From Flavobacteriales bacterium (GTDB taxonomy: Bacteria > Bacteroidota > Bacteroidia > Flavobacteriales_D > Sanyastnellaceae): a DNA stretch of 64,000 bases. The notes below the pieces were generated by a model. It saw only the letters and a program-made list of their open reading frames with translations, did not search any database and was not told where the DNA came from. The first letter of the stretch is position 1, and each line of letters opens with the position of its first letter. The stretch covers positions 124,001 through 188,000 of the forward strand of contig JAIBBG010000001.1 in assembly GCA_019694805.1 (NCBI GenBank), in the 5' to 3' direction. Shown piece by piece: positions 1-64,000 of this stretch. Both the position numbers and the translations under genes were made by a program.

Positions 1-971
1 GTTCCGTGATTGAACAACGTAATGTAACGGTCGCAATTCGCGCTGCATGAGGCATTGCTGTATTTACCGCCACAGTTCGTCTGATCGGCAAAAATGATAT
101 ACACTGTGCCCAAGCCACATATTGCACCGAAGTTGTATGGAGCAGTTGGCAAAGCACCAGTAAATGCAATGACACGAGCATAGGCCGGAATAATGTTATT
201 TGCAGGAACAGGGACAAACACTCCAGGACAAGCCGCCCAGGTATTGAGACTTGCAATATAGGCTGTCTGCAACGGCGTGTAAGAACCCGCTTGCACCCAG
301 TTCGTGTTGAGATTGTCGCCAAAACCAACACCGCCGTACGCACAGCCACCAGCAGAAACAGTTTGACTCACCAACTCAAGATCACCAATGTTCAATGGGT
401 TTCCACCTGTATCGAAATAGATCCACTCTTCCGAACCTTCACAACTTCCGCAACTTCCATTGATGAGCAATTCAAGGATGGTGATATTGTCCACACAAGC
501 ATTGGTAGCCGCGCGAATTCGCAGATCGTCTACATAAACATTTACAACCACAAGATGGAATGTGAGACGGAGATAGCGGCTTGTACCGAGAAGAGGTCCT
601 GTGTATGTCGCTCCGGTGGTAATGGCCGTCATGTTTCCGGCAGTTGTCCAGGTTAAACCATCGGCACTTTCCTCAATGGTGAATGAGGAACCATTCCCAC
701 CAAGCGCTTTATGAAAAAAACTGACTTGATCAGCTTCACCGCTCCATGGTCCGTAAGTAAGAGTCTGACCGTCCACTTTGAATTGAATAGAAGGACTGTT
801 TCGACCGTAATTACTCACTGCGGTTCCACTTCCAAACGCTCCACCACCGCCGGTAAATCCAGCTGGTACGGAAGGCGCACTGTTGAAGTGCTCATCCACG
901 AAGTAGATCTGCCCATTCCCCATGAAATGGCAGCAAAAGATCAAGAAGAATGACCACAAAAAGACCTTCAT
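1..971 (-). CDS. Secreted hypothetical protein, C-terminus cut by window edge
   Basis: Reading leftward from an ATG at 971 the frame stays open to base 1, giving 323 codons and no stop, so the gene continues beyond the window. The first ~21 residues (MKVFLWSFFLIFCCHFMGNG) are a signal peptide. The next ~130 residues are rich in Gly, Ser and Thr and read as a beta-sandwich of the kind found in Bacteroidota surface proteins (phrases such as SFTIEESADGLTW and SRYLRLTF). A Cys-containing stretch (NGSCGSCEGSEEWIYF) opens a second module with further Cys residues. I do not recognise a catalytic motif. A T9SS sorting domain would be at the missing C-terminus. Presence of the gene is well supported; function is unknown. 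Confidence 0.75.
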   Translation of the reverse strand, partial: MKVFLWSFFLIFCCHFMGNGQIYFVDEHFNSAPSVPAGFTGGGGAFGSGTAVSNYGRNSPSIQFKVDGQTLTYGPWSGEADQVSFFHKALGGNGSSFTIEESADGLTWTTAGNMTAITTGATYTGPLLGTSRYLRLTFHLVVVNVYVDDLRIRAATNACVDNITILELLINGSCGSCEGSEEWIYFDTGGNPLNIGDLELVSQTVSAGGCAYGGVGFGDNLNTNWVQAGSYTPLQTAYIASLNTWAACPGVFVPVPANNIIPAYARVIAFTGALPTAPYNFGAICGLGTVYIIFADQTNCGGKYSNASCSANCDRYITLFNHG

Positions 972-1105
972 GCCGGTTGGCTTTGGAATAAATTATTCGG
1001 TAGTGGAATAAATTATTTTTCACAGGGCCGGCAAAGATCGTAAAGACCAACCGAATTTGGGTCAACCGACTGTAATCAATTCATCAACAAATTGATAACC
1101 TCCAC

Positions 1106-3523
1106 TCATTGCAGGAGGGTGAATCCAATTCCCGACATTTCTTTCTTCTTTTTGGATTTGGGCTCGTAGACTGTGTATTTCCGGCCTTCGGGGATCAAAA
1201 AATGGTCGCTGGAAGGTACCAATTTCTGCACCCTCCTGTATGTCGGGATTTGTGATCCATCGTAGCTGAGATTGACCTCGATGAGTTTGTCCTTCGGGGC
1301 ATTTTTGCCTAAAATTCCACTTAATGGAATTTTCGCTATCAAAGTGGATCCATTCGGAAGCTTGACCAATTCCGGTTTTGATTGAAATAAGTTTTCCAGT
1401 TGTGGATTGTAATTCTGCATATCCGGGATGTGCTGATCATCATACACAGCAAATTGCAGGTACATAGAATCTTCTGCGATGTCATTGTCGCTGATCCAAT
1501 AAATAAGCAAATCATTTTTTTCCACCACACAGGAGATCAATTGTGGTGCATATATGGTCTGTAGATAATCATGCAGTAATTTCGGTTTACCGGTGTAGTC
1601 CATACCACTCCACGAGAATGAAGGCCAAACATCATTGAGTTGCCAATACATGGTACCCATACAACGGGGCATAGCGCGGCGTTGTGCTTCGATGCCCATG
1701 GCCATGCCTTCAGCCTGAACAACCTGTGTCATTCGCGCGTATTTCAAGAGGTCGTCATGCGAAACTTTAGGATACCAGTTCTGCATGTATTTATCCATCA
1801 ATTTAAAACCCCTGTTGTGTTTCTGGTGCGATTCCATGCCTTCATCATGATAACTCAAAACATCTTTAGTCATCATTTCTTTGACCACTGCTTCAGATGG
1901 AAAACTCTGCATCCCGAATTCACTCATAAATCGCGGCACTTTGCTATTGAGCACTTCGAATGGTTCTTCATCATGCCACAATCCCCAATAATGCGAATCT
2001 CCTTCGGTAAGACTGCGTTTATCCGCCCGACCATATAACGGTGAACTTTCCCAAAATGGAGTATGGGTATTTTTCTCTACAGCTTTCTTCAATGTAAGGT
2101 CAAAAACGTCTTTGTAGGCGCGCCAAACCTGAAACTTTTGGTGATCGGTAAGTCCTTGTTGCCAACCCCAATTTGCCCATCCTTCCGCGTTTTCATTGTT
2201 ACCGCACCAAAGTGCAATGCATGGATGATTTCGCAGCCTGATGGTTTGTTCATTGGCTTCTTCAATTAAACCGGAAACAAAAACCGAATCTGCTGGATAC
2301 ATGCTACAGGCGAACATAAAATCCTGCCACACCATGATCCCCATTTCATCACAGAGGTTGTAGAAAATATCTTCTTCATAAACTCCTCCACCCCAAACAC
2401 GAAGCATATTGATGTTGGCATCTTTACAGCTTTGCAACATTTTTCTATAGTCGTTCTCAACTGCCTTTCCAGGAAAAAACTTCAATGGAATATAGTTGGC
2501 ACCCTTGATGAAAACTGGTTTGTCATTGAGTTTAAAATAAAATGATTCACCAATGCTATCCTTTTCAGTAACCAATTGGATGTCCCGGATACCGGTCTTC
2601 ACATTTTGTGTATCAATGATTCGTTCACCCTGTTTCATCACCACACTGAATTCATACCTGTTCGCAACACCTTGACCATTGCACCACCAGCGATACGGAT
2701 AATTGATTTCAAATGGCAATTCAACGATGTTCATACCACGCTTCAATTGCACTTCTGTGGTCCAATAATCACCTGTGCGCAACATCTCAAACTCAACGGT
2801 ACAATTCATGTCTTTGTCAGCATGAATGGTAAAAACAGTCTTCAGTTGTGCAAGTTTTTCGGTGACCTTTTGCTGATCGACATAGATATCTGTGAACCTT
2901 GCTTCATTGTATGCAATAATGGAAATGGGCTTCGTGATGCCACAAGTTACCAATCTTGGGCCCCAATCCCAACCATAATGAAATTGTGGTTTTCGCACTA
3001 CCGCGCGTTCAGCCGCACCTGGCAATGGATAAGGCAAAGCTTTGATTCTTTCCTGTGCAATGGGTATGGGAGAATGGAAGAGTATGCGTAAAACATTGCC
3101 TGATTTTTTCAAAACCTTCCTCACATCAACTTCCCAAGAACGAAAGGCATTATCTGCTTTAAATAATAATGTTTCATTTAAAAAAACATCAGCATATGTG
3201 TCCAATCCACCAAACTTCATTCTTACAACTGCGCGTTCCAAAATACTATCCGCTACCTCAAATGGCGACGACTCATAAATCCAATCCTTCTGTTCTACCC
3301 ATTGACAATCCTTTTCGTTTGTTCCTACGAATGGATCCTTGATCAAATTGTTGCGCAATAAATCAGTATGCACACATCCCGGAATAACCGCATTGTGCCA
3401 ATCAGCAGCATCTGCTTGACGAAATTTCCAGGCTGCGTCGAAACGAAATGAATTGGGGTTGTTTTGAGACAAGATGGACATATTCATCCAAAGTATAGCG
3501 ATGGTCAGAAATGATAATTTCAT
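1106..3523 (-). CDS. Beta-mannosidase, glycoside hydrolase family 2
   Basis: An 805-residue exported GH2 enzyme that should remove non-reducing-end beta-D-mannose. Residues 1-19 form a signal peptide ending at SQ|NN. A sugar-binding jelly-roll domain (about 25-200, with HYGWDWGPR at 182-190) is followed by an Ig-like domain and a TIM barrel. The acid/base Glu is E444 in WCGNNE and the nucleophile Glu is E535 in FMSEFG, both in typical beta-mannosidase contexts. Length fits the family (~800-900). Its ATG overlaps the stop of the upstream glycosyltransferase by four bases, so it is the last gene of the polysaccharide operon. This suggests trimming of a mannose-containing glycan made by the cluster, though it may act on environmental mannans; that part is inference. 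Confidence 0.9.
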   Translation of the reverse strand: MKLSFLTIAILWMNMSILSQNNPNSFRFDAAWKFRQADAADWHNAVIPGCVHTDLLRNNLIKDPFVGTNEKDCQWVEQKDWIYESSPFEVADSILERAVVRMKFGGLDTYADVFLNETLLFKADNAFRSWEVDVRKVLKKSGNVLRILFHSPIPIAQERIKALPYPLPGAAERAVVRKPQFHYGWDWGPRLVTCGITKPISIIAYNEARFTDIYVDQQKVTEKLAQLKTVFTIHADKDMNCTVEFEMLRTGDYWTTEVQLKRGMNIVELPFEINYPYRWWCNGQGVANRYEFSVVMKQGERIIDTQNVKTGIRDIQLVTEKDSIGESFYFKLNDKPVFIKGANYIPLKFFPGKAVENDYRKMLQSCKDANINMLRVWGGGVYEEDIFYNLCDEMGIMVWQDFMFACSMYPADSVFVSGLIEEANEQTIRLRNHPCIALWCGNNENAEGWANWGWQQGLTDHQKFQVWRAYKDVFDLTLKKAVEKNTHTPFWESSPLYGRADKRSLTEGDSHYWGLWHDEEPFEVLNSKVPRFMSEFGMQSFPSEAVVKEMMTKDVLSYHDEGMESHQKHNRGFKLMDKYMQNWYPKVSHDDLLKYARMTQVVQAEGMAMGIEAQRRAMPRCMGTMYWQLNDVWPSFSWSGMDYTGKPKLLHDYLQTIYAPQLISCVVEKNDLLIYWISDNDIAEDSMYLQFAVYDDQHIPDMQNYNPQLENLFQSKPELVKLPNGSTLIAKIPLSGILGKNAPKDKLIEVNLSYDGSQIPTYRRVQKLVPSSDHFLIPEGRKYTVYEPKSKKKKEMSGIGFTLLQ

Positions 3524-4557
3524 CGGCTGGAGTGCATTGTGATTTTACCTCTTTGATGAGCTCGAAATAACATGAATCGGATGATTCCAAAAATATAGCC
3601 AATTCCGTAAGAAAAATGGATGACCGGAAAAGTCAACCATGTATAAATCATGGTTTCGAATCTTGCTTGCTTCACTGCATGTATGGATGCCAACATCGTC
3701 GCAATTCCATAAATCAAGCCGTATATACAGAACATGACTCTACCACTATGAGAAAATAACGCCATACACAAGAGCAAACATGTAACCAGTACAAAAAGTG
3801 GCGGCGCCATTTGTCTCGCAGTTGCCGGTGAGCCCAACTTCATGTTGACCAATGGCTTAAAGAGGCCATACTGATAAAACATGCGAGAGAGGAGTTTCCA
3901 ATTAGGTCTTGCGAAATATTGAATCTTCAATTCAGGGATGAGATAAATTTTTCCACCCTGTTTGACAATTCTCCCATTGAATTCGTCGTCTTGATTTCTG
4001 ATCAAATCCTCATCAAACAAACCTATTCTTCGAAAAAGAGATGCCGGAAAACAACCATAAGGAACAGTATCCACTAATATGTCGTGTTCGCTACCCAGAC
4101 GGTAACGTGCATTGCCAATACCCACCGGATGTGAGGTCGCATAAACGATGGCCGAAGCCAGGATAGAATCATCCCCAGGTTTTGTTACCCACACACCACC
4201 CACATTGTCTGCGCCATATTCCTTGGATTTGCGGATCAAGGTGGACCAATAATTTGTTGGATAAATAGAATGCGCATCCATGCGAATGATGTACTCACCT
4301 CTGGCTTTGCCAATCGCCATATTCAACGCATAAGAAACGTAACGATTTGGGTTTTCTATGATCTCAATACACGAAATTTCAGATTTGTATTTATGGAGCA
4401 AATTCAGTGTGTTATCCGTACTAGCGCCATCGATAAAAATCCACTCCATTTGATCCTTTGGATAATCCTGTGACAAAAAATTGCGAATGAGGTTATCCAA
4501 ATATTTCTCCTCATTGTAAACAGGAACAATTACTGATATGAATGGATATTCAGTCAT
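3520..4557 (-). CDS. Glycosyltransferase family 2 with C-terminal membrane segments
   Basis: A 345-residue GT2 enzyme. The N-terminal ~230 residues are a GT-A fold: FISVIVPVYNEEKYL at 6-20, a DGASTDNT nucleotide-binding loop near 44-51 and an acceptor-side Asp (RMDAH) near 95. Residues ~245-330 hold three or four hydrophobic helices, as in ExoA/succinoglycan-type transferases that work at the inner face of the cytoplasmic membrane on lipid-linked sugars. It overlaps both neighbours by four bases. Donor and acceptor cannot be told from the sequence. Confidence 0.85.
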   Translation of the reverse strand: MTEYPFISVIVPVYNEEKYLDNLIRNFLSQDYPKDQMEWIFIDGASTDNTLNLLHKYKSEISCIEIIENPNRYVSYALNMAIGKARGEYIIRMDAHSIYPTNYWSTLIRKSKEYGADNVGGVWVTKPGDDSILASAIVYATSHPVGIGNARYRLGSEHDILVDTVPYGCFPASLFRRIGLFDEDLIRNQDDEFNGRIVKQGGKIYLIPELKIQYFARPNWKLLSRMFYQYGLFKPLVNMKLGSPATARQMAPPLFVLVTCLLLCMALFSHSGRVMFCIYGLIYGIATMLASIHAVKQARFETMIYTWLTFPVIHFSYGIGYIFGIIRFMLFRAHQRGKITMHSSR

Positions 4558-5366
4558 GAATAAAACTCTCTCCGGATGTATTTTAATGACTGATGCAAAT
4601 ATGCCATGTGTTTTGGCCCCTTGATGTTACCCGTTGTGCTATGTTCCTCATGAGTCACATGAAGTTCGTGATGCACGACAGCATGTGCCCTGAGTCTGTG
4701 AATTTGTTCAGCGGCAAACAATTCTTCGCCATATAAAAAGGAATCAAACTGCAAGTGCCCTCCTTTTTCAAAGAAAGATCTCGAGAAAAACATCATGCTA
4801 CCGTGAACTGCATAGGCCAATTCATCGCCTTCTTTTCGCACAACTTGTTTACTCATGAAAGAGCGTTTCAAATGGTGCAATAACTGATAGATGAAAAAGA
4901 AAGGGTAGAATGAAGTGACCCACAATAATCTTTTGATGCGTGAAAGTGGAAGTCTGTTCCGGTACATTGGATTCAAGGCCGCACCACTCAATTCAGAAGT
5001 GATGGCCGGACCTGACAAAAGTGATGGATTTCTTGCTTCAGCCTGTAAAAATGTTTCAAAAAAATGCTCTCGGTTAAAGGCAAGATCAAAGTTGGAAACC
5101 ACGAAGTAATCAGGGTTGAGATTTCGCTCCAGAACTTTCTTCCATGCTAACTCCGCAGCACCGAAATAACCAAGGTTTTTACTGGGATGAATCACCTCCA
5201 CCACACTTTGAACCAGTCCTTGAAGTAATGCAGGCTGATGCGAACCATTATCGACCACAACCACATGAAGCACAACTCCCTTTTGACCGAGCAATTGCTC
5301 GTTCACAAAAGCGCAAAGCTCTGCTTCTTTGAAGTAATTGATGAGTACAACAACGATGCTCTTCAT
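4554..5366 (-). CDS. Glycosyltransferase family 2 (rhamnosyltransferase-like)
   Basis: A 270-residue cytoplasmic GT2 protein. It starts MKSIVVVLINYFKEAEL, followed by VVVDNGS and NLGYFGAAELAWKK, the pattern of the GT2 subgroup that includes WbbL-like rhamnosyltransferases, and SNFDLAF as the metal-binding DxD-like loop. The C-terminal half has YGEELFAAEQIHRLR, near the usual catalytic ED/EE position. The gene abuts the RgpF-like gene upstream (stop at 5367) and overlaps the next GT2 by four bases. Substrate is unknown. Confidence 0.82.
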   Translation of the reverse strand: MKSIVVVLINYFKEAELCAFVNEQLLGQKGVVLHVVVVDNGSHQPALLQGLVQSVVEVIHPSKNLGYFGAAELAWKKVLERNLNPDYFVVSNFDLAFNREHFFETFLQAEARNPSLLSGPAITSELSGAALNPMYRNRLPLSRIKRLLWVTSFYPFFFIYQLLHHLKRSFMSKQVVRKEGDELAYAVHGSMMFFSRSFFEKGGHLQFDSFLYGEELFAAEQIHRLRAHAVVHHELHVTHEEHSTTGNIKGPKHMAYLHQSLKYIRREFYS

Positions 5367-6272
5367 TCAGCGAAAATATCGTTTATATAGGTCAACCAAA
5401 CGATGAAACAACCATCGTATGCCTGGTATCGATCTTAACACGTTTGCCACGGCCCTGGCTGTAGCGAACAACAAGATATCCCCATGGCCTTTTTTGGGTG
5501 CATCAATCATCACTTTATCCAAATCAATGCATGCGTCCGCATATTTTTGACGGATCATTTTAAAATACTTGCGATAATCCGTATCAAAGTTCATACGCAC
5601 TACCCAGTAGTATTCCAGTCCGCGGTAATTACGAAAGACGATTTTCTTTTTGATTAATGGAATACCTTCCTGAATCAACTCGCGAACAAGAGCAAACGAT
5701 GGATTTTTTGGAAAAGACCGGAACTCATTGCCATACAAGGACATCACATGCATGCCCTTGTTAATCATCTTTTGTGATAATCCGATTTCGTATCGCTGAA
5801 TGAGTTCACGATAGTCCGCAATCAATCCATGTTCTTTAAAATGTTCCATCATCACTGGAATAGCACGCTCATTGATCACCAAGAAAAAACTTTGCAAATG
5901 CGTGGCATATCGATCTGAGATAATCATGCCGACATAATCTGCATTCGATGCATTGATTCTACGAAAATCCTCATCCAATGGCTTAAACAAAATGCAGGAG
6001 TCATTCACTAATGCGATTCGATTCCATCCCACAGCACCTTCAACATCCAACGCTTTTCCCCACATGCCAAAATCATAGCCTTCATTTTGAACAAACATGA
6101 GATCAATTTTTTCATGTTCGAGAAAAGACTTGGCTTCTTCGGTCATAGACCTTTCGTTGGTGATGTAGACCAATTTCGTAAAATGTGGTCTGAGCTGCTG
6201 CAAATAATAGCGCACATAAAAAGGAATGTCATTCCCGGTTACAAAACTGCTATATAGACAAAGCGCCTTCAT
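5367..6272 (-). CDS. Rhamnan synthesis F (RgpF)-like glycan biosynthesis protein
   Basis: A 301-residue protein resembling the RgpF family, which takes part in assembling rhamnose-containing polysaccharides. Diagnostic segments are KALCLYSSFV at the start, a central NEGYDFGMW at about 63-71 and WNRIALVNDSCILF, all in the family order. I chose the ATG at 6272 because it overlaps the upstream stop as ATGA, like the other junctions of this operon; an in-frame ATG at 6296 would add eight residues (MDKPHEHQ) with no family resemblance. Linkage and sugar are not determinable. It supports a rhamnose-like residue in the exported glycan but does not prove one. Confidence 0.78.
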   Translation of the reverse strand: MKALCLYSSFVTGNDIPFYVRYYLQQLRPHFTKLVYITNERSMTEEAKSFLEHEKIDLMFVQNEGYDFGMWGKALDVEGAVGWNRIALVNDSCILFKPLDEDFRRINASNADYVGMIISDRYATHLQSFFLVINERAIPVMMEHFKEHGLIADYRELIQRYEIGLSQKMINKGMHVMSLYGNEFRSFPKNPSFALVRELIQEGIPLIKKKIVFRNYRGLEYYWVVRMNFDTDYRKYFKMIRQKYADACIDLDKVMIDAPKKGHGDILLFATARAVANVLRSIPGIRWLFHRLVDLYKRYFR

Positions 6273-7060
6273 TTGATGTTCATGAGGTTTGTCCAATGAG
6301 AATTTTGAGCTGCAGCATGAGTCCTGTAGTAGAGATTCTCTTCGCCAGGATCAGATGAGTTTTCATACCAAGGCAAGTGTTTTGCGACAAAAGGAAAATT
6401 GGTTCTGTAGGCCTTACACTCACCTCCACCGCGCGCAAATGGCGCATACATAGCGAAGGTTGTATCTACAGGTGCCGCAAAAAAATGTTCATCCACCTTA
6501 TTCTTCCAAAATTGTTCTTCCCAGACGATAACATCCGCTTTCAATGCAAAAAAATCAGGTAGATCATCGATGCGCAACGCATAACCAATCTTATCCAATG
6601 TGAGATTTTTTTTCAAACCTGCTAACATCAATTCGAATGCTTGAGTTCCGGGGGAATGATCTGGCAATACATCCGGATCGGTGTAGATGTAGTAATGACT
6701 CGTCAAATCGCGCAATTCATCGCACCACCAAATAGCAAGTGGTCCAATGTTTTCGCTGAGTCTAATCACACGATGGGTCGACTTCTGATAATAATCCAAT
6801 AAAGGTGGATAAGTGGATGCGTTATCAATGATGATGATGTTTTTCATTCCTGCCTTCTCCAACCAATCTATCAACATCATTGGATAGGTAAGTCTGTTCC
6901 TGTTGTTGATGATCACCGGAATCTCCTTCACATCAATAGCTCCATGATGAAACACGAAAAAAAGGATTCGCCTTGTTCTGCGCCATAGGAGATCTGTTCG
7001 CTTTCGCAAATCTGGCGTATTCCAGGTTAGAATGTCCTTTATGAGTTTTCTGAAGTCCAC
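6269..7060 (-). CDS. Divergent GT-A fold glycosyltransferase
   Basis: A 263-residue protein that reads as a divergent GT-A transferase: IPVIINNRNRLTYP at the start of the domain, NIIIIDNASTYPPL as the nucleotide-binding strand and loop, RLSENIGPLAIWW, and TDPDV as the metal-binding DxD. The first ~40 residues are basic and amphipathic (LRKRTDLLWRRTRR), suggesting peripheral membrane attachment. It has no typical GT2 C-terminal ED motif that I can find, so the class is inferred from the N-terminal half and context. It ends in a 4-base overlap with the RgpF-like gene and follows the upstream GT2 by three bases. Confidence 0.7.
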   Translation of the reverse strand: MDFRKLIKDILTWNTPDLRKRTDLLWRRTRRILFFVFHHGAIDVKEIPVIINNRNRLTYPMMLIDWLEKAGMKNIIIIDNASTYPPLLDYYQKSTHRVIRLSENIGPLAIWWCDELRDLTSHYYIYTDPDVLPDHSPGTQAFELMLAGLKKNLTLDKIGYALRIDDLPDFFALKADVIVWEEQFWKNKVDEHFFAAPVDTTFAMYAPFARGGGECKAYRTNFPFVAKHLPWYENSSDPGEENLYYRTHAAAQNSHWTNLMNIK

Positions 7061-7063
7061 GTG

Positions 7064-7786
7064 CTATCGGCGAAATGTTTTATTGAACCATCGATAAAGG
7101 CGATATACCATGAGCAACCATGAAGAAAAATAAGTGCCATGTATTTTATCCTTCTCTTCAAGTTGTCTCACTTTATCTGCGGTGGCAGAAATGCCACCTG
7201 CTTCATAGATCACATGCAATCCCGCTATGTGTTTATAGTTGGCATGATGCGTTCTCAAAGCTTTCATGAACCAATCATAATCCGCATAAATTCTATAATC
7301 CAGATTGAATCCGCCAGTTTTTGAAAACAAAGACGATGAAGCGAAAATGGATTGATGACAAATCATATCTGTCAACTGAAAACGCCAATTGAGTGCGGAT
7401 GGAAAGTTCATGGCAACGAGCTTTTCACCTTCCAACAATTCTACATCAGTATAAACCAAATCCTCACCATTGATTTGTTTGGCGATAGATTCCAAAGCAT
7501 GTTGGTCCTTTAAACTATCTCCAGAATTCAAAAATTGAATGTACTTACCGGTTGCGCGTGCAAGCCCTTTGTTCATGGCATCATAAACCCCTCTATCCTT
7601 TTCAATGATCACATGAGAAATTTTCGATTGGTGTTCTTTGATGTATTCCTGACTTCCATCTGAAGAAACACCGTCCACCACAATGTATTCAAAATCTTGA
7701 AATCGTTGACTGAAAACACTTTTCATGGTGCGTTCAAGCCCCTTTTTGTTATTCAGATTGATGGTGATGATCGTGAAAAAAGGCAT
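7064..7786 (-). CDS. Glycosyltransferase family 2 (WcaA-type)
   Basis: A 240-residue GT2 enzyme beginning FFTIITINLNNKKGLERT, with VVDGVSSDGS as the nucleotide loop, EKDRGVYDAMNKGL as the conserved post-loop helix and FLNSGDSL as the DxD equivalent. This combination is typical of colanic-acid/LPS GT2 enzymes (WcaA/PgaC-like subfamily). It has no membrane segment and is short for the family. It sits one base after the aminotransferase gene and three before the divergent GT, inside the operon. Confidence 0.87.
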   Translation of the reverse strand: MPFFTIITINLNNKKGLERTMKSVFSQRFQDFEYIVVDGVSSDGSQEYIKEHQSKISHVIIEKDRGVYDAMNKGLARATGKYIQFLNSGDSLKDQHALESIAKQINGEDLVYTDVELLEGEKLVAMNFPSALNWRFQLTDMICHQSIFASSSLFSKTGGFNLDYRIYADYDWFMKALRTHHANYKHIAGLHVIYEAGGISATADKVRQLEEKDKIHGTYFSSWLLMVYRLYRWFNKTFRR

Positions 7787-7787
7787 A

Positions 7788-8873
7788 TCAGAATTGATTC
7801 ATGATGCGACAAACCTCTCGTACATTTTCTTCCGTATGGAAAAATGAAATCGGGAGACTTAACGTGGTACGATGAATTTCATCCGCAACAGGCGTTTTAT
7901 AATGATCCAATACACCAACCATGGCCTTTTGATGCACCGGTGAAACGGGATAGTGGATTTCAGTTCCAATACCTTTTTCTTTCAAATAATTCCGCAGCTC
8001 GTCTCTTCTTTCATGTCGAATGTTGAAAATGTGATACACATCTTCATATCGATCATCAACGATGGGAAGGATGAATTGCGGCCCCAACAATTCATGGTAT
8101 ATAGCGGCAAGTCTTTGTTTATGGCTATTGATCTCCTGTAAGCGTTGCAGTTTATGAGATAAGAATGCCGCCTGCAATTCATCAAGCCTGGAATTCACGC
8201 CGGCCAATTCATTGTAATATTTGACATCCGAACCATAATTGCGCAGTCTTCTCACTGTGTTGTTATATTCATCTGAATGGGTCACAACTGCACCGGCGTC
8301 ACCGAGTGCGCCCAAGTTTTTGGTCGGATAAAAACTAAATGCAGAAAGGTCACCAAAAGTTCCGGTCATAACACCATCTTGTTTGGCACCATGTGCTTGA
8401 GCGACGTCTTCGATCACAAATAACTGATGTTCTTTCGCAATCGCCATGATGTTCTTCATGTCACAGCATTTGCCATAAAGATGAACAACCATCACGGCTT
8501 TTGTTCTAGGTGTGATGGCCTTCTTGATGTTTATAGGATCAATGTTATAGGTTTGTATGTCCGGCTCAGCAAGAACCGGAGTCAGACCCGCCTGAATGAC
8601 AGCGAGAATTGTGGCGATATAGGTATTGGAAGGCACAATCACTTCATCACCTTCATTCAATGGAAGTGCACGCAAGGACAGAACCAACGCATCCAATCCA
8701 TTTGCCACGCCGATGGCATGCCGGATGCCCAGCCATGAAGCGAAAGATGTTTCAAATTCCTTGACTTCCTTGCCAAGGATATACCATCCAGACTCACGCA
8801 CACGCGCCCATGCTTCGTCATATCCTTTCTCAAAAGGAGCGTTTAGCTTCTTCAGATTTTCGTATTCGATCAT
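7788..8873 (-). CDS. DegT/DnrJ/EryC1 aminotransferase (FdtB/QdtB-like)
   Basis: A 361-residue PLP-dependent sugar aminotransferase. The PLP lysine is K185 in FSFYPTKNLGALGDAG, and the substrate-side GVANGLDAL motif is at 55-63. The YPTKNLGALGDAG form is common in enzymes that aminate dTDP-3-keto-6-deoxyhexoses (FdtB, QdtB). The neighbouring FdtA/QdtA-type ketoisomerase, overlapping by four bases, supports this: the isomerase would make the 3-keto sugar and this enzyme would install the 3-amino group, giving dTDP-Fuc3N or dTDP-Qui3N. The exact epimer cannot be assigned by eye. Confidence 0.85.
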   Translation of the reverse strand: MIEYENLKKLNAPFEKGYDEAWARVRESGWYILGKEVKEFETSFASWLGIRHAIGVANGLDALVLSLRALPLNEGDEVIVPSNTYIATILAVIQAGLTPVLAEPDIQTYNIDPINIKKAITPRTKAVMVVHLYGKCCDMKNIMAIAKEHQLFVIEDVAQAHGAKQDGVMTGTFGDLSAFSFYPTKNLGALGDAGAVVTHSDEYNNTVRRLRNYGSDVKYYNELAGVNSRLDELQAAFLSHKLQRLQEINSHKQRLAAIYHELLGPQFILPIVDDRYEDVYHIFNIRHERRDELRNYLKEKGIGTEIHYPVSPVHQKAMVGVLDHYKTPVADEIHRTTLSLPISFFHTEENVREVCRIMNQF

Positions 8874-9238
8874 GAATGATAGGGTTCAAAGATGTAATCA
8901 CCAGCATCAAAATATTCAGAAGCCAATACCATTAAAATAGCATCTGGGGTGAACTCAAACATTTCATGCCAGTCTTTGGTTTCAAGAATCAGGCATTTTG
9001 AAGGATGATCAAGTGTAAATGTTTCATCTTTTTCACCGTCTTGATTGTAAATTTTACAAGCACCCTTGATACAAACAGCCGCTTGAATGGTTTTATGGTG
9101 TCGATGTCCACCGCGTCTTGAATCATCGACGCCATAGATGTAAAAAATCCTTTTGATGTCGAATGGAATTACCTTCTCAATTACGGTGAGATTCCCTCTC
9201 TTATCGGTGAATGTTGTAAGATCTATCAGTCGCGCCAT
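8870..9238 (-). CDS. dTDP-4-keto-6-deoxyhexose 3,4-ketoisomerase (FdtA/QdtA/WxcM-like cupin)
   Basis: A 122-residue single-domain cupin of the WxcM/FdtA family. RGNLTVIEK, RIFYIYGV and RRGGHRHHKTIQ (about 41-52) match the family core, with the His cluster forming the active site. It should convert dTDP-4-keto-6-deoxy-glucose into the 3-keto isomer used by the next gene. Length is normal for the stand-alone enzyme; the acetyltransferase fusion found in some WxcM proteins is absent. The gene begins ~55 bases after the GT8-like gene. Confidence 0.85.
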   Translation of the reverse strand: MARLIDLTTFTDKRGNLTVIEKVIPFDIKRIFYIYGVDDSRRGGHRHHKTIQAAVCIKGACKIYNQDGEKDETFTLDHPSKCLILETKDWHEMFEFTPDAILMVLASEYFDAGDYIFEPYHS

Positions 9239-9292
9239 AGGAGAGCGCTAAGGTAAGGATGTGAGGCCTTTATATCCCCACTTCTTCCCCAT

Positions 9293-10330
9293 TTACAACT
9301 CCGAGCGGTGGTATACCTGATTTTCCTCCTTTCTGTACGCTGGGATTCTTCCCGCCAAGTGCCTCAATCGGTTGTAGATGTTCTTTTTCCAAATGATTTT
9401 CCCGTTTTCATTTCTGCCAGGAATTCTTGTCTGAGAAACACCATTTGGATTGGAGATAGACGATTGCGAACTCACATGATCTCCAATGCTGAATAACTGT
9501 TTTGCATATGGAAGGTATAAATACCGCCTGGCATCTTCGCTGATCGAATAACCGGAACCTGTGAGTTCAACCATATCGCCGGAATAAAACTTCAATCCGT
9601 GGAAATGAAAGAACACCAATTCCTGTACCTTTCCTGATTTCTTATTCTTGACAAGATATCCTTCTTTATCCTGTAAGATATCATATTGTTGAACGTTCCA
9701 TGGTGCCACGCCTCCACCTTCATGCCGCATCACATGTACACCTTCAAATCTGGTTGTCCAATCATCGAGATATTTCTGATCGCCAAATTTGCCATCCTCA
9801 TGTCGATTGTAGCACCATTCGATGCAGGCGTCTCGCCACCATTTCAAAACCTTCATTCCGCGAGCATCATTCTTGAATGTGACAAACTGCACACAATAAA
9901 TACCGCTGGTGGCACTTTGATCATACAACGCAGTATACCGATGTTCGGTGATCATGACAGAATGATCACCCATCTCTTGCAGCAACACACCCGGGTTATG
10001 ATAAAAAATCATATCCGCATCGATATAGGTGCAATGGTCCAATTGAAAAGTCTGAATGCAATAAAGAATAGTCGAAGAAGTACTCGTCCAGCAATATTCA
10101 CCTGCAGTGCGATCCGGTTTGACCCGAAGCAATTCAGGATTTTCAAATTCCTGAAGTGAAATAACAGTAAGATCTGCCAACTTTTCTTTCTGAAAATAGG
10201 CATGCGTTGCATCATCAAACGCGAAAACATAGAGATGAAAATCGGGACACACTTCTTTTAATGACCGATACATTGCTAACCCTCTGGCGAGATACGCTGA
10301 ATTGAACAAAGTGCAGAAGTGCAGTTTCAT
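9293..10330 (-). CDS. Glycosyltransferase, GT8-like GT-A fold
   Basis: A 345-residue protein starting LHFCTLFNSAYLARGLAMYRSL, the family-8-like opening in which the enzyme reads a nucleotide sugar. A clear DxD (YIDADMIF, Asp104 and Asp106) binds the metal and nucleotide. GDQKYLDDW and VAPWNVQQYD resemble the late acceptor-site motifs of galactosyl/glucosyltransferase-like enzymes. The C-terminal ~70 residues are basic and may be a membrane-binding tail. It lies three bases after the methyltransferase gene, in the operon. The donor is not predictable. Confidence 0.75.
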   Translation of the reverse strand: MKLHFCTLFNSAYLARGLAMYRSLKEVCPDFHLYVFAFDDATHAYFQKEKLADLTVISLQEFENPELLRVKPDRTAGEYCWTSTSSTILYCIQTFQLDHCTYIDADMIFYHNPGVLLQEMGDHSVMITEHRYTALYDQSATSGIYCVQFVTFKNDARGMKVLKWWRDACIEWCYNRHEDGKFGDQKYLDDWTTRFEGVHVMRHEGGGVAPWNVQQYDILQDKEGYLVKNKKSGKVQELVFFHFHGLKFYSGDMVELTGSGYSISEDARRYLYLPYAKQLFSIGDHVSSQSSISNPNGVSQTRIPGRNENGKIIWKKNIYNRLRHLAGRIPAYRKEENQVYHRSEL

Positions 10331-10333
10331 AGC

Positions 10334-11197
10334 TTATTTCCTTGTTGCTTCCATGAAAAGAGAATCTGGTTTTCTCACTTGTGTGCCATCTCCATCGAGC
10401 CCGTATTTCTTCCAATCAGGAACTGCACTCTCAAATGCAGTGCGAACGACAGGATTTTCAAAACCACAAGAAGATAACAGTTCAGCTAGCGAAAAACGAT
10501 CATACATCCATTGATGAATTTCGCCTTGCGAACGGAACTTGGCAGTTGTGTAAAGCTGGTAATCTTCACCCATCAACAAACGCAATAGACGATGTTTAAT
10601 GGATGAAGGAAGGGATTGAAGACGTTGACCTAATGTGTAGGTAGTGCCTGTTGAATGCGCAGGTGCGTTCTTCATTTCATCTAAAATATCCTGAATTTCT
10701 TTACCATTTCTTTCAATCAGAAACGCTGCTTCTTCCGGACGAAGGTTGCGAAGCCATGCTGACATCTCACCTCCGCTTTTGGTTCGAACTACTTGGTCGT
10801 ACATTTCCATCACAGACCAATGGTAACGAAATACAGATTGCTGATCTCCCTGTGCTGCTGCGTTGAGGTATTTCAAATAGTTGATGGCTATTTGTTCCAG
10901 ATCCGGAATAGCAATTCGAATGGTGCCACCAGATTTCAATACGCGCGCACATTCACGTAAGAAAATGGGAGCTTTGTCTTTGGGAAAATGTTCCAATACG
11001 TGCGAATGATAAACCACCTCAAAAGTGGCGTCATCGCAAGGAATACCATTTAATAAGTTGTGGGCAACGACAAATGGTGAGTTGGAGACAAAATCAAGAT
11101 TGGTCCAATCTTCATGAAATGTATATCCACAACCGAGATTGAGATAGGGTATTTTTCCTGTTGGCTTCACATGGCAATAATACAATGCCGAATGCAA
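10334..11197 (-). CDS. SAM-dependent methyltransferase in the polysaccharide operon
   Basis: A 287-residue class I methyltransferase. Motif I is IPYLNLGCGYTFHEDW (about 16-31), followed by an acidic strand end (WTNLDF), VVYHSHVLEHF as the post-I/II region, and GGTIRIAIPDLEQIA as motif III. This set is typical of methyltransferases encoded in glycan loci, which cap or modify sugars. The region after ~150 (long helical insert ending in a SLAELLSSCGFEN motif) is common in the same subgroup. The substrate is unknown; methylation of a terminal sugar that stops chain growth before ABC export is a plausible role. Confidence 0.75.
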   Translation of the reverse strand: MHSALYYCHVKPTGKIPYLNLGCGYTFHEDWTNLDFVSNSPFVVAHNLLNGIPCDDATFEVVYHSHVLEHFPKDKAPIFLRECARVLKSGGTIRIAIPDLEQIAINYLKYLNAAAQGDQQSVFRYHWSVMEMYDQVVRTKSGGEMSAWLRNLRPEEAAFLIERNGKEIQDILDEMKNAPAHSTGTTYTLGQRLQSLPSSIKHRLLRLLMGEDYQLYTTAKFRSQGEIHQWMYDRFSLAELLSSCGFENPVVRTAFESAVPDWKKYGLDGDGTQVRKPDSLFMEATRK

Positions 11198-11203
11198 AGG
11201 CCA

Positions 11204-12223
11204 CTATACCTTCCCTGGCAGAAATGCCGCCAGCCTGGTGTAGAAGCCTACAGGAGAAAGATAATTCTCATAGGTTGACCGGATTCGTTTTTGCCATTCA
11301 GAAAAATCCTGCTCATGACCCATGTGAAATGCGAGGACCTTCTTTCCCAATTGAGCGATTTCATGGGATTCCACCCAGACCATCAATTCACGCCAATTTA
11401 TCTCATCCATCCAAGGAAGTACTGAATCTGTATTGATAAATACAGGTATTTTACCGAGACTCATCACCTCATAAAGTCTGTAAGAAAAATTACCTCCTCC
11501 TCTGCAACAAATGGCATAGTCGGAAGTCAACATATTTTCAGCATATTCTTGCCTTGCTCTTCTTTTATCCTGCATTCCTTCCGCCCAAAAACCATCACGA
11601 ATGATGATATTGGGTTTTACGCCTGATGTTTGTAAGACATTACGAACAGCTCTACCCCTCAGTTTCTCCCAAGGCCTTGGGTGCGTTTTACCCAAGAAAT
11701 TTTTTATCCATGACAACCAACCCGGCTTCATTGAATCCACATATCCACAATACCCTATCACGGGTTCTGCAGTGAATCTCGAAGGCTGCCATTGATTGTT
11801 GGCATAGGTTTTTAAAAAATCTGTGCTCCAACCTGGAAAAGCAAACTCGTATTCTTTTTTGGCCGATAAATAAAACGACGTCCGAAAAACGATCACATTT
11901 TCTAATTCAATAGGACGATCATCATCGGCATTATAAAACAACAAAACTTTTTTCCCATGTGATTGCGCATCATGAATAAAAGCTTGGATGATGTCCTGAT
12001 GTTTAGCCTCGAATGTAAAATCAAATGGTAAAACGAATATATCGCAACACTCTTTCGAAGTTAACTGAAACAGTTCTTTACCCTTTTCAAGATATTCATC
12101 GAAGCGACCTTTATCAGGATCATCTTCTGAAACCGTTGGTGCGCCGAAAAAAGGATAGAGCATGATCACCGGATTCATTCCTGGTGGAATGAGCTGTGGG
12201 TCGGTATAAATCCTGCAAGTCAT
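11204..12223 (-). CDS. Exostosin-like glycosyltransferase (GT47-type)
   Basis: A 339-residue protein with the exostosin signature in its C-terminal half: YAICCRGGGNFSYRLYEVMS followed by LGKIPVFIN (about 236-264), the region that binds the nucleotide sugar in GT47 enzymes. The N-terminal half has the expected family order (CDIFVLPFDF, then HGKKVLLFYNADDD). No signal peptide or membrane helix is present, so it acts in the cytoplasm. It overlaps the upstream group 1 transferase by four bases. Bacterial exostosin-like enzymes occur in O-antigen and capsule loci; the linkage is unknown. Confidence 0.8.
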   Translation of the reverse strand: MTCRIYTDPQLIPPGMNPVIMLYPFFGAPTVSEDDPDKGRFDEYLEKGKELFQLTSKECCDIFVLPFDFTFEAKHQDIIQAFIHDAQSHGKKVLLFYNADDDRPIELENVIVFRTSFYLSAKKEYEFAFPGWSTDFLKTYANNQWQPSRFTAEPVIGYCGYVDSMKPGWLSWIKNFLGKTHPRPWEKLRGRAVRNVLQTSGVKPNIIIRDGFWAEGMQDKRRARQEYAENMLTSDYAICCRGGGNFSYRLYEVMSLGKIPVFINTDSVLPWMDEINWRELMVWVESHEIAQLGKKVLAFHMGHEQDFSEWQKRIRSTYENYLSPVGFYTRLAAFLPGKV

Positions 12224-13335
12224 GATTTCAAAATACCAGAAAAGTGGTGTGCCAGTTTCGCCGCAAAATTGGTGTAATTGTAATCCTTCGATGCACGAAT
12301 GCGTGCATTGCTGCCAATCTCTTTGGCCTTTTCGGGATGATCAAGATAGTAATGCACCTTTTCAACGGCTTCGTCCAATGAACTGTATGTCTCAACTTCT
12401 TTACCTGGAACAAAAATATCTGCAAGATTCGGGGCATCTTCATTGAGCATCATGGTGCCCATGCCGGTAGCTTCAAACATCCTCATATTTCCAACAAGGC
12501 CTTGTAGAAGCGATTCATGGATATTGAATGTCATGAGAGATCGATTGAAAATTTCATACATATCCAAGCCCCACGCTTCTCCATGATAACGTTTGAGAAT
12601 ATCACGATTATCAGGCAATACCAGATTGCGATAATATCTCCATGATTTTCTACTATAACGCGGACCGTTGAGATAACCATAGCCCCAAATTTGTACTGGA
12701 GTTTGTTTTACCAATTGCTTAATGGCCTCTTTACGTCGGATGTGCACATGACTCCATCCGCCTACGAATGAAAATGGAATGTCCTTTTCGGCAGCAATGT
12801 CGAAATGTTGCCAAACACGCACATCAAAAGCTGGAAGTAAATACTCAGATGCAATTCCTGATTTTCTAAAACCATCCACGAAGGCCGGAGTGGAAGAAAG
12901 TATCAATGAAACTCCGGAAAGATCTAAATCTGGTGAAAATGGAGTGGACATCCACGCGGCAATTTTTTTGCAGTGAGGCGCAATCCTTTTGGTGAAGTCA
13001 CCGAAATATTCAAATACACCTTCATTATAGAAAATATCAGGTGATTGTTTTCTGACCTGTGCGTATGCAATCTCCATTTCCCATTTTTCTTCAGAAAATG
13101 GAATATTGTTCTCGCGCGCCCATTGTTCTTGCAGTGGTCTATTGTTAGCAATGATCATGAAACAATCATGTCCCGCCTCTTTCAAATGGTAGTAAGTCGA
13201 GCCACTATCACCGAAAAATTTGGAAAGCAGCATGTTCAGGTGTTCATCATAACTTTCGAATGCATCCTGATTGTATTCCGAATAAAATCGACGTAGAAAA
13301 GGGCCATAATATGTGGTGAGTAATACGATCTTCAT
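12220..13335 (-). CDS. Glycosyltransferase group 1, CgeB/Glyco_trans_1_2-like (GT-B)
   Basis: A 371-residue GT-B enzyme. The C-terminal part has the CgeB-like pattern: MYEIFNRSLMTFNIHE, then NMRMFEATGMGTMMLNE (about 284-300) and a late GKEVETYSSLDEAVEKV, matching the nucleotide-sugar binding region of the group. The N-terminal domain is a Rossmann-type half with FGDSGSTYYHLKEAGHDCFM. No membrane segment is visible. It follows the GT56-like gene by two bases and overlaps the exostosin gene by four. Confidence 0.8.
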   Translation of the reverse strand: MKIVLLTTYYGPFLRRFYSEYNQDAFESYDEHLNMLLSKFFGDSGSTYYHLKEAGHDCFMIIANNRPLQEQWARENNIPFSEEKWEMEIAYAQVRKQSPDIFYNEGVFEYFGDFTKRIAPHCKKIAAWMSTPFSPDLDLSGVSLILSSTPAFVDGFRKSGIASEYLLPAFDVRVWQHFDIAAEKDIPFSFVGGWSHVHIRRKEAIKQLVKQTPVQIWGYGYLNGPRYSRKSWRYYRNLVLPDNRDILKRYHGEAWGLDMYEIFNRSLMTFNIHESLLQGLVGNMRMFEATGMGTMMLNEDAPNLADIFVPGKEVETYSSLDEAVEKVHYYLDHPEKAKEIGSNARIRASKDYNYTNFAAKLAHHFSGILKS

Positions 13336-13337
13336 CT

Positions 13338-14462
13338 TTACAATTCCAACATATTTTTAATTTTTTGCAATTGTGCCTCATGACCGAAACATTGAATGAG
13401 CACTTTTCTGTTGGTCAGAATTTCCATTTCACTCAGTGAAGTAAAGACTTCCGGATTCAACATATCGCCTTGAATGGTGAATATCAGCATGCCTTCAGAT
13501 TTCAAATAAGCATAAAGGGTGCTGTCTTGACTCATGAATATTTTGGTGCCGTTCCACAACAAAGAAACAATATTGCCCAACGCTTGTGATCGGTTGTGAT
13601 TCATGATTGCCATGGAAATTCCTGAAAGCACCTTGTTGTATTCTTCTCGCGGCATGAAGTCAAGCATGGGCACGAAACAATCACCAAGTATTTTTTTTCC
13701 ATATGCAGCAACCGTGGCAGCATATCTACCTCGTTCGTATGAAAGAGGACAATAGACCTTTCGGTTTTTTAAATCCAATCTGGATAATTGATCGATGGCT
13801 TCGAAATGATTGTTGGTCAAAGTATCTGAATTTCCCAACAAAATGTTTTCGCCAGTCTGCACTTTTACCGGTGATGTTGTATCCACCAAATTTTCGAGAG
13901 CTGCATAATGAAATGGAAGAAATTTCGCTGTCATGCCCGTCACCTTTGATATCTTATGAAAATCTTCAGGTAGATAATGTGCGAACCAATTCACACGACG
14001 AATAGCCCGAATGTGCTGTTCCGTCTTGCGCTTTTTCATACGCTTACGATACATCCAAGTCCGCAGATTTCGCCACTCAGAAATTTTAAATTTTTCTTCC
14101 TTTTTGAAATATGCAAAAGACTTAGGTTGATAGACCCAATGAAGAAGTGAGTCAAACTCCAATCCATCTCCTCCCCAAAAACACCAAATCACGTTCACTT
14201 CTTCAGGTAGTTGATTGACAAACTCAACGACTCGTCCTTCTAACCAATGGATGTAAATGTTTTTGTATTGACGCACATCTCCTACAAGAATTTTGAATTC
14301 TTCTGAATCGAATTGTGCAAAAGGCACATCATGCTTAACGCTCGTAAGCGCTGGTTTAAATTCATTGGTATAAACGACGAATCGATCATGACGACCAAGT
14401 TCACGACTTGCCTGAATGATGAAGTCAATGAATTGATTGTCGTATGTAAGATGCAGATTCAA
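13338..14462 (-). CDS. Fuc4NAc transferase-like glycosyltransferase (GT56, WecF/RffT-like)
   Basis: A 374-residue GT-B protein resembling WecF, which transfers N-acetyl-4-amino-fucose from dTDP to an undecaprenyl-linked acceptor. Matching segments are IYIHWLEG near 70, LLGNSDTLTNNH at 208-219, CPLSYERGRYA and LDFMPREEYNKVLS at 267-280, in family order. The two genes just upstream encode an aminotransferase and an acetyltransferase suited to making a 4-acetamido-4,6-dideoxyhexose, which fits the donor. Enterobacterial WecF is ~360 residues, so the length agrees. The exact sugar is inference. Confidence 0.8.
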   Translation of the reverse strand: MNLHLTYDNQFIDFIIQASRELGRHDRFVVYTNEFKPALTSVKHDVPFAQFDSEEFKILVGDVRQYKNIYIHWLEGRVVEFVNQLPEEVNVIWCFWGGDGLEFDSLLHWVYQPKSFAYFKKEEKFKISEWRNLRTWMYRKRMKKRKTEQHIRAIRRVNWFAHYLPEDFHKISKVTGMTAKFLPFHYAALENLVDTTSPVKVQTGENILLGNSDTLTNNHFEAIDQLSRLDLKNRKVYCPLSYERGRYAATVAAYGKKILGDCFVPMLDFMPREEYNKVLSGISMAIMNHNRSQALGNIVSLLWNGTKIFMSQDSTLYAYLKSEGMLIFTIQGDMLNPEVFTSLSEMEILTNRKVLIQCFGHEAQLQKIKNMLEL

Positions 14463-14466
14463 ACTT

Positions 14467-15096
14467 CTATTTGCTTACCTGTGTTGCTGGTACGCCCACT
14501 ACAGTCGCGTGGTCAGGAACGTCTTTGGTGACAACCGCTCCCGCACCTACCTTGACATGACTTCCGATTCGAATACCAGGCAGAACAATGGCACCCGTAC
14601 CTACTGATGTATGATCACCAACAGAAGTATTACCCAGTAATTTCACATAAGGTGAAATTTCACAATACTCACCAATGGTAACATCATGGCTGATGAAAGT
14701 ACCTACGTGAATCAAAGATGCTTTTCCAATCACATTGTTCGATTCGATTTCTACCAATGGCATGATACACACACCATCGTGAATCACATTCCAATGCGCA
14801 CCGACATGCGCTCTGATCGAAACCAATGATGTGAGAACACCACCAAGTTCCTGCAACAACTCACAAAGTGCTGCACGACTGCGTGGAGTTCCTGTTCCCA
14901 GTACAAATCTTCGATCCGATTCAGCAAAATGCTTTCGTGCTTCATCTAAAGAACGAATGATGCGATAGCGGTCAAATTTGAAATCTGGAATATCTGTGGA
15001 AAGGTTATCGAAAAAAAAGAGATCATCGTGACGCACATGTTCAAGTACCACATCTGTGATCTCACTTGCAAATCCCTTAGATCCGGCAACGATCAT
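14467..15096 (-). CDS. NeuD/PglD-family sugar O/N-acyltransferase
   Basis: A 209-residue acyltransferase. The first ~75 residues form the small nucleotide-sugar-binding domain (MIVAGSKGFASEITDVV); residues ~85-205 are a left-handed beta-helix built from hexapeptide repeats (GKASLIHVGTFISHDVTIGE and later GDHTSVGTGAIVLPG), the acetyl-CoA site. The family acetylates amino groups of dideoxy-amino sugars (PglD) or sialic acids (NeuD). Sitting between a DegT aminotransferase (4-base overlap) and a Fuc4NAc transferase-like gene, it most likely N-acetylates the 4-amino sugar. It could also serve the 3-amino sugar, for which no other acetyltransferase is present. Confidence 0.85.
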   Translation of the reverse strand: MIVAGSKGFASEITDVVLEHVRHDDLFFFDNLSTDIPDFKFDRYRIIRSLDEARKHFAESDRRFVLGTGTPRSRAALCELLQELGGVLTSLVSIRAHVGAHWNVIHDGVCIMPLVEIESNNVIGKASLIHVGTFISHDVTIGEYCEISPYVKLLGNTSVGDHTSVGTGAIVLPGIRIGSHVKVGAGAVVTKDVPDHATVVGVPATQVSK

Positions 15097-16175
15097 GATT
15101 TATTGTGTGTTTCGTGAATGGTCGTGCAAATTACATCGATCGCTGCTGATTCAAGTCCCGGAAAAAGCGGTAAGCAGAATACCCTTCTGCTGATATCTTC
15201 AGAAACAGGGCACTTGTATTTTTCCTTGAGGAAAGGAAGTTCATTCAACGATGGATAAAAATACCGGCGCCCAGAAATTTGTTTCGACCGAAGAGCTTCA
15301 GCAGTTTTGAGCAATATCTCTTCGCTTTCAAACAACACTGGATAATAGCTGTAATTCGGTTCGGTGCCAGCACGCGGAATAGGTCTTGAGATGCTAAGTC
15401 CACTCAGACCTCTGTCATATCTTTCCGAAATCTCTCTTCTTGCTGAAATGATTTCTTGCATATGTGGAAGTATGGCCAGACCCATTGCGGCGTGAAATTC
15501 AGAATTTTTCCCATTGATCCCTTCAGAGAAATAATCATCGTAGATATGACCAAACTGTCGGAAGAGATATATTTTTTCTTGCAATGAAGCCTTATTGACT
15601 GTGATGGAACCTCCTTCAACTGTGTGAAACAATTTCGTAGCATGGAAGCTACAAGTGGCCATGTCGCCATATGATAATAGCCCCTTTCCATGATATTTCA
15701 CACCGAAACCATGAGCTCCATCGTAAATGATCACGAGGTCATGGCGTTTTGCAATTTCTTCTATCCTTTCTATGTCGCAAGGATTCCCATAAACATGTGT
15801 GACCAAAATGGCGACCGTATCTTTGGTTATGGCGTTTTCAATCTTTGAAGCATCTATGTTATAATCGTCAGGATGAATATCCACGAACACCGGTCGAAAT
15901 TGCTCCCATACAATGGCATTGGTAGTTGCCACATAAGAAAAAGGAGTCGTGATCACATCACCTGTTTTCCCCAACGCTTTCAGGGCCATTTGCAAAACTA
16001 TGGTTCCATTACCGCAAAACAAAAGATGTTGTAATCCGAGATAAGCCTTTAGTTTTTCTTCCAACTCCTGAAGCAATTCTCCGTTGTTGGTAATCCACCT
16101 TTTATCCCATGCGCGTTTGAGAATACGCATGTATTCATCGGTATCCGGAAGATATGTTCTGGTGACGTTGATCAT
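15093..16175 (-). CDS. DegT/DnrJ/EryC1 aminotransferase (4-amino-dideoxyhexose type)
   Basis: A 360-residue PLP enzyme. K181 in CSFHATKLFHTVEGG is the PLP lysine. LLFCGNGTIVLQMAL (51-65) and YDGAHGFGVKYHG (151-163) are the other pocket segments. The SFHATKLFHTVEGG form differs from the YPTKNLG form of the second aminotransferase in this locus and is typical of enzymes that aminate C4 of dTDP- or UDP-4-keto-6-deoxyhexoses (WecE/VioA/PglE-like). It overlaps both the Wzt gene and the acyltransferase gene by four bases, so the product is probably acetylated at once by the next enzyme. Confidence 0.85.
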   Translation of the reverse strand: MINVTRTYLPDTDEYMRILKRAWDKRWITNNGELLQELEEKLKAYLGLQHLLFCGNGTIVLQMALKALGKTGDVITTPFSYVATTNAIVWEQFRPVFVDIHPDDYNIDASKIENAITKDTVAILVTHVYGNPCDIERIEEIAKRHDLVIIYDGAHGFGVKYHGKGLLSYGDMATCSFHATKLFHTVEGGSITVNKASLQEKIYLFRQFGHIYDDYFSEGINGKNSEFHAAMGLAILPHMQEIISARREISERYDRGLSGLSISRPIPRAGTEPNYSYYPVLFESEEILLKTAEALRSKQISGRRYFYPSLNELPFLKEKYKCPVSEDISRRVFCLPLFPGLESAAIDVICTTIHETHNKS

Positions 16176-17416
16176 GCGCTGTATGTTGCTTTGGAAATGC
16201 CATAGTAACCTGTTCTGGTTGTTTTACCACTGAGGTAAAAATCGGATGGCAAAACATTTACGGATGAAGCGTTGCTTATACTATCACAAACCGCATCGGC
16301 TGAAGTATCCGCATAAGACGCAAACAAGGACAAAGAGTAATTGTTACCACGCAAAAGGAGTTCGGGAATTTCAAGAACCAATGTTCCGCCTCTTTTCAAT
16401 GCAGAAAAGTCACTGTTCATTTCATCGGAGACAAAAGCCATGGCCGGATTTTGGAAATCATCATTGAACACGACAGAAAATATCATTTTTGACAAATCGA
16501 GATCTTCTACTGCTTCAAATCCAAACTCTAATTTGAGATATCCTCCGGAAAAAACTTCTTCCAAATGTTTGTTTTGCTGATCTTTCATCGATACAGAAGT
16601 AAATCTGAATCGACCATTTCCTGTTCGGTCCGTGCGCATAGCGAGTTCATCGCTGCCTTCCTGTTGATTCATTCTGATCAAATATCGCTCTACAGCGCCT
16701 TGTGCAGTGCCGTCGAAGTCTACACTTCCACGATTGAGCAATATTCCGCGATCACATAAACTGTTGATGGCCCCCATATTGTGACTGACAAAAAGCACAG
16801 TGCGACCTGAGCCAGACACATCTTTCATTTTTCCAATGCATTTCTTTTGAAATTGTGCATCACCCACCGCAAGTACTTCATCAACGATTAGGATTTCCGG
16901 TTCAAGATGTGCAGCCACTGCAAATGCAAGTCTCACATACATTCCCGATGAATATCTCTTGACAGGTGTATCCAGAAACTTTTCCACTTCTGAAAATTCG
17001 ACGATTTCATCGAAGCGGTTTTTAATTTCATGTTTACTCATTCCGAGAATTGCACCATTGAGAAAGATGTTCTCTCTTCCGCTGAGTTCGGGGTGAAATC
17101 CGGTTCCAACTTCCAAAAGACTGGATACACGTCCATCGAGTGTAATGCGCCCTTGTGTTGGTGAAACAATCCGAGATAAAACTTTAAGCAAGGTTGACTT
17201 ACCCGCACCATTGCGACCAATGATGCCTACGCGTTCACCTTGTTTGATTTCAAAATTGACATCTGAGAGCGCTTTGAATGTCTCTGTGTTTTTTGGCTTG
17301 TTGCCAAAAATTCCTTTTGCCTTTTCTGTGATCACATCACGCAAAGCCGTATAGCCTTGCGCCTGATGACGCAACACGTATTCTTTGGTGAGATGTTCAA
17401 CTTTGATCATGATCAA
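16172..17416 (-). CDS. wzt: Polysaccharide ABC exporter ATP-binding subunit, Wzt-like with C-terminal domain
   Basis: A 414-residue ATPase of the O-antigen/teichoic-acid exporter group. Walker A is GRNGAGKST (67-75), the signature YSSGM (155-159), Walker B ILIVDE (175-180) and the switch His H212. After ~250 residues comes a beta-rich extension of ~165 residues, in the place of the Wzt carbohydrate-binding domain that recognises the modified end of the finished chain. This fits a system where terminal modification (the methyltransferase here is a candidate) gates export. It overlaps the permease gene by four bases; the ATG at 17416 gives that overlap, and another ATG lies two codons in. Confidence 0.9.
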   Translation of the reverse strand: MIMIKVEHLTKEYVLRHQAQGYTALRDVITEKAKGIFGNKPKNTETFKALSDVNFEIKQGERVGIIGRNGAGKSTLLKVLSRIVSPTQGRITLDGRVSSLLEVGTGFHPELSGRENIFLNGAILGMSKHEIKNRFDEIVEFSEVEKFLDTPVKRYSSGMYVRLAFAVAAHLEPEILIVDEVLAVGDAQFQKKCIGKMKDVSGSGRTVLFVSHNMGAINSLCDRGILLNRGSVDFDGTAQGAVERYLIRMNQQEGSDELAMRTDRTGNGRFRFTSVSMKDQQNKHLEEVFSGGYLKLEFGFEAVEDLDLSKMIFSVVFNDDFQNPAMAFVSDEMNSDFSALKRGGTLVLEIPELLLRGNNYSLSLFASYADTSADAVCDSISNASSVNVLPSDFYLSGKTTRTGYYGISKATYSA

Positions 17417-18249
17417 ATAATATCCGCAAAAGTTTTTTCTGTATTTCTGAATACCTTGATTCCAGTGATGAGCAAGAGAATTGATATGACCACTGAAATG
17501 AAGAAGGCTCTTTCATTTAAAACAATTTGACCACCAGTAATGCACCAGCGAAAACCATCTATCACACCCACCATTGGGTTCAACGAATACACAAACTTGA
17601 TCCACTCTGGTAGTTTTTCACTGTTGTAAATGGAATTACTGCTGAAAGCGACCGGAGAAATGTATAAGCCAAACTGAACGATGAATGGTATGAGGTATCG
17701 AAAATCACGGTATTTGACATTCAGGGCGGCAATCAACAATCCAGATCCCATGGCCGTGACTATGGCCAACAATAGAAACAAAGGCAACAATGCAATTTGC
17801 CATCCCGGTGAGAATTGTAATGCAATCATCACCAACACCAAGATTCCAAACGTGATGGCAAAATCGATCAGACAAACAATGATGGTGCTGGCCGGCACAA
17901 TCATCCTTGGGAAATAAACCTTGGTCAGAAGATTTGAATTGCTGATGAGTGAATTCGCTGATTCACTAAATGCTGCGGAAAAAAACTGCCATGGCAATGT
18001 GGCCGCGGTAACCAACAATATTCTAGGAACACCTTCATCGGGGATATTGAACATCCATCCTACAAACCAAAATACGGCAATGGTGAGTGCAGGTCTGAGT
18101 ACACTCCAGGCAACACCAATAAATGTTTGCTTATATCGCACCAGTATATCACGCCAAGCCAAAAAATAGAAAAGACCCCGATAATTCCAGAGATCTCGCC
18201 AATAATTGGCGTCATTATTTTCAGGTGTTATGATGGTGCGTTGCGCCAT
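17413..18249 (-). CDS. wzm: Polysaccharide ABC exporter permease, Wzm-like
   Basis: A 278-residue ABC-2 type inner-membrane permease. An amphipathic N-terminal segment (WRDLWNYRGLFYFLAWRDIL) carries the FLAWRDILVRYKQT motif of Wzm/TagG proteins, followed by about six membrane helices and a final SLNPMVGVIDGFRW loop that is strongly conserved in polysaccharide exporters. It heads the operon and pairs with the Wzt-like ATPase to move undecaprenyl-linked glycan across the inner membrane. The 62 bases upstream separate it from aroE; I see no clear promoter there. Confidence 0.9.
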   Translation of the reverse strand: MAQRTIITPENNDANYWRDLWNYRGLFYFLAWRDILVRYKQTFIGVAWSVLRPALTIAVFWFVGWMFNIPDEGVPRILLVTAATLPWQFFSAAFSESANSLISNSNLLTKVYFPRMIVPASTIIVCLIDFAITFGILVLVMIALQFSPGWQIALLPLFLLLAIVTAMGSGLLIAALNVKYRDFRYLIPFIVQFGLYISPVAFSSNSIYNSEKLPEWIKFVYSLNPMVGVIDGFRWCITGGQIVLNERAFFISVVISILLLITGIKVFRNTEKTFADII

Positions 18250-18311
18250 AGAATATTCGCGAAAGTAAGTCCTGACAGCCCTTTAGCCTGAGTCAAATTA
18301 TGGAATCGCAC

Positions 18312-19046
18312 TCAGCCATTCCAAATTTCCCAGCTCCTTATCGCCTGCCACTCCAGCATTTTCATCCCATTCATCACTGCAGCTCCGCGTGCTTTGCCTT
18401 CAGCCATGAATCTCGTTTCTTCCGGATTGTAAACCAAATCATATAAAAAGTGCTCGCTGCCCATCGCCTCAAAGGGTAGTGGTGGAACTTCAGCGATATG
18501 AGGAAACATGCCTATTGGTGTGGTATTGATGATGAGTTTGAAATGCCTGATGACATCTTCATTCACTTCATCCCATGAAAAAACATGGCCGGTGCTCTTG
18601 GTCCTGCTTACAAGGTAATAGGGAATATTCCATGTGCGAAGAACATGGGTGACTGCTTTTGAAGCGCCGCCAGTGCCAAGCACTAGAGCCCGTTCAAATT
18701 TGTTTTCCAAAAACGGTTTAATGCTCATCCGGAAACCATACACATCCGTATTGTATCCTTTTGCTTTTCCATTCTTGATATGAACGCAGTTCACCGCCCC
18801 AACGGCTAGTGCTTCCTCATCTATTTCATCCAAAAATCGCATCACATTTTCTTTGTGTGGAATGGTCACATTGAGTCCACAGAGATTTGGAATGTTTTCA
18901 ATCAGTCCTGTGATTTCTGAGACTTGTTCAATGGGATACAATTGATAAGCCGCGTCGATGATGTTTTCACGCTGGAATTTTTCGGTAAAATATTTTTCCG
19001 AAAATGAATGTGTCAGGGGATATCCGATAAGTCCGTAGCGGCGCAT
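18312..19046 (-). CDS. aroE: Shikimate dehydrogenase
   Basis: AroE reduces 3-dehydroshikimate to shikimate with NADPH. The 244-residue protein starts RRYGLIGYPLTHSFSEKYF, the shikimate-binding motif, then NLCGLNVTIPHKENV with the catalytic Lys, GAVNCV, and the nucleotide loop RALVLGTGGASKAV. NTTPIGMFP and a late GMKMLEWQAI close the fold. I chose ATG 19046, thirteen bases after the DedA gene; a longer frame to 19124 adds 26 residues unlike the family and overlaps dedA. Length is typical for Bacteroidota AroE, which is shorter than the E. coli protein. Confidence 0.92.
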   Translation of the reverse strand: MRRYGLIGYPLTHSFSEKYFTEKFQRENIIDAAYQLYPIEQVSEITGLIENIPNLCGLNVTIPHKENVMRFLDEIDEEALAVGAVNCVHIKNGKAKGYNTDVYGFRMSIKPFLENKFERALVLGTGGASKAVTHVLRTWNIPYYLVSRTKSTGHVFSWDEVNEDVIRHFKLIINTTPIGMFPHIAEVPPLPFEAMGSEHFLYDLVYNPEETRFMAEGKARGAAVMNGMKMLEWQAIRSWEIWNG

Positions 19047-19059
19047 ATCCTTGAAATTT

Positions 19060-19713
19060 TTACGAAGCCTTCGAGAATTTTGCTTTGAGCAAGCCAATGA
19101 TGATGGGAAGTACAGAGACACCAATGATGACGAAAACTACAATCTCAAAGTTCTCTTTGATGATCGGAATATTGCCACAGGTATAACCAAGCAATGAGAT
19201 ACTCACTACCCATAGTATCGCACCGAGTATGCAAAATGTGATGTACCTGCGATAAGGCATATGACCTGCACCAGCTACGAAAGGTGCAACTGTTCGTACA
19301 ATAGGTACGAAACGCGCCATGATGATGGCTTGTCTTCCATACTTTTCATAGAAAGCCTCCGTGCGGGTGATGTACTCTCTTTTGAAAAAGAGAATGCGCT
19401 CACGTTTTCGAATCTGGTCAGAAAGAAATTTGCCTACAAAATAATTGACGTTATCACCACATAGTGCAGCACAGATGAGCAATGGAATCAACACATAAAT
19501 ATTCAATCCTTCGTTGTTATTGGCCGCTGCAAGTGCACCTGCAGCAAACAACAATGAATCACCTGGAAGAAACGGCATGACGATTAATCCTGTTTCCACA
19601 AATACAATAAGAAATAAAATGGCGTAGATCAATGTGCCATAATCGCTAATCATGATCATCAGATGTTCGTCGATGTGCATGACGAAATCCAAAAGTGATT
19701 TGATGATTTCCAT
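19060..19713 (-). CDS. DedA-family integral membrane protein
   Basis: A 217-residue inner-membrane protein of the DedA/VTT family, linked to lipid (undecaprenyl phosphate or phospholipid) flipping and membrane homeostasis. Family marks are VETGLIVMPFLPGDSLLFAA (about 40-59), the re-entrant-loop region GDNVNYFVGKFL, and FYEKYGRQAIIMARFVPIVR with GAGHMPYRRY in the second half. Four to five hydrophobic segments are visible. It lies thirteen bases before aroE and is cut off from ftsA upstream by a terminator, so these two genes form their own unit. A role in recycling carrier lipid for the neighbouring polysaccharide and cell-wall genes is inference. Confidence 0.9.
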   Translation of the reverse strand: MEIIKSLLDFVMHIDEHLMIMISDYGTLIYAILFLIVFVETGLIVMPFLPGDSLLFAAGALAAANNNEGLNIYVLIPLLICAALCGDNVNYFVGKFLSDQIRKRERILFFKREYITRTEAFYEKYGRQAIIMARFVPIVRTVAPFVAGAGHMPYRRYITFCILGAILWVVSISLLGYTCGNIPIIKENFEIVVFVIIGVSVLPIIIGLLKAKFSKAS

Positions 19714-19731
19714 GTGTGTTCCTATAAAAAT

Positions 19732-19763
19732 TCAGCCTTTCATGGTTGAACACGAAAGGCTGA
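19732..19763 (-). terminator. Intrinsic terminator after ftsA
   Basis: A 10-base perfect stem (TCAGCCTTTC at 19732-19741 with GAAAGGCTGA at 19754-19763) and 12-base loop, followed in the minus direction by AATTTTTATAGG. It lies 20 bases past the ftsA stop and closes the ftsW-ftsA operon, showing that no ftsZ is co-transcribed downstream. Confidence 0.75.
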
Positions 19764-19783
19764 TCGGTTGATTGATTTCAGAA

Positions 19784-21112
19784 TTATTCCTCTTCTGCGT
19801 CGAAGAATTCCTTGATACGATTCAGGAAGCTTGCCGGACCGCGATTGTCGCGATGTTTTTCACGCAATGGTGAACTGGCTTTCTTATCCTGTGGAGTTTC
19901 TGCATTGACAGTTTCGCTCTGCATCGAAACACTGTATTTTTCCAAACCATTGATCACCAGACCAACGCCGGTACTCATAGCTGGAATCAACAGGTTATCG
20001 TCTACTGATTTGCTCACATGTTCATTGGGGTATCCAATTCTGCAATCCATACCAGTGATGTATTCCACCAACTGTTTCATGTGCTTTAGCTGCGAGCCAC
20101 CACCAGTGAGAACGATTCCTCCGATCAGTTGTTTTTCATAACCACTGTTTCGGATTTCATAATGCACGTGCTCAATGATTTCTTCCATTCTTGCTTCGAT
20201 GATGTGAGCAAGATTGCGCAATGAAATTTCTTTGGCATCACGGCCTTTCAAGCCAGGAATACAAACGATTTCATTGTCCTTATTTTCTGTAGCAAGCGCG
20301 CTACCGAATTTCACTTTGAGCAATTCAGCCTGATTGCGCATGATGGTGCAACCCTGCTTGATGTCTTCAGTAATGATATTACCACCAAATGGAATCACCG
20401 CCGTATGGCGGATGATGCCATCTTGAAAAATAGCGATATCAGTGGTACCACCACCAATATCCACCAAAACCACACCGGCTTCTTTTTCTTCTTCACTCAA
20501 AACAGCCGCAGCTGAGGCCAATGGTTCAAGTGTAAGAGCATCTACAGTGAGTCCGGCTTTGGTTACGCACTTGTAGATATTTTTAATGGCCGTGATCTGA
20601 CCGGTGATGATGTGGAAATTCGCTTCTAAACGAACACCACACATACCTACTGGGTCTTTGATGCCTGTTTCACTATCCACCGTAAATTCTTGTGGTAGGG
20701 CATGGATGATTTCTTCACCCGGTAGCATCACGAGTTTGTACATGTCTTCCACCAAAGCATCGATATCAGCACGGGTGATTTCTTCATCCATACTGCGACG
20801 CGTGCGAATACCACGGTGTTGTAAACTCTTGATGTGTTGACCCGCAATACCCACATTCACCAGTCGGATATTCACTCCACTTTCGCGCTCTGCTTCTTCC
20901 ACAGCGGTGCGGATGCTGGCTACTGTTTTTTCAATATTCGAAACAACGCCACGGGTTACACCAATGCTTTCGCTTTTCCCAATACCGAGAATTTCAATTT
21001 TGTTGTTCTCTGTTTTGCGACCAACAAGACAAGCAATTTTGGTGGTTCCGATGTCTAATCCTACTACGATTTCTGAGCTCATATGGGTTTGTTCTGTTCG
21101 GGTTGTACTCAT
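19784..21112 (-). CDS. ftsA: Cell division protein FtsA
   Basis: FtsA is the actin-like ATPase that ties FtsZ filaments to the membrane and recruits later division proteins. The sequence shows EIVVGLDIGTTKIACLVG (phosphate 1), the SHS2 subdomain, VVLVDIGGGTTDIAIF (phosphate 2), and VLTGGGSQLKHM (adenosine motif). The last ~15 residues (SFLNRIKEFFDAEEE) form the amphipathic membrane-targeting helix. I chose ATG 21112, which overlaps the ftsQ stop as TAATG; an internal ATG at 21082 directly before SSEIVVGLDIG is an alternative. Length is 442. ftsZ, normally next, is missing. Confidence 0.93.
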   Translation of the reverse strand: MSTTRTEQTHMSSEIVVGLDIGTTKIACLVGRKTENNKIEILGIGKSESIGVTRGVVSNIEKTVASIRTAVEEAERESGVNIRLVNVGIAGQHIKSLQHRGIRTRRSMDEEITRADIDALVEDMYKLVMLPGEEIIHALPQEFTVDSETGIKDPVGMCGVRLEANFHIITGQITAIKNIYKCVTKAGLTVDALTLEPLASAAAVLSEEEKEAGVVLVDIGGGTTDIAIFQDGIIRHTAVIPFGGNIITEDIKQGCTIMRNQAELLKVKFGSALATENKDNEIVCIPGLKGRDAKEISLRNLAHIIEARMEEIIEHVHYEIRNSGYEKQLIGGIVLTGGGSQLKHMKQLVEYITGMDCRIGYPNEHVSKSVDDNLLIPAMSTGVGLVINGLEKYSVSMQSETVNAETPQDKKASSPLREKHRDNRGPASFLNRIKEFFDAEEE

Positions 21113-21945
21113 TAACGTTTTACACAAACTACCTGCCCCCTGTATTCAACATCAATGGTTGAATATTGGTTGAGGTCACGGGTATGTATGGTATTGGCAT
21201 AAAACGCCATCAGTTTTCTAAATTTTTCTTCCAAGTTGGAGGCGTCACCGATTTTCAATCGATGATTGCCAACACGCGGTATAATTTCAAACTCACCATT
21301 GGACACATGTACATGTTCCACTTGTGCATTCCAAAATTCATTGGATGTGATAAAATTGGTGAGTGTATAGATATCGTCGAGCATCGTTGCGTTCAAGTAT
21401 TCTGCATCCTGTACATGATCGAGGATACTTTCATTGCTCATGTTCTCCTGAATATCGCCTGTAAAAACCGGAACTTTCGCAGTGTAATGATCAGAAAGGG
21501 CCATGGTAAATCCGTCTTTATCCAAATAAAAACTTTGGCCTGAAGCGGTAAAAATCCTTGCGATAGGTGTTCGTTGTTGCACTTTGATGATGCAACGACC
21601 ATCCACTGTGGTGTAGACATGTGCCTCGCGAACTGAAGAATTTTCTGCGAGCTTATTGTGAATCGCCACTAGGTCAATTTCATTCAGGGGTTTTCCTACG
21701 ATTTGATCTGTTGCAGAATTGGCCAATCTGGTCACCAGGGCTTCGTCGATGTATTTTTTATCTCCGACAGTCTCAACCTGAACATCCAATTTCCAGCACA
21801 CCGCATCGTGTTGCCTTTTACCGACGAAACCCAACAAGGTGAAAAGCACAACAGCACCGATCACTGCCAGTGTGTTGATCAGAATCATACGGCGACGTTT
21901 GCGACGCTGAATGTCTTTCTGAAGTGTATTGCCTTCCGGTTTCAT
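21112..21945 (-). CDS. ftsQ: Cell division protein FtsQ/DivIB
   Basis: A 277-residue bitopic division protein. A basic cytoplasmic start (QRRKRRRM) leads into one membrane helix (LINTLAVIGAVVLFTLLGFV, about 22-41), then a POTRA-type domain (about 50-125) and the FtsQ beta domain. KVQQRTPIARIFTASGQSFYLDKDG is the expected beta-domain opening. FtsQ links early and late divisome proteins in the periplasm. It is placed between murC and ftsA, as in other Bacteroidota, and is translationally coupled to ftsA by a 1-base overlap. Confidence 0.88.
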   Translation of the reverse strand: MKPEGNTLQKDIQRRKRRRMILINTLAVIGAVVLFTLLGFVGKRQHDAVCWKLDVQVETVGDKKYIDEALVTRLANSATDQIVGKPLNEIDLVAIHNKLAENSSVREAHVYTTVDGRCIIKVQQRTPIARIFTASGQSFYLDKDGFTMALSDHYTAKVPVFTGDIQENMSNESILDHVQDAEYLNATMLDDIYTLTNFITSNEFWNAQVEHVHVSNGEFEIIPRVGNHRLKIGDASNLEEKFRKLMAFYANTIHTRDLNQYSTIDVEYRGQVVCVKR

Positions 21946-22029
21946 CTGTTTTTAGCTGTAATAGACCGGTTGGCAATCTTTGTTTCAGCATCTTCAAGAA
22001 TGCTGAAATTTCAGGATTGAAAATCGGTT

Positions 22030-23412
22030 CTACACTGAAAAGGCCGCCGCTACAGGCGATACAAGGGCATCGATGTCGCCGGCGCCAAGCATCACGATGA
22101 CCTGTCGCGGTTTACTTCTCAGTTCTGCTAATAACTCACCTTTCTGCACTAGCTTTTTAGATGGTTTTGTGATTTTATCCAACAGCATTTGTGAATCAAT
22201 TCCGGGCATCGGAAGTTCCCGGGCCGGATATATAGGAAGCAGGATGATATCATCCAAGATCTCGAGACTTCTTGCAAATTCATCAGCAAAATCGCGTGTT
22301 CTGGAGAACAAATGGGGCTGAAACACCCCTGTGATATGGGATTCAGGATATAATTCTACCACAGAATGAAGACAGGCGCGGATTTCCTCAGGGTGATGGG
22401 CGTAATCATCTATCAGCACCAAATCATCTCTACGGATGTGGTATTCGAAACGGCGTTTAACACCTTTAAAATCACGAAGAGCAGATCTGATCTGAGTTTC
22501 TGTTAACCCTAACCTTAAACAAACCGCAATTGCGGCCACTGCATTTTCAACATTATGAGACCCCGGTAATCCCAATTCGATTTTTTCCCATTTCTCATCC
22601 GGTGACTGAAAAGTGAAGTAATACCTCCCATTTTCAATTTCGATATCCCTACCCCGGTAATCTGCGGATTGCTTTAAGGTGTAATTATGAACCTCGATGG
22701 AAGGATCCAAGGCAGCTTTATCGAGTGGCAAACCTTCGCGGTAAATTAATGTTCCATTTGGCTTGAGTTTTCGGGCAAATAAATTGAATGATTCTAACAT
22801 GTAATCGTGTGACCCATAAATATCCAGATGATCCGCATCCATACTGGTGATGATGCTGTAGCTCGGTGTCAATGTCAAAAATGATCGATCATATTCATCG
22901 GCTTCTACCACGGTAAGATCTGACTGAGGAGACAATAAAAGATTCGACTGATAATTGCTGGTGATTCCACCCAGAAAAGCATTGCAACCAACTCCACTAT
23001 GGGTGAGGATGTGTGCCACCATCGAGCTCGTCGTGGTCTTGCCATGCGTGCCTGCAACCGCAATAGTTCTCGTATTCTCGGTGATCAAACCAAGCACCTG
23101 TGAACGCTTCATCATGGTGTAGCCTTGTTCGATAAACCAATTGAATTCCATGCTGTCTTTAGGAATGGCAGGCGTATAAACAACCAGAACTTTTGATTTG
23201 TCTGTAAGCCTAACAACATGGGGTATTTCCAATGTGGTATCATCGAAATGCACTGCAATGCCTTCCATTTCGAGTTCGGTAGTGAGAGGCGTACTGGTGC
23301 GGTCGTAACCCATCACCATTGCTCCACGTGAATTGAAATATCTCGCGAGTGCGGACATGCCTATTCCGCCAATTCCGAGGAAGTAAAAGATTTCGTATTG
23401 ATCAATTTTCAT
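22030..23412 (-). CDS. murC: UDP-N-acetylmuramate--L-alanine ligase
   Basis: MurC adds L-Ala to UDP-MurNAc, the first stem-peptide step. The 460-residue protein has the N-terminal UDP-binding loop FLGIGGIGMSALA (11-23), the ATP loop GTHGKTTTSS (121-130), the central EADEYDRSF and the C-terminal IDDYAHHPEEI motif with the conserved paired His. Length matches the family. It sits eight bases after murG and 84 before ftsQ in the ftsW-ftsA operon. Confidence 0.95.
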   Translation of the reverse strand: MKIDQYEIFYFLGIGGIGMSALARYFNSRGAMVMGYDRTSTPLTTELEMEGIAVHFDDTTLEIPHVVRLTDKSKVLVVYTPAIPKDSMEFNWFIEQGYTMMKRSQVLGLITENTRTIAVAGTHGKTTTSSMVAHILTHSGVGCNAFLGGITSNYQSNLLLSPQSDLTVVEADEYDRSFLTLTPSYSIITSMDADHLDIYGSHDYMLESFNLFARKLKPNGTLIYREGLPLDKAALDPSIEVHNYTLKQSADYRGRDIEIENGRYYFTFQSPDEKWEKIELGLPGSHNVENAVAAIAVCLRLGLTETQIRSALRDFKGVKRRFEYHIRRDDLVLIDDYAHHPEEIRACLHSVVELYPESHITGVFQPHLFSRTRDFADEFARSLEILDDIILLPIYPARELPMPGIDSQMLLDKITKPSKKLVQKGELLAELRSKPRQVIVMLGAGDIDALVSPVAAAFSV

Positions 23413-23419
23413 GGAAAAT

Positions 23420-24505
23420 TCACTTCAGCAGATTCACCACTTCAGCAACGATTCTTTCGGCCGAGTTGACCTGCGCCATGCCCGCAATGTTAGCAGATAA
23501 TCGGGTGATTTGTTTTTCATCCTGAAACAAACCTGATACAGTTCTACCCAAAGCCTCCAAAGCTTCGGTGTCTTTCACCATCAGAGCGGCATCGCGAATC
23601 ACCAATGCCATAGCATTTTTGGTTTGATGATCTTCTGAAACATTGGGAGATGGAACGAAGATGGATGGCTTTTTAACCAGACACAATTCAGAAATACTCA
23701 TAGCACCGGCGCGGGATACAATGACGTCGGCCGCAGCATAAGCGTAATCCATTTCACGGATAAAATCATGAACATGAATATCATGTTTGCCTTCTGAGAA
23801 GCGCAAAGCTGTTTCGTAATATCCCTTTCCGGTTTGCCATAAAACCTGAATGTCTTGGCTATTCCATTCTTCAGCCCAGCGCTGAATAGCAAGATTAATG
23901 GTTCGTGCACCCAAACTTCCTCCAATAACAAGCAGCGTTTTTTTCTTAGGGTCGAGTTTGAAATGCTCGATGGCACGCTCTCGCTTGCCTTCCAAACGTG
24001 TCATCTCAGGTCTGATCGGATTGCCTGTCAGGACAATTTTTTCCGGGGGAAAAAATTTATCTAACCCTTCATAGGCCACACAAATGCGATCCACTTTTCG
24101 CGATAGAATTTTATTGGTAATTCCCGGATATGAATTTTGTTCCTGAATCAAAGTTCTTACGCCCGCTGAAGTTGCGGCGCGCAGCAAGGGTCCACTGGCA
24201 TAACCGCCAACTCCAATCGCGATATCAGGCTTAAACTCACGGATGATTCTTTTGGCTTTCAGCATACTCGCCATCAACTTGAATGGCACCACCAGGTTTT
24301 TCCATGTCAACCTTCTTTGAATACCAACAATCGGAAGACCTATGATCCTAAATCCGGCAGCAGGAACTTTTTCCATTTCCATCTTTCCTTCTGCGCCAAC
24401 AAATAAGATTTCAGCATCGGGAAATTGCTGCTGGATGGTTTTTGCAATTGCTACAGCAGGAAAAATGTGGCCTCCTGTTCCGCCACCACTGATGATTACT
24501 TTCAT
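23420..24505 (-). CDS. murG: UDP-GlcNAc:lipid I N-acetylglucosaminyltransferase
   Basis: MurG makes lipid II from lipid I at the cytoplasmic membrane face. The 361-residue GT28 enzyme opens with VIISGGGTGGHIFPAVAIA, has GVGGYASGPLL and IQEQNSYPGITNKIL as acceptor-side motifs, VIGGSLGARTIN at the start of the second domain, and SRAGAMSISELCLVKKPSIF as the UDP-GlcNAc-binding region. All expected motifs are present. It lies between ftsW and murC. Confidence 0.96.
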   Translation of the reverse strand: MKVIISGGGTGGHIFPAVAIAKTIQQQFPDAEILFVGAEGKMEMEKVPAAGFRIIGLPIVGIQRRLTWKNLVVPFKLMASMLKAKRIIREFKPDIAIGVGGYASGPLLRAATSAGVRTLIQEQNSYPGITNKILSRKVDRICVAYEGLDKFFPPEKIVLTGNPIRPEMTRLEGKRERAIEHFKLDPKKKTLLVIGGSLGARTINLAIQRWAEEWNSQDIQVLWQTGKGYYETALRFSEGKHDIHVHDFIREMDYAYAAADVIVSRAGAMSISELCLVKKPSIFVPSPNVSEDHQTKNAMALVIRDAALMVKDTEALEALGRTVSGLFQDEKQITRLSANIAGMAQVNSAERIVAEVVNLLK

Positions 24506-24544
24506 TTCCTCGATGGTTTATTAAAGAAAAGATATCCTTGAAGA

Positions 24545-25720
24545 TCATGCAGGCATCACCTGATTGTTTGGCTGATCAGAAGCTGCATGTTCTTCTTCCG
24601 TTTCATCTTTCGTTCGACAAATACTCAGGATAATTCCGATGGCCAAACAGGTGAAGAGTGTGCTTGTTCCACCCATACTCACCATTGGCAACGGCTGACC
24701 CGTTGTCGGGAATAGACTCACGGCAACTGCCATATTGATGAAAGCCTGAATAACCAACATGAATGACAATCCAAGCGCTGTGAGCTGGGCACTCATTTTT
24801 GGATTGTTCACGGAGAGCTTAATCGTTCGGAACAAAAGGATGAGGTAGAGCAATACCAGCGTGATTCCTCCCAAAACAGATCCATACTCTTCAATGATAA
24901 ATGGATAGATCATATCAGAATATGGGTGCGGCAAGAAGTTTCTCGAACTGCCGGTGCCTGGACCTTTCGGAATAATGCCTCCTTCGTGAATAGCATACTT
25001 CGCGAGTTTAGTCTGGTAATTCCCATCACTGTCATCATTCATGGCATTGATGATCCTGTTCTTCCAAGTTTTATATCGTGTTGGAAATCCGGTGGTCTCT
25101 CCTACTACAATGATGGCCACAATCAAACCGAAACCGGCAATGAAAATTTTACTCATGTGTTTGAATGGCACACCAGCCAAAAACATCATGAGGAAAGTAA
25201 TGGAAGCCAGCATGGCTGCGGTAGAAAAATTCGCAGGGAGAATGAGCCCACATATCACCACAATAGGGATCAGAACCGGAACGACTCCATTGCGGAAATC
25301 GTGGAGTTGATCTCGTTTTTGAGCAAGAACCCTGGCTACGTAAATCACCAGTACAATTTTGGCAAAATCGCTGGGTTGAAATGTGAGTCCAATCAAGGGT
25401 ATGGCAATCCAGCGGTTTGCATCATTCAGATTATGACCGAAAACCAACGCATATACCAACATAATGGCAGCAACCCATATCAAGATCAAGGAAAGCCTTG
25501 CGAAATATTTGAACTGGACACGGTGTACATAATACATCAGACCGAAACCGGCAACGATCATCAAACCATGTTTGATCAAAAAACGCAAGTTATTGCCGTG
25601 AGCTTTGTAGGCCAATGTACTGATGGCGCTATAGACAGCCAAGATGGAAATCAATGAAAGGAAGAATGTAACCATCCAAATGGTTCGATCCCCCTGCAAT
25701 TTGTTCAACAGATTTTTCAT
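24545..25720 (-). CDS. ftsW: FtsW-type peptidoglycan glycosyltransferase (SEDS family)
   Basis: A 391-residue SEDS membrane protein with about ten helices. The catalytic-loop context NDANRWIAIPLIGLTFQPSD and the later ATGQPLPMVSMGGTS-like segment (TTGQPLPMVSMGGTSTLFTC) are diagnostic. Position before murG, murC and ftsQ identifies it as the divisome FtsW and not RodA. It polymerises lipid II together with the class B PBP at 53906-56107, which in this genome lies 28 kb away in the other half of the cluster. It is the first gene of its operon, with a terminator for the upstream gene at 25817. Confidence 0.93.
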   Translation of the reverse strand: MKNLLNKLQGDRTIWMVTFFLSLISILAVYSAISTLAYKAHGNNLRFLIKHGLMIVAGFGLMYYVHRVQFKYFARLSLILIWVAAIMLVYALVFGHNLNDANRWIAIPLIGLTFQPSDFAKIVLVIYVARVLAQKRDQLHDFRNGVVPVLIPIVVICGLILPANFSTAAMLASITFLMMFLAGVPFKHMSKIFIAGFGLIVAIIVVGETTGFPTRYKTWKNRIINAMNDDSDGNYQTKLAKYAIHEGGIIPKGPGTGSSRNFLPHPYSDMIYPFIIEEYGSVLGGITLVLLYLILLFRTIKLSVNNPKMSAQLTALGLSFMLVIQAFINMAVAVSLFPTTGQPLPMVSMGGTSTLFTCLAIGIILSICRTKDETEEEHAASDQPNNQVMPA

Positions 25721-25816
25721 GATTTTCCTGCATGGCGAATCTGGTGAACAAAGTCGTCAGGAAGGATCCAATGATATTCCGTTTTGCACAAGCTACTGTG
25801 AAACAAATTCCAAAAA

Positions 25817-25841
25817 AAACGCCCGGATAACCGGGCGTTTT
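25817..25841 (-). terminator. Intrinsic terminator between cupredoxin gene and ftsW
   Basis: GC-rich stem built on CGCCCGG and CCGGGCG with an ATAA loop, flanked by AAAA and TTTT on each side, so it can work in both directions. It stops transcription of the cupredoxin gene (stop at 25862) and isolates the ftsW operon. Confidence 0.85.
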
Positions 25842-25861
25842 GAAATTTTTTCCATCCAAAA

Positions 25862-26470
25862 TCAATTGAGAAGAACCCTTCTCGTCACGATATGGCCTTT
25901 TTGCTCGAGACGCACGAAGTAGATACCCGAAGTACGCTCAGCAACATCAAAATGATAGCGTTGTTCGCCAACACCAAGTTCACGTTGAAGCAGAGTAGCC
26001 ACTTCTTTACCAGTGATATCAATAAGTGAAAGTTGAGCATAAGCCGGCTGATAGTTGCTGATGTTCACATGCAAAATGTGATTGTTGTAATCCACACCTG
26101 CGTTGAAATCAGCAGAAATATTAGCTTCTACGACTGAACTTGCTGCGGTGGCATTGAAACCACCGGCCATGTTGGGTTGGTGAATAGTGCATACATAGCC
26201 ATAAACACCAGCTACTTCAACTGTATAGTCGAAGGTTGGACTGGCCATTGTTAGTGGTGCCTCCCAAGAAGCAGCACCATTAGGAACCAACACTGAGGTC
26301 GTGTTGTGTGTACCACTGCTCCAAACAAAGTGAATCACATCTCCTACATTCACATTGATCGCATTAGGTGAAAATGTGAAGTTGGTCTGGTTGATTGTAA
26401 TGGTTTCGGCCTGAACATTCATTCCGGCGAACATGGAAACGAGGAAAAGAATTGAGTAGAATTTTTTCAT
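25862..26470 (-). CDS. Secreted cupredoxin (plastocyanin-like) with T9SS sorting domain
   Basis: A 202-residue exported blue-copper-type protein. The signal peptide covers about 1-21 (ends VQA|ET). Residues 22-110 form a cupredoxin fold with probable type 1 copper ligands H55, C94, H97 and M101, in the order and spacing (C-x2-H-x3-M) of plastocyanin-like proteins. After a linker, residues ~120-202 are a type A T9SS C-terminal domain (LIDITGKEVATLLQ, TSGIYFVRLEQKG, then TRRVLLN at the end). The ATG at 26470 starts a canonical signal peptide; an upstream in-frame ATG at 26521 would run through the promoter. Electron transfer at the cell surface or copper handling are possible roles. Confidence 0.87.
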   Translation of the reverse strand: MKKFYSILFLVSMFAGMNVQAETITINQTNFTFSPNAINVNVGDVIHFVWSSGTHNTTSVLVPNGAASWEAPLTMASPTFDYTVEVAGVYGYVCTIHQPNMAGGFNATAASSVVEANISADFNAGVDYNNHILHVNISNYQPAYAQLSLIDITGKEVATLLQRELGVGEQRYHFDVAERTSGIYFVRLEQKGHIVTRRVLLN

Positions 26471-26493
26471 AGATTTTTGCGTTTTGTAAGGCT

Positions 26494-26521
26494 CAAAAAT
26501 AGAGCAGCTCATCCAATGCAA
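26494..26521 (-). promoter_or_regulatory. Bacteroidota-type promoter for the cupredoxin gene
   Basis: On the minus strand TTG (26521-26519), a 17-base spacer, then TATTTTTG (26501-26494). This is a perfect match to the TTG-N17-TAnnTTTG pattern of Bacteroidota housekeeping promoters, 23 bases before the ATG at 26470. Confidence 0.65.
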
Positions 26522-26644
26522 TTGTTAAAACAAGGTGGTAGTTATAAATATCTCATGATGATAAACCATCGCCTTACATTAGTCCGTTACGAAGCTGGAT
26601 GGGCATCAATTGAGCCATCTGCATTTCAATTTGAAGTAAAAAAG

Positions 26645-26668
26645 AAAGGCCTCCAATAGGAAGCCTTT
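26645..26668 (-). terminator. Intrinsic terminator after the acyl-CoA dehydrogenase gene
   Basis: A 10-base stem (AAAGGCCTCC with GGAAGCCTTT, one G-T wobble) and AATA loop. In the minus direction it is followed by C and six T. It lies 20 bases beyond the stop of the gene at 26688. Confidence 0.8.
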
Positions 26669-26687
26669 ACTTATTGTTCTCTATTGA

Positions 26688-27866
26688 TTATTTGAATGCG
26701 TCGAAGCCAGTAATATCCATACCAGTGATCAACAAATGAATATCATGTGTTCCTTCATAAGTAATCACTGATTCTAAATTCATCATGTGACGCATCACAG
26801 GATACTCTCCTGTAATACCCATGGCACCGAGAATTTGACGAGCGTCGCTGATGATCTGCTTGGCCATGGCAAGGTTGTTTCTTTTTGCCATGCTGATTTG
26901 TGCAGAAGTAGCTCTTCCTTCGTTGCGCAATTGTCCAAGTCGATACGTGAGCAATTGTGCTTTGGTGATTTCGGTGATCATCTCAGCCAATTTTTTCTGT
27001 TGCAACTGGAATGCACCGATTGGTTTACCGAATTGAATTCGCTCCTTCGAATAACGCAATGCAACGTCATAACAATCCAGTGCTGCGCCGATTGCTCCCC
27101 ATGCGATGCCATAACGAGCGCTATCGAGACAGCCCAGTGGAGCACCGAGACCATTTTTACCTGGAAGTAAATTTTCTTTCGGAACTTTTACGTTGTCAAA
27201 AATGAGCTCACCTGTATCACTGGCACGGAGACTCCATTTACCGTGCATGGTTGGAGTGGTAAATCCTTCCATTCCGCGTTCTACAATCAAACCATGAATT
27301 CTACCTTGTTCATTTTTCGCCCAAACCACTGCAATTTGTGCGAAAGGGGCATTGCTGATCCACATCTTAGCACCATTCAACAAATAATGGTCACCCATAT
27401 CTTTGAAATTGGTGATCATTCCACCAGGATTGGAACCAAAATCGGGTTCAGTCAAACCAAAACAACCCATCCACTCTCCTGAAGCGAGTTTTGGAAGATA
27501 TTTTTTGCGTTGTTCTTCGTTGCCGTATTTGTAAATCGGATACATGACGAGTGAACTCTGAACAGAAGCAGTAGAACGAAGTCCACTATCACAGCGCTCA
27601 AGTTCCTGCATGATCAATCCATAAGCAATCTGATCAAGTCCGGCACCACCATATTCAGTAGGTATATATGGGCCAAAGGCTCCAATTTCACCGAGACCTT
27701 TCAAAAGGTGCTCAGGAAATTTACATTTTTCCGCAGCCTCTTCGATAATCGGAGAAACTTCCTTTTTAACCCATGCACGAGCGGTTTCGCGAATAAGTTT
27801 GTGTTCTTCCGTAAGCCACTCATCCATCAAATAGTAGTCGTGACCCTGATATAAATCTGTACGCAT
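26688..27866 (-). CDS. Acyl-CoA dehydrogenase, glutaryl-CoA dehydrogenase type
   Basis: A 392-residue FAD enzyme. CFGLTEPDFGSNPGGM (135-150) and WISNAP (169-174) line the flavin site, and E371 in TYEGTHDIH is the catalytic base. R97 in GLRSTASVQSSLVM matches the Arg that binds the gamma-carboxylate in glutaryl-CoA dehydrogenases, and the ending ITGFDAF is typical of that subgroup. The expected reaction is oxidation and decarboxylation of glutaryl-CoA to crotonyl-CoA in lysine and tryptophan breakdown. It is a single-gene unit with its own terminator. Confidence 0.87.
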   Translation of the reverse strand: MRTDLYQGHDYYLMDEWLTEEHKLIRETARAWVKKEVSPIIEEAAEKCKFPEHLLKGLGEIGAFGPYIPTEYGGAGLDQIAYGLIMQELERCDSGLRSTASVQSSLVMYPIYKYGNEEQRKKYLPKLASGEWMGCFGLTEPDFGSNPGGMITNFKDMGDHYLLNGAKMWISNAPFAQIAVVWAKNEQGRIHGLIVERGMEGFTTPTMHGKWSLRASDTGELIFDNVKVPKENLLPGKNGLGAPLGCLDSARYGIAWGAIGAALDCYDVALRYSKERIQFGKPIGAFQLQQKKLAEMITEITKAQLLTYRLGQLRNEGRATSAQISMAKRNNLAMAKQIISDARQILGAMGITGEYPVMRHMMNLESVITYEGTHDIHLLITGMDITGFDAFK

Positions 27867-27974
27867 TTTTTATTGAATGTTTTGCAGGTTGAATTTTCCG
27901 GCGCGAATGTAATTCAACCCAAGGGTAAACATGGAATCGAAATACTTACAACATTGATTCCTGGAGAGTAAGCA

Positions 27975-28454
27975 TCAGAACATTCCTGAGTCTTTATTGG
28001 CTTCATACCAGGAATCGGGCTGTAATGCACCGCCACGACTTGCAGCAACAGCCAATTCATCGCAGCGTTCATTCAATGGATGGCCATTATGACCACGAAT
28101 CCAGTGAAATTTTACCTGATGTTGCCTGGCTATGACAAGATAACGCTTCCACAAGTCGGGATTCTTCACATTCTTCCAGCCGCGCTTGATCCAGCCGTCA
28201 ATCCATTTCTTTTCAATAGCATCAACGACGTATTTGGAATCGGAGAAAACATCTACATGGCATCCGGGTGTCTTCAGCATTTCCAAACCAACAATCACAC
28301 TCAGTAATTCCATGCGATTATTGGTCGTCAGTCGAAAACCCTCACTCATTTCCTTGCGATGATGGCCGCTGATCAGGATCAATCCATATCCGCCAGGACC
28401 AGGGTTTCCGCTGGCTGCACCGTCTGTATACATCTGAACTTTCACACTCATCAC
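27975..28454 (-). CDS. rnhA: Ribonuclease HI
   Basis: RNase HI cuts the RNA strand of RNA-DNA hybrids. The 159-residue protein has the full catalytic set: D11 (MYTDGAASGNPGPGG), E49 (NNRMEL), D72 (SDSKYV) and D132 (CDELA), plus H122 in the RGHNGHPLNE loop. The basic handle (IDGWIKRGWKNVKN) for substrate binding is present. It lies six bases after the marC-like gene. Confidence 0.95.
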   Translation of the reverse strand: MMSVKVQMYTDGAASGNPGPGGYGLILISGHHRKEMSEGFRLTTNNRMELLSVIVGLEMLKTPGCHVDVFSDSKYVVDAIEKKWIDGWIKRGWKNVKNPDLWKRYLVIARQHQVKFHWIRGHNGHPLNERCDELAVAASRGGALQPDSWYEANKDSGMF

Positions 28455-28460
28455 ACGAAA

Positions 28461-29039
28461 TTATTGCAGCAGAAACTGGATATTGTTGGAAAATAACTTG
28501 ACAGAAATCGCCAGAAGAATAATCCCGAAAACCTTCTCGAGAACGGTGATACCGACCATACCCAACATTCTTTCAATTCGGTCAGTAAGTCTTAAGACAA
28601 TATAGATCAACGGCATATTGAGGGCCACGGCAATAAGAATGTTGATTCTGGAATATTCAGCCTCAAGTGAAATGAGTGTAGAAAATGTTCCAGCACCGGC
28701 AATGATAGGAAATGCCAAAGGCACGATGGAAGCAGCCTTTTCACTTCCTTCTTTCTGTTTGAAGATTTTGATGCCCAAGACCATTTCCATGGCGATAAAA
28801 AACAGTATGAAAGAACCTGCGACAGCAAAAGAGTTCACATCCACACCAAAGAGCCCCAGGAACTTTTCACCAACAAAAAGGAAAATGGCCATCAATAGAA
28901 ACGATACCGTTGTGGTTGTAATGGGCTGAATATTTCCCACAGAATTCTTGATCTTCAGAATTACCGGAATACTGCCAACAATATCAATGACGGCAAACAA
29001 AACCATAAAACACGACAATATCTCTTTCAGATCGGGCAT
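28461..29039 (-). CDS. MarC-family integral membrane protein
   Basis: A 192-residue membrane protein with six hydrophobic helices. VDVNSFAVAGSFILFFIAME and VPLAFPIIAGAGTFSTLI are conserved MarC/UPF0056 segments, as is the ending LEKVFGIILLAISVKLF. The family's transport function is unproven. Its start faces the plus-strand gene at 29158 across 118 bases, so both promoters lie in that gap. Confidence 0.9.
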   Translation of the reverse strand: MPDLKEILSCFMVLFAVIDIVGSIPVILKIKNSVGNIQPITTTTVSFLLMAIFLFVGEKFLGLFGVDVNSFAVAGSFILFFIAMEMVLGIKIFKQKEGSEKAASIVPLAFPIIAGAGTFSTLISLEAEYSRINILIAVALNMPLIYIVLRLTDRIERMLGMVGITVLEKVFGIILLAISVKLFSNNIQFLLQ

Positions 29040-29132
29040 GTGGCGAAATTAATTATTCCATACCACATCCTCTTTGGATTTTTTAACCGGATAAAGATTG
29101 AAGATAGGTATCCAAACCCGCGCATAAAAGGT

Positions 29133-29140
29133 TACCTTTG
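29133..29140 (+). promoter_or_regulatory. -7 box (TACCTTTG) before the small secreted-protein gene
   Basis: Perfect TAnnTTTG box, 17 bases before the ATG at 29158. No TTG is found at the expected upstream distance, so the match is half of a promoter only. Confidence 0.5.
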
Positions 29141-29157
29141 CCACATCCGTTCGTTAT

Positions 29158-29460
29158 ATGCAGAGATTGCTGATCATCATGATGCTGTTCGTATTCAGTC
29201 AGGCGACTGTCTGTTTGACTACTATGTATCTTCTTGATCATCTGGAACTGATTACTTTGGTAGACACAACTTCTTCTGGAACAATGATCGAGGAAGAAGA
29301 AACGGATGAAGAATATTCCTGCAATGCTCGTGAAGAAATTCTGGAATCCGTTTACATCTCAGAAGTAACGGATCTATCTTATTTTAATGAGCAAAATTTT
29401 TATCTGCTCCCCGGCTATACCGACCGGGTTTTCTCGCCTCCTGAGATTTCTATGATTTAA
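29158..29460 (+). CDS. Small exported hypothetical protein
   Basis: A 100-residue protein not recognised as any family. Residues 1-20 are a plausible signal peptide or anchor (MQRLLIIMMLFVFSQATVCL). The middle is acidic (MIEEEETDEEYS) and one Cys follows. A -7 box lies at the right distance upstream, and the SulP transporter gene starts 99 bases downstream on the same strand, which supports a real gene. It may have no role in transport. Confidence 0.55.
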   Translation: MQRLLIIMMLFVFSQATVCLTTMYLLDHLELITLVDTTSSGTMIEEEETDEEYSCNAREEILESVYISEVTDLSYFNEQNFYLLPGYTDRVFSPPEISMI

Positions 29461-29559
29461 TTCTTCTCCTAAAAGGAGTTCAATTCAACCCTGAACAACA
29501 GGTGTGCTTTTTCGCACGCCATTCATTTCATTCCGGCATTTTCGGATCAATCGGTATTT

Positions 29560-31134
29560 ATGAAAAATATACATTTCAAAGAATTTACACTTCGGCATCT
29601 CAAACATGATTTTCCGGCAGGACTCGTGGTGTTTCTCATTGCACTGCCTCTATGTCTAGGAATCGCACTGGCCAGTCAGGCACCTTTATTTTCAGGTATT
29701 ATCGCAGGAATTGTTGGAGGTATTGTCATAGCCTCTATGAGTGGATCAGCATTAAGTGTTTCTGGTCCTGCTGCGGGATTAACCGTAATAGTGGCAGGAG
29801 CTATTACAAAGTTGGGCAGCTTCGATGCCTTCTTGCTTGCGGTTACCCTTGCAGGTGCTTTACAGGTTATCCTCGGTCTGATCAAAGCAGGTATCATCGG
29901 GTACTACTTTCCTTCCAGTGTTATCAAAGGAATGCTCGCCGCTATTGGGATCATTCTCATCCTCAAACAAATTCCTCACGCACTTGGATATGACAAAGAT
30001 GCAGAAGGAGATTTCGATTTTATTCAGACAGATGGAGCCAACACTTTCACTGAAATCATCAATGCCATTTATGCAGCACAAAAAGGAGCTATCATCATTG
30101 CGTTGATTTCGCTTGCGATACTCATTTTGTGGGAAAGGCCGTTCCTGAAAAAATTCAAGTTCTTTCAATTCGTGCCTGGCGCATTGGTTGCCGTCAGCTC
30201 CGGTTTGCTACTCAACAACTGGTTTGGAGCTGCCATGCCTGAATTGTATATGACAGGTGAGACTTTGGTCAATTTGCCTGTTGCAACGGATGCTGGTCAC
30301 TTCTTCAGTTTCTTCAGTAACCCAGATTTCACAGCCATTGGAGACCCAGATGTTTGGATGGTGGCAATTACCATTGCCATCATTGCCAGTCTGGAAACAC
30401 TTCTGAGTATTGAAGCAGCTGATAAACTAGATCCATACAAGCGAGATACCCCTACCAACAGAGAACTAACTGCACAAGGAGTTGGTAATATGTTGTCTGG
30501 ACTGATCGGAGGATTACCCATGACAGCAGTCATCGTGCGTTCTTCGGCCAACGTCAATGCCGGAGCGAAAACAAAACTATCAGCCATCATACACGGTGTT
30601 TTGCTACTGATTGCAGTTTTGTTCCTTGCGCCTTGGCTCAATCAAATTCCTCTCGCTTGCCTCGCTTCATTATTGATCCTTACAGGATATAAACTCGCTA
30701 AAATTTCACTGTTCAAATCTATGTATCGAGCCGGTATTGCCCAATTCCTGCCATTCATCATCACGGTGATTGCAATTCAATTTTCTGATCTCCTGAAGGG
30801 CATTGGCATTGGAATGCTGGTAGCGATCTTCTTTATCCTGCGCAACAATTACATGCGCGCCTACACCATCAGCAAAAAAGTAACTGACAATGGCAAAGCG
30901 CAATTTGAATTGGAACTCTCTGAGGAAATTACTTTCCTCAGCAAAGGAAGTATTGGAAAATTCCTTTATGAATTACCGGAAGAAAGTTTGATCACCATCA
31001 ATGGTCAAAAAATGACCTCCATAGATCCAGATGTTCTCGAAATCATTCATGATTTCAAGAGCACTGCTCAACTAAAAAACATCACAGTACAACTGATCTC
31101 TATCCCGGCATATTCCGGTGGAGTAGGTCACTAA
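29560..31134 (+). CDS. SulP/SLC26-family anion transporter (bicarbonate or sulfate)
   Basis: A 524-residue transporter. The family opening (HDFPAGLVVFLIALPLCLGIALASQAP) precedes ~11 membrane segments with GIIAGIVGGIV and GLIGGLPMTAVIVRSSANVN, the substrate-side motifs. The C-terminal ~85 residues resemble a short STAS domain (TINGQKMTSIDPDVLEIIHD). A beta-carbonic anhydrase gene starts 34 bases later, an arrangement known for SulP bicarbonate transporters (BicA-like), so bicarbonate uptake is likelier than sulfate. It acts in the cytoplasmic membrane. Confidence 0.88.
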   Translation: MKNIHFKEFTLRHLKHDFPAGLVVFLIALPLCLGIALASQAPLFSGIIAGIVGGIVIASMSGSALSVSGPAAGLTVIVAGAITKLGSFDAFLLAVTLAGALQVILGLIKAGIIGYYFPSSVIKGMLAAIGIILILKQIPHALGYDKDAEGDFDFIQTDGANTFTEIINAIYAAQKGAIIIALISLAILILWERPFLKKFKFFQFVPGALVAVSSGLLLNNWFGAAMPELYMTGETLVNLPVATDAGHFFSFFSNPDFTAIGDPDVWMVAITIAIIASLETLLSIEAADKLDPYKRDTPTNRELTAQGVGNMLSGLIGGLPMTAVIVRSSANVNAGAKTKLSAIIHGVLLLIAVLFLAPWLNQIPLACLASLLILTGYKLAKISLFKSMYRAGIAQFLPFIITVIAIQFSDLLKGIGIGMLVAIFFILRNNYMRAYTISKKVTDNGKAQFELELSEEITFLSKGSIGKFLYELPEESLITINGQKMTSIDPDVLEIIHDFKSTAQLKNITVQLISIPAYSGGVGH

Positions 31135-31167
31135 ATCAATCCACTCAAAACATTCAATCCAAGCAAA

Positions 31168-31893
31168 ATGAAAGCTCACAATAGCATCACACAATCCAAC
31201 ATCACTCCCATTAAAGCACTTGAGTTGCTCAAGGATGGCAATGAAAGATTCATCAGCAACCTCAAGGTGAATCGCAATCTGCTGCAACAAGCCAATGAAA
31301 CAAGAGAAGGGCAGTGGCCTTTTGCGGTTATCCTGAGTTGTATTGATAGCCGAACATCAGCAGAACTCATCTTCGACCAAGGCCTTGGCGATATTTTTTC
31401 TGTGCGTATTGCGGGGAATATTGTCAATACAGATATCATCGGAAGCTTAGAGTTCGCATGCAAGGTTGCCGGTTCTAAACTCATTGTTGTCCTTGGTCAT
31501 ACCAATTGCGGGGCCGTAAAAGCAGCATGTGATCATGTGGAACTTGGAAGCATTACAGAGTTATTATCCAAGATTCATCCTGCCATATATCAGGAAAATC
31601 AGACATTGGACCAAACGAAGCGCAACTCGCAGAATCAGGAATTTGTACAAAATGTTACTTGCAATAATGTGCGGGGTTCAGTGCGAGCCATCATCAACAG
31701 AAGTATGATACTGGATGAAATGATCCGAAAAGGTGAAATCGCTATCATTGGTGGATTGCATGATTTGAGCACTGGTAAAGTAGAATTTTTCGATGACTCT
31801 TACATTGATCAAAACGCTTTGATGTCACAAACCGCCGCAAGAAATGGCAAACAAACTTCCGCTGATCAGGTTGAAGTTGAATTCAGATCGTGA
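31168..31893 (+). CDS. Beta-class carbonic anhydrase
   Basis: A 241-residue zinc enzyme interconverting CO2 and bicarbonate. Zn ligands C58, H111 and C114 (SCIDSR and HTNCGAV) and the D60-R62 catalytic dyad are all present. The segment after C114 has GSVRAIINRS and the ending IIGGLHDLSTGKVEFF usual in the family. With the SulP gene 34 bases upstream it probably forms an uptake and equilibration pair for inorganic carbon. Confidence 0.93.
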   Translation: MKAHNSITQSNITPIKALELLKDGNERFISNLKVNRNLLQQANETREGQWPFAVILSCIDSRTSAELIFDQGLGDIFSVRIAGNIVNTDIIGSLEFACKVAGSKLIVVLGHTNCGAVKAACDHVELGSITELLSKIHPAIYQENQTLDQTKRNSQNQEFVQNVTCNNVRGSVRAIINRSMILDEMIRKGEIAIIGGLHDLSTGKVEFFDDSYIDQNALMSQTAARNGKQTSADQVEVEFRS

Positions 31894-31915
31894 CATCTGT
31901 GTTGGGTTACCTTAA

Positions 31916-31933
31916 ACCCGGATCATGCAGTCG
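31916..31933 (+). repeat. Left arm of perfect 18-base inverted repeat
   Basis: Reads ACCCGGATCATGCAGTCG and is the exact reverse complement of 32136-32153. Confidence 0.95.
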
Positions 31934-32135
31934 AAATCTATTGCTGCGTTGTCATTCTTCAATGACGGGCACCCCAAGTCGTAACCTCTTGGAGCAGGCT
32001 TTCCTCGGTTTTCATTTTCTCCGAATGAAACAACGGTGCAAGGCTATGCGCTTCCAAATAATAATCTAGAGGAGTTATCCTGATGCAATCGGGAAGCGCC
32101 AGTCCTTTTTGACCTTCAGCGCTACATAACAATCC

Positions 32136-32153
32136 CGACTGCATGATCCGGGT
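32136..32153 (-). repeat. Right arm of perfect 18-base inverted repeat
   Basis: Reads CGACTGCATGATCCGGGT on the plus strand, exact reverse complement of 31916-31933, six bases before the terminator stem. Confidence 0.95.
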
Positions 32154-32158
32154 CAAAA

Positions 32159-32187
32159 AAAGGGAGAGTAATATTTACTCTCCTTTT
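32159..32187. terminator. Bidirectional terminator, overlapping the purN stop codon
   Basis: Stem GGAGAGTAA/TTACTCTCC with TAT loop, extended by A-T pairs. On the plus strand it runs into TTTTGTTTTTT; on the minus strand into a run of T. The purN stop (32177-32175) lies within the stem, so the last purN codons form one arm. Confidence 0.8.
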
Positions 32188-32756
32188 GTTTTTTGTTGCA
32201 ATAAACGCTCTAAGACTTTGGGGAAATGTTCAATCTCTAGCGCCCGAACTTTTCTTTCAATATCAGAAGGCATATCCTGAGGATCGATTTTCGCTTTAGC
32301 TTGAAAGATAATTTCACCTTCATCATAATACTCATTGACGAAATGAATGGTGATGCCCGATTCCGTTTCGCGATTGGCATGCACTGCTTCATGTACATGG
32401 TGTCCATACATTCCTTTGCCACCATATGCAGGTAACAAAGCTGGATGAATGTTTACAATAGCATTTGGGTATTCGTGGATCAACCATGCCGGAATTTTTT
32501 TCAGAAAGCCGGCCAGCACTATAAAGTCGATTTTTCTGTTTTTCAAAATAGCCAGAAAACCATTACCAGAAGTAAAGTTTTCCTGATTTAGCAGGCATGT
32601 GTCGATGTGAAATTCTTCGGCAATCCGAAGGACACCAGCATCCGCTTTGTTAGAAGCAATCAATGCTACTTCAACATCAGGATGCTCCTTAAAATGCTGA
32701 ATGATGTTTCTTGCATTACTTCCTGCACCGGAAGCCAGAATAGCTAACCTTTTCAA
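32175..32756 (-). CDS. purN: Phosphoribosylglycinamide formyltransferase
   Basis: PurN transfers a formyl group from 10-formyl-THF to GAR in purine synthesis. The 193-residue protein has LAILASGAGSNARNI (phosphate loop), the catalytic triad N102, H104 and D145 (IVNIHPALLPAYGG and YYDEGEI), and FLKKIPAWLI. Length is normal. It stands alone on the minus strand, with the hybrid kinase gene ending 34 bases upstream. Confidence 0.94.
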   Translation of the reverse strand: MKRLAILASGAGSNARNIIQHFKEHPDVEVALIASNKADAGVLRIAEEFHIDTCLLNQENFTSGNGFLAILKNRKIDFIVLAGFLKKIPAWLIHEYPNAIVNIHPALLPAYGGKGMYGHHVHEAVHANRETESGITIHFVNEYYDEGEIIFQAKAKIDPQDMPSDIERKVRALEIEHFPKVLERLLQQKTKGE

Positions 32757-32790
32757 AATTTGAAATTTGCCCGCGAAGATAAGACAGAGG

Positions 32791-34695
32791 TTATGCCCTC
32801 ATTTCTGATTGATCTTTATGGATCAGCTCCTGAATTTTACGATACAATACTTCGGGTTGGAATGGTTTGGACATGTATTCATTCATTCCTAACTGAAGAC
32901 ATTGATCACGCTCTCCACTGATGGCATTGGCGGTAAGTGCAATGATGGGTGTGGTGAGGTGATACTTTTCACGCAATTCAACTGTGGTTTCAAATCCATC
33001 CTTCAATGGCATTTGTAGATCCATCAGGATCACATCAAAATTCACATTCGAAAGCATATCAATTGCCTGAACACCGTTGGCACAAACCTCTACAACAGCA
33101 TTCCAGGTTTTCAGTAATGATGTAGCCAGAAATTGATTCACCGGATTGTCTTCTACAACCAGCACCCTTACTCCTGCCAAATCTGGATTAAAATTCTCCT
33201 TCTGAATGGCTGGTGCCTCAGATTTTCTGAAGTCAACTTCAAAATAAAATTCTGAACCGACATTCTTTTCACTCACAACATTCAATGAACCTCCCATGAG
33301 TTCAACTATTTTCCTCGAAATGGTCAACCCAAGTCCGGTACCACCATATTTTCTTGTAGTGCTAGAATCTTCCTGAGAAAATTCCTGAAACACTGCGCCG
33401 AGTCTGTCAGTGGCAATGCCGATTCCGGTGTCCTTCACTCCAATATAAAGCCTTTGAACTTCTGACTCATTTTTCCTCAATTCAATTTTAACTGTAATCT
33501 CTCCTTCATGTGTAAACTTGATGGCATTGCTGATGAGATTGGTCAATACCTGATTCAAACGATGTGGATCGCCAAACAAATACTCTGAAACGCCTTCATC
33601 AATGTGATAGTTAAATTTCAAACCCTTTCCTTCTGCCTTCAATCCAAGACTTCGCGACAAGACATGGAGAATTTGACTTAGCGAAAAAGAAATTTTTTCC
33701 AATTCAACTTTGCCACTTTCAATTCTGGAAATATCCAGCAAATCGTCGATCAATACCAAAAGACCATCCGAAGAAAACTTCATGGTTTGGATGTATTCTT
33801 TCTGGATGTCGTTTAACGTTGTGCCCGAAAGCAAACTGGTGATACCAACAATGGCATTGACAGGTGTTCTCAATTCATGACTCACATTGGCAAGAATGGT
33901 TTTACGCACCTCCAGAGCGGCCTCCGCATCTCTTCTGGCGTGTCGCAATTGACTCTCCAGTTTCTTTTGAGAAGTGATATCGAAGACGACCATCACACCA
34001 CCGGTAAGTTGACCATTTAAATCATATACTGGAGTTGTGGTGCAGAATAACCAAAATGTTTCACCATTTTTTTTGCGCAATGGCGCTTCATAAACTTCTT
34101 TAGAAATAGAAAAATGGAATCCCTCAAGACAAGCTTTCTCAGCCGGTCGCTTTTCGCCGGCTTGGAAAAAATTGGCCGTCTTACCTTCCAATTCCGCAAC
34201 ATCATAGCCGAACATGGATGCAAAATTATTTTGAACATCAGTCAATCGACCTTCTACATCATATTCCACCATACCGAGATTCAGGTTGTCGATGATATCT
34301 AACAAACGCTGATCTGTTTGCTCCTTCATGCTTTCCGCCACTTCCCTCCTCGTAATGGATTCCTGCAGAATGTCAGCAATACACAACAAGTCTGTTTCTA
34401 CTCCTATTTCAGTTTCAGGAACAAGTCGGACAACTGCTTCTTTCAGTGAATTGATAACGATAGTCTGATCATCGAGCAGTTGATTGATTTGACCTTTCTT
34501 CACCGTCAATTCATCACTGCTTTCCCGCATCGCATTTTCAACCATCAAACGATCATTGTCATGGTGGAAATAACTTTCGTTGATGGCACAGAATAAATCT
34601 CGCATTTCCGAAGGAATCTCCGGATATCCGGGCAACCACTTACGAAGTTGTCGCTCCAGCAAACGATGCATCTTTTTATTTTGTTCCCTGAACAT
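32791..34695 (-). CDS. Hybrid sensor histidine kinase with receiver domain (PAS-HisKA-HATPase-REC)
   Basis: A 634-residue cytoplasmic hybrid kinase without membrane helices. From the start: a ~120-residue helical region, a PAS domain (about 130-245), the dimerisation domain with phospho-acceptor H273 (ANVSHELRTP), an ATPase domain with DTGIGI and GTGLGLTISRKI, and a receiver domain with D559 (VILMDLQMP). The ATG at 34695 overlaps the stop of the FIST gene as TAATG, so I prefer it to the in-frame ATG at 34746. Coupling to FIST implies that FIST senses the ligand and this kinase relays it. No DNA-binding output is nearby. Confidence 0.9.
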   Translation of the reverse strand: MFREQNKKMHRLLERQLRKWLPGYPEIPSEMRDLFCAINESYFHHDNDRLMVENAMRESSDELTVKKGQINQLLDDQTIVINSLKEAVVRLVPETEIGVETDLLCIADILQESITRREVAESMKEQTDQRLLDIIDNLNLGMVEYDVEGRLTDVQNNFASMFGYDVAELEGKTANFFQAGEKRPAEKACLEGFHFSISKEVYEAPLRKKNGETFWLFCTTTPVYDLNGQLTGGVMVVFDITSQKKLESQLRHARRDAEAALEVRKTILANVSHELRTPVNAIVGITSLLSGTTLNDIQKEYIQTMKFSSDGLLVLIDDLLDISRIESGKVELEKISFSLSQILHVLSRSLGLKAEGKGLKFNYHIDEGVSEYLFGDPHRLNQVLTNLISNAIKFTHEGEITVKIELRKNESEVQRLYIGVKDTGIGIATDRLGAVFQEFSQEDSSTTRKYGGTGLGLTISRKIVELMGGSLNVVSEKNVGSEFYFEVDFRKSEAPAIQKENFNPDLAGVRVLVVEDNPVNQFLATSLLKTWNAVVEVCANGVQAIDMLSNVNFDVILMDLQMPLKDGFETTVELREKYHLTTPIIALTANAISGERDQCLQLGMNEYMSKPFQPEVLYRKIQELIHKDQSEMRA

Positions 34696-35825
34696 TACCC
34701 TTCCTGATAAGTGGTGATGGTCATGGTTTGATTGTGTAGTGAACAACCTACCGTATTCATGAGAGGTGAAATTTCACCGTTAGAATAAAAACCCGTGAAT
34801 GCAGGTCTATTGTCAAATACTGAACAAACAGACTCTACTTCTTCCTCCACGCGTTGGTCCAATACAATTTTCCTTCCTACACAACTGATCATCATCACAA
34901 GGTCTGGTTGATTATCGGCTATAGACATTTCCGCAGCTTGTGCAGCGCCATCAACAAGGCGATCAAAATTCGCCATCATGAATTGAACATTGGCACCATT
35001 GGGAATGTTTCCAGCAAATTTCATCGAACCTTCATTCTCATCAATGGACAGTATCGTTCTGACCAATTGAGAATTTGAATTTTCACCTAAAATGCAAAGA
35101 GGAAATAACAAGGCTGAACCTGGCAGTTCTGAAGCTCTCGCTCCAAGATACCTTTTATATATTTCCAAAGCGCTTTCACCATCGAGCTCATACAAGACAT
35201 TCGCTTCTGATTTCGTTACTTTTCTTACTGGACCAAAAACATCCCAGCCACCTTGCGAACCGTGATTCACCTTCAAGGATGTTCCATAGAAACCTATAGC
35301 AACAATCTGATCTGGCTCTGGTGGTGAATCAGCACCTACATATGTGCGAGTAAATCTGCCGGCATCTGCCGCCAATCCTCCGGTGACAATCACACCTTCA
35401 GGCAAATTTTGATTCACACCTCTTACCAATTCGTCACCGTTCACACTGATACCATCTGAAAATATGAGAATGTGATTGAGATCCTCCGATGCCAATTCTT
35501 CGCGAATGGCTTCACCACAACTGAAACTATTCGGATAATCTTTTACAGATAATTTATGAATCCTGATTGGCGTGTGCTCAAACTGACATGCTGTTACACT
35601 GATGCTGTCATCGAATACCATATTCCCATGGATTTCACCAGCAGTGCTTGCCAATACAACATGCGCCTTTGGATATCGCTTTTGTAGTTCGGAAAAAACT
35701 TGATCCTTTTTGATGACATCAATGCCACCGAAAGCAAATACCAGGTTGGCTTGTCCATTGATTGATTCGGGATGAATGGCAGACCAGCCAGTATCCTCTT
35801 TCCACAGGGTTTGTTCTGTTCGCAT
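34695..35825 (-). CDS. FIST-domain sensory protein
   Basis: A 376-residue protein with an N-terminal FIST domain (AFGGIDVIKKDQVFSELQK and VVLASTAGEIHG, about 30-65; DGISVNGDELVRG) and a FIST_C domain (about 220-360, ending in FYSNGEISPL). FIST proteins are thought to bind small ligands, possibly amino acids, and are often encoded beside kinases or cyclases. There is no signal peptide, so it acts in the cytoplasm. It is translationally coupled to the hybrid kinase. Confidence 0.88.
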   Translation of the reverse strand: MRTEQTLWKEDTGWSAIHPESINGQANLVFAFGGIDVIKKDQVFSELQKRYPKAHVVLASTAGEIHGNMVFDDSISVTACQFEHTPIRIHKLSVKDYPNSFSCGEAIREELASEDLNHILIFSDGISVNGDELVRGVNQNLPEGVIVTGGLAADAGRFTRTYVGADSPPEPDQIVAIGFYGTSLKVNHGSQGGWDVFGPVRKVTKSEANVLYELDGESALEIYKRYLGARASELPGSALLFPLCILGENSNSQLVRTILSIDENEGSMKFAGNIPNGANVQFMMANFDRLVDGAAQAAEMSIADNQPDLVMMISCVGRKIVLDQRVEEEVESVCSVFDNRPAFTGFYSNGEISPLMNTVGCSLHNQTMTITTYQEG

Positions 35826-35966
35826 GTCTAAGGGTGTAGATTTAATTTAACATTTCTACGTGATTCGTTAAATTTGTTTCACCCACCTGAAAATCAAGGG
35901 CTATAAATGAGTCATATTTGGCTGAAAAGTTTCATTCAGGCAACCATATCCAACCCACTCTTGCAA

Positions 35967-35974
35967 TACGTTTG
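35967..35974 (+). promoter_or_regulatory. -7 box (TACGTTTG) before gldA
   Basis: Perfect TAnnTTTG box 19 bases before the gldA ATG at 35994. No good upstream TTG element is found at 17-23 bases. Confidence 0.45.
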
Positions 35975-35993
35975 CTTCAGAAATTGATGATTT

Positions 35994-36929
35994 ATGTCGA
36001 TTACAGCCCAACAGGTTACCAAAGTTTATGGCACACAAAGAGCACTTCACGATGTGAGCTTTTCTATATCCAAAGGAGAAGTGGTGGGTTTCTTAGGTCC
36101 GAACGGTGCAGGAAAAAGCACGATGATGAAAATCATCACCTGTTACATTCCACCGACATCCGGGAGCGTTTCAGTTTGTGGATTTGATGTCCGTGAACAA
36201 AGTATTGATGCACGCAGATGTATTGGATATCTACCAGAACACAATCCGCTTTACACAGATATGTACGTGAGAGAATACCTCACATTTGTAGGTAAGATTT
36301 ATAAACTGAAAAACGTAGCCCAACGTGTAGAGGAAATGATTGAAATGGTTGGACTCGGTGTTGAAGCTCATAAAAAAATCGAGACATTATCTAAAGGATA
36401 TCGACAACGTGTTGGCATTGCGCAATCCATGATCCACGACCCCAAAGTGCTCATTCTCGATGAACCAACAAGTGGACTTGATCCCAACCAACTTGCTGAA
36501 ATCCGAGACCTGATCATTCGAATTGGAAAAGAAAAAACGGTGATGCTTTCAACGCACATCATGCAGGAAGTGGAAGCCATTTGCGATCGGGCGATTATCA
36601 TCAGCAAAGGCAATATAGTTGCAGATAGCTCGACATCCGAACTGTCTCATCTCACAGCTTCAGGCTCCTATGAAATCATGGTTGAATTCAGTGGTGAAAT
36701 CAATACCCAAGTCCTGAAAAAACTTTCTGGAGTAAGTAGCATCGAACCCGCAGGAAATCATACCTGGCTCATCAAAACGAATACGTCGAAGGATATCCGA
36801 AAAGACATTGCAGATTTGGCCACATCACAGGGACTATCCGTGCTGACTCTGACCAGAAAAGAACAAAAACTGGAAGATATATTCAAAGAGTTGACTACCG
36901 CTCAACCATCTTCAACTCCGGTGGAATAA
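35994..36929 (+). CDS. gldA: Gliding motility ABC transporter ATP-binding protein GldA
   Basis: A 311-residue ATPase very close to GldA, which with GldF and GldG forms an ABC transporter needed for gliding in some Bacteroidota. Walker A is GPNGAGKST (35-43), signature LSKGYRQRV (132-140), Walker B VLILDE (152-157), and the switch His lies in STHIMQE. The GYLPEHNPLY segment is characteristic of GldA and its relatives. gldB lies 1.9 kb downstream on the same strand. gldF and gldG are not in the window. Its 3' end overlaps the oppositely oriented nadE by 35 bases. Confidence 0.88.
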   Translation: MSITAQQVTKVYGTQRALHDVSFSISKGEVVGFLGPNGAGKSTMMKIITCYIPPTSGSVSVCGFDVREQSIDARRCIGYLPEHNPLYTDMYVREYLTFVGKIYKLKNVAQRVEEMIEMVGLGVEAHKKIETLSKGYRQRVGIAQSMIHDPKVLILDEPTSGLDPNQLAEIRDLIIRIGKEKTVMLSTHIMQEVEAICDRAIIISKGNIVADSSTSELSHLTASGSYEIMVEFSGEINTQVLKKLSGVSSIEPAGNHTWLIKTNTSKDIRKDIADLATSQGLSVLTLTRKEQKLEDIFKELTTAQPSSTPVE

Positions 36930-37755
36930 GGCAAACAGGGATCGGCTGCATTTTATGCTGATTGGCTTTGTTCATGCGGACATAAATATCTAGCGCATTC
37001 TTTTGTCGAGTTGTGATCACCAATGGATGGCCATCCAATCTCCAACCGTCATTCTCTTCTATCCAATGCTGGTGATGGTAATCAAACCGTTCGCACAATG
37101 CCATGGCCCATTCCAATTCCGGATAACTTGCACCGATTTGATCTTCATCCGTTCGGTCATCTCCCCACAAGCCATCCGTTGGCGCCGCCTTCTGGATGCT
37201 CTCCACAACGCCCAATTGATGCGCTAAGGCATAGACTTCCGTTTTCGTAAGATCCGCAATTGGCGAAAGATCGACTCCGCCATCACCGTATTTGGTAAAA
37301 AAGCCTACACCAAAATCTTCAATCTTATTTCCTGTACCTGCTACAAGTAACCTGTGAATACCCGCGAAATAATAAAGAGTGGTCATGCGAATTCGAGCGC
37401 GAGTATTGGCCAATGAAAGATGAAGTGTATGTTCATCTGTGGTAGCGGGAACAGCAGCCAAAAAAGCGTCGAAAGTTGAAGTGAGTTCGACGCGATAATC
37501 CGATGCCTGTGGGAATTTGGATTTCACCCATGCGATATGTTCTTGCGCACGGCTTACCTGACTTGCAGCCTGATAAATAGGCATTTCGAGAAGCACTACC
37601 TTCTTACCTGTCATGGCACACAATGTAGAAGTCAATGCTGAATCTATTCCTCCACTTATGCCAATGACGAAACCTTCTGTACGGCTGCTTTCACAATAAG
37701 ATTTCAACCAGTTGACGATATGTTCTATGACCGCTTTATTATTCATTTGATTCAA
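36895..37755 (-). CDS. nadE: NAD+ synthase (ammonia-dependent type)
   Basis: NadE amidates nicotinic acid adenine dinucleotide to NAD+. The 286-residue protein has the ATP pyrophosphatase loop IGISGGIDSAL (31-41), the NARxR-type segment LSLANTRARIRMTTLYYFAG, VAGTGNKIEDFGVGFFTKYGDGGVD (the NaAD site, split here for length: VAGTGNKIEDFG then TKYGDGG) and TDGLWGDDRTDEDQIG. There is no glutaminase domain, so ammonia is the nitrogen source. A second Met three codons in is an alternative start. Confidence 0.93.
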   Translation of the reverse strand: MNQMNNKAVIEHIVNWLKSYCESSRTEGFVIGISGGIDSALTSTLCAMTGKKVVLLEMPIYQAASQVSRAQEHIAWVKSKFPQASDYRVELTSTFDAFLAAVPATTDEHTLHLSLANTRARIRMTTLYYFAGIHRLLVAGTGNKIEDFGVGFFTKYGDGGVDLSPIADLTKTEVYALAHQLGVVESIQKAAPTDGLWGDDRTDEDQIGASYPELEWAMALCERFDYHHQHWIEENDGWRLDGHPLVITTRQKNALDIYVRMNKANQHKMQPIPVCLIPPELKMVER

Positions 37756-37842
37756 AAATATTCTGTACGAATTTAAGTGACAAGACGAGTGACATGATTC
37801 GATGAACCGGAGTTTTAAATTGCCATTGACTTATAAAAACAA

Positions 37843-37867
37843 AGAGGCTGCACATGTGGCAGCCTCT
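37843..37867 (-). terminator. Intrinsic terminator after the outer-membrane protein gene
   Basis: Perfect 9-base stem AGAGGCTGC/GCAGCCTCT with a 7-base loop. The minus-strand continuation is TTTGTTTTTATAA. It sits 24 bases beyond the stop at 37891. Confidence 0.8.
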
Positions 37868-37890
37868 GAGAAATATCTTCCGCTCTATGA

Positions 37891-38712
37891 TCAGAACATA
37901 AATCCTACGTTGAGAGAAATGAAGTTACCAATGGCTTTCAAATCATAGGTTTCAGGCTTTTTGTTGTAGATCTGAGGATTACCTGTACTATCAAGTTTCA
38001 CCCCTTGATTGTTCAACATATTGCTGAATCCGTTGTTGAAAGTAACACCCGCAAGAATGCTTGAATTTCCACTCAGGTTATACTCGATACCTGCAGCGAT
38101 GATCAAACTGCTCCTGAATAGTTTGATATCATCCTTGATATCATTCTCTTCAGAAGTTTCAGCTTTGATGCTAGCAATATCCCATGTATCGCTGGCCTCA
38201 TCAATGTCAGCTGTATTGGGGTCATCAGCCACAATATTCCTGATGCGCACGTAGGTAAGTTCATCATCAGCCTTAGCTCCGATATTCATTCCCAGTCCAA
38301 CACCAAATTGAGCCCAATAAGTGATGTAACCAATCTCGTTGGTGCGAAGTTTTAGGGTCAATGGAATTTCCAGATATTTCACATTATAGGTTCGATTCAG
38401 GTTCACAATCACTTCCTGATTGCTGGAAGAATTGCTGGAACGATAAAGTGATTTGTACAAATAACTAAGTTCACCGCCGGTGTTGACTACATTTAATCCT
38501 GTACCAAAAGCATAATTATCGGTAAACATTTTATCGATCATGATACCGAAACCAAAGCGAAGCTTATTTGAACCTTGTTCAATGTCTTTACTACCAGGTT
38601 TCATCCATGAAAAGTTAGGATCAACATGAAGAGCTATCTTCCATTCCTGCTCCTGTGCCGCAGCAGAAAGTGATAAACAAAGGACTGCGAGCAACAATAT
38701 TCGATTTTTCAT
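37891..38712 (-). CDS. PorT-like outer-membrane beta-barrel protein
   Basis: A 273-residue exported protein. A signal peptide (about 1-19, ending SAAAQ|EQ) is followed by alternating strands typical of the eight-stranded Bacteroidota barrel family: RFGFGIMIDKMFTDNYAFGTGLN, YLEIPLTLKLRTNE, YWAQFGVGLGMNIGAKA, SLIIAAGIEYNLSG and a final ISLNVGFMF ending in Phe, as outer-membrane barrels do. PorT itself is a T9SS component; whether this is a PorT ortholog or a paralog is undecided. It lies divergently from gldB. Confidence 0.8.
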   Translation of the reverse strand: MKNRILLLAVLCLSLSAAAQEQEWKIALHVDPNFSWMKPGSKDIEQGSNKLRFGFGIMIDKMFTDNYAFGTGLNVVNTGGELSYLYKSLYRSSNSSSNQEVIVNLNRTYNVKYLEIPLTLKLRTNEIGYITYWAQFGVGLGMNIGAKADDELTYVRIRNIVADDPNTADIDEASDTWDIASIKAETSEENDIKDDIKLFRSSLIIAAGIEYNLSGNSSILAGVTFNNGFSNMLNNQGVKLDSTGNPQIYNKKPETYDLKAIGNFISLNVGFMF

Positions 38713-38809
38713 ATCAAGGTGTTTTACGTGATTAAAATTGCATATCGGGTTGGGTACAATACCCCATTCGTCAATACGTTTTTATTAACGAGGTCAAAGC
38801 TAAAAGAAA

Positions 38810-39853
38810 ATGATGTTGCGGTTTACAACCATAATGATCATGTTATTCATGATCGGCTGTGGAGGATGTCATGAAGACAAACCCCTCCAGAAAGTAGAAT
38901 TATCGCCGGAAGCTGAACAGTTGAAGATCAACTTCTGGCGTTTTGACCACGATCTTTTCAACAGCGATTTCAATCAGCCAATGGCCGCCAGCCAACAACT
39001 GTACCAGAAGTATGGTTCATTCTTCTGCAGTTTTGTTGAATATGATCTGATGCTTGCCGAATGTAGTTCTGATAGTGTAGGCACACTTCTGAAACCTTTC
39101 GTCGGTAATAGGGATATCCGGGAAACACATGAGGAGGTAAATCGGGTCTTTACTGATGAAAAAATGACAGAAATCAATGCGTCACTTACGGGTTGTTTTC
39201 AAAGATGGCATCACTATTTCCCGGAAAATGTCATCCCTACAGTCATCTACTACCAATCTGCGTGGAACACCAACATCGCTCCGCAGGATTCTGTTATTGG
39301 TATCGCACTGGATTGCTATTTGGGTCCGAAAAATAAAATCACGAAACAACTGGCGCCAGATGCATTTCCAAACTACAAAAAACTCAACATGGATGAAAAA
39401 TACCTGATCGCCGATGCCATGAAGGGTTGGGTAGCCTGGAAATTCAGACAAGAATATGAGAAGAAAGACATGCTTTCTGAATTGATATTCTACGGCAAAC
39501 TGATGTATTTATCTGAAGCGCTTACGCCGGACACTCCAGATTCTATTATGATGAGCTGGAGTACCAGTCAGTATGAATGGGCATTAGCACATGAATACAA
39601 CACATGGAAAAACATTGCCAATGAAAAAGTAATGTATTCGATGAGAGGAGCAGAAATCAACAAGTGGTTCGCAGATGGCCCTTTCACCGGTGCAACCGGA
39701 ATACCGCAAGATTCACCACCCCAACTCGGCGTGTGGGTTGGATGGAATATCATCAGACAATATATGATGGCTCATCCAGAGGTTTCACTCGCTAACCTCA
39801 TGTCTGATCGTGACTATTTAAAACTGTTGGCAGATTATAGACCCAATCGATGA
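38810..39853 (+). CDS. gldB: Gliding motility lipoprotein GldB
   Basis: A 347-residue lipoprotein of the GldB family, essential for gliding and T9SS function where tested. The lipobox MLFMIGC places the lipidated Cys at 17. Family segments include INFWRFDHDLFN, VIGIALDCYLG, ELIFYGKLMYLSEALTPDTPD and PPQLGVWVGWNIIRQYM, all in GldB order. In Flavobacterium gldB and gldC are adjacent; here gldC is ~9 kb away. The nearest -7-like box is TACGTTTT at 38775 with one mismatch. Confidence 0.9.
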   Translation: MMLRFTTIMIMLFMIGCGGCHEDKPLQKVELSPEAEQLKINFWRFDHDLFNSDFNQPMAASQQLYQKYGSFFCSFVEYDLMLAECSSDSVGTLLKPFVGNRDIRETHEEVNRVFTDEKMTEINASLTGCFQRWHHYFPENVIPTVIYYQSAWNTNIAPQDSVIGIALDCYLGPKNKITKQLAPDAFPNYKKLNMDEKYLIADAMKGWVAWKFRQEYEKKDMLSELIFYGKLMYLSEALTPDTPDSIMMSWSTSQYEWALAHEYNTWKNIANEKVMYSMRGAEINKWFADGPFTGATGIPQDSPPQLGVWVGWNIIRQYMMAHPEVSLANLMSDRDYLKLLADYRPNR

Positions 39854-40106
39854 GCCATTGCATGCTACAGATATCTCTGCCTCGCAGGGATATGCGAATG
39901 CTTTTGATCTGTGCATGAAATCATGATATTGGGCCAAAAATGTTCCATTGGATCATCATCCCTCCATTTTATGAGCTGAAATAATAAGCAGGTTTACTTT
40001 TAGGAATGGCCTTAAAATGTGTAATCACCATTCGTGAAGTTTCAACATGGTGAGTAAAAATGATGCAAGGGAATTATGTTTACACCCTAATCCAAAACCT
40101 ATTACC

Positions 40107-40883
40107 ATGAATAAGTGTACATTTTTCGTCATTGGAATCAGTCTGATGTTTCTAATGGGATGCGGTAACCCCAAAACCGCGGGGAAACCAATTCAAGTCG
40201 ACTTCAAAGAATACCACGAAACAGATTGTTCTCTTGCTGATGCATTTCGTGCAAGTGGAGAAGAACCCCTATTATTGGAAGACACCATGTGCAGTGAACT
40301 TACATTACGATTTCCGACTGTATCCTGCAACGATCAAGCAATCGCTGACCTCATCAATGCCGACCTACTTAAAGTGTATTGTGCTGCGGACGAAGAAAAT
40401 ACCGATTGCAAAAGCATAGATGACGTTATTCGTTCATTTCATGAAGCAGCTTCAGAAATGGGAATTATCGTTGAAATTAAAAGCAAAATCGTAGTGAACG
40501 ATGGTGAGTATCTGTGTATTGGTCATGATGTTTCATCTTATGGATTTGGTGCCGCACATCCCATTACTGGTTTTGGAACAAGCAATTACAGTGCAATTAC
40601 TGGACAGATATTACACCTTGGTGATGTATTTACAGAAGAAGGGATAAAACTGTTGGAAGAAGAAGGCAAAAAACAACATGAGGCGCTTCTTGCACAAGAA
40701 GGAATAGACCAAAATGGACAAGATTCTCCAATAGAATGGGAATTCAAATTGCCAGAAGATTTCTCCATTGATCAGAATAACATCACCCTATATTTTGATA
40801 TGTATGAAGCCGGGCCTGGAGTTCTCGGTAATGTCTCTATTCAAATTCCCAGAGAAAAATTGGTAGGGAAATTCAGAGAATAA
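40107..40883 (+). CDS. Lipoprotein with DUF3298-like domain
   Basis: A 258-residue lipoprotein (MNKCTFFVIGISLMFLMGCG, lipidated Cys in LMGC). The C-terminal ~120 residues match the RsiV-like DUF3298 fold, with SYGFGAAHPITGFGTSNYSA followed by TGQILHLGDVFTEEG. In RsiV this fold binds lysozyme; here no sigma factor is nearby, so a wall or glycan sensing role is speculation. The ATG at 40107 starts the signal peptide; an in-frame GTG/ATG at 40047 would add 20 residues without a lipoprotein start. The 253 bases before it (39854-40106) hold only a weak TATGTTTA box at 40076. Confidence 0.8.
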   Translation: MNKCTFFVIGISLMFLMGCGNPKTAGKPIQVDFKEYHETDCSLADAFRASGEEPLLLEDTMCSELTLRFPTVSCNDQAIADLINADLLKVYCAADEENTDCKSIDDVIRSFHEAASEMGIIVEIKSKIVVNDGEYLCIGHDVSSYGFGAAHPITGFGTSNYSAITGQILHLGDVFTEEGIKLLEEEGKKQHEALLAQEGIDQNGQDSPIEWEFKLPEDFSIDQNNITLYFDMYEAGPGVLGNVSIQIPREKLVGKFRE

Positions 40884-40918
40884 GAAAAGAAGCCATCAGT
40901 ATCGACAGCTTCTTTTCT
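40883..40918. terminator. Probable bidirectional terminator between convergent genes
   Basis: An 11-base stem AGAAAAGAAGC/GCTTCTTTTCT with a 14-base loop in the 47 bases between the lipoprotein gene and the convergent 778-residue protein gene. It is less GC-rich than the other terminators. Confidence 0.5.
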
Positions 40919-40930
40919 ATGATAGCTCGG

Positions 40931-43267
40931 CTATTTGATCGTAACTGACCCAAAATTCATGGTAATAGCGAAAAAATAACTTGGACTAAATTTCTCGACT
41001 ACTCCTGAATTGATATTACCGTCACCTTTATAAAATGGCTTGATATCATGTACGGAATTAAAAACAGAATTATTTTCTGCAGACCATTCATACCTGCTGA
41101 GATCATTGTTCAAAGATCTTTGTTTTCCCCAAACACAGCCTGCCGATAAGGCAATGCGATACTCGCCTCTGGCAGCAAATAAGAGTGACCCTCCCAGCAT
41201 AACCTGAACGCTCGATTCGCTAACTACTGTTCCGGTGGTCAGCGCCAAATTTGTAGCACGGCCCGAGCGTGTATAGGCATGTATGAGAAAACCGGCGTTA
41301 AACAATCCGCTATCCGTTGAACGAATTACCTGGCCTGTGCTATCAACGACATTGCCCGTGTATGTTGAAATGACGTTACCATCGGCCGCAACACTGTCTC
41401 TGGTTTCCTTAAACCGAATGTTTTGATTCACGAGTTCATACTGTGGGCGACTAAGTCCGGAGTAGATCAAACCAGAACTGAAATCTATTTTAAATCCTAA
41501 TTGTGTTCGGAAATTATTGCTGTATTCCGTCTTACCAGATTTGGTTTGCAACTCTAATCCTATTGCATCGGCATTTGGAGTTGTAAGTTGGCAAGTATAA
41601 ATGCGATATTTATTGGTTCTGCTAACTACCTTATTGTATTCAGATTTGATTTGTCCAATAATCGTTTTAAAATCCGCCATATACTTTTTTCCTAACGGGT
41701 TATATACGGCATTGCGCAAACGGGTTTCTAATTCCCCAGGGTCTGCAGACATAGCGACTCCCATTTCTTCCAATGCAAATTCGCTCAATTTTTTAATGCA
41801 TGATTCAACCTGCATTTCAGTAGTGCGATGTTGACCAATTTTGAAATTCAAATCTTGAAGATAAAATAACATAGCCGACAGATTAGCTTTTTGATCGGAT
41901 ACCAAATCCGGCAATTCACTTTCTATATAGGTGTTGATTTGGTCTTCATATTCCTTAATTTTCTTTTTGAGCTTTTCTATTTCAGCCTTATTCGAATCAA
42001 GTTGTGCTTTGATCGATTCATTGAGAATCATCAGATCATCGTACAGCGATTCCATAATGGTATCCAATCCCTTTTGTTTGCTCAAGTTGTTGATAGACCT
42101 ATCACTCAATGATAAGTCTGCAAAGTCGTTATAATACCTTAATTTCTCCTTCAATTGAGCTTGCTTATTAAAACCTTGAATAAACATATTCAGCGAATCA
42201 ATGGAATTGTCAGACAAAGGATTGGTATCTGGCTTTTCTTCCCCTCCTACTTCTGGACTACTTTGAGTATTTTCAGTAGTTTCCGTTTCTGAAACACTAA
42301 ATAAATCACTCACCTTATCTGCGTAGTCCATAAAATCTTGGGTTTCTGAGTTGACAAATTTGTATAGACTATCCGAATGACCGATCACTCGAACAACTAT
42401 ATCCCTTTCGACTGATGGGGTGAATCTTTTCAAGACCTCATAATATTCAAAAGCTCCATTTTCATCTTTGACGACCTTTAAGTAAGTAACGGGCTTCGAT
42501 GCTCCAGGCCTGCGATCTATCAAAACTTCGAACGAATGTGACATAGCATAACCAGACTTAGACTTGCTCAGATGTTCGCATGGCAAATAATACCGCTCAT
42601 TGAATTCAGATGGCAAAGGATCCTCCAAACACTTATCACGATCAACCGTGTCATTTGCCTGACCATGAACACTCAAGTCATCGTCACACCCACATGCCGA
42701 TTTGATTTTGAGAAGCGCTGTTTTGATGGCCTCTTCAGACAATGGAATGATAACCTGATTAGAAAATTCACCATCCCATTCATTTTTACTCTTAGTCGTT
42801 GACTCTTTGCTTGTTTTGAAAGCGATGATAGGTTTACCGTCTTTGAGGACAATAGCTTTTGGTTCAGATAGCATTCGATTGTTGATTCCAATCAAAAAAT
42901 TTTCCTTGAAAATCAACTTTATCATTCCGTGTTGAAGGTCACTTAAGAAAATCCTAACGGAGTTGGTATCTGCAGATTGAAATCCGACAGAAAAAGCGGC
43001 AGATTTCAACTGATTATCCTGCCCCTTAATTTTCGATTTTTCATCATTGAATAATAATGTGGTAGCGGATGGCTTTTCATCAGGAAAAATGACGATCATC
43101 GTATCCGGCAATTGATCAAGTTTGATGACACCCTTGGATACTTCAAGTTGAATGAAGACAGATTTTTTATCTAAATCAATATGTACTTGCTGAGCATAAA
43201 TCCGGCTGCCACAGATCATCAGCAGTGTGAGTAGTTGTTTGAGGCAGTTTTTTGTGTGAGGTTTCAT
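40931..43267 (-). CDS. Large exported protein, unknown function, coiled coil and barrel-like C-terminus
   Basis: A 778-residue protein I do not recognise. A signal peptide spans about 1-25 (LLTLLMICGSRIYA|QQ). The N-terminal ~330 residues are mixed alpha/beta. Residues ~400-480 are strongly helical and charged (QLDSNKAEIEKLKKKIKEYE), likely a coiled coil. The last ~200 residues alternate hydrophobic and polar (FRTQLGFKIDFSSGLIYSG, AGFLIHAY, VQVMLGGSLLFAARGEYRIA, YFFAITMNFGSV), suggesting an outer-membrane barrel and a periplasmic helical part. It is preceded by one copy of the LytTR-type element (43331-43364). Confidence 0.75.
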   Translation of the reverse strand: MKPHTKNCLKQLLTLLMICGSRIYAQQVHIDLDKKSVFIQLEVSKGVIKLDQLPDTMIVIFPDEKPSATTLLFNDEKSKIKGQDNQLKSAAFSVGFQSADTNSVRIFLSDLQHGMIKLIFKENFLIGINNRMLSEPKAIVLKDGKPIIAFKTSKESTTKSKNEWDGEFSNQVIIPLSEEAIKTALLKIKSACGCDDDLSVHGQANDTVDRDKCLEDPLPSEFNERYYLPCEHLSKSKSGYAMSHSFEVLIDRRPGASKPVTYLKVVKDENGAFEYYEVLKRFTPSVERDIVVRVIGHSDSLYKFVNSETQDFMDYADKVSDLFSVSETETTENTQSSPEVGGEEKPDTNPLSDNSIDSLNMFIQGFNKQAQLKEKLRYYNDFADLSLSDRSINNLSKQKGLDTIMESLYDDLMILNESIKAQLDSNKAEIEKLKKKIKEYEDQINTYIESELPDLVSDQKANLSAMLFYLQDLNFKIGQHRTTEMQVESCIKKLSEFALEEMGVAMSADPGELETRLRNAVYNPLGKKYMADFKTIIGQIKSEYNKVVSRTNKYRIYTCQLTTPNADAIGLELQTKSGKTEYSNNFRTQLGFKIDFSSGLIYSGLSRPQYELVNQNIRFKETRDSVAADGNVISTYTGNVVDSTGQVIRSTDSGLFNAGFLIHAYTRSGRATNLALTTGTVVSESSVQVMLGGSLLFAARGEYRIALSAGCVWGKQRSLNNDLSRYEWSAENNSVFNSVHDIKPFYKGDGNINSGVVEKFSPSYFFAITMNFGSVTIK

Positions 43268-43330
43268 TTCATTGTGTATTTATGAATAACACAGCGAAAA
43301 TCTCCAGTTCCATCACCTTGCGAAAAGCCT

Positions 43331-43364
43331 TCACAGAATTCGGCAGCCCAGAACAAGAATTTGG
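43331..43364 (-). promoter_or_regulatory. LytTR-type operator, copy 1
   Basis: On the minus strand the element has half-sites ATTCTTGTT (43360-43352) and ATTCTGTGA (43339-43331) starting 21 bases apart. Between 43333 and 43364 it is identical at 27 of 32 bases to the copy at 46953-46984. It ends 63 bases before the start of the 778-residue protein gene. A LytTR regulator is encoded nearby (47025-47774) and LytTR proteins bind direct repeats with this spacing. Confidence 0.6.
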
Positions 43365-43392
43365 CAGGTATACCTTGGATCGGTAGTTCGAT

Positions 43393-44034
43393 TCAATGAG
43401 AACTCTGGTTCCTTCTTTGTAATGCGAAGAAATAACCAGTTGCATACATGAACATGGTAATCACATTGAAAAGGCTATTGAGGTACCAAATCTCAAAAAT
43501 GATTTTGAGCTCGAGAAAAATCGTCACAAAAAAAACACAGAAATTATAAAAGAATACACCAATGGTTAGCCAAAGAACGGCATGCGAAGTATTGCTTTCA
43601 ACCCTGGTCATCCGAATTAAAGCCACAGCAGCAATGATCGAAAGCAGCATATGATAAATGGTATCAAAATAAGAACTCATGGTTCGTATTTCAAACCACG
43701 CTCCGATATTCAGCAAGTAGAAGTAAGTCCAACCTAATAGAATGGGGATTGAAACCCAATGAATTTTATTCTTATCAGGATAAACGTTATGAAGAAATAA
43801 TACCAAAAACACGGCATCCACCAAAGAATAGAAATTCTGATTGACAACGGCCACTCGATACACCCATTCTGATTTACCACTGAGAAAATAAAACATGGAC
43901 ATATTGTCGGTCATCAATCCATATAACAAAAAGAACCAGAAAAAAAGAAATACCCGTGACCTTCGAATAACAAAGCTCCCGATGATGATCGGGAGCAATG
44001 CTGAAAAGGTAGATAGTGTTTGAATGATGGTCAT
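43393..44034 (-). CDS. Seven-helix membrane protein, unknown function
   Basis: A 213-residue integral membrane protein with about seven hydrophobic helices (for example FSALLPIIIGSFVI, VFLFFWFFLLYGLM, AVFLVLFLHNV, MLLSIIAAVALIRM, FNVITMFMYATGYFFAL) and short loops; no signal peptide or soluble domain. Its form resembles the 7-helix sensory modules fused to kinases in Bacteroidota, but it stands alone. It overlaps the lipoprotein gene upstream by four bases and is the last gene of the methyltransferase-led operon. Confidence 0.75.
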   Translation of the reverse strand: MTIIQTLSTFSALLPIIIGSFVIRRSRVFLFFWFFLLYGLMTDNMSMFYFLSGKSEWVYRVAVVNQNFYSLVDAVFLVLFLHNVYPDKNKIHWVSIPILLGWTYFYLLNIGAWFEIRTMSSYFDTIYHMLLSIIAAVALIRMTRVESNTSHAVLWLTIGVFFYNFCVFFVTIFLELKIIFEIWYLNSLFNVITMFMYATGYFFALQRRNQSSH

Positions 44035-44927
44035 TCTTTTTTAGAACTTCTAGATGGATCAATGGGGGGCCAGGACTTCTCAATGCACTTTGAGGTCAAT
44101 CCACCAGGCGTATTATGTAGCAACAAATTCCCCAAATCATCAACACCTATCAAGATCATCCTAACTTTTTCTTCATTATTACCAGAGGCGAAACCAAGAA
44201 AAACACAAAATCCACTGAATGTTCTACCTTGAGGCAAATTTTGATAAACGAAATTGTCGAATTCTGTTTGTCGTATAAAACCAAAGCCATAGTTGGCATA
44301 ATTCTCATTTGATGCAAATTTCATCTTATAGTTAAAATTTGAAACAAGTACATCCTTTGGATCAATGAAATCGTTACTTATTGATAAAGGATTCTTAACT
44401 GTAAATTCCTCAGTCAAATATGCAAGAACGGAGGCCGCATTGGGAGATGTTAAGTCCATCATCGAATACCAGACTGAAGATTCAACAAATGAATCTGTAA
44501 CTGAGATCAGAACATTAGGATCCGATTTACCAGGGCAAATAGCTTCGCGTTTCATTGAGATGAAAAATTGATCCTTCAAAAGCCATCTGTCCCATACACA
44601 AGGAAAAAACAAGAATCCTTGATAAGGTGGAACTTGTTTCATTTTAGTATCTTCAAAACGAATAAAACCGGCGAATCCATATTGGCCACCAAAGTTTGAA
44701 CAATTCGGGTCATTCAGGAATTCTGATATATAGCCAGCAGCCTGTAAAGGACCGATAATATTTGAGCTTGTCAATTCATCACAATCATTTCGCTTATCCC
44801 AATTCTCACGTTTCAGTTTCAGTGAATCTGCGGAATTAATACTTTGCGAATTACACAAGTTTGAACAACTTATCGCTATAAAGGCTAAACAAATAGCGAG
44901 TGCATTTTTTCTAAATTTCTTTTTCAT
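44031..44927 (-). CDS. Lipoprotein of unknown function
   Basis: A 298-residue exported protein. ICLAFIAISC ends in a lipobox Cys at 21, so it should be lipidated. The mature part has seven or more Cys (CDE, PNCSN, FPCVW, ICPG, SGFC, SKCIEK), an unusual number that suggests disulfides. No family recognised. It follows the desaturase gene by 12 bases and overlaps the 7-helix protein gene by four. Confidence 0.75.
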   Translation of the reverse strand: MKKKFRKNALAICLAFIAISCSNLCNSQSINSADSLKLKRENWDKRNDCDELTSSNIIGPLQAAGYISEFLNDPNCSNFGGQYGFAGFIRFEDTKMKQVPPYQGFLFFPCVWDRWLLKDQFFISMKREAICPGKSDPNVLISVTDSFVESSVWYSMMDLTSPNAASVLAYLTEEFTVKNPLSISNDFIDPKDVLVSNFNYKMKFASNENYANYGFGFIRQTEFDNFVYQNLPQGRTFSGFCVFLGFASGNNEEKVRMILIGVDDLGNLLLHNTPGGLTSKCIEKSWPPIDPSRSSKKE

Positions 44928-44939
44928 ATCAATAGTATT

Positions 44940-45977
44940 TTACGTTAAAGGATCCTCCTCAAATATTTCATGGCTATATGCCTCGTTAACTGCACGCAAG
45001 AAGGGAATACGCTGGTAACGATCAGGAAAATGCTCCTGAAGTCTTTTGCTGATTTCTGGGTAATAATCAAAATTAATTCCCGGAAACACATGATGTTCTA
45101 CATGGTATGAATGCCAATCAATGAGCTTATCCAAAAAAACTGGTACAATCACAGAGGTTGAAGTTAATAATGGATCGGCAGTATCTCGATAATTTGGATT
45201 GCGCAGATGCTGGGTGATAATAAAAATGATTAAGCCAGCACTATATACAAACCATGAAACCAGAGATACAATAAGATAAAGCTTCCAACCGATGACACCT
45301 ATGATCAACCCTTGGATTCCAAGTACAAATAAGAATTCAAGAAGTACCCTACGCTTTTCCGCTTTTGAATAGCTTGGTCGAAAAGTGACAATTGCAAGTT
45401 TACTTCCTTCAGGGAAAAACACAGAAACAAGATGCTTGCTGGTATAAAAGATCATAGCGAATCCAACTGTAAATGAAAACCTGAGGGATTTGTTGGGGTA
45501 AATAAACATATTATAGATGGTATTCCAAAAGTTTTTCTCGGATTTGAATGTTCGCCGATCAGGATCATCATAACTGTTCATGCTTTTGTGATGATTCAGA
45601 TTATGTATCTTCTCCCACATAGTTGGTGGCATACCACTAAAAGACCAAAAAAACACTTCAGCCATGTATCTATAAGGTTGCTTTCTGATAATGGTTCCAT
45701 GGGTCAGTTCATGGCAATACAAGAATAAACATGCGTATGAAAAACCAATGAGTATTGATAATCCAACAATAACCCACCATTCCGGAAATATGCGAATGAG
45801 GAATAACCATAAAAACACCAATATCACATGTGTAGTCATTGGAATGAGTTTATAATTAGCCGGTTTATAGGCCTGTCTTGGAATATATTTCTTCAGCCTT
45901 GAAGTATAGTATCCTATGCTTTGTGGAGTAGAATCAAGCATCTCTGATGTCAAAGTGGATGAGAAATTCTTGGTCAT
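44940..45977 (-). CDS. Membrane fatty acid desaturase-family protein
   Basis: A 345-residue integral membrane di-iron protein. The three His boxes are H89-ELT-H93 (CHELTHG), HNLNHH (125-130) and HSYHVEHHVFPG (289-300), with hydrophobic helices near 50-90 and 205-255. The family introduces double bonds, hydroxyls or ketones into acyl chains or carotenoids. It overlaps the methyltransferase gene upstream by four bases, so the two products may act in sequence on one lipid; that is inference from layout. Confidence 0.88.
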   Translation of the reverse strand: MTKNFSSTLTSEMLDSTPQSIGYYTSRLKKYIPRQAYKPANYKLIPMTTHVILVFLWLFLIRIFPEWWVIVGLSILIGFSYACLFLYCHELTHGTIIRKQPYRYMAEVFFWSFSGMPPTMWEKIHNLNHHKSMNSYDDPDRRTFKSEKNFWNTIYNMFIYPNKSLRFSFTVGFAMIFYTSKHLVSVFFPEGSKLAIVTFRPSYSKAEKRRVLLEFLFVLGIQGLIIGVIGWKLYLIVSLVSWFVYSAGLIIFIITQHLRNPNYRDTADPLLTSTSVIVPVFLDKLIDWHSYHVEHHVFPGINFDYYPEISKRLQEHFPDRYQRIPFLRAVNEAYSHEIFEEDPLT

Positions 45978-46876
45978 TGTTGTATGTTGAGGAATAGATT
46001 TACTTCAGTTGGTTCATGCATAATACGTATGTGTTCTTTGTTGTATCCCGCATCTTTTGCCAACAGTCTCAACTTACCTGCACTGCGATAGTTGAGATAC
46101 CACTCCCCTATCAATTCCATATACCCGCCGGTTGGATTGAGATCGGAAAAATTTCCAATGATGATGTGCTTCTGGTTTCTAAACCTGGCCAGTATTTTAG
46201 TGAAGGTGTTATCATCAAAATAGTCAAACAATCCAGCAGACCAAACAAGATCATATTGTTCCTGCGGCAAAAACCGAAAAATATTCTGCTGAATAAATGT
46301 TACTTGTGAATTGTATGTTCCCAACAACTCCTTGGCGAAGGCAATGGCATGAGGATCTAATTCAACACATGTAAAATGAAATCTGAAATCCTTTGTTTCA
46401 TCAAAAAACTCTAATAAATCACGACAGGGACCACTTGCAAGATTCAGTACTTCTATACGGTCTGCTGTACTCCTTGATCCAAGATCTGTGAGCCATTGTT
46501 TGAAAAATGTTTTCCGATTACGAACCGCTTGAGGTGCCAACTGAGCATGAAAATAGCGGTCCCACGTTTTCATTTCAGGGTGATCGCTATGCCAGTTGGT
46601 ATATATCTTATCTATGATCTCATAATCTCCTGCATATCCATGCTTTTTCACATAGGCTAGTCCTTGCATCGTAGCATCTGAACCAATGGCGGGAAACAAC
46701 ATACGCATTTCAGAAAGTTCAGCTTTCACCTCTTCTTTCGATTGATGATCATGCAATTTTGAAATGATCTCGCTAAACTTTTGAAAATGCGGTTCTTGTA
46801 TTGAACCATTCATCAGAAGTGATTTCAGGTCCTTTAGCAATTTGCTGACCATGGTGTTGTTCAATTCTTGTGTCAT
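45974..46876 (-). CDS. SAM-dependent methyltransferase, head of LytTR-linked operon
   Basis: A 300-residue class I methyltransferase. The N-terminal ~90 residues are helical. Motif I is VLNLASGPCRDLLEFF, post-I CVELDPHAIAFAK, then VTFIQQNIFRFLPQEQYDLVWSAGLFDY-type motifs II-III. GYMELIGEWYLNYRS near the end resembles methyltransferases acting on lipids or small metabolites. I chose ATG 46876; a longer frame back to 46993 would run through the conserved operator at 46951-46984 and has no family look. It is 148 bases downstream of the LytTR gene. Confidence 0.82.
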   Translation of the reverse strand: MTQELNNTMVSKLLKDLKSLLMNGSIQEPHFQKFSEIISKLHDHQSKEEVKAELSEMRMLFPAIGSDATMQGLAYVKKHGYAGDYEIIDKIYTNWHSDHPEMKTWDRYFHAQLAPQAVRNRKTFFKQWLTDLGSRSTADRIEVLNLASGPCRDLLEFFDETKDFRFHFTCVELDPHAIAFAKELLGTYNSQVTFIQQNIFRFLPQEQYDLVWSAGLFDYFDDNTFTKILARFRNQKHIIIGNFSDLNPTGGYMELIGEWYLNYRSAGKLRLLAKDAGYNKEHIRIMHEPTEVNLFLNIQQ

Positions 46877-46950
46877 CGTTTTTGTTTTGTGGCACAAAGA
46901 ATCACCAGGCTTTTCAGCTTCAATAGTAAGAATCAGAATATGGCGGAAGG

Positions 46951-46984
46951 AAACAGTATCCGGCAGACCCGAACAAGAATCTGG
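46951..46984 (-). promoter_or_regulatory. LytTR-type operator, copy 2
   Basis: On the minus strand ATTCTTGTT (46980-46972) and ATACTGTTT (46959-46951), starts 21 bases apart. It lies 74 bases before the methyltransferase ATG and directly after the LytTR regulator gene. A TTCTTTG sequence nearer the ATG may be the -7 region. Confidence 0.6.
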
Positions 46985-47024
46985 TGAAGTCAATAAGACT
47001 CACATTTCACCCACAAAAACCCAT

Positions 47025-47774
47025 TCAGAGTCTTCTCAATGCTTCAAGAAACTCGTCCTTCTTGCGGCGTGAAACTTCGACATGTGAGCCGTCATCCATT
47101 TCAATTGTCCCTCCTTCACCACGAACAAATTTCTTCACTTGACTCAGATTGATCATGTGTGATTGATGAACACGTATGAACCCAGAATCTGATAACATTT
47201 CCTCACATTCCTTCATGGTTCTGGAGACAACAATCTGGTTCTTGTCTTTCATGAAAAATGTGGTATAAGTATTATGCGACTCCAGTCTAACCACATCATT
47301 CAATTTCACGAATATGTAACCATTGGAAGTCGGCAATGCTAATTTGCTTTCCGACTTATCGCGCAAATTACTTAGAAGTACTTCAATGTTTGGTTGTCGT
47401 TCAGATAGTTGTTTATGTAGAAACTTGTTCACGGCCTCCTGCAATTCACTTTCGGGATAAGGTTTTAGTAAGAAATCTACCGCAGCAACGCGGAACGCTC
47501 TTGTTGCATATCCGGCATGTGATGTTGTAAAAATGACATCGAAATGAATTTTACTCAGAGAATCCAAAAATTCGAATCCATTCATTCCAGGCATTTCTAC
47601 GTCCAAAAAGACCAACCGCGGAGATGTTCTCGCCACAGCGAGCGTGGCCTCTTCCGCAGAAGAACATTTGCCGGTAATATTGAGTTGCGGAAATAAGTTT
47701 TGCAAGCGTGTTTCCAATTGTTCACGTTGCGCGGGTTCATCATCAACAATCAGAACATCGATCTTATCTTCCAT
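47025..47774 (-). CDS. LytTR-family DNA-binding response regulator
   Basis: A 249-residue LytR/AlgR-type regulator. The receiver domain (1-120) has the acidic pair in VLIVDDEPA, phospho-acceptor D58 in LVFLDVEMPGMNG, and a switch Lys in LLKPYPE. Residues ~145-249 form the LytTR domain (YIFVKLNDVVRLESHNTYT, SGFIRVHQSHMINL and VKKFVRGEGGTIEM), which binds direct repeats about 21 bases apart. It overlaps the kinase gene by one base and is the likely ligand of the two elements at 43331 and 46951. Confidence 0.93.
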   Translation of the reverse strand: MEDKIDVLIVDDEPAQREQLETRLQNLFPQLNITGKCSSAEEATLAVARTSPRLVFLDVEMPGMNGFEFLDSLSKIHFDVIFTTSHAGYATRAFRVAAVDFLLKPYPESELQEAVNKFLHKQLSERQPNIEVLLSNLRDKSESKLALPTSNGYIFVKLNDVVRLESHNTYTTFFMKDKNQIVVSRTMKECEEMLSDSGFIRVHQSHMINLSQVKKFVRGEGGTIEMDDGSHVEVSRRKKDEFLEALRRL

Positions 47775-48562
47775 CAGAATTGGGGTATATAGGGTAATGT
47801 AATTTCAGTGATCATTCCACTGTGCTCATGAGAAGAATTGGTCAATATCCGAGATTCAAACCGCGTTTCCCGGCCTTCAAGTTCCGCCAGTGCATCAAGC
47901 TGCTGACTGATAAGACTCCTTCCCAATGATTTTTCCTTACCTGGCAATTGCAACCTTTCAAATCGTTCTGCAATTACACCATTGTCAGTTACTCGCATGA
48001 GCAGTTGATCCTCTTTACTTTCAATGACTATGGTTATTTTTCCATCTTGTTTTCTACTTTCAAAACCATGCCATACCGCATTTTCTACCAACGGCTGAAG
48101 CAGAAGCATGGGCACCGCAATGTTTGAAGTCTCCATGTTTTCTTCTAGGTGTATTTCATAGGTAAATCGATCTCCCGAACGCAAGCGTTCAAGCTCAAGA
48201 TATGCTTTCAAAATATCCAGATCTTCTTCCAATGTTATCAGTTTCTTTCCGGAGTTTTCCAATATTCGTCTGGTAAGAAAAGAAAATTTAAGAAGATAGT
48301 CACTTGCCTTTTCCGTCTGGTGCTGTTGGATACAATAATGTATTGAATTCAAACAATTGAAGATAAAATGAGGATGGATTTGTGCACGGATTGCTTGCAA
48401 TTCCAGTTCAAGTTGTTTACGACGTAATGTGCTCTCCCTATTTCGACGATAAATGATGAAAACAATGAAAGAAAAAGCAACCAAAAATGGGAGCAAAACA
48501 AGTAAAGAGACTTTGTTTATCAATTCTCCCGTTTGAGCTATTTCCGACTGAAGCAGCAACAT
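47774..48562 (-). CDS. LytS-like sensor histidine kinase
   Basis: A 262-residue kinase of the His_kinase/LytS group, small for the family. One membrane helix (LLVLLPFLVAFSFIVFIIY, about 20-38) is followed by a short basic linker, the phosphorylation helix QIHPHFIFNCLNSIHY (phospho-acceptor H65) and an ATPase domain (VPMLLLQPLVENAVWHGF, VTDNG). There is almost no extracellular part, so the signal is sensed in the membrane or passed by a partner; the 7-helix protein or lipoprotein of the same locus are candidates. It is coupled to the LytTR gene. Confidence 0.9.
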   Translation of the reverse strand: MLLLQSEIAQTGELINKVSLLVLLPFLVAFSFIVFIIYRRNRESTLRRKQLELELQAIRAQIHPHFIFNCLNSIHYCIQQHQTEKASDYLLKFSFLTRRILENSGKKLITLEEDLDILKAYLELERLRSGDRFTYEIHLEENMETSNIAVPMLLLQPLVENAVWHGFESRKQDGKITIVIESKEDQLLMRVTDNGVIAERFERLQLPGKEKSLGRSLISQQLDALAELEGRETRFESRILTNSSHEHSGMITEITLPYIPQF

Positions 48563-48664
48563 GGCCCGAAATATACGTGACCATTCTCTAACACTTCATC
48601 AGAGATGAAGTAATATCTTAGTGATAAGAGAGGAAATTGCGTTTCAAATGCCTAATCTTGCATC

Positions 48665-48994
48665 ATGAAATCAGAACAGATCAGGATCGATATCGAACTG
48701 GACGATAATCATGTTCCGGAAAAAATCATTTGGACCGCATCTCAAAATCAAAAAAGCGCTGAAGCTAAGGCAATGATTTTGGGAGTTTGGGATAAAGAAG
48801 AACAAAACGCCATGCGTATTGATCTTTGGAACAAAGAGATGCAGGTTGATGAAATGAAACAGTTTGTGCACCAGACTTTACTTACGCTGGCAGATAGTTT
48901 CGAACGTGCTACGAATGAAAAACCCATGGCTGATACCATGCGTGATTTCTGCGATTACTTCGCAGAAAAAATGAATATCAAAGCTCCGCTATAA
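48665..48994 (+). CDS. gldC: Gliding motility protein GldC
   Basis: A 109-residue protein matching GldC throughout: IDIELDDNHVPEKIIWTA, ILGVWDKEEQNAMRIDLWN, MQVDEMKQFVHQTL and ADTMRDFCDYFAEKMN. GldC is a small cytoplasmic or peripheral protein needed for efficient gliding; its role is unknown. It is single here, divergent from the LytS gene and ~8.8 kb from gldB, which is unusual. A TAATCTTG sequence just before the ATG is a weak -7 match. Confidence 0.9.
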   Translation: MKSEQIRIDIELDDNHVPEKIIWTASQNQKSAEAKAMILGVWDKEEQNAMRIDLWNKEMQVDEMKQFVHQTLLTLADSFERATNEKPMADTMRDFCDYFAEKMNIKAPL

Positions 48995-49015
48995 ATATCC
49001 TTTACTAGTCTTCGA

Positions 49016-50221
49016 TCAATCGTAAGGCAGTGCGATCATCAGTGAAGCAAAGGTGGACGGATTGATCTGTACCTGCTCATTCATCATTTGATTCATGATA
49101 TTGTATTCGGCTGACCTTGTGGCCATGATCAAAGGCAACGGACCAACATCGGTAGTTGTGGTCCAATGATCGAAATATGCTTTGAGCCGAACATAAAACT
49201 CGTTATCTGAAAATCGTTTTGTCTCCTGGATGCCATCTGAATGAGCCAATACATATTGCTCAGGCCATTCGAATCCAGGATAACAGAATCGCATGGCCAC
49301 TATCGGAAGAAAAACATGCAATTTTTCAGCATAGTCTTCAGAAATTCCAGCAGAAGACATGAGTTGTTCCAATGAATGACCATCTTTACCCAAGCCACTT
49401 GTCGTCATGATCTCTATGGCCTTCTGAGCGCATTCTTCCACCGTTTTCAATCGCTGCGTAGTTGTTTCTTGTGGCCTTGTCTCTTCTGTCCTTTTTGAAA
49501 ATAGTCCAAAGAATTTTTTCGCTTCAGGTTCCTTCTTTGGTTCGGGAAATTGCATATCAGATTTCACCAACAACTCGAAATACCTGAAATTGATATATCC
49601 TGCATGTTGCACTTTTCGAAGACGGACAAACATCTGATGATGATCTCCTGCCGGTTCACCATCTTGTAGAAATTCAGAAGTAGGTTGATCATTGACTCTT
49701 GCAGCAAGAGCTCTGAATGTGTGATAACGACCATTTAACGGCGTGGATTCGATCACCTCAATCACCGACTTCATAAATTCTTCAACCACTATCATCAGAT
49801 CATCTCCGATAGGTACTTGAGGGTTGGCAGGTGAAGCCATGATTCTCGGTCCAGAAGTATAACAGGTATATGAATTTCCTTCTATTTTCCTTTCAAGAAC
49901 ATTGACCATTTCGCCATGTATTCCTGAACCAAAAGCTTTCACCAATAAAATATGACAGAATTGAATATAGAACTGCACGCATTGCTGTATGGCAGCTTCA
50001 GCAGTTCTTCCTTGACCAACATATGATTCAATGAAAGAATCTCCTCCGGGGAGAAAAATTTTCATATCCAATCTGCACTTGAAAGCCTGCTCTGCCATTT
50101 GAGACACATTGACATTTGGCTTGAAATAAATACCCGTTGGATCAAGTGTAGCGAAATACTCTCCAATTGGCGAAAATCGAATTCCCTGCTGATGCAGGTA
50201 CATAAGCACAGTTTGTTCCAT
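49016..50221 (-). CDS. Uncharacterised cytoplasmic protein (DUF6348-like N-terminus)
   Basis: A 401-residue soluble protein without signal peptide or membrane helix. The N-terminal half (MKIFLPGGDSFIESYVGQGR, then AEAAIQQCVQFYIQFCHILL) resembles the DUF6348 pattern of an acidic 'ES-GxG' loop followed by a helix. A charged linker near 230-255 (PEPKKEPEAKKFFGLFSKR) separates it from a C-terminal domain rich in aromatic and Met residues. Function is unknown. It ends 22 bases from gldC, convergently, and follows engB by 53 bases. Confidence 0.6.
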   Translation of the reverse strand: MEQTVLMYLHQQGIRFSPIGEYFATLDPTGIYFKPNVNVSQMAEQAFKCRLDMKIFLPGGDSFIESYVGQGRTAEAAIQQCVQFYIQFCHILLVKAFGSGIHGEMVNVLERKIEGNSYTCYTSGPRIMASPANPQVPIGDDLMIVVEEFMKSVIEVIESTPLNGRYHTFRALAARVNDQPTSEFLQDGEPAGDHHQMFVRLRKVQHAGYINFRYFELLVKSDMQFPEPKKEPEAKKFFGLFSKRTEETRPQETTTQRLKTVEECAQKAIEIMTTSGLGKDGHSLEQLMSSAGISEDYAEKLHVFLPIVAMRFCYPGFEWPEQYVLAHSDGIQETKRFSDNEFYVRLKAYFDHWTTTTDVGPLPLIMATRSAEYNIMNQMMNEQVQINPSTFASLMIALPYD

Positions 50222-50273
50222 AGTATGATCTTATTCTGTAAAGGGTTAATTTAAATGAAAATAAAGAAGTACA

Positions 50274-50873
50274 TCACATAGATTCTTCGATCAAGGACAA
50301 TAGCTGATCTCTACCCAATCTGGTATCTGAGGAACTTACTATAAAATTCGGAAGGGTTTCGAAATAATCAAGGAGCTTGTTACAAAACGCATTGACGTTG
50401 CGTTCAATTGCTCCGGGCTTTTCCTTATCTGCTTTCGTGAAAACAATGGCAAATGGCAATCCGGCTTCTCCAAGTTTCTTACAAAATTCAAGATCAATTT
50501 TCTGTGGATCAAGTCGAACATCAATGAGCACCATCGTGCAGGCTAACACTTCTCTGTTCTTCAAATAATCCCAAATCATTTTCTCCCACTTCACTCTTTC
50601 TGTCTGTGAAATTTTTGCGTAACCGTATCCGGGAAGATCAACAACGTACCATGGCTTGTTGCTGGCATTGACCAAAAAATGATTGATTAATCTGGTCTTG
50701 CCAGGTGTGCCTGAAGTCTTCGCCAGATTCTTTTTATTGACCAACATATTGATCAGGCTGCTCTTGCCTACATTACTCCTTCCAATAAATGCAAACTCAG
50801 TAAAACCATCCTTCGGACATTGTGAAATTTCTGAAGACGACTTAAGGAATTCAACCGAAGAAATTTTCATCAT
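50274..50873 (-). CDS. engB: Ribosome biogenesis GTP-binding protein EngB/YsxC
   Basis: EngB is a GTPase needed for large-subunit assembly. From the ATG at 50873 the product is 199 residues, the normal size. G1 is GRSNVGKSS (31-39), G2 region TSGTPGKT, G3 DLPGYGYA, G4 TKAD, and the FIVSSSD ending is the G5 area. In-frame starts at 50870 and 50930 exist; the longest adds 19 residues and is unlike the family. The alpha/beta hydrolase gene lies 76 bases upstream. Confidence 0.93.
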   Translation of the reverse strand: MMKISSVEFLKSSSEISQCPKDGFTEFAFIGRSNVGKSSLINMLVNKKNLAKTSGTPGKTRLINHFLVNASNKPWYVVDLPGYGYAKISQTERVKWEKMIWDYLKNREVLACTMVLIDVRLDPQKIDLEFCKKLGEAGLPFAIVFTKADKEKPGAIERNVNAFCNKLLDYFETLPNFIVSSSDTRLGRDQLLSLIEESM

Positions 50874-50949
50874 GATGGGTAGGAATGTAGTTGGTATAAA
50901 AAAGCCGTCGGTGAATTTTCTGATGGACAAAGAAGTGATTGATGATTCA

Positions 50950-51711
50950 TCAAATTCCCTTTTCCTTCATCCAGTTGTCGAGAATTTGATTGAAGACAAC
51001 AGGATGTTCCATCATGGGAGCATGGCCACATTCGTCGATCCAATACAGACTTGAATTCGTCAATAGTTCATGAAACTCTTCCGCAACTTCAGGTGGTGTG
51101 ATGGTGTCGTTTTTACCCCAAATCAAACATGCCGGCATTTTCATATTCGGAAGATCTTTAGCCATGTTATGACGAATAGCAGATTTGGCCAAAGCAAGAA
51201 TTCTTAAAACACGATTGCGGTCGTTGACAACTTCAAAACACTCATCCACCAATTCTGGTGTAGCGTGTTTCGGATCATAAAAAGTCACAGCAACTTTTTG
51301 TCTGATAAACTCTTTATCCTCTCGACGAGGGAAGCTGGATCCGAATGCATTTTCATACAACCCTGAACTCGCTGTAAGTATGAGAGAACTCACCTTCTCA
51401 GGATGCTCTTTACAGTAAACCAATGCAACATGTCCACCCAGTGAATTGCCAAGCAAATTCACTTTGTCATAACCTTTAAACTTGATGAAGTCACGAAGAA
51501 AATGAGCCAAACTTTTTACACCAGTCGTCAATACAGGCATACTGTATAAAGGCAGCATTGGGATTACTACTGTGTGTGTCTTGCTGAAATGATCCACCAC
51601 ATCCCTGAAATTACTCAGCGCCCCAAATAAACCATGAAGAAGGATTAAGGGTTTGCCTTGGCCTTCTTCAATATAGCGGAAATGATTCTCTTCTTTCAGT
51701 TGATAGTCCAT
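50950..51711 (-). CDS. Alpha/beta hydrolase
   Basis: A 253-residue hydrolase. LILLHGLFG is the oxyanion region, S90 in LLGNSLGGH the nucleophile, with D202 (WGKNDTITP) and H230 (ECGHAPMMEHP) completing the triad. The form is close to MhpC/BioH-like esterases. Substrate is unknown. It is divergent from the mraZ operon, with 311 bases between the two starts. Confidence 0.85.
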   Translation of the reverse strand: MDYQLKEENHFRYIEEGQGKPLILLHGLFGALSNFRDVVDHFSKTHTVVIPMLPLYSMPVLTTGVKSLAHFLRDFIKFKGYDKVNLLGNSLGGHVALVYCKEHPEKVSSLILTASSGLYENAFGSSFPRREDKEFIRQKVAVTFYDPKHATPELVDECFEVVNDRNRVLRILALAKSAIRHNMAKDLPNMKMPACLIWGKNDTITPPEVAEEFHELLTNSSLYWIDECGHAPMMEHPVVFNQILDNWMKEKGI

Positions 51712-51964
51712 ACGTGGTGCGAGGTTGTAAAACCAAAGTGGCGAATGTAAAAAAATTATGACGAAACCTGACTGAACTTACTCCGGTGTCGGATTTCTGT
51801 AAAACCGACTTCCGACCAAACTTAAAACTTCTCCCACGATTTACCACCATATCATTTTTCACAAAAAACACCTCCAACACCTTTATTTTTCAATACAATC
51901 GACCCTCATTGAGCTCAAATCCAAAACTTCATCTTTTCAACAAAACGATAAAAATCAGCCCAAA
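51712..51964. other. Intergenic region between hydrolase gene and mraZ operator
   Basis: An AT-rich, non-coding stretch that should hold the hydrolase promoter (minus) and the upstream part of the dcw promoter (plus). I see no clear TTG/TAnnTTTG pair and no convincing gene; short frames here lack family resemblance. Confidence 0.5.
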
Positions 51965-51994
51965 GTGGTAAAATGTGGTAAAATGTAGGTATTT
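51965..51994 (+). promoter_or_regulatory. MraZ operator: three tandem 10-base repeats
   Basis: GTGGTAAAAT (51965-51974), GTGGTAAAAT (51975-51984) and the degenerate GTAGGTATTT (51985-51994) repeat with a 10-base period, directly before mraZ. MraZ binds three or more such phased repeats and represses its own operon. TATTTTCG (51991-51998) is a one-mismatch -7 box overlapping the third repeat, as expected for a repressor site. Confidence 0.8.
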
Positions 51995-52022
51995 TCGTGC
52001 CCGCCAACGCCGGATCGACATT

Positions 52023-52493
52023 ATGCTAAAGCTCTTAGGTGAATACCCATGCAAACTGGACAACAAGGGAAGATTGTTGTTCCCAGCCAAGCTGCGTAAG
52101 TCACTGGAAGAAGTTATACACCAGGGTTTGGTGATCAACCGCGACATCTACACAAAATGTCTGGTGATCTATCCTCAACCGACATGGGAAAAAATGGCGG
52201 CCAAGCTTGATAGAATGAACCCCAACAACAGAAAACATGCTGATTTCATCAGACATTTTCTAAATGGTGCAACTGAATTGGAGTTAGATGCTGTAGGCCG
52301 ACTCAACATTCCATCACATCTGCTTCAATATGCAGAAGTGGATTTGAAGAAGAACAACGAATTGGTGTTGTGTGGCGTGGGACAAAAAATGGAATTGTGG
52401 AATAAAGAGACACGCGAGAAGAAGTTCAGTGATCCTGATTTCGACTTCGGTGCTCTGGCTGATGAAGTGCAGGGAGAATTTGACCAAGAATAA
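52023..52493 (+). CDS. mraZ: Transcriptional regulator MraZ
   Basis: A 156-residue AbrB-fold regulator with two SpoVT/AbrB-like halves: LLGEYPCKLDNKGRLLFPAK at the start and ATELELDAVGRLNIPSHLL in the middle. MraZ forms a ring-shaped oligomer that binds the phased repeats just upstream and controls the dcw genes. ATG 52023 gives the normal N-terminus; a GTG at 51975 would put the operator inside the gene. It is followed by rsmH after 39 bases. Confidence 0.95.
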   Translation: MLKLLGEYPCKLDNKGRLLFPAKLRKSLEEVIHQGLVINRDIYTKCLVIYPQPTWEKMAAKLDRMNPNNRKHADFIRHFLNGATELELDAVGRLNIPSHLLQYAEVDLKKNNELVLCGVGQKMELWNKETREKKFSDPDFDFGALADEVQGEFDQE

Positions 52494-52532
52494 TTGACAT
52501 ACAGCCTTAACCCTGTATGCGAAATTGAATAT

Positions 52533-53456
52533 ATGTCCACGATAAAAAAAGAAGAAGGTTATCACAAACCTGTGTTGCTGATGCCTTCCGTGGATGCCCT
52601 TGATATCAAACCCGACGGGGTTTACGTGGATGTGACTTTCGGTGGTGGAGGTCACTCACGGGAAATTTTGAAAAGACTTAACCAGGGAAAACTTATTGCT
52701 TTCGACCAGGATCCGGATGCCAAAAAAAATGTCATCGCAGATCCCCGGTTCCACTTTGTGGATCAGAATTTCAGATTCATGAAAAACTGGCTCAGGCTAT
52801 TGAAATGTGATAAGGTTGATGGCATTCTGGCTGATCTCGGTGTAAGCAGTCATCAGTTCGACAGCGAAGACCGTGGCTTTTCTATTCGATTCGATGCAAA
52901 ACTCGATATGCGCATGGATCAGCAACGAACTCTCACTGCCGCTAAAGTGGTGAATGAATACAGCGAAGACGACCTGAGGAATATCCTCCGCTCGTATGGT
53001 GAAATAGATGGCGCCGGTAGAATGGCGCGTGACATCATTCAATCCAGACCTATTCGCTCCAGCGAAGAGTTAAAACAAGCCATTGAAAAACATCTTCCCA
53101 GGATGAAAGAACATAAAGTACTCGCTCAGGTGTTTCAGGCACTTCGCATTGAAGTGAACGAAGAATTGGAAGTGTTGAAAGATTTTCTGAAACAATGCAG
53201 CGATGTACTTCAACCAGGTGGAAGATTGGTAGTGATCAGTTATCACTCGCTGGAAGACCGACTGGTAAAAGACTTTATGAAAACAGGGAATTTCGAAGGT
53301 AAACCTGACAAGGATTTTTTCGGAAACCTGCACAGACCTCTCAAACCATTACACTCAAAACCCTTGTTGCCGGATGATGATGAAATATCCGCCAACACAA
53401 GAGCCAGAAGTGCGAAAATGAGAGTAGCTGAAAAACTAAATGAAACCTCAAGGTAA
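52533..53456 (+). CDS. rsmH: 16S rRNA m4C1402 methyltransferase RsmH
   Basis: RsmH (MraW) methylates N4 of C1402 in 16S rRNA. The 307-residue protein has YHKPVLLMPSVDAL, the SAM loop VDVTFGGGGHSREIL, LADLGVSSHQFDSEDRGFS, and a C-terminal VISYHSLEDRLVKDFM, all diagnostic. The ATG at 52533 gives the family N-terminus; a TTG directly after the mraZ stop would add 13 residues. Second gene of the dcw operon. Confidence 0.95.
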   Translation: MSTIKKEEGYHKPVLLMPSVDALDIKPDGVYVDVTFGGGGHSREILKRLNQGKLIAFDQDPDAKKNVIADPRFHFVDQNFRFMKNWLRLLKCDKVDGILADLGVSSHQFDSEDRGFSIRFDAKLDMRMDQQRTLTAAKVVNEYSEDDLRNILRSYGEIDGAGRMARDIIQSRPIRSSEELKQAIEKHLPRMKEHKVLAQVFQALRIEVNEELEVLKDFLKQCSDVLQPGGRLVVISYHSLEDRLVKDFMKTGNFEGKPDKDFFGNLHRPLKPLHSKPLLPDDDEISANTRARSAKMRVAEKLNETSR

Positions 53457-53491
53457 GAACACCGAGTTCTACCCTGACGATAGTGAAAACA

Positions 53492-53893
53492 ATGAACGAA
53501 TTCAAAAAACCTGATCAAACGGGGCAACCGGGTATTACTGCAAAAACTGCCAGAAAAAAGCAGGGAGCAGGAAAATATATCCAACGGGTCCTTAGCGGCG
53601 AATTCCTCGCCAGAGATGGCATGGTGAAACATATGCCGTTCATCGCTTTTCTCGTAGCCCTCTTCCTCATCAATATCGGATTGGTTTACTATTTCGAAAA
53701 CACACAGCGTAAAAAAGCACGCTTACAAAAGGAATTGAATGAATTGAGATCGCAATACAATACAACACTCAGTGATCTTGAAAAAAGCAAACAGCAAAGC
53801 AACGTAGCACAAGCTATCAGTGAAATGGGCCTACACGAGTTGCGCACTCCGCCCGAAATCATCGACGTAGAAGAAAACTTTTTTGAAGAATAA
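53492..53893 (+). CDS. ftsL: FtsL-like cell division protein
   Basis: A 133-residue bitopic protein in the ftsL position. A basic cytoplasmic part (~45 residues) leads to one membrane helix (FIAFLVALFLINIGLVYYF, about 51-69) and a periplasmic coiled coil (ARLQKELNELRSQYNTTLSD). It belongs to the Bacteroidota FtsL form and should link FtsQ to the division PBP/FtsW pair. The start could also be GTG 53483. It lies 12 bases before the PBP gene. Confidence 0.82.
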   Translation: MNEFKKPDQTGQPGITAKTARKKQGAGKYIQRVLSGEFLARDGMVKHMPFIAFLVALFLINIGLVYYFENTQRKKARLQKELNELRSQYNTTLSDLEKSKQQSNVAQAISEMGLHELRTPPEIIDVEENFFEE

Positions 53894-53905
53894 CCAAGAG
53901 GCCGT

Positions 53906-56107
53906 ATGACCGATAAGGACATACATAACAACCATATCAACCAACCCACTTCTCCCTCTCCTTCCGAACCAAGGAAGGAGTCGGGAGTTGCGGACGCTCC
54001 TGCAAATCTTATTCATGGCAAAGCATGGATGATTTTCGCCGGGCTTTGTGTGTTGGCCATAGCCATTATCATCAAAGTTTTTGTGATTCAGCTCTTCCCG
54101 GATGAATCAGCTCAAGAACTCGCACAGTCTTTTACATACAAAGTCAATGAGATTGAACCCGTACGTGGTCAAATCCTTTCGAGCGACGGAAGTCTTTTGG
54201 CAACAAGTGTTCCGGAATATGAAATCCGTTGGGATGCAAAAGCAGATTATGACAAAGAAGAGTATGCTGCCAAAATCGACTCGCTCACTCTTTCCTTTTC
54301 CAGACTATTTGGAGACCGATCACCAGCTGAATACCGTGCATTGTTCAAGAAAGCACATACCGAAGGAAACCGTTATGCAGAAATATGTGATCATGTGAAC
54401 TACAACGACCTGCAAAAGGTGAAGGACTTTCCATTCATTCGCAAAGGTCAGTATAAAAGCGGTTTTGTTTTCGTACAGAAATACGTAAGAGATCAACCTT
54501 TCGGAACGCTCGCTGCAAGGACGATTGGTATGGAAAGAGCAGAACACAAAGTTGGTATTGAGTTGGCATATGATGCATTGCTCGCAGGTAAAAAAGGAAA
54601 ACAACTTCAAGAGAAAATTGCTGGTGGCGTATGGAAACCGATGTCCAACGATTACATAGAAGAGCCTGAACCGGGAGCAGATATCATCACAACCATTGAT
54701 ATCCACCTGCAAGATGTTGCACACACTGCTTTAAAAAGACAACTTGAACAACATAGTGCTGCTTGGGGTTGTGCAGTTTTGATGGAAGTTGAAACAGGAT
54801 TCGTAAGGGCTATTGCTAATCTCTCGCGAAATCCTGATACTGGTGAGTATGGTGAACGACTCAATTATGCCATACATGAAAGTGTTGAACCTGGTTCAAC
54901 CATGAAGCTTGCTTCACTCATGGCGTGTTTGGACGATGGACTTATTGATCTGGATGACACAGTAGCAACCGGGAACGGTATTGCCTATTTCCACAATAAG
55001 CCCATGAAAGATTCGAATTGGGATAAAGGAGGAAATGGCACCATAACCGCTGAACAGGTATTTGAAAAATCTTCAAACATTGGCACTGCCTATTTGGTAA
55101 AACGTTCTTATGAAAAATCACCGCAAAAATTTATTGATAAACTAAATTCATTCGGAATTAGTCAATCACTTCAGATTGATCTCGCCGGAGAAACTGCGCC
55201 GTTACTCTATAAGAGCATTAAAGACAAAGGATGGAGTGGATTGAGTCTCACCCAGCTCGCGATCGGATATGAAACACAATGCACACCATTGCAAACACTT
55301 GCATTTTATAATGCAGTGGCCAATGATGGCAAAATGGTAAGGCCACAGTTCGTTGAAGAGATTCGTCGCAATGGCATCACCATTGAAGAATCTGAACCCA
55401 TCATCATCAAAAAAGATTTTTGCAAAGAATCAACCATCGACAAATGCCGCAAGATGATGGAGGGTGTGATGGAAGAAGGTGGCACTGCAGACTATGTATT
55501 TCGCAATTCACCATACAAAGTGGCAGGTAAAACTGGAACTGCATGGTTGAATGAAAACGGTCAATACCAAAACTCCAGATACCGAGCATCTTTTGTCGGC
55601 TATTTCCCAGCTGATGATCCGAAGTATTCGTGCATTGTTGTTGTGAACGATCCCAGAAGTGGCGTCTATTACGGTAGTGCGGTTGCAGCGCCGGTTTTCA
55701 AAGAGCTTGCTGATAAAATATTCAGCACACAGATGGAATTTCATGAACCTGTTGTGCAATCCGATTCTCTTGTGATTGCTCAAACCAGAATTCCGGTATC
55801 AAAAAGTGGATCAGCACGTGAACTCAAAACGGTTTACAGCGCACTGAATATCCCCATGAATATCCAAAGCGAAAGCGATTGGATTTCCACCAGCAGCAGT
55901 AAGGATTCTGTAATTGTTACAGCTCGAAATATCAAAGAAGGAATGGTGCCCAACGTCGTAGGCATGGGCCTGCAAGACGCACTTTATCTTCTAGAAAATA
56001 AAGGAATGAAAGTAAAAGTGTATGGATATGGTACGGTGAAAAGACAGAGTATACCTGCTGGAGCCAATATCAGATCAAACCCATACATCACCATTGAACT
56101 GTTGTGA
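53906..56107 (+). CDS. ftsI: Division-type penicillin-binding protein (FtsI/PBP3) with PASTA domain
   Basis: A class B PBP of 733 residues. After a ~38-residue cytoplasmic start comes one membrane helix (WMIFAGLCVLAIAIIIKVFV, 41-60), the dimerisation domain with EPVRGQILSSDG (84-95), and the transpeptidase domain with the nucleophile S331 (STMK), S389-S390-N391 and K542-TGT-T545. Residues ~676-733 are a PASTA domain (MVPNVVGMGLQDALYLLENKG). It crosslinks peptidoglycan at the septum and partners with FtsW. Its stop overlaps murE by four bases (GTGA). Confidence 0.94.
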   Translation: MTDKDIHNNHINQPTSPSPSEPRKESGVADAPANLIHGKAWMIFAGLCVLAIAIIIKVFVIQLFPDESAQELAQSFTYKVNEIEPVRGQILSSDGSLLATSVPEYEIRWDAKADYDKEEYAAKIDSLTLSFSRLFGDRSPAEYRALFKKAHTEGNRYAEICDHVNYNDLQKVKDFPFIRKGQYKSGFVFVQKYVRDQPFGTLAARTIGMERAEHKVGIELAYDALLAGKKGKQLQEKIAGGVWKPMSNDYIEEPEPGADIITTIDIHLQDVAHTALKRQLEQHSAAWGCAVLMEVETGFVRAIANLSRNPDTGEYGERLNYAIHESVEPGSTMKLASLMACLDDGLIDLDDTVATGNGIAYFHNKPMKDSNWDKGGNGTITAEQVFEKSSNIGTAYLVKRSYEKSPQKFIDKLNSFGISQSLQIDLAGETAPLLYKSIKDKGWSGLSLTQLAIGYETQCTPLQTLAFYNAVANDGKMVRPQFVEEIRRNGITIEESEPIIIKKDFCKESTIDKCRKMMEGVMEEGGTADYVFRNSPYKVAGKTGTAWLNENGQYQNSRYRASFVGYFPADDPKYSCIVVVNDPRSGVYYGSAVAAPVFKELADKIFSTQMEFHEPVVQSDSLVIAQTRIPVSKSGSARELKTVYSALNIPMNIQSESDWISTSSSKDSVIVTARNIKEGMVPNVVGMGLQDALYLLENKGMKVKVYGYGTVKRQSIPAGANIRSNPYITIELL

Positions 56108-57567
56108 GACTACTCAAAGACATACTCTTCCGCGCGAGAATCCAGGAAGTGTCAGGCTCAACCAATGTAGCCATTGAACACATCACCATGGACTCCAGAA
56201 ACGCTCAGCCATTCTCCCTTTTTGTGGCTGTTCCTGGCGTTACTGTGGACGGACATCAGTTTATTCAAACAGCTGTTGAAAAAGGTGCTACTGCTGTTGT
56301 GTGCGAACACATGCCGCAAGAATTGAATTCTCAAGTCACTTATGTGAAGGTTCAAAATTCTGCAGAAGCTCTCGGTTATATCGCCGCCAATTTTTATGAT
56401 AATCCATCTGAAAAAATTGAAATCGTTGGAGTAACCGGAACCAATGGCAAGACCACTACAGCAACACTTCTTTATAGTCTGGTGAGAAAAATGGGATTCA
56501 AGGCCGGACTGTTGTCGACTGTTGTCAATAAGGTCAATGATAAAATCATCCCGGCAACACATACAACACCAGATGCTATTTCCTTGAATAAGCTCTTGTC
56601 TGAAATGGTTCATGAGGGATGTGCTTACTGCATGATGGAAGCTTCTTCACATGCACTTCATCAGCATCGACTTACAGGTACCCTGATCAAAGGTGCATTG
56701 TTTACCAACATCACTCATGATCATCTCGACTATCATAAAACTTTCAACGAATACATCAAGGCCAAGAAAATACTTTTTGATACGCTACCATCAACATCCT
56801 TTGCTGTTGTCAATCATGATGATAAACATGCTGAAGTGATGTTGCAAAACTGCAAGGCTCGCAAAAAAACCATGGCATTGCATAGCATGGCAGATTATAA
56901 GGCCAAAATTTTAGAGAACGGATTCAATGGCCTGCATCTCCATATTGATCATCAGGATTTGTATACTCAATTGATCGGTGGATTTAATGCTTATAATGTG
57001 TTGGCCGTGTATGCTGCTGCAGTTGAACTTGGGTTAGATAAACTGGAGGTTCTCACTGCCTTGTCTACTTTGACTGCACCTGAAGGAAGATTTCAATATG
57101 TAAAATCCACAACAGGCATCACTGCTGTTGTCGATTATGCCCACACCCCTGATGCATTGAAAAATGTGCTGCGCACTATCAAAGATATCCGAACAGGCAA
57201 TGAAAGTGTCATCACACTGGTAGGATGTGGTGGAGATCGTGACAAGACAAAAAGACCGGAAATGGCGCGGATCGCCGCTGAACTCAGCGACAGGGTTGTG
57301 CTTACCAGTGACAATCCACGTTCTGAAAATCCTGACACCATCATACAGGAAATGAAAGAAGGACTTGATCCTGTCATGACGAAAAAAACACTGGCCATCA
57401 CAGACCGCAGAGAAGCCATCAAGCTTGCCTGTACTCTCGCTCAACCCGGTGATATTGTGTTGATAGCAGGCAAAGGACATGAAAAATATCAAGAAATCGC
57501 AGGAGTAAAACACCCCTTCGATGATTACCTCATTGTGAAAGAAAACCTAACCACACTTGATAAGTAA
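56104..57567 (+). CDS. murE: UDP-MurNAc-tripeptide ligase MurE
   Basis: A 487-residue Mur ligase starting at GTG 56104, overlapping the PBP stop. The ATP loop is [12 protein letters not shown] (109-120), with [14 protein letters not shown] and ITHDHLDYH in the central domain and [12 protein letters not shown] at the start of the last. [10 protein letters not shown] (near 402) contains the DNPR motif that selects meso-diaminopimelate over lysine, so the stem peptide should carry mDAP. The stop overlaps mraY by one base. Confidence 0.95.
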
Positions 57568-58796
57568 TGCTATACTACCTTTTTGATTACCTCGATAAAC
57601 ACTTCGACTTTCCGGGAGCCGGATTGTTTCAATACATCTCATTCAGGGCTGCCTGTAGCATCATTGTATCACTGATCATTTCATTGGTTTTCGGAAAACG
57701 ACTCATCAATGTGCTCAGAAGAAGACAAGTTGGTGAAACAGTGCGTGATTTAGGCCTTGCAGGTCAATTGGAAAAAGCAGGTACGCCTACGATGGGAGGA
57801 TTGATCATCCTTGCTGCAATTCTTGTTCCTACGTTACTGTTTGCAAGACTCACCAACATTTATGTGCTCACCATGATTATCGCTACAGTCTGGTTAGGCT
57901 TTGTTGGCTTCATGGATGATTACATCAAAGTATTCAAGAAAGATAAAAAAGGACTCGCAGGTACAAGTAAAATTATTGGTCAAATTGGCGTTGGTCTCAT
58001 CGTGGCGAGCATGTTGTACTTCAATGATAATGTTTACATGAAGACCAAGGTGTCTGATGTGCCATCCACTTTCAATACTCTGAATCAGTCCACAGATCCT
58101 TCCATGTGGAAAGAGGAAAAATCCTTGAAGACAACGATACCATTTGTCAAAGACAATGAGTTCAATTACGCCTGGCTGCTTCCGGATAGCTGGCAAACCA
58201 AAACTGGTTTATTCATCCTATTTGCAGTAGTGGTTGTCATCATTGTTACGGCAGTAAGTAACGGTGCAAATATCACCGATGGTATCGATGGACTCGCGGC
58301 TGGAACATCCGCAATCATAGGTGTTACCCTCGCATTACTTGCATACTTATCGGGCAACTACATATTTGCAGACTACCTCAACATCATGTATATCCCACAT
58401 ACTGGTGAATTGGTAATTTTCATCAGTGCGTTTGTTGGAGCATGTATTGGTTTCTTGTGGTACAATACTTATCCAGCGCAAGTCTTCATGGGTGATACGG
58501 GGTCACTCGCTTTGGGAGGCATCATTGCCACATTCGCCATCGCCATACGAAAAGAACTATTGATTCCGGTATTGTGTGGCATTTTTCTGATTGAAAACCT
58601 GTCGGTGATGATGCAGGTTTCATATTTCAAATACACCAAGAAAAAATATGGAGAAGGCCGACGCATTTTCTTGATGTCACCCTTACATCACCACTATCAG
58701 AAAAAAGGATTTCATGAATCCAAAATCGTTGCGAGATTCTGGATCATTGGAATCATGCTTGCCATTCTCACCATCATCACTTTGAAAACTAGATAA
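57567..58796 (+). CDS. mraY: Phospho-MurNAc-pentapeptide translocase MraY
   Basis: A 409-residue polytopic enzyme making lipid I from UDP-MurNAc-pentapeptide and undecaprenyl phosphate. [27 protein letters not shown] (catalytic Asp pair), [12 protein letters not shown] and the C-terminal [13 protein letters not shown] with clustered His are all present. About ten membrane segments. Compared with E. coli (360), a ~50-residue insert near 158-210 carries charged periplasmic sequence, as in other Bacteroidota. The murD frame begins five bases after its stop. Confidence 0.95.
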
Positions 58797-58800
58797 TCCT

Positions 58801-60150
58801 CTGGCACAAAAACTCGTCATACTAGGTGGTGGTGAAAGCGGCACAGGAACCGCGATACTCGGCATGAAGCAGGGTTTCGACGTTTTCCTTTCCGATAAAA
58901 GTCCATTAAAGGAGAAATACCGTACGGAACTTCAACAAAGGAATATTCCTTTTGAAGAAGGTTCTCACGATGAAGATCGCATTCTTCAAGCAGACCTTGT
59001 GGTTAAGTCGCCAGGTATTCCTGATAAGGCTCCACTCATTGTTGCCTTGAAGGAAAAGAACGTACCGATAATTTCAGAAATTGAATTTGCTGGTCGATAC
59101 ACACAGGCCAAAAAAATATGTATCACAGGCAGTAATGGAAAAACAACTACCACACTCCTCACCTACCATATCCTCAAGAATGCCGGATTAAACGTTGGTC
59201 TTGGAGGAAATGTAGGAAAAAGTTTCGCATGGCAAGTAGCAGAGCAAAACTTCGACTATTACGTGCTGGAGTTAAGCAGTTTTCAATTGGATGGCATGTA
59301 CGATTTCAAAGCCGAAATCGCTATTCTCACCAACATCACTCCCGATCATTTGGATCGGTATGAATATCAATTCCAACATTACATCGACTCCAAGTTTCGA
59401 ATTCTGCAAAATCAAACTGAAGAAGATTGTTTCATTTTTTACGCAGATGATCCCGTCATTCAGTCTGAATTAAAAAAGCGGACCATACCCGCGCGCCTCT
59501 ACCCTTACACACTTTCCGAAAATCTTCCTTTCGGCGAACAGGGCGCATTTACACAAGGTGATTCATTCACAATTCATATCAACCAAAACAATACGCTCAC
59601 AATGAAAATGACAGAACTTGCATTGCAGGGAAGACACAATCTCGGCAACAGCATGGCCGCAGGAATCGCAGGACGGATTCTTGAGCTACGCAAAGAAATT
59701 GTACGTGACAGCCTGGAAAATTTCGAGAATGTAGAACACAGACTTGAATTTGTTTCCAAAGTCAACGGCATCTCATTCATCAATGACAGTAAAGCGACCA
59801 ATGTCAACTCGACCTGGTACGCACTCGAAAGCATGAAAACTCCTACCATCTGGATTGCTGGTGGTCAGGACAAAGGAAACGACTACACCGAACTACAAGA
59901 ATTGGTTCGAAACAAAGTGAAGGCCATTGTATGTCTCACCAAAGACAGTTCTAAAATCCGTAAGGCATTTTCCAAAGATGTAGACAGCATCATTGATGTT
60001 GAAACTGCAGATCAAGCCGTACGTGTATCTTACGAATTATCAAGAGAAGGTGACACAGTGCTTCTTTCACCTGCTTGTGCATCCTTCGATCTTTTTGAAA
60101 ATTACGAAGATCGCGGAAGGCAATTTAAGGCTGCAGTACGCAGGCTCTAA
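58801..60150 (+). CDS. murD: UDP-MurNAc-L-alanine--D-glutamate ligase MurD, CTG start
   Basis: MurD adds D-Glu to UDP-MurNAc-L-Ala. The first ATG in frame is at 58864, but the preceding 21 codons read (M)AQKLVILGGGESGTGTAILG, which is the expected MurD UDP-binding N-terminus. Between the in-frame stop at 58783 and 58864 there is no ATG, GTG or TTG; the best start is CTG 58801, five bases after the mraY stop. Using it gives 449 residues, normal for the family. The ATP loop GSNGKTTT is at 110-117; NITPDHLDRY and FINDSKATNVNST follow. The start codon is inference; ribosomal frameshift or an assembly error are alternatives. Confidence 0.85.
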   Translation: MAQKLVILGGGESGTGTAILGMKQGFDVFLSDKSPLKEKYRTELQQRNIPFEEGSHDEDRILQADLVVKSPGIPDKAPLIVALKEKNVPIISEIEFAGRYTQAKKICITGSNGKTTTTLLTYHILKNAGLNVGLGGNVGKSFAWQVAEQNFDYYVLELSSFQLDGMYDFKAEIAILTNITPDHLDRYEYQFQHYIDSKFRILQNQTEEDCFIFYADDPVIQSELKKRTIPARLYPYTLSENLPFGEQGAFTQGDSFTIHINQNNTLTMKMTELALQGRHNLGNSMAAGIAGRILELRKEIVRDSLENFENVEHRLEFVSKVNGISFINDSKATNVNSTWYALESMKTPTIWIAGGQDKGNDYTELQELVRNKVKAIVCLTKDSSKIRKAFSKDVDSIIDVETADQAVRVSYELSREGDTVLLSPACASFDLFENYEDRGRQFKAAVRRL

Positions 60151-60175
60151 CCGAGCGGCGTATTGTTACAAATTT

Positions 60176-60204
60176 CCACCCCATCTTATTTACAGATGGG
60201 GTGG
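60176..60204 (+). terminator. Intrinsic terminator after murD
   Basis: Perfect 10-base stem CCACCCCATC/GATGGGGTGG with a 9-base loop, followed by AGTTTTGT. It lies 26 bases beyond murD and ends the mraZ-murD operon where ftsW would normally follow. Confidence 0.85.
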
Positions 60205-60227
60205 AGTTTTGTCCCTGTAAAAAGCCA

Positions 60228-60890
60228 TCAAGTCATCGTGTTTTTTGATTTCCTGAATGACCTGATTGATACGATGAGGAATAACGTCACCAACAATACC
60301 CAGATCAGGTTTTCCCCAATGATGTACCCGATTCGATAGCCTAAATCTGCTTTTGGATCATCTGCTTCCGGAAATTGTGTTCGTGCGGATGCTTGAATTT
60401 TCAGAGAGTTAAAAAATGTTTCGCGGTTCAACTTTTGAGTTTCGCTGGCTGACTCCAATTCAGAAAATCGCATCACATAGAATCCAGTCCTCAAGTGGAT
60501 GATTGCAAAATGAATGATTTGCGCTTGTCCGTCTTGCGTAGCCTTTATCCTAAACTTGAATGCCACAACACCCTGAAGATTCACTTCATCTTCTGATAGC
60601 AATACGCCACCCATCTTTTGGAGCATTTCCTGCTCAAAATTCCGATAGCTCCTCCGCAAATTCTCCAAATTGAAGAGTGTTGTGTCCTTTGGCTCTGGCA
60701 TGGATTTGATGACCACAGCTGAAGCATTATCGAATAGCGATAAATACATGAGCTTGTTGTCGGTCTCAGATAATTTGTAGCCTTCTGTTAATTCTATTGA
60801 AATAGAAGAGTCAACAACACAAGGTATCCATTTTTGCGCTGAAAATCCGAGCGGCATTAAGAAAAGCAAGACTAAGGTCAGTTTATTCAT
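60228..60890 (-). CDS. Secreted, C-terminally membrane-anchored hypothetical protein
   Basis: A 220-residue protein with a signal peptide (about 1-18, GFSA|QK), a soluble domain of ~160 residues, and one C-terminal membrane helix (LIWVLLVTLFLIVSI, about 195-209) followed by a basic tail. The soluble part (YVMRFSELESASETQKLNRE, FKFRIKATQDGQAQIIHFAI) resembles small PsbP/DUF1795-like folds in pattern only. No function assigned. It faces the cyclophilin gene divergently. Confidence 0.65.
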   Translation of the reverse strand: MNKLTLVLLFLMPLGFSAQKWIPCVVDSSISIELTEGYKLSETDNKLMYLSLFDNASAVVIKSMPEPKDTTLFNLENLRRSYRNFEQEMLQKMGGVLLSEDEVNLQGVVAFKFRIKATQDGQAQIIHFAIIHLRTGFYVMRFSELESASETQKLNRETFFNSLKIQASARTQFPEADDPKADLGYRIGYIIGENLIWVLLVTLFLIVSIRSFRKSKNTMT

Positions 60891-60951
60891 GCGACAAAGA
60901 TGTCATCCATTTTGTTACCAGATATGATGTATGTCCTCTGGAGTATTGAGG

Positions 60952-60959
60952 TAAATTTG
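60952..60959 (+). promoter_or_regulatory. -7 box (TAAATTTG) before the cyclophilin gene
   Basis: Perfect TAnnTTTG box 17 bases before ATG 60977, the same spacing as the boxes at 29133 and 35967. The upstream TTG element is not evident. Confidence 0.45.
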
Positions 60960-60976
60960 CCCATCAATAAAAAGAT

Positions 60977-61414
60977 ATGAAAAAAGCAATCATACACACT
61001 GTAAAAGGCGACATGACCGTTGAATTCTATGAGAAAGATGCACCGGGCACAGTAGCCAATTTTATCAAACTGAGCGAGAGTGGTTTTTATGATGGACTTA
61101 CATTTCACCGTGTGATTCCTGACTTTGTGATCCAGGGAGGTTGCCCCATCGGCAATGGAACTGGCGGACCAGGTTACAAAATACCATGTGAATTGGATGG
61201 CGGCAATCAATACCACGACAGAGGTGTGCTGAGCATGGCTCATGCAGGTCGCAATACAGGAGGATCACAATTCTTCATTTGCCATTCAAGAAACAACACT
61301 GCGCACCTCGATAGAAATCACACATGCTTCGGTAAAGTGGTAGAAGGACTTGAAGTGATTGATCAAATTAGACAAGGTGACAAAATCAATAAGATTGAAA
61401 TTATCGAAGGATAA
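60977..61414 (+). CDS. Cyclophilin-type peptidyl-prolyl cis-trans isomerase
   Basis: A 145-residue cytoplasmic cyclophilin. The catalytic Arg is in [13 protein letters not shown] (43-55), with [27 protein letters not shown] and [15 protein letters not shown] following in family order. Length suits a minimal single-domain enzyme. It has its own -7 box and terminator. Confidence 0.94.
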
Positions 61415-61426
61415 TTCAAACCCAAT

Positions 61427-61458
61427 AAAGAAAGGCGGATATGTATCCGCCTTTCTTT
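61427..61458. terminator. Bidirectional terminator between cyclophilin and surface-protein genes
   Basis: A 14-base stem AAAGAAAGGCGGAT/ATCCGCCTTTCTTT around ATGT, flanked by A- and T-rich sequence, serving the convergent genes ending at 61414 and 61471. Confidence 0.85.
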
Positions 61459-61470
61459 TTTATTCAAAGA

Positions 61471-64000
61471 TCAAGGACATATCCCGCCGTACAGTCCCAC
61501 GAATATCATCAAATCCGTTGTAGTCACTAAGCCATCGCTGTTCATATCCGTTTGACAGTTGTTCAAACAAGCAAACTCATTGATAAGGATAATTAAATCC
61601 GAAACACTGATGAAGCCGTCACAATTGAAATCTCCGAGACAACAAATTGTTTCCTGCACAGATACTTCAACTGTGGTGGTACATTCTCCCACATTACCAG
61701 ATGCATCCACCGCTGAGTAGACCACATCAGTGATACCAAGAAGGTAGTTACCAGAAGCTGATTCAACGTTATTGAAGTCGTTTGAGAGAGTATATTCACA
61801 ATTCTCGATGACCTGTGGCAACTCCACCGTAACATCCGCTGAAAGTTCGTCCTCGCTTATAACCACATGAATAGTGTCCGTGCACAAGAGAACAGGATCT
61901 GTAACATCAATTACCATAATGTTTTGATAACAAACAGCCGAATTTCCAGCGAGGTCATACACCGACCATTCAATCTGATGAAGACCTACTGGATATTGTG
62001 CTTCAGGTGACCATGTATTCACCACGTTAGCAATGCTACAATTATCTGCAACCACAGCTTCTCCTAACGCAAACTCATCAAGACTCGCAAAACAATTTCC
62101 ATCCCATGTATTCAATGTAAGATCACCAGGACATTCAATAGTCGGGGGGATTAAATCTGCATAGGTGACCATGAAAGAACAACTACTGGTGTTACCATTT
62201 GAATCGGTAGCTGTGATCGTTACTTCTGTATCTTCTGTAATGAAGGTGCCAGGAGCCGGAGATTGTTCGAGTGTAGGCGAATCATCAAAATCATCATAAA
62301 CGACAACCTCATTGAGGTATGAAGGCAAACTTCCGCATAATGCACTCATCTGTTCTGTATTCATGATGAGAAGAAAATCTTCACCTTCGCCCCAATCACT
62401 GTTCAGACAATAATCGGATTCCTCCACTGCGATAGCAAAATTGGTGACGACTCGCAACCTTCGTTGAACAACTAAGTTACCATAATCAGGCACTTGAAGA
62501 GGAAATGAAAACGAAGATGCTGTTGGAGAACTTGCACCTAAAAACTCACCAGCATCACTAAAATCACCATCATTATTGGCATCAAACCAAGCTCCAAAAG
62601 ATTGCATAAATCCGAATGCCGTGTAAACTGTAATTTCATAGGTTAAACCCTGAGTCAAATTAGCAACAGTACTATTTTCAATCCATGATTCCGGCGAACC
62701 ATTGCATCCGGTATCGCCTGTATCCATAATGACTGAATTATTTGGTGCTTGAATGACCATACGTTCCAAAACATCTTGGCTTGAGCAGCCATTGGACCAT
62801 GAAGGTGTGCATTCCGCCGACACTGCATATTCTGCAATTTCTCCCTGGCATCCAATTAAAGGTGGTTGATCAACGACCACATGAACATATTGATAACACG
62901 CATTCGCGAAACCAGAAACATCTGTGACTGTCCACAAAATTGGAGTGACACCAAGTTGGTAGATCTCCATATTTATATTATTGAAGACATCCTGAATGCC
63001 GCAATTGTCTGAGACTACAGGATTACCAAGCATTTCTTCCGTAATGATTGCCTCACCGTTTTCATCTGCTATGGCAATCATGTTAAGCGGACAAATAATG
63101 GTTGGTCCTTCATTGTCATCAAAGAATACCTGAAATGTACATGTAGTAACATTACCAGCATTGTCCATCGCTGTAATCGTCACTTCCATATCCTGCTCAA
63201 CAATCATCCCTGCAGCAGGCGTTTGGAATAATTCCGGATTGGGATCATAATCATCGGATACAATCACATTCAAAGTAAAATCAGGCAACGCTACACAAGA
63301 CAACGTTTGATTCTGAGGACAATTCAACACTGGTGGGTTATCTGTTTCAACGGTAACCGTCTGAATACATTCGCTCAAATTGCCAAATTCATCTTCAGCC
63401 GTCCATGTTATGTTAGTCGTACCGACTGGAAAAATGTCTGAAGTATAGTCACTCAATAAAACGACATTGCCGCAATTATCGGAGGCGCTGGCAGTGCCAA
63501 TGACTTCCGATGAAATCTGTACGAAATTATTTCCGGCCGCAGTGAGAACGACAATGTCGTCCGGGCAAGTGAGGACTGGAGGAATCGCATCCGTATAAAT
63601 AATAGGAACAGAGCATGAACTGGAGTTGCCCGCAGCATCGGTGGCGGTAAATTCTATAACATCAAGTGATCCATCAAAACCACTTCCTGCTACAGGGTTT
63701 TGAGTTACCACAGGCGCAGGATCAAGATCATCTGTAGCAACAATTTCACCTGTTAAATCTGGAATAAGTCCACAAGTTAATTCCAACTCGGTTGGACATT
63801 CAATAGTGGGTGGTGTGACATCAGCCATATCTTGATCTCCGGTAATTACAATATCATCCACAGCAATGCTGGGATCACTTGCAACACCATTGTCATTGTT
63901 CACCCAACGAAAACCAATTTTCACATTGGGATTATTTTCCGCAGAAGCTGGTAAGGTGGTTGAATAAAGTGTCCATGTTCCCTGCGGACTGCATGCTCCA
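61471..64000 (-). CDS. Large surface protein with HYR modules, GEVED insert and dockerin-like end; N-terminus cut
   Basis: The frame is open through the right edge (the GTG at 63924 is internal, since upstream codons continue TWTLYSTTLPASAENNPNV), so the gene starts outside. About 840 residues are visible. First comes the end of a sandwich domain (KIGFRWVNNDNG to AVDDIVITGD), then alternating HYR-type modules (PPTIECP... DAAGNSSSC) of two kinds. A GEVED-like domain (FGAWFDANNDGDFSDAGE to YCLNSDWGEGEDFL) interrupts one module. The C-terminus is a pair of dockerin-like loops (GDFNCDGFISVSDLI and DMNSDGLVTTTDLM), not a T9SS sorting domain. A cell-surface adhesive role is likely; Ca2+ binding by the loops is inference. 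Confidence 0.88.
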   Translation of the reverse strand, partial: GACSPQGTWTLYSTTLPASAENNPNVKIGFRWVNNDNGVASDPSIAVDDIVITGDQDMADVTPPTIECPTELELTCGLIPDLTGEIVATDDLDPAPVVTQNPVAGSGFDGSLDVIEFTATDAAGNSSSCSVPIIYTDAIPPVLTCPDDIVVLTAAGNNFVQISSEVIGTASASDNCGNVVLLSDYTSDIFPVGTTNITWTAEDEFGNLSECIQTVTVETDNPPVLNCPQNQTLSCVALPDFTLNVIVSDDYDPNPELFQTPAAGMIVEQDMEVTITAMDNAGNVTTCTFQVFFDDNEGPTIICPLNMIAIADENGEAIITEEMLGNPVVSDNCGIQDVFNNINMEIYQLGVTPILWTVTDVSGFANACYQYVHVVVDQPPLIGCQGEIAEYAVSAECTPSWSNGCSSQDVLERMVIQAPNNSVIMDTGDTGCNGSPESWIENSTVANLTQGLTYEITVYTAFGFMQSFGAWFDANNDGDFSDAGEFLGASSPTASSFSFPLQVPDYGNLVVQRRLRVVTNFAIAVEESDYCLNSDWGEGEDFLLIMNTEQMSALCGSLPSYLNEVVVYDDFDDSPTLEQSPAPGTFITEDTEVTITATDSNGNTSSCSFMVTYADLIPPTIECPGDLTLNTWDGNCFASLDEFALGEAVVADNCSIANVVNTWSPEAQYPVGLHQIEWSVYDLAGNSAVCYQNIMVIDVTDPVLLCTDTIHVVISEDELSADVTVELPQVIENCEYTLSNDFNNVESASGNYLLGITDVVYSAVDASGNVGECTTTVEVSVQETICCLGDFNCDGFISVSDLIILINEFACLNNCQTDMNSDGLVTTTDLMIFVGLYGGICP

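Follow-up and report, generated by a model that had tools for sequence, protein, structure and literature searches.

LytTR sites consist of two direct (or inverted) repeats, each 9-11 nt long, with spacers of 11-13 nt between them and no common consensus (PMC4847170). In E. coli, the LytS/LytTR pair BtsS/BtsR (YehU/YehT) has its target in yjiY/btsT, upstream of which tandem ACC-core repeats (ACC[G/A]CT[C/T]A) are found with 21-nt spacing (PMC4847170, PMC5552118); the YehT/BtsR yjiY probe contains ACCGCTTA-N13-ACCACTCA (PMC4847170). In YpdA/YpdB of the same species, the LytTR regulator likewise acts at a pair of direct repeats (GGCATTTCAT) that precede a single target (PMC4847170). The sites in Streptococcus read ACC[A/G]CTTAT-12bp, i.e. 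are ACCACTTAT-12bp-like, and those predicted in Bacteroides are TCCGGTATTCA-11bp-ACCGGAAATCA and TCCGGCATTCA-11bp-ACCGTAAATCA (PMC6193735). LRS-like LytTR operons of B. thetaiotaomicron and B. ovatus carry 11-nt direct repeats approximately 22 nt apart start-to-start, which are thought to be autoregulatory, and the LytTR protein there has transmembrane segments before the DNA-binding domain (PMC6193735, Table 3).

Here we analysed a 64,000-nt window (the whole stretch of DNA studied) from a Flavobacteriales bacterium, in which two copies of a direct-repeat element are very probably binding sites of the LytTR regulator encoded at 47025-47774 and would control two promoters within a single local cluster. 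The gene content of the genome, e.g. GldC, is of Bacteroidota type. The original prediction held that LytTR regulators bind direct repeats spaced in this way. Both the 21-nt spacing and the RCC(R) core agree with the LytTR sites studied by experiment in E. coli (YehT/BtsR) and Streptococcus and with the predicted Bacteroides sites. With 21 nt start-to-start, both copies and a counterpart in the related genome G014 have the LytTR-site architecture of 9-11-nt repeats and 11-13-nt spacers, about two helical turns. When compared by eye with the predicted Bacteroides sites, the half-site core RCCRNATWCTK resembles TCCGGTATTCA and TCCGGCATTCA; moreover, the LRS-like repeats TCCGGTATTCA/ACCGGAAATCA are close to GCCGAATTCTG/ACCAGATTCTT of the window, and both lie upstream of membrane-protein operons. 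The window units fit the known LytTR series best at its Bacteroides end. Unlike the LRS-like proteins, however, the regulator here is a soluble two-component regulator, and its repeats come after the LytTR gene. The locus shares with BtsS/BtsR the LytS/LytTR pair and the tandem repeats, but the half-sites differ, the kinase here is short in contrast to the 7TM pyruvate receptor BtsS, and the targets here are not a pyruvate transporter. The closest NCBIfam equivalog model of the regulator is BtsR, at 121 bits and so far under the cut-off of 246, which places the pair outside the BtsS/BtsR equivalogs. YpdA/YpdB differs in both half-site and target.

Anatomy and rarity of the paired element

In the region 40900-48700, the largest family of direct repeats detected by the repeat finder was the pair that had been proposed originally, 43333-43364 and 46953-46984, identical at 27/32 positions (84%) and in the same orientation. 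The proposed 34-base element is real, but its full length is 36 nt (minus strand, 43331-43366 for copy 1 and 46951-46986 for copy 2), with a probable additional half-site in copy 2. In the direction of the genes, copy 1 reads TGCCAAATTCTTGTT-CTGGGC-TGCCGAATTCTGTGA and copy 2 reads CACCAGATTCTTGTT-CGGGTC-TGCCGGATACTGTTT, followed at 20 nt by CGCCATATTCTGATT (Table 1). Two ATTCTTGTT-like half-sites 21 bases apart had been described in each copy; the spacing was correct and the register was not, as the unit spans 15 nt instead of 9 and starts approximately 5 nt before ATTCTTGTT. In each copy the second unit begins exactly 21 nt after the first. In pair scoring across the window the two named sites reached 39.0 and 37.6 and an overlapping third pair 32.7, with the next best at 17.1. 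The CGCCATATTCTGATT sequence is probably a third half-site of copy 2; it has no counterpart in copy 1 or in G014. Both sites are situated upstream of co-directional genes, at the predicted 63 and 74 nt from the ATGs at 43267 and 46876.

Table 1. Half-sites of the two element copies and genes of the local cluster (window positions).
Feature	Positions	Strand	Remarks
Copy 1, half-site 1	43352..43366	-	TGCCAAATTCTTGTT; direct repeat of copy 1 half-site 2 at 21 nt
Copy 1, half-site 2	43331..43345	-	TGCCGAATTCTGTGA; 63 nt from its end to the ATG of the 778-residue gene
Copy 2, half-site 1	46972..46986	-	CACCAGATTCTTGTT; starts 38 nt past LytTR stop codon
Copy 2, half-site 2	46951..46965	-	TGCCGGATACTGTTT; ends 74 nt before methyltransferase ATG
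Copy 2, probable third half-site	46931..46945	-	CGCCATATTCTGATT; 20 nt after second half-site
Response regulator, receiver and LytTR DNA-binding domain, proposed binder	47025..47774	-	PF00072 6e-21, PF04397 6.5e-19; 51% orthologue in G014
LytS-type histidine kinase (His_kinase PF06580)	47774..48562	-	43% orthologue in G014
Class I SAM-dependent methyltransferase, leads operon behind copy 2	45974..46876	-	41-44% orthologue in G014
Membrane fatty-acid desaturase, overlapping methyltransferase stop	44940..45977	-	PF00487 4e-31; 55% identical in G014
Protein of unknown function, secreted (signal peptide), probably a lipoprotein	44031..44927	-	21% identical G014 counterpart, common SWPP end
Multi-span membrane protein, possible kinase signal partner	43393..44034	-	35% identical G014 counterpart
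778-residue exported protein, coiled-coil middle, behind copy 1; nearly orphan	40931..43267	-	C-terminal matches only, in 3 other genomes

As there are two copies only, their similarity might have arisen by chance or from a small duplication in the recent past. Against this, approximately 0.011 same-strand 32-mer pairs this alike are expected per 64 kb at the base composition of the window, and approximately 0.0002 when both have to fall within 150 nt upstream of genes. Similarity between the copies drops abruptly to background just beyond the half-site units, which disfavours a recent duplication. With the internal 21-nt periodicity and the G014 counterpart also speaking against it, such an origin is scarcely credible.

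Across the genome (3.85 Mb, 106 contigs), the pattern originally put forward has exactly two exact matches; the remainder carry 2-3 mismatches, and the total of 54 does not greatly exceed the 35 of the reversed control. The element is not common genome-wide. The refined pattern, CCRNATWCTK-N11-CCRNATWCTK, also gave two exact matches, both in this cluster, and otherwise just two-mismatch noise (11 matches vs. 9 in the reversed control). Because the exact matches are these two sites of one cluster, a genome-wide regulon defined by this motif is ruled out. The originally suggested regulon holds up as a set of predicted LytTR sites, by the G014 site and the 21-nt enrichment described below, but amounts to two promoters of a single cluster. 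Among 99 relatives, the window-derived consensus was absent with up to three mismatches allowed. Matches to the refined pattern in G041 (L172) and G049 (L171) were discarded as lying inside coding genes. A one-mismatch site in G012 (L186:1498-1533) is located just upstream of a secreted-protein gene; it has no known LytTR neighbour and was set aside as well.

The G014 counterpart and 21-nt repeats at other LytTR loci

The only other genome found to have an orthologous cluster, G014 of the same family, has an orthologous site. The cluster there encodes LytS, LytTR, the lipoprotein, the membrane protein, the methyltransferase and the desaturase (identities in Table 1), together with a FabH-like ketosynthase. 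With a matrix derived solely from the four half-sites of the window, the best pair in the 18-kb G014 locus was TGCCGTATTCTTCCT-GAAATC-CACCACATACTTTGC (L042:5506-5541, 19.3 bits). It lies at the orthologous position, with the 21-nt spacing and the orientation seen in the window, and starts 8 nt past the LytTR stop codon (38 nt in the window). This score was reached by 0/5000 shuffles of that intergenic gap, by 2% of whole-locus shuffles and at 5 of 2.6 million background positions. The next gene probably starts approximately 465 nt away from the site, vs. 60-75 nt in the window, so the promoter arrangement in G014 may differ. Since one orthologous cluster was found, the footprint is a single comparison. 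Closer orthologues were found in none of the genomes covered (114 of the family, 399 of the order and 395 of the class), and in a regulator search of genome contigs full-length identity did not exceed 43%.

Two other candidates were rejected as orthologous clusters. In the distant relative G680 (L209:7683-11185), the same methyltransferase lies beside proteins that read as globin-like and adjoins a diverged LytS/LytTR pair (24%) with no matching site, constituting a second enzyme-LytTR association. G032 has the methyltransferase and lacks the LytS/LytTR pair. A related methyltransferase at L045:7275-8774 follows, in one fused protein, a domain reading like a cyclic-nucleotide-binding domain; this fusion is presumably similar to the family that carries the annotation 3-hydroxypalmitate methyl ester synthase.

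Direct repeats (at least 11/14 matching) in intergenic regions of other Bacteroidota LytTR loci were counted by offset without any matrix, with the window and G014 clusters excluded. At offset 21 the count was 16/36 near LytTR genes vs. 8/144 farther off in the same loci (Fisher p = 6.8e-8, de-duplicated by sequence only, with related genomes not fully independent). The enrichment near LytTR genes is large and specific to 21 nt. Several of these repeats are within 20 nt of a LytTR stop codon, e.g. the CCGAATACTCG and GACCAATTACTCA repeats. Further 21-nt repeats, of the TTCRCTCATTA or TTCCCTAAT type, occur at L103:7820, L103:4563, L100:2899, L085:7880 and L093:7836. Three of them (L103:7820, L085:7880 and L093:7836) precede the LytTR gene itself; autoregulation and subgroup-specific half-sites are suggested.

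The LytTR regulator as candidate binder

As originally noted, a LytS/LytTR pair adjoins copy 2, namely a regulator with Response_reg and LytTR domains and its LytS-like His_kinase partner. The genome contains at least six further strong LytTR relatives (at least seven in all), and the general RCC core is common to LytTR half-sites across phyla; the sites might then be bound by another LytTR regulator of the genome, or by several. We consider this improbable, as both sites are confined to this cluster, copy 2 comes immediately after this LytTR gene and the G014 site likewise comes after the orthologous one. It is very improbable that the sites belong to a non-LytTR factor, or to a leader-RNA or terminator element, and that the spacing is coincidental. 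Sequence alone leaves room for such a binder; no tool result favours a non-LytTR reading. An RNA element is disfavoured by the absence of an Rfam match and by folding no better than that of shuffles (z of 0.32 and -0.94), and the tandem orientation and the specific enrichment of 21-nt repeats near LytTR genes speak against another kind of factor. The preferred reading, LytTR sites served by the adjacent regulator, draws on the sites, their spacing, rarity and conserved placement and the domains of the regulator; from these we infer binding by this particular protein.

Predicted circuit and its meaning

In the proposed mechanism, the LytS-type kinase would phosphorylate the regulator, which would then bind the direct-repeat half-sites on one face of the DNA, two helical turns apart. 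At copy 2 it would switch the promoter of the methyltransferase-desaturase-lipoprotein-membrane-protein operon and at copy 1 that of the 778-residue envelope-protein gene, perhaps by activation rather than repression. Downstream of both sites, Bacteroidota promoter-like boxes did not outscore random 100-mers; with no promoter rising above background, control is deduced from the position of the sites. A single hydrophobic segment was seen at the N-terminus of the kinase, and no separate sensor domain was recognised in it, which makes the multi-span membrane protein and the lipoprotein encoded alongside it, and retained in G014, candidate sensing partners on which it may rely.

The structural model of the methyltransferase (pLDDT 75, built from four sequences only) has the class I SAM-dependent fold, with matches led by small-molecule O- and C-methyltransferases. 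For the desaturase, the nearest NCBIfam model is DesB, with a score under its cut-off. Taken together, the methyltransferase fold and the desaturase point to modification of a lipid or acyl compound, and an acyl product is supported by the FabH-like ketosynthase of the G014 cluster (L042:7484-8605), a gene absent from the window. Membrane or lipid adaptation may be the output. The 778-residue protein received no Pfam or NCBIfam assignment; its relatives cover the C-terminal part only (about 520-745), and in the three other genomes where they were found none stands beside a LytTR gene.

In Bacillus subtilis, the two-component system DesK/DesR controls a desaturase, DesR being a NarL-type regulator. 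The pair described here is also positioned to control a membrane desaturase, but through a LytTR regulator and along with a methyltransferase and envelope proteins. The locus is family-typical, a normal local two-component circuit and not a new kind of system. Conceivably, though we regard it as unlikely, it could be a self-contained LytS/LytTR cassette whose short kinase, using the multi-span membrane protein and lipoprotein as sensor, controls enzymes for making or modifying an acyl compound, namely the methyltransferase and desaturase (in G014 also the FabH-like ketosynthase); such a cassette might serve lipid adaptation or acyl-ester signalling, with feedback via copies 1 and 2.

LytTR regulators are numerous in Bacteroidota genomes, and almost no binding sites of Bacteroidota ones are described in the literature searched. 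The site pair, the G014 site and the 21-nt enrichment would provide a usable half-site (RCCRNATWCTK, 21-nt spacing) for the subgroup of this regulator, and 21-nt repeats near LytTR genes offer a simple route to predicting the targets of other regulators. The predicted sites would link one Bacteroidota LytTR regulator to a lipid-modifying operon.
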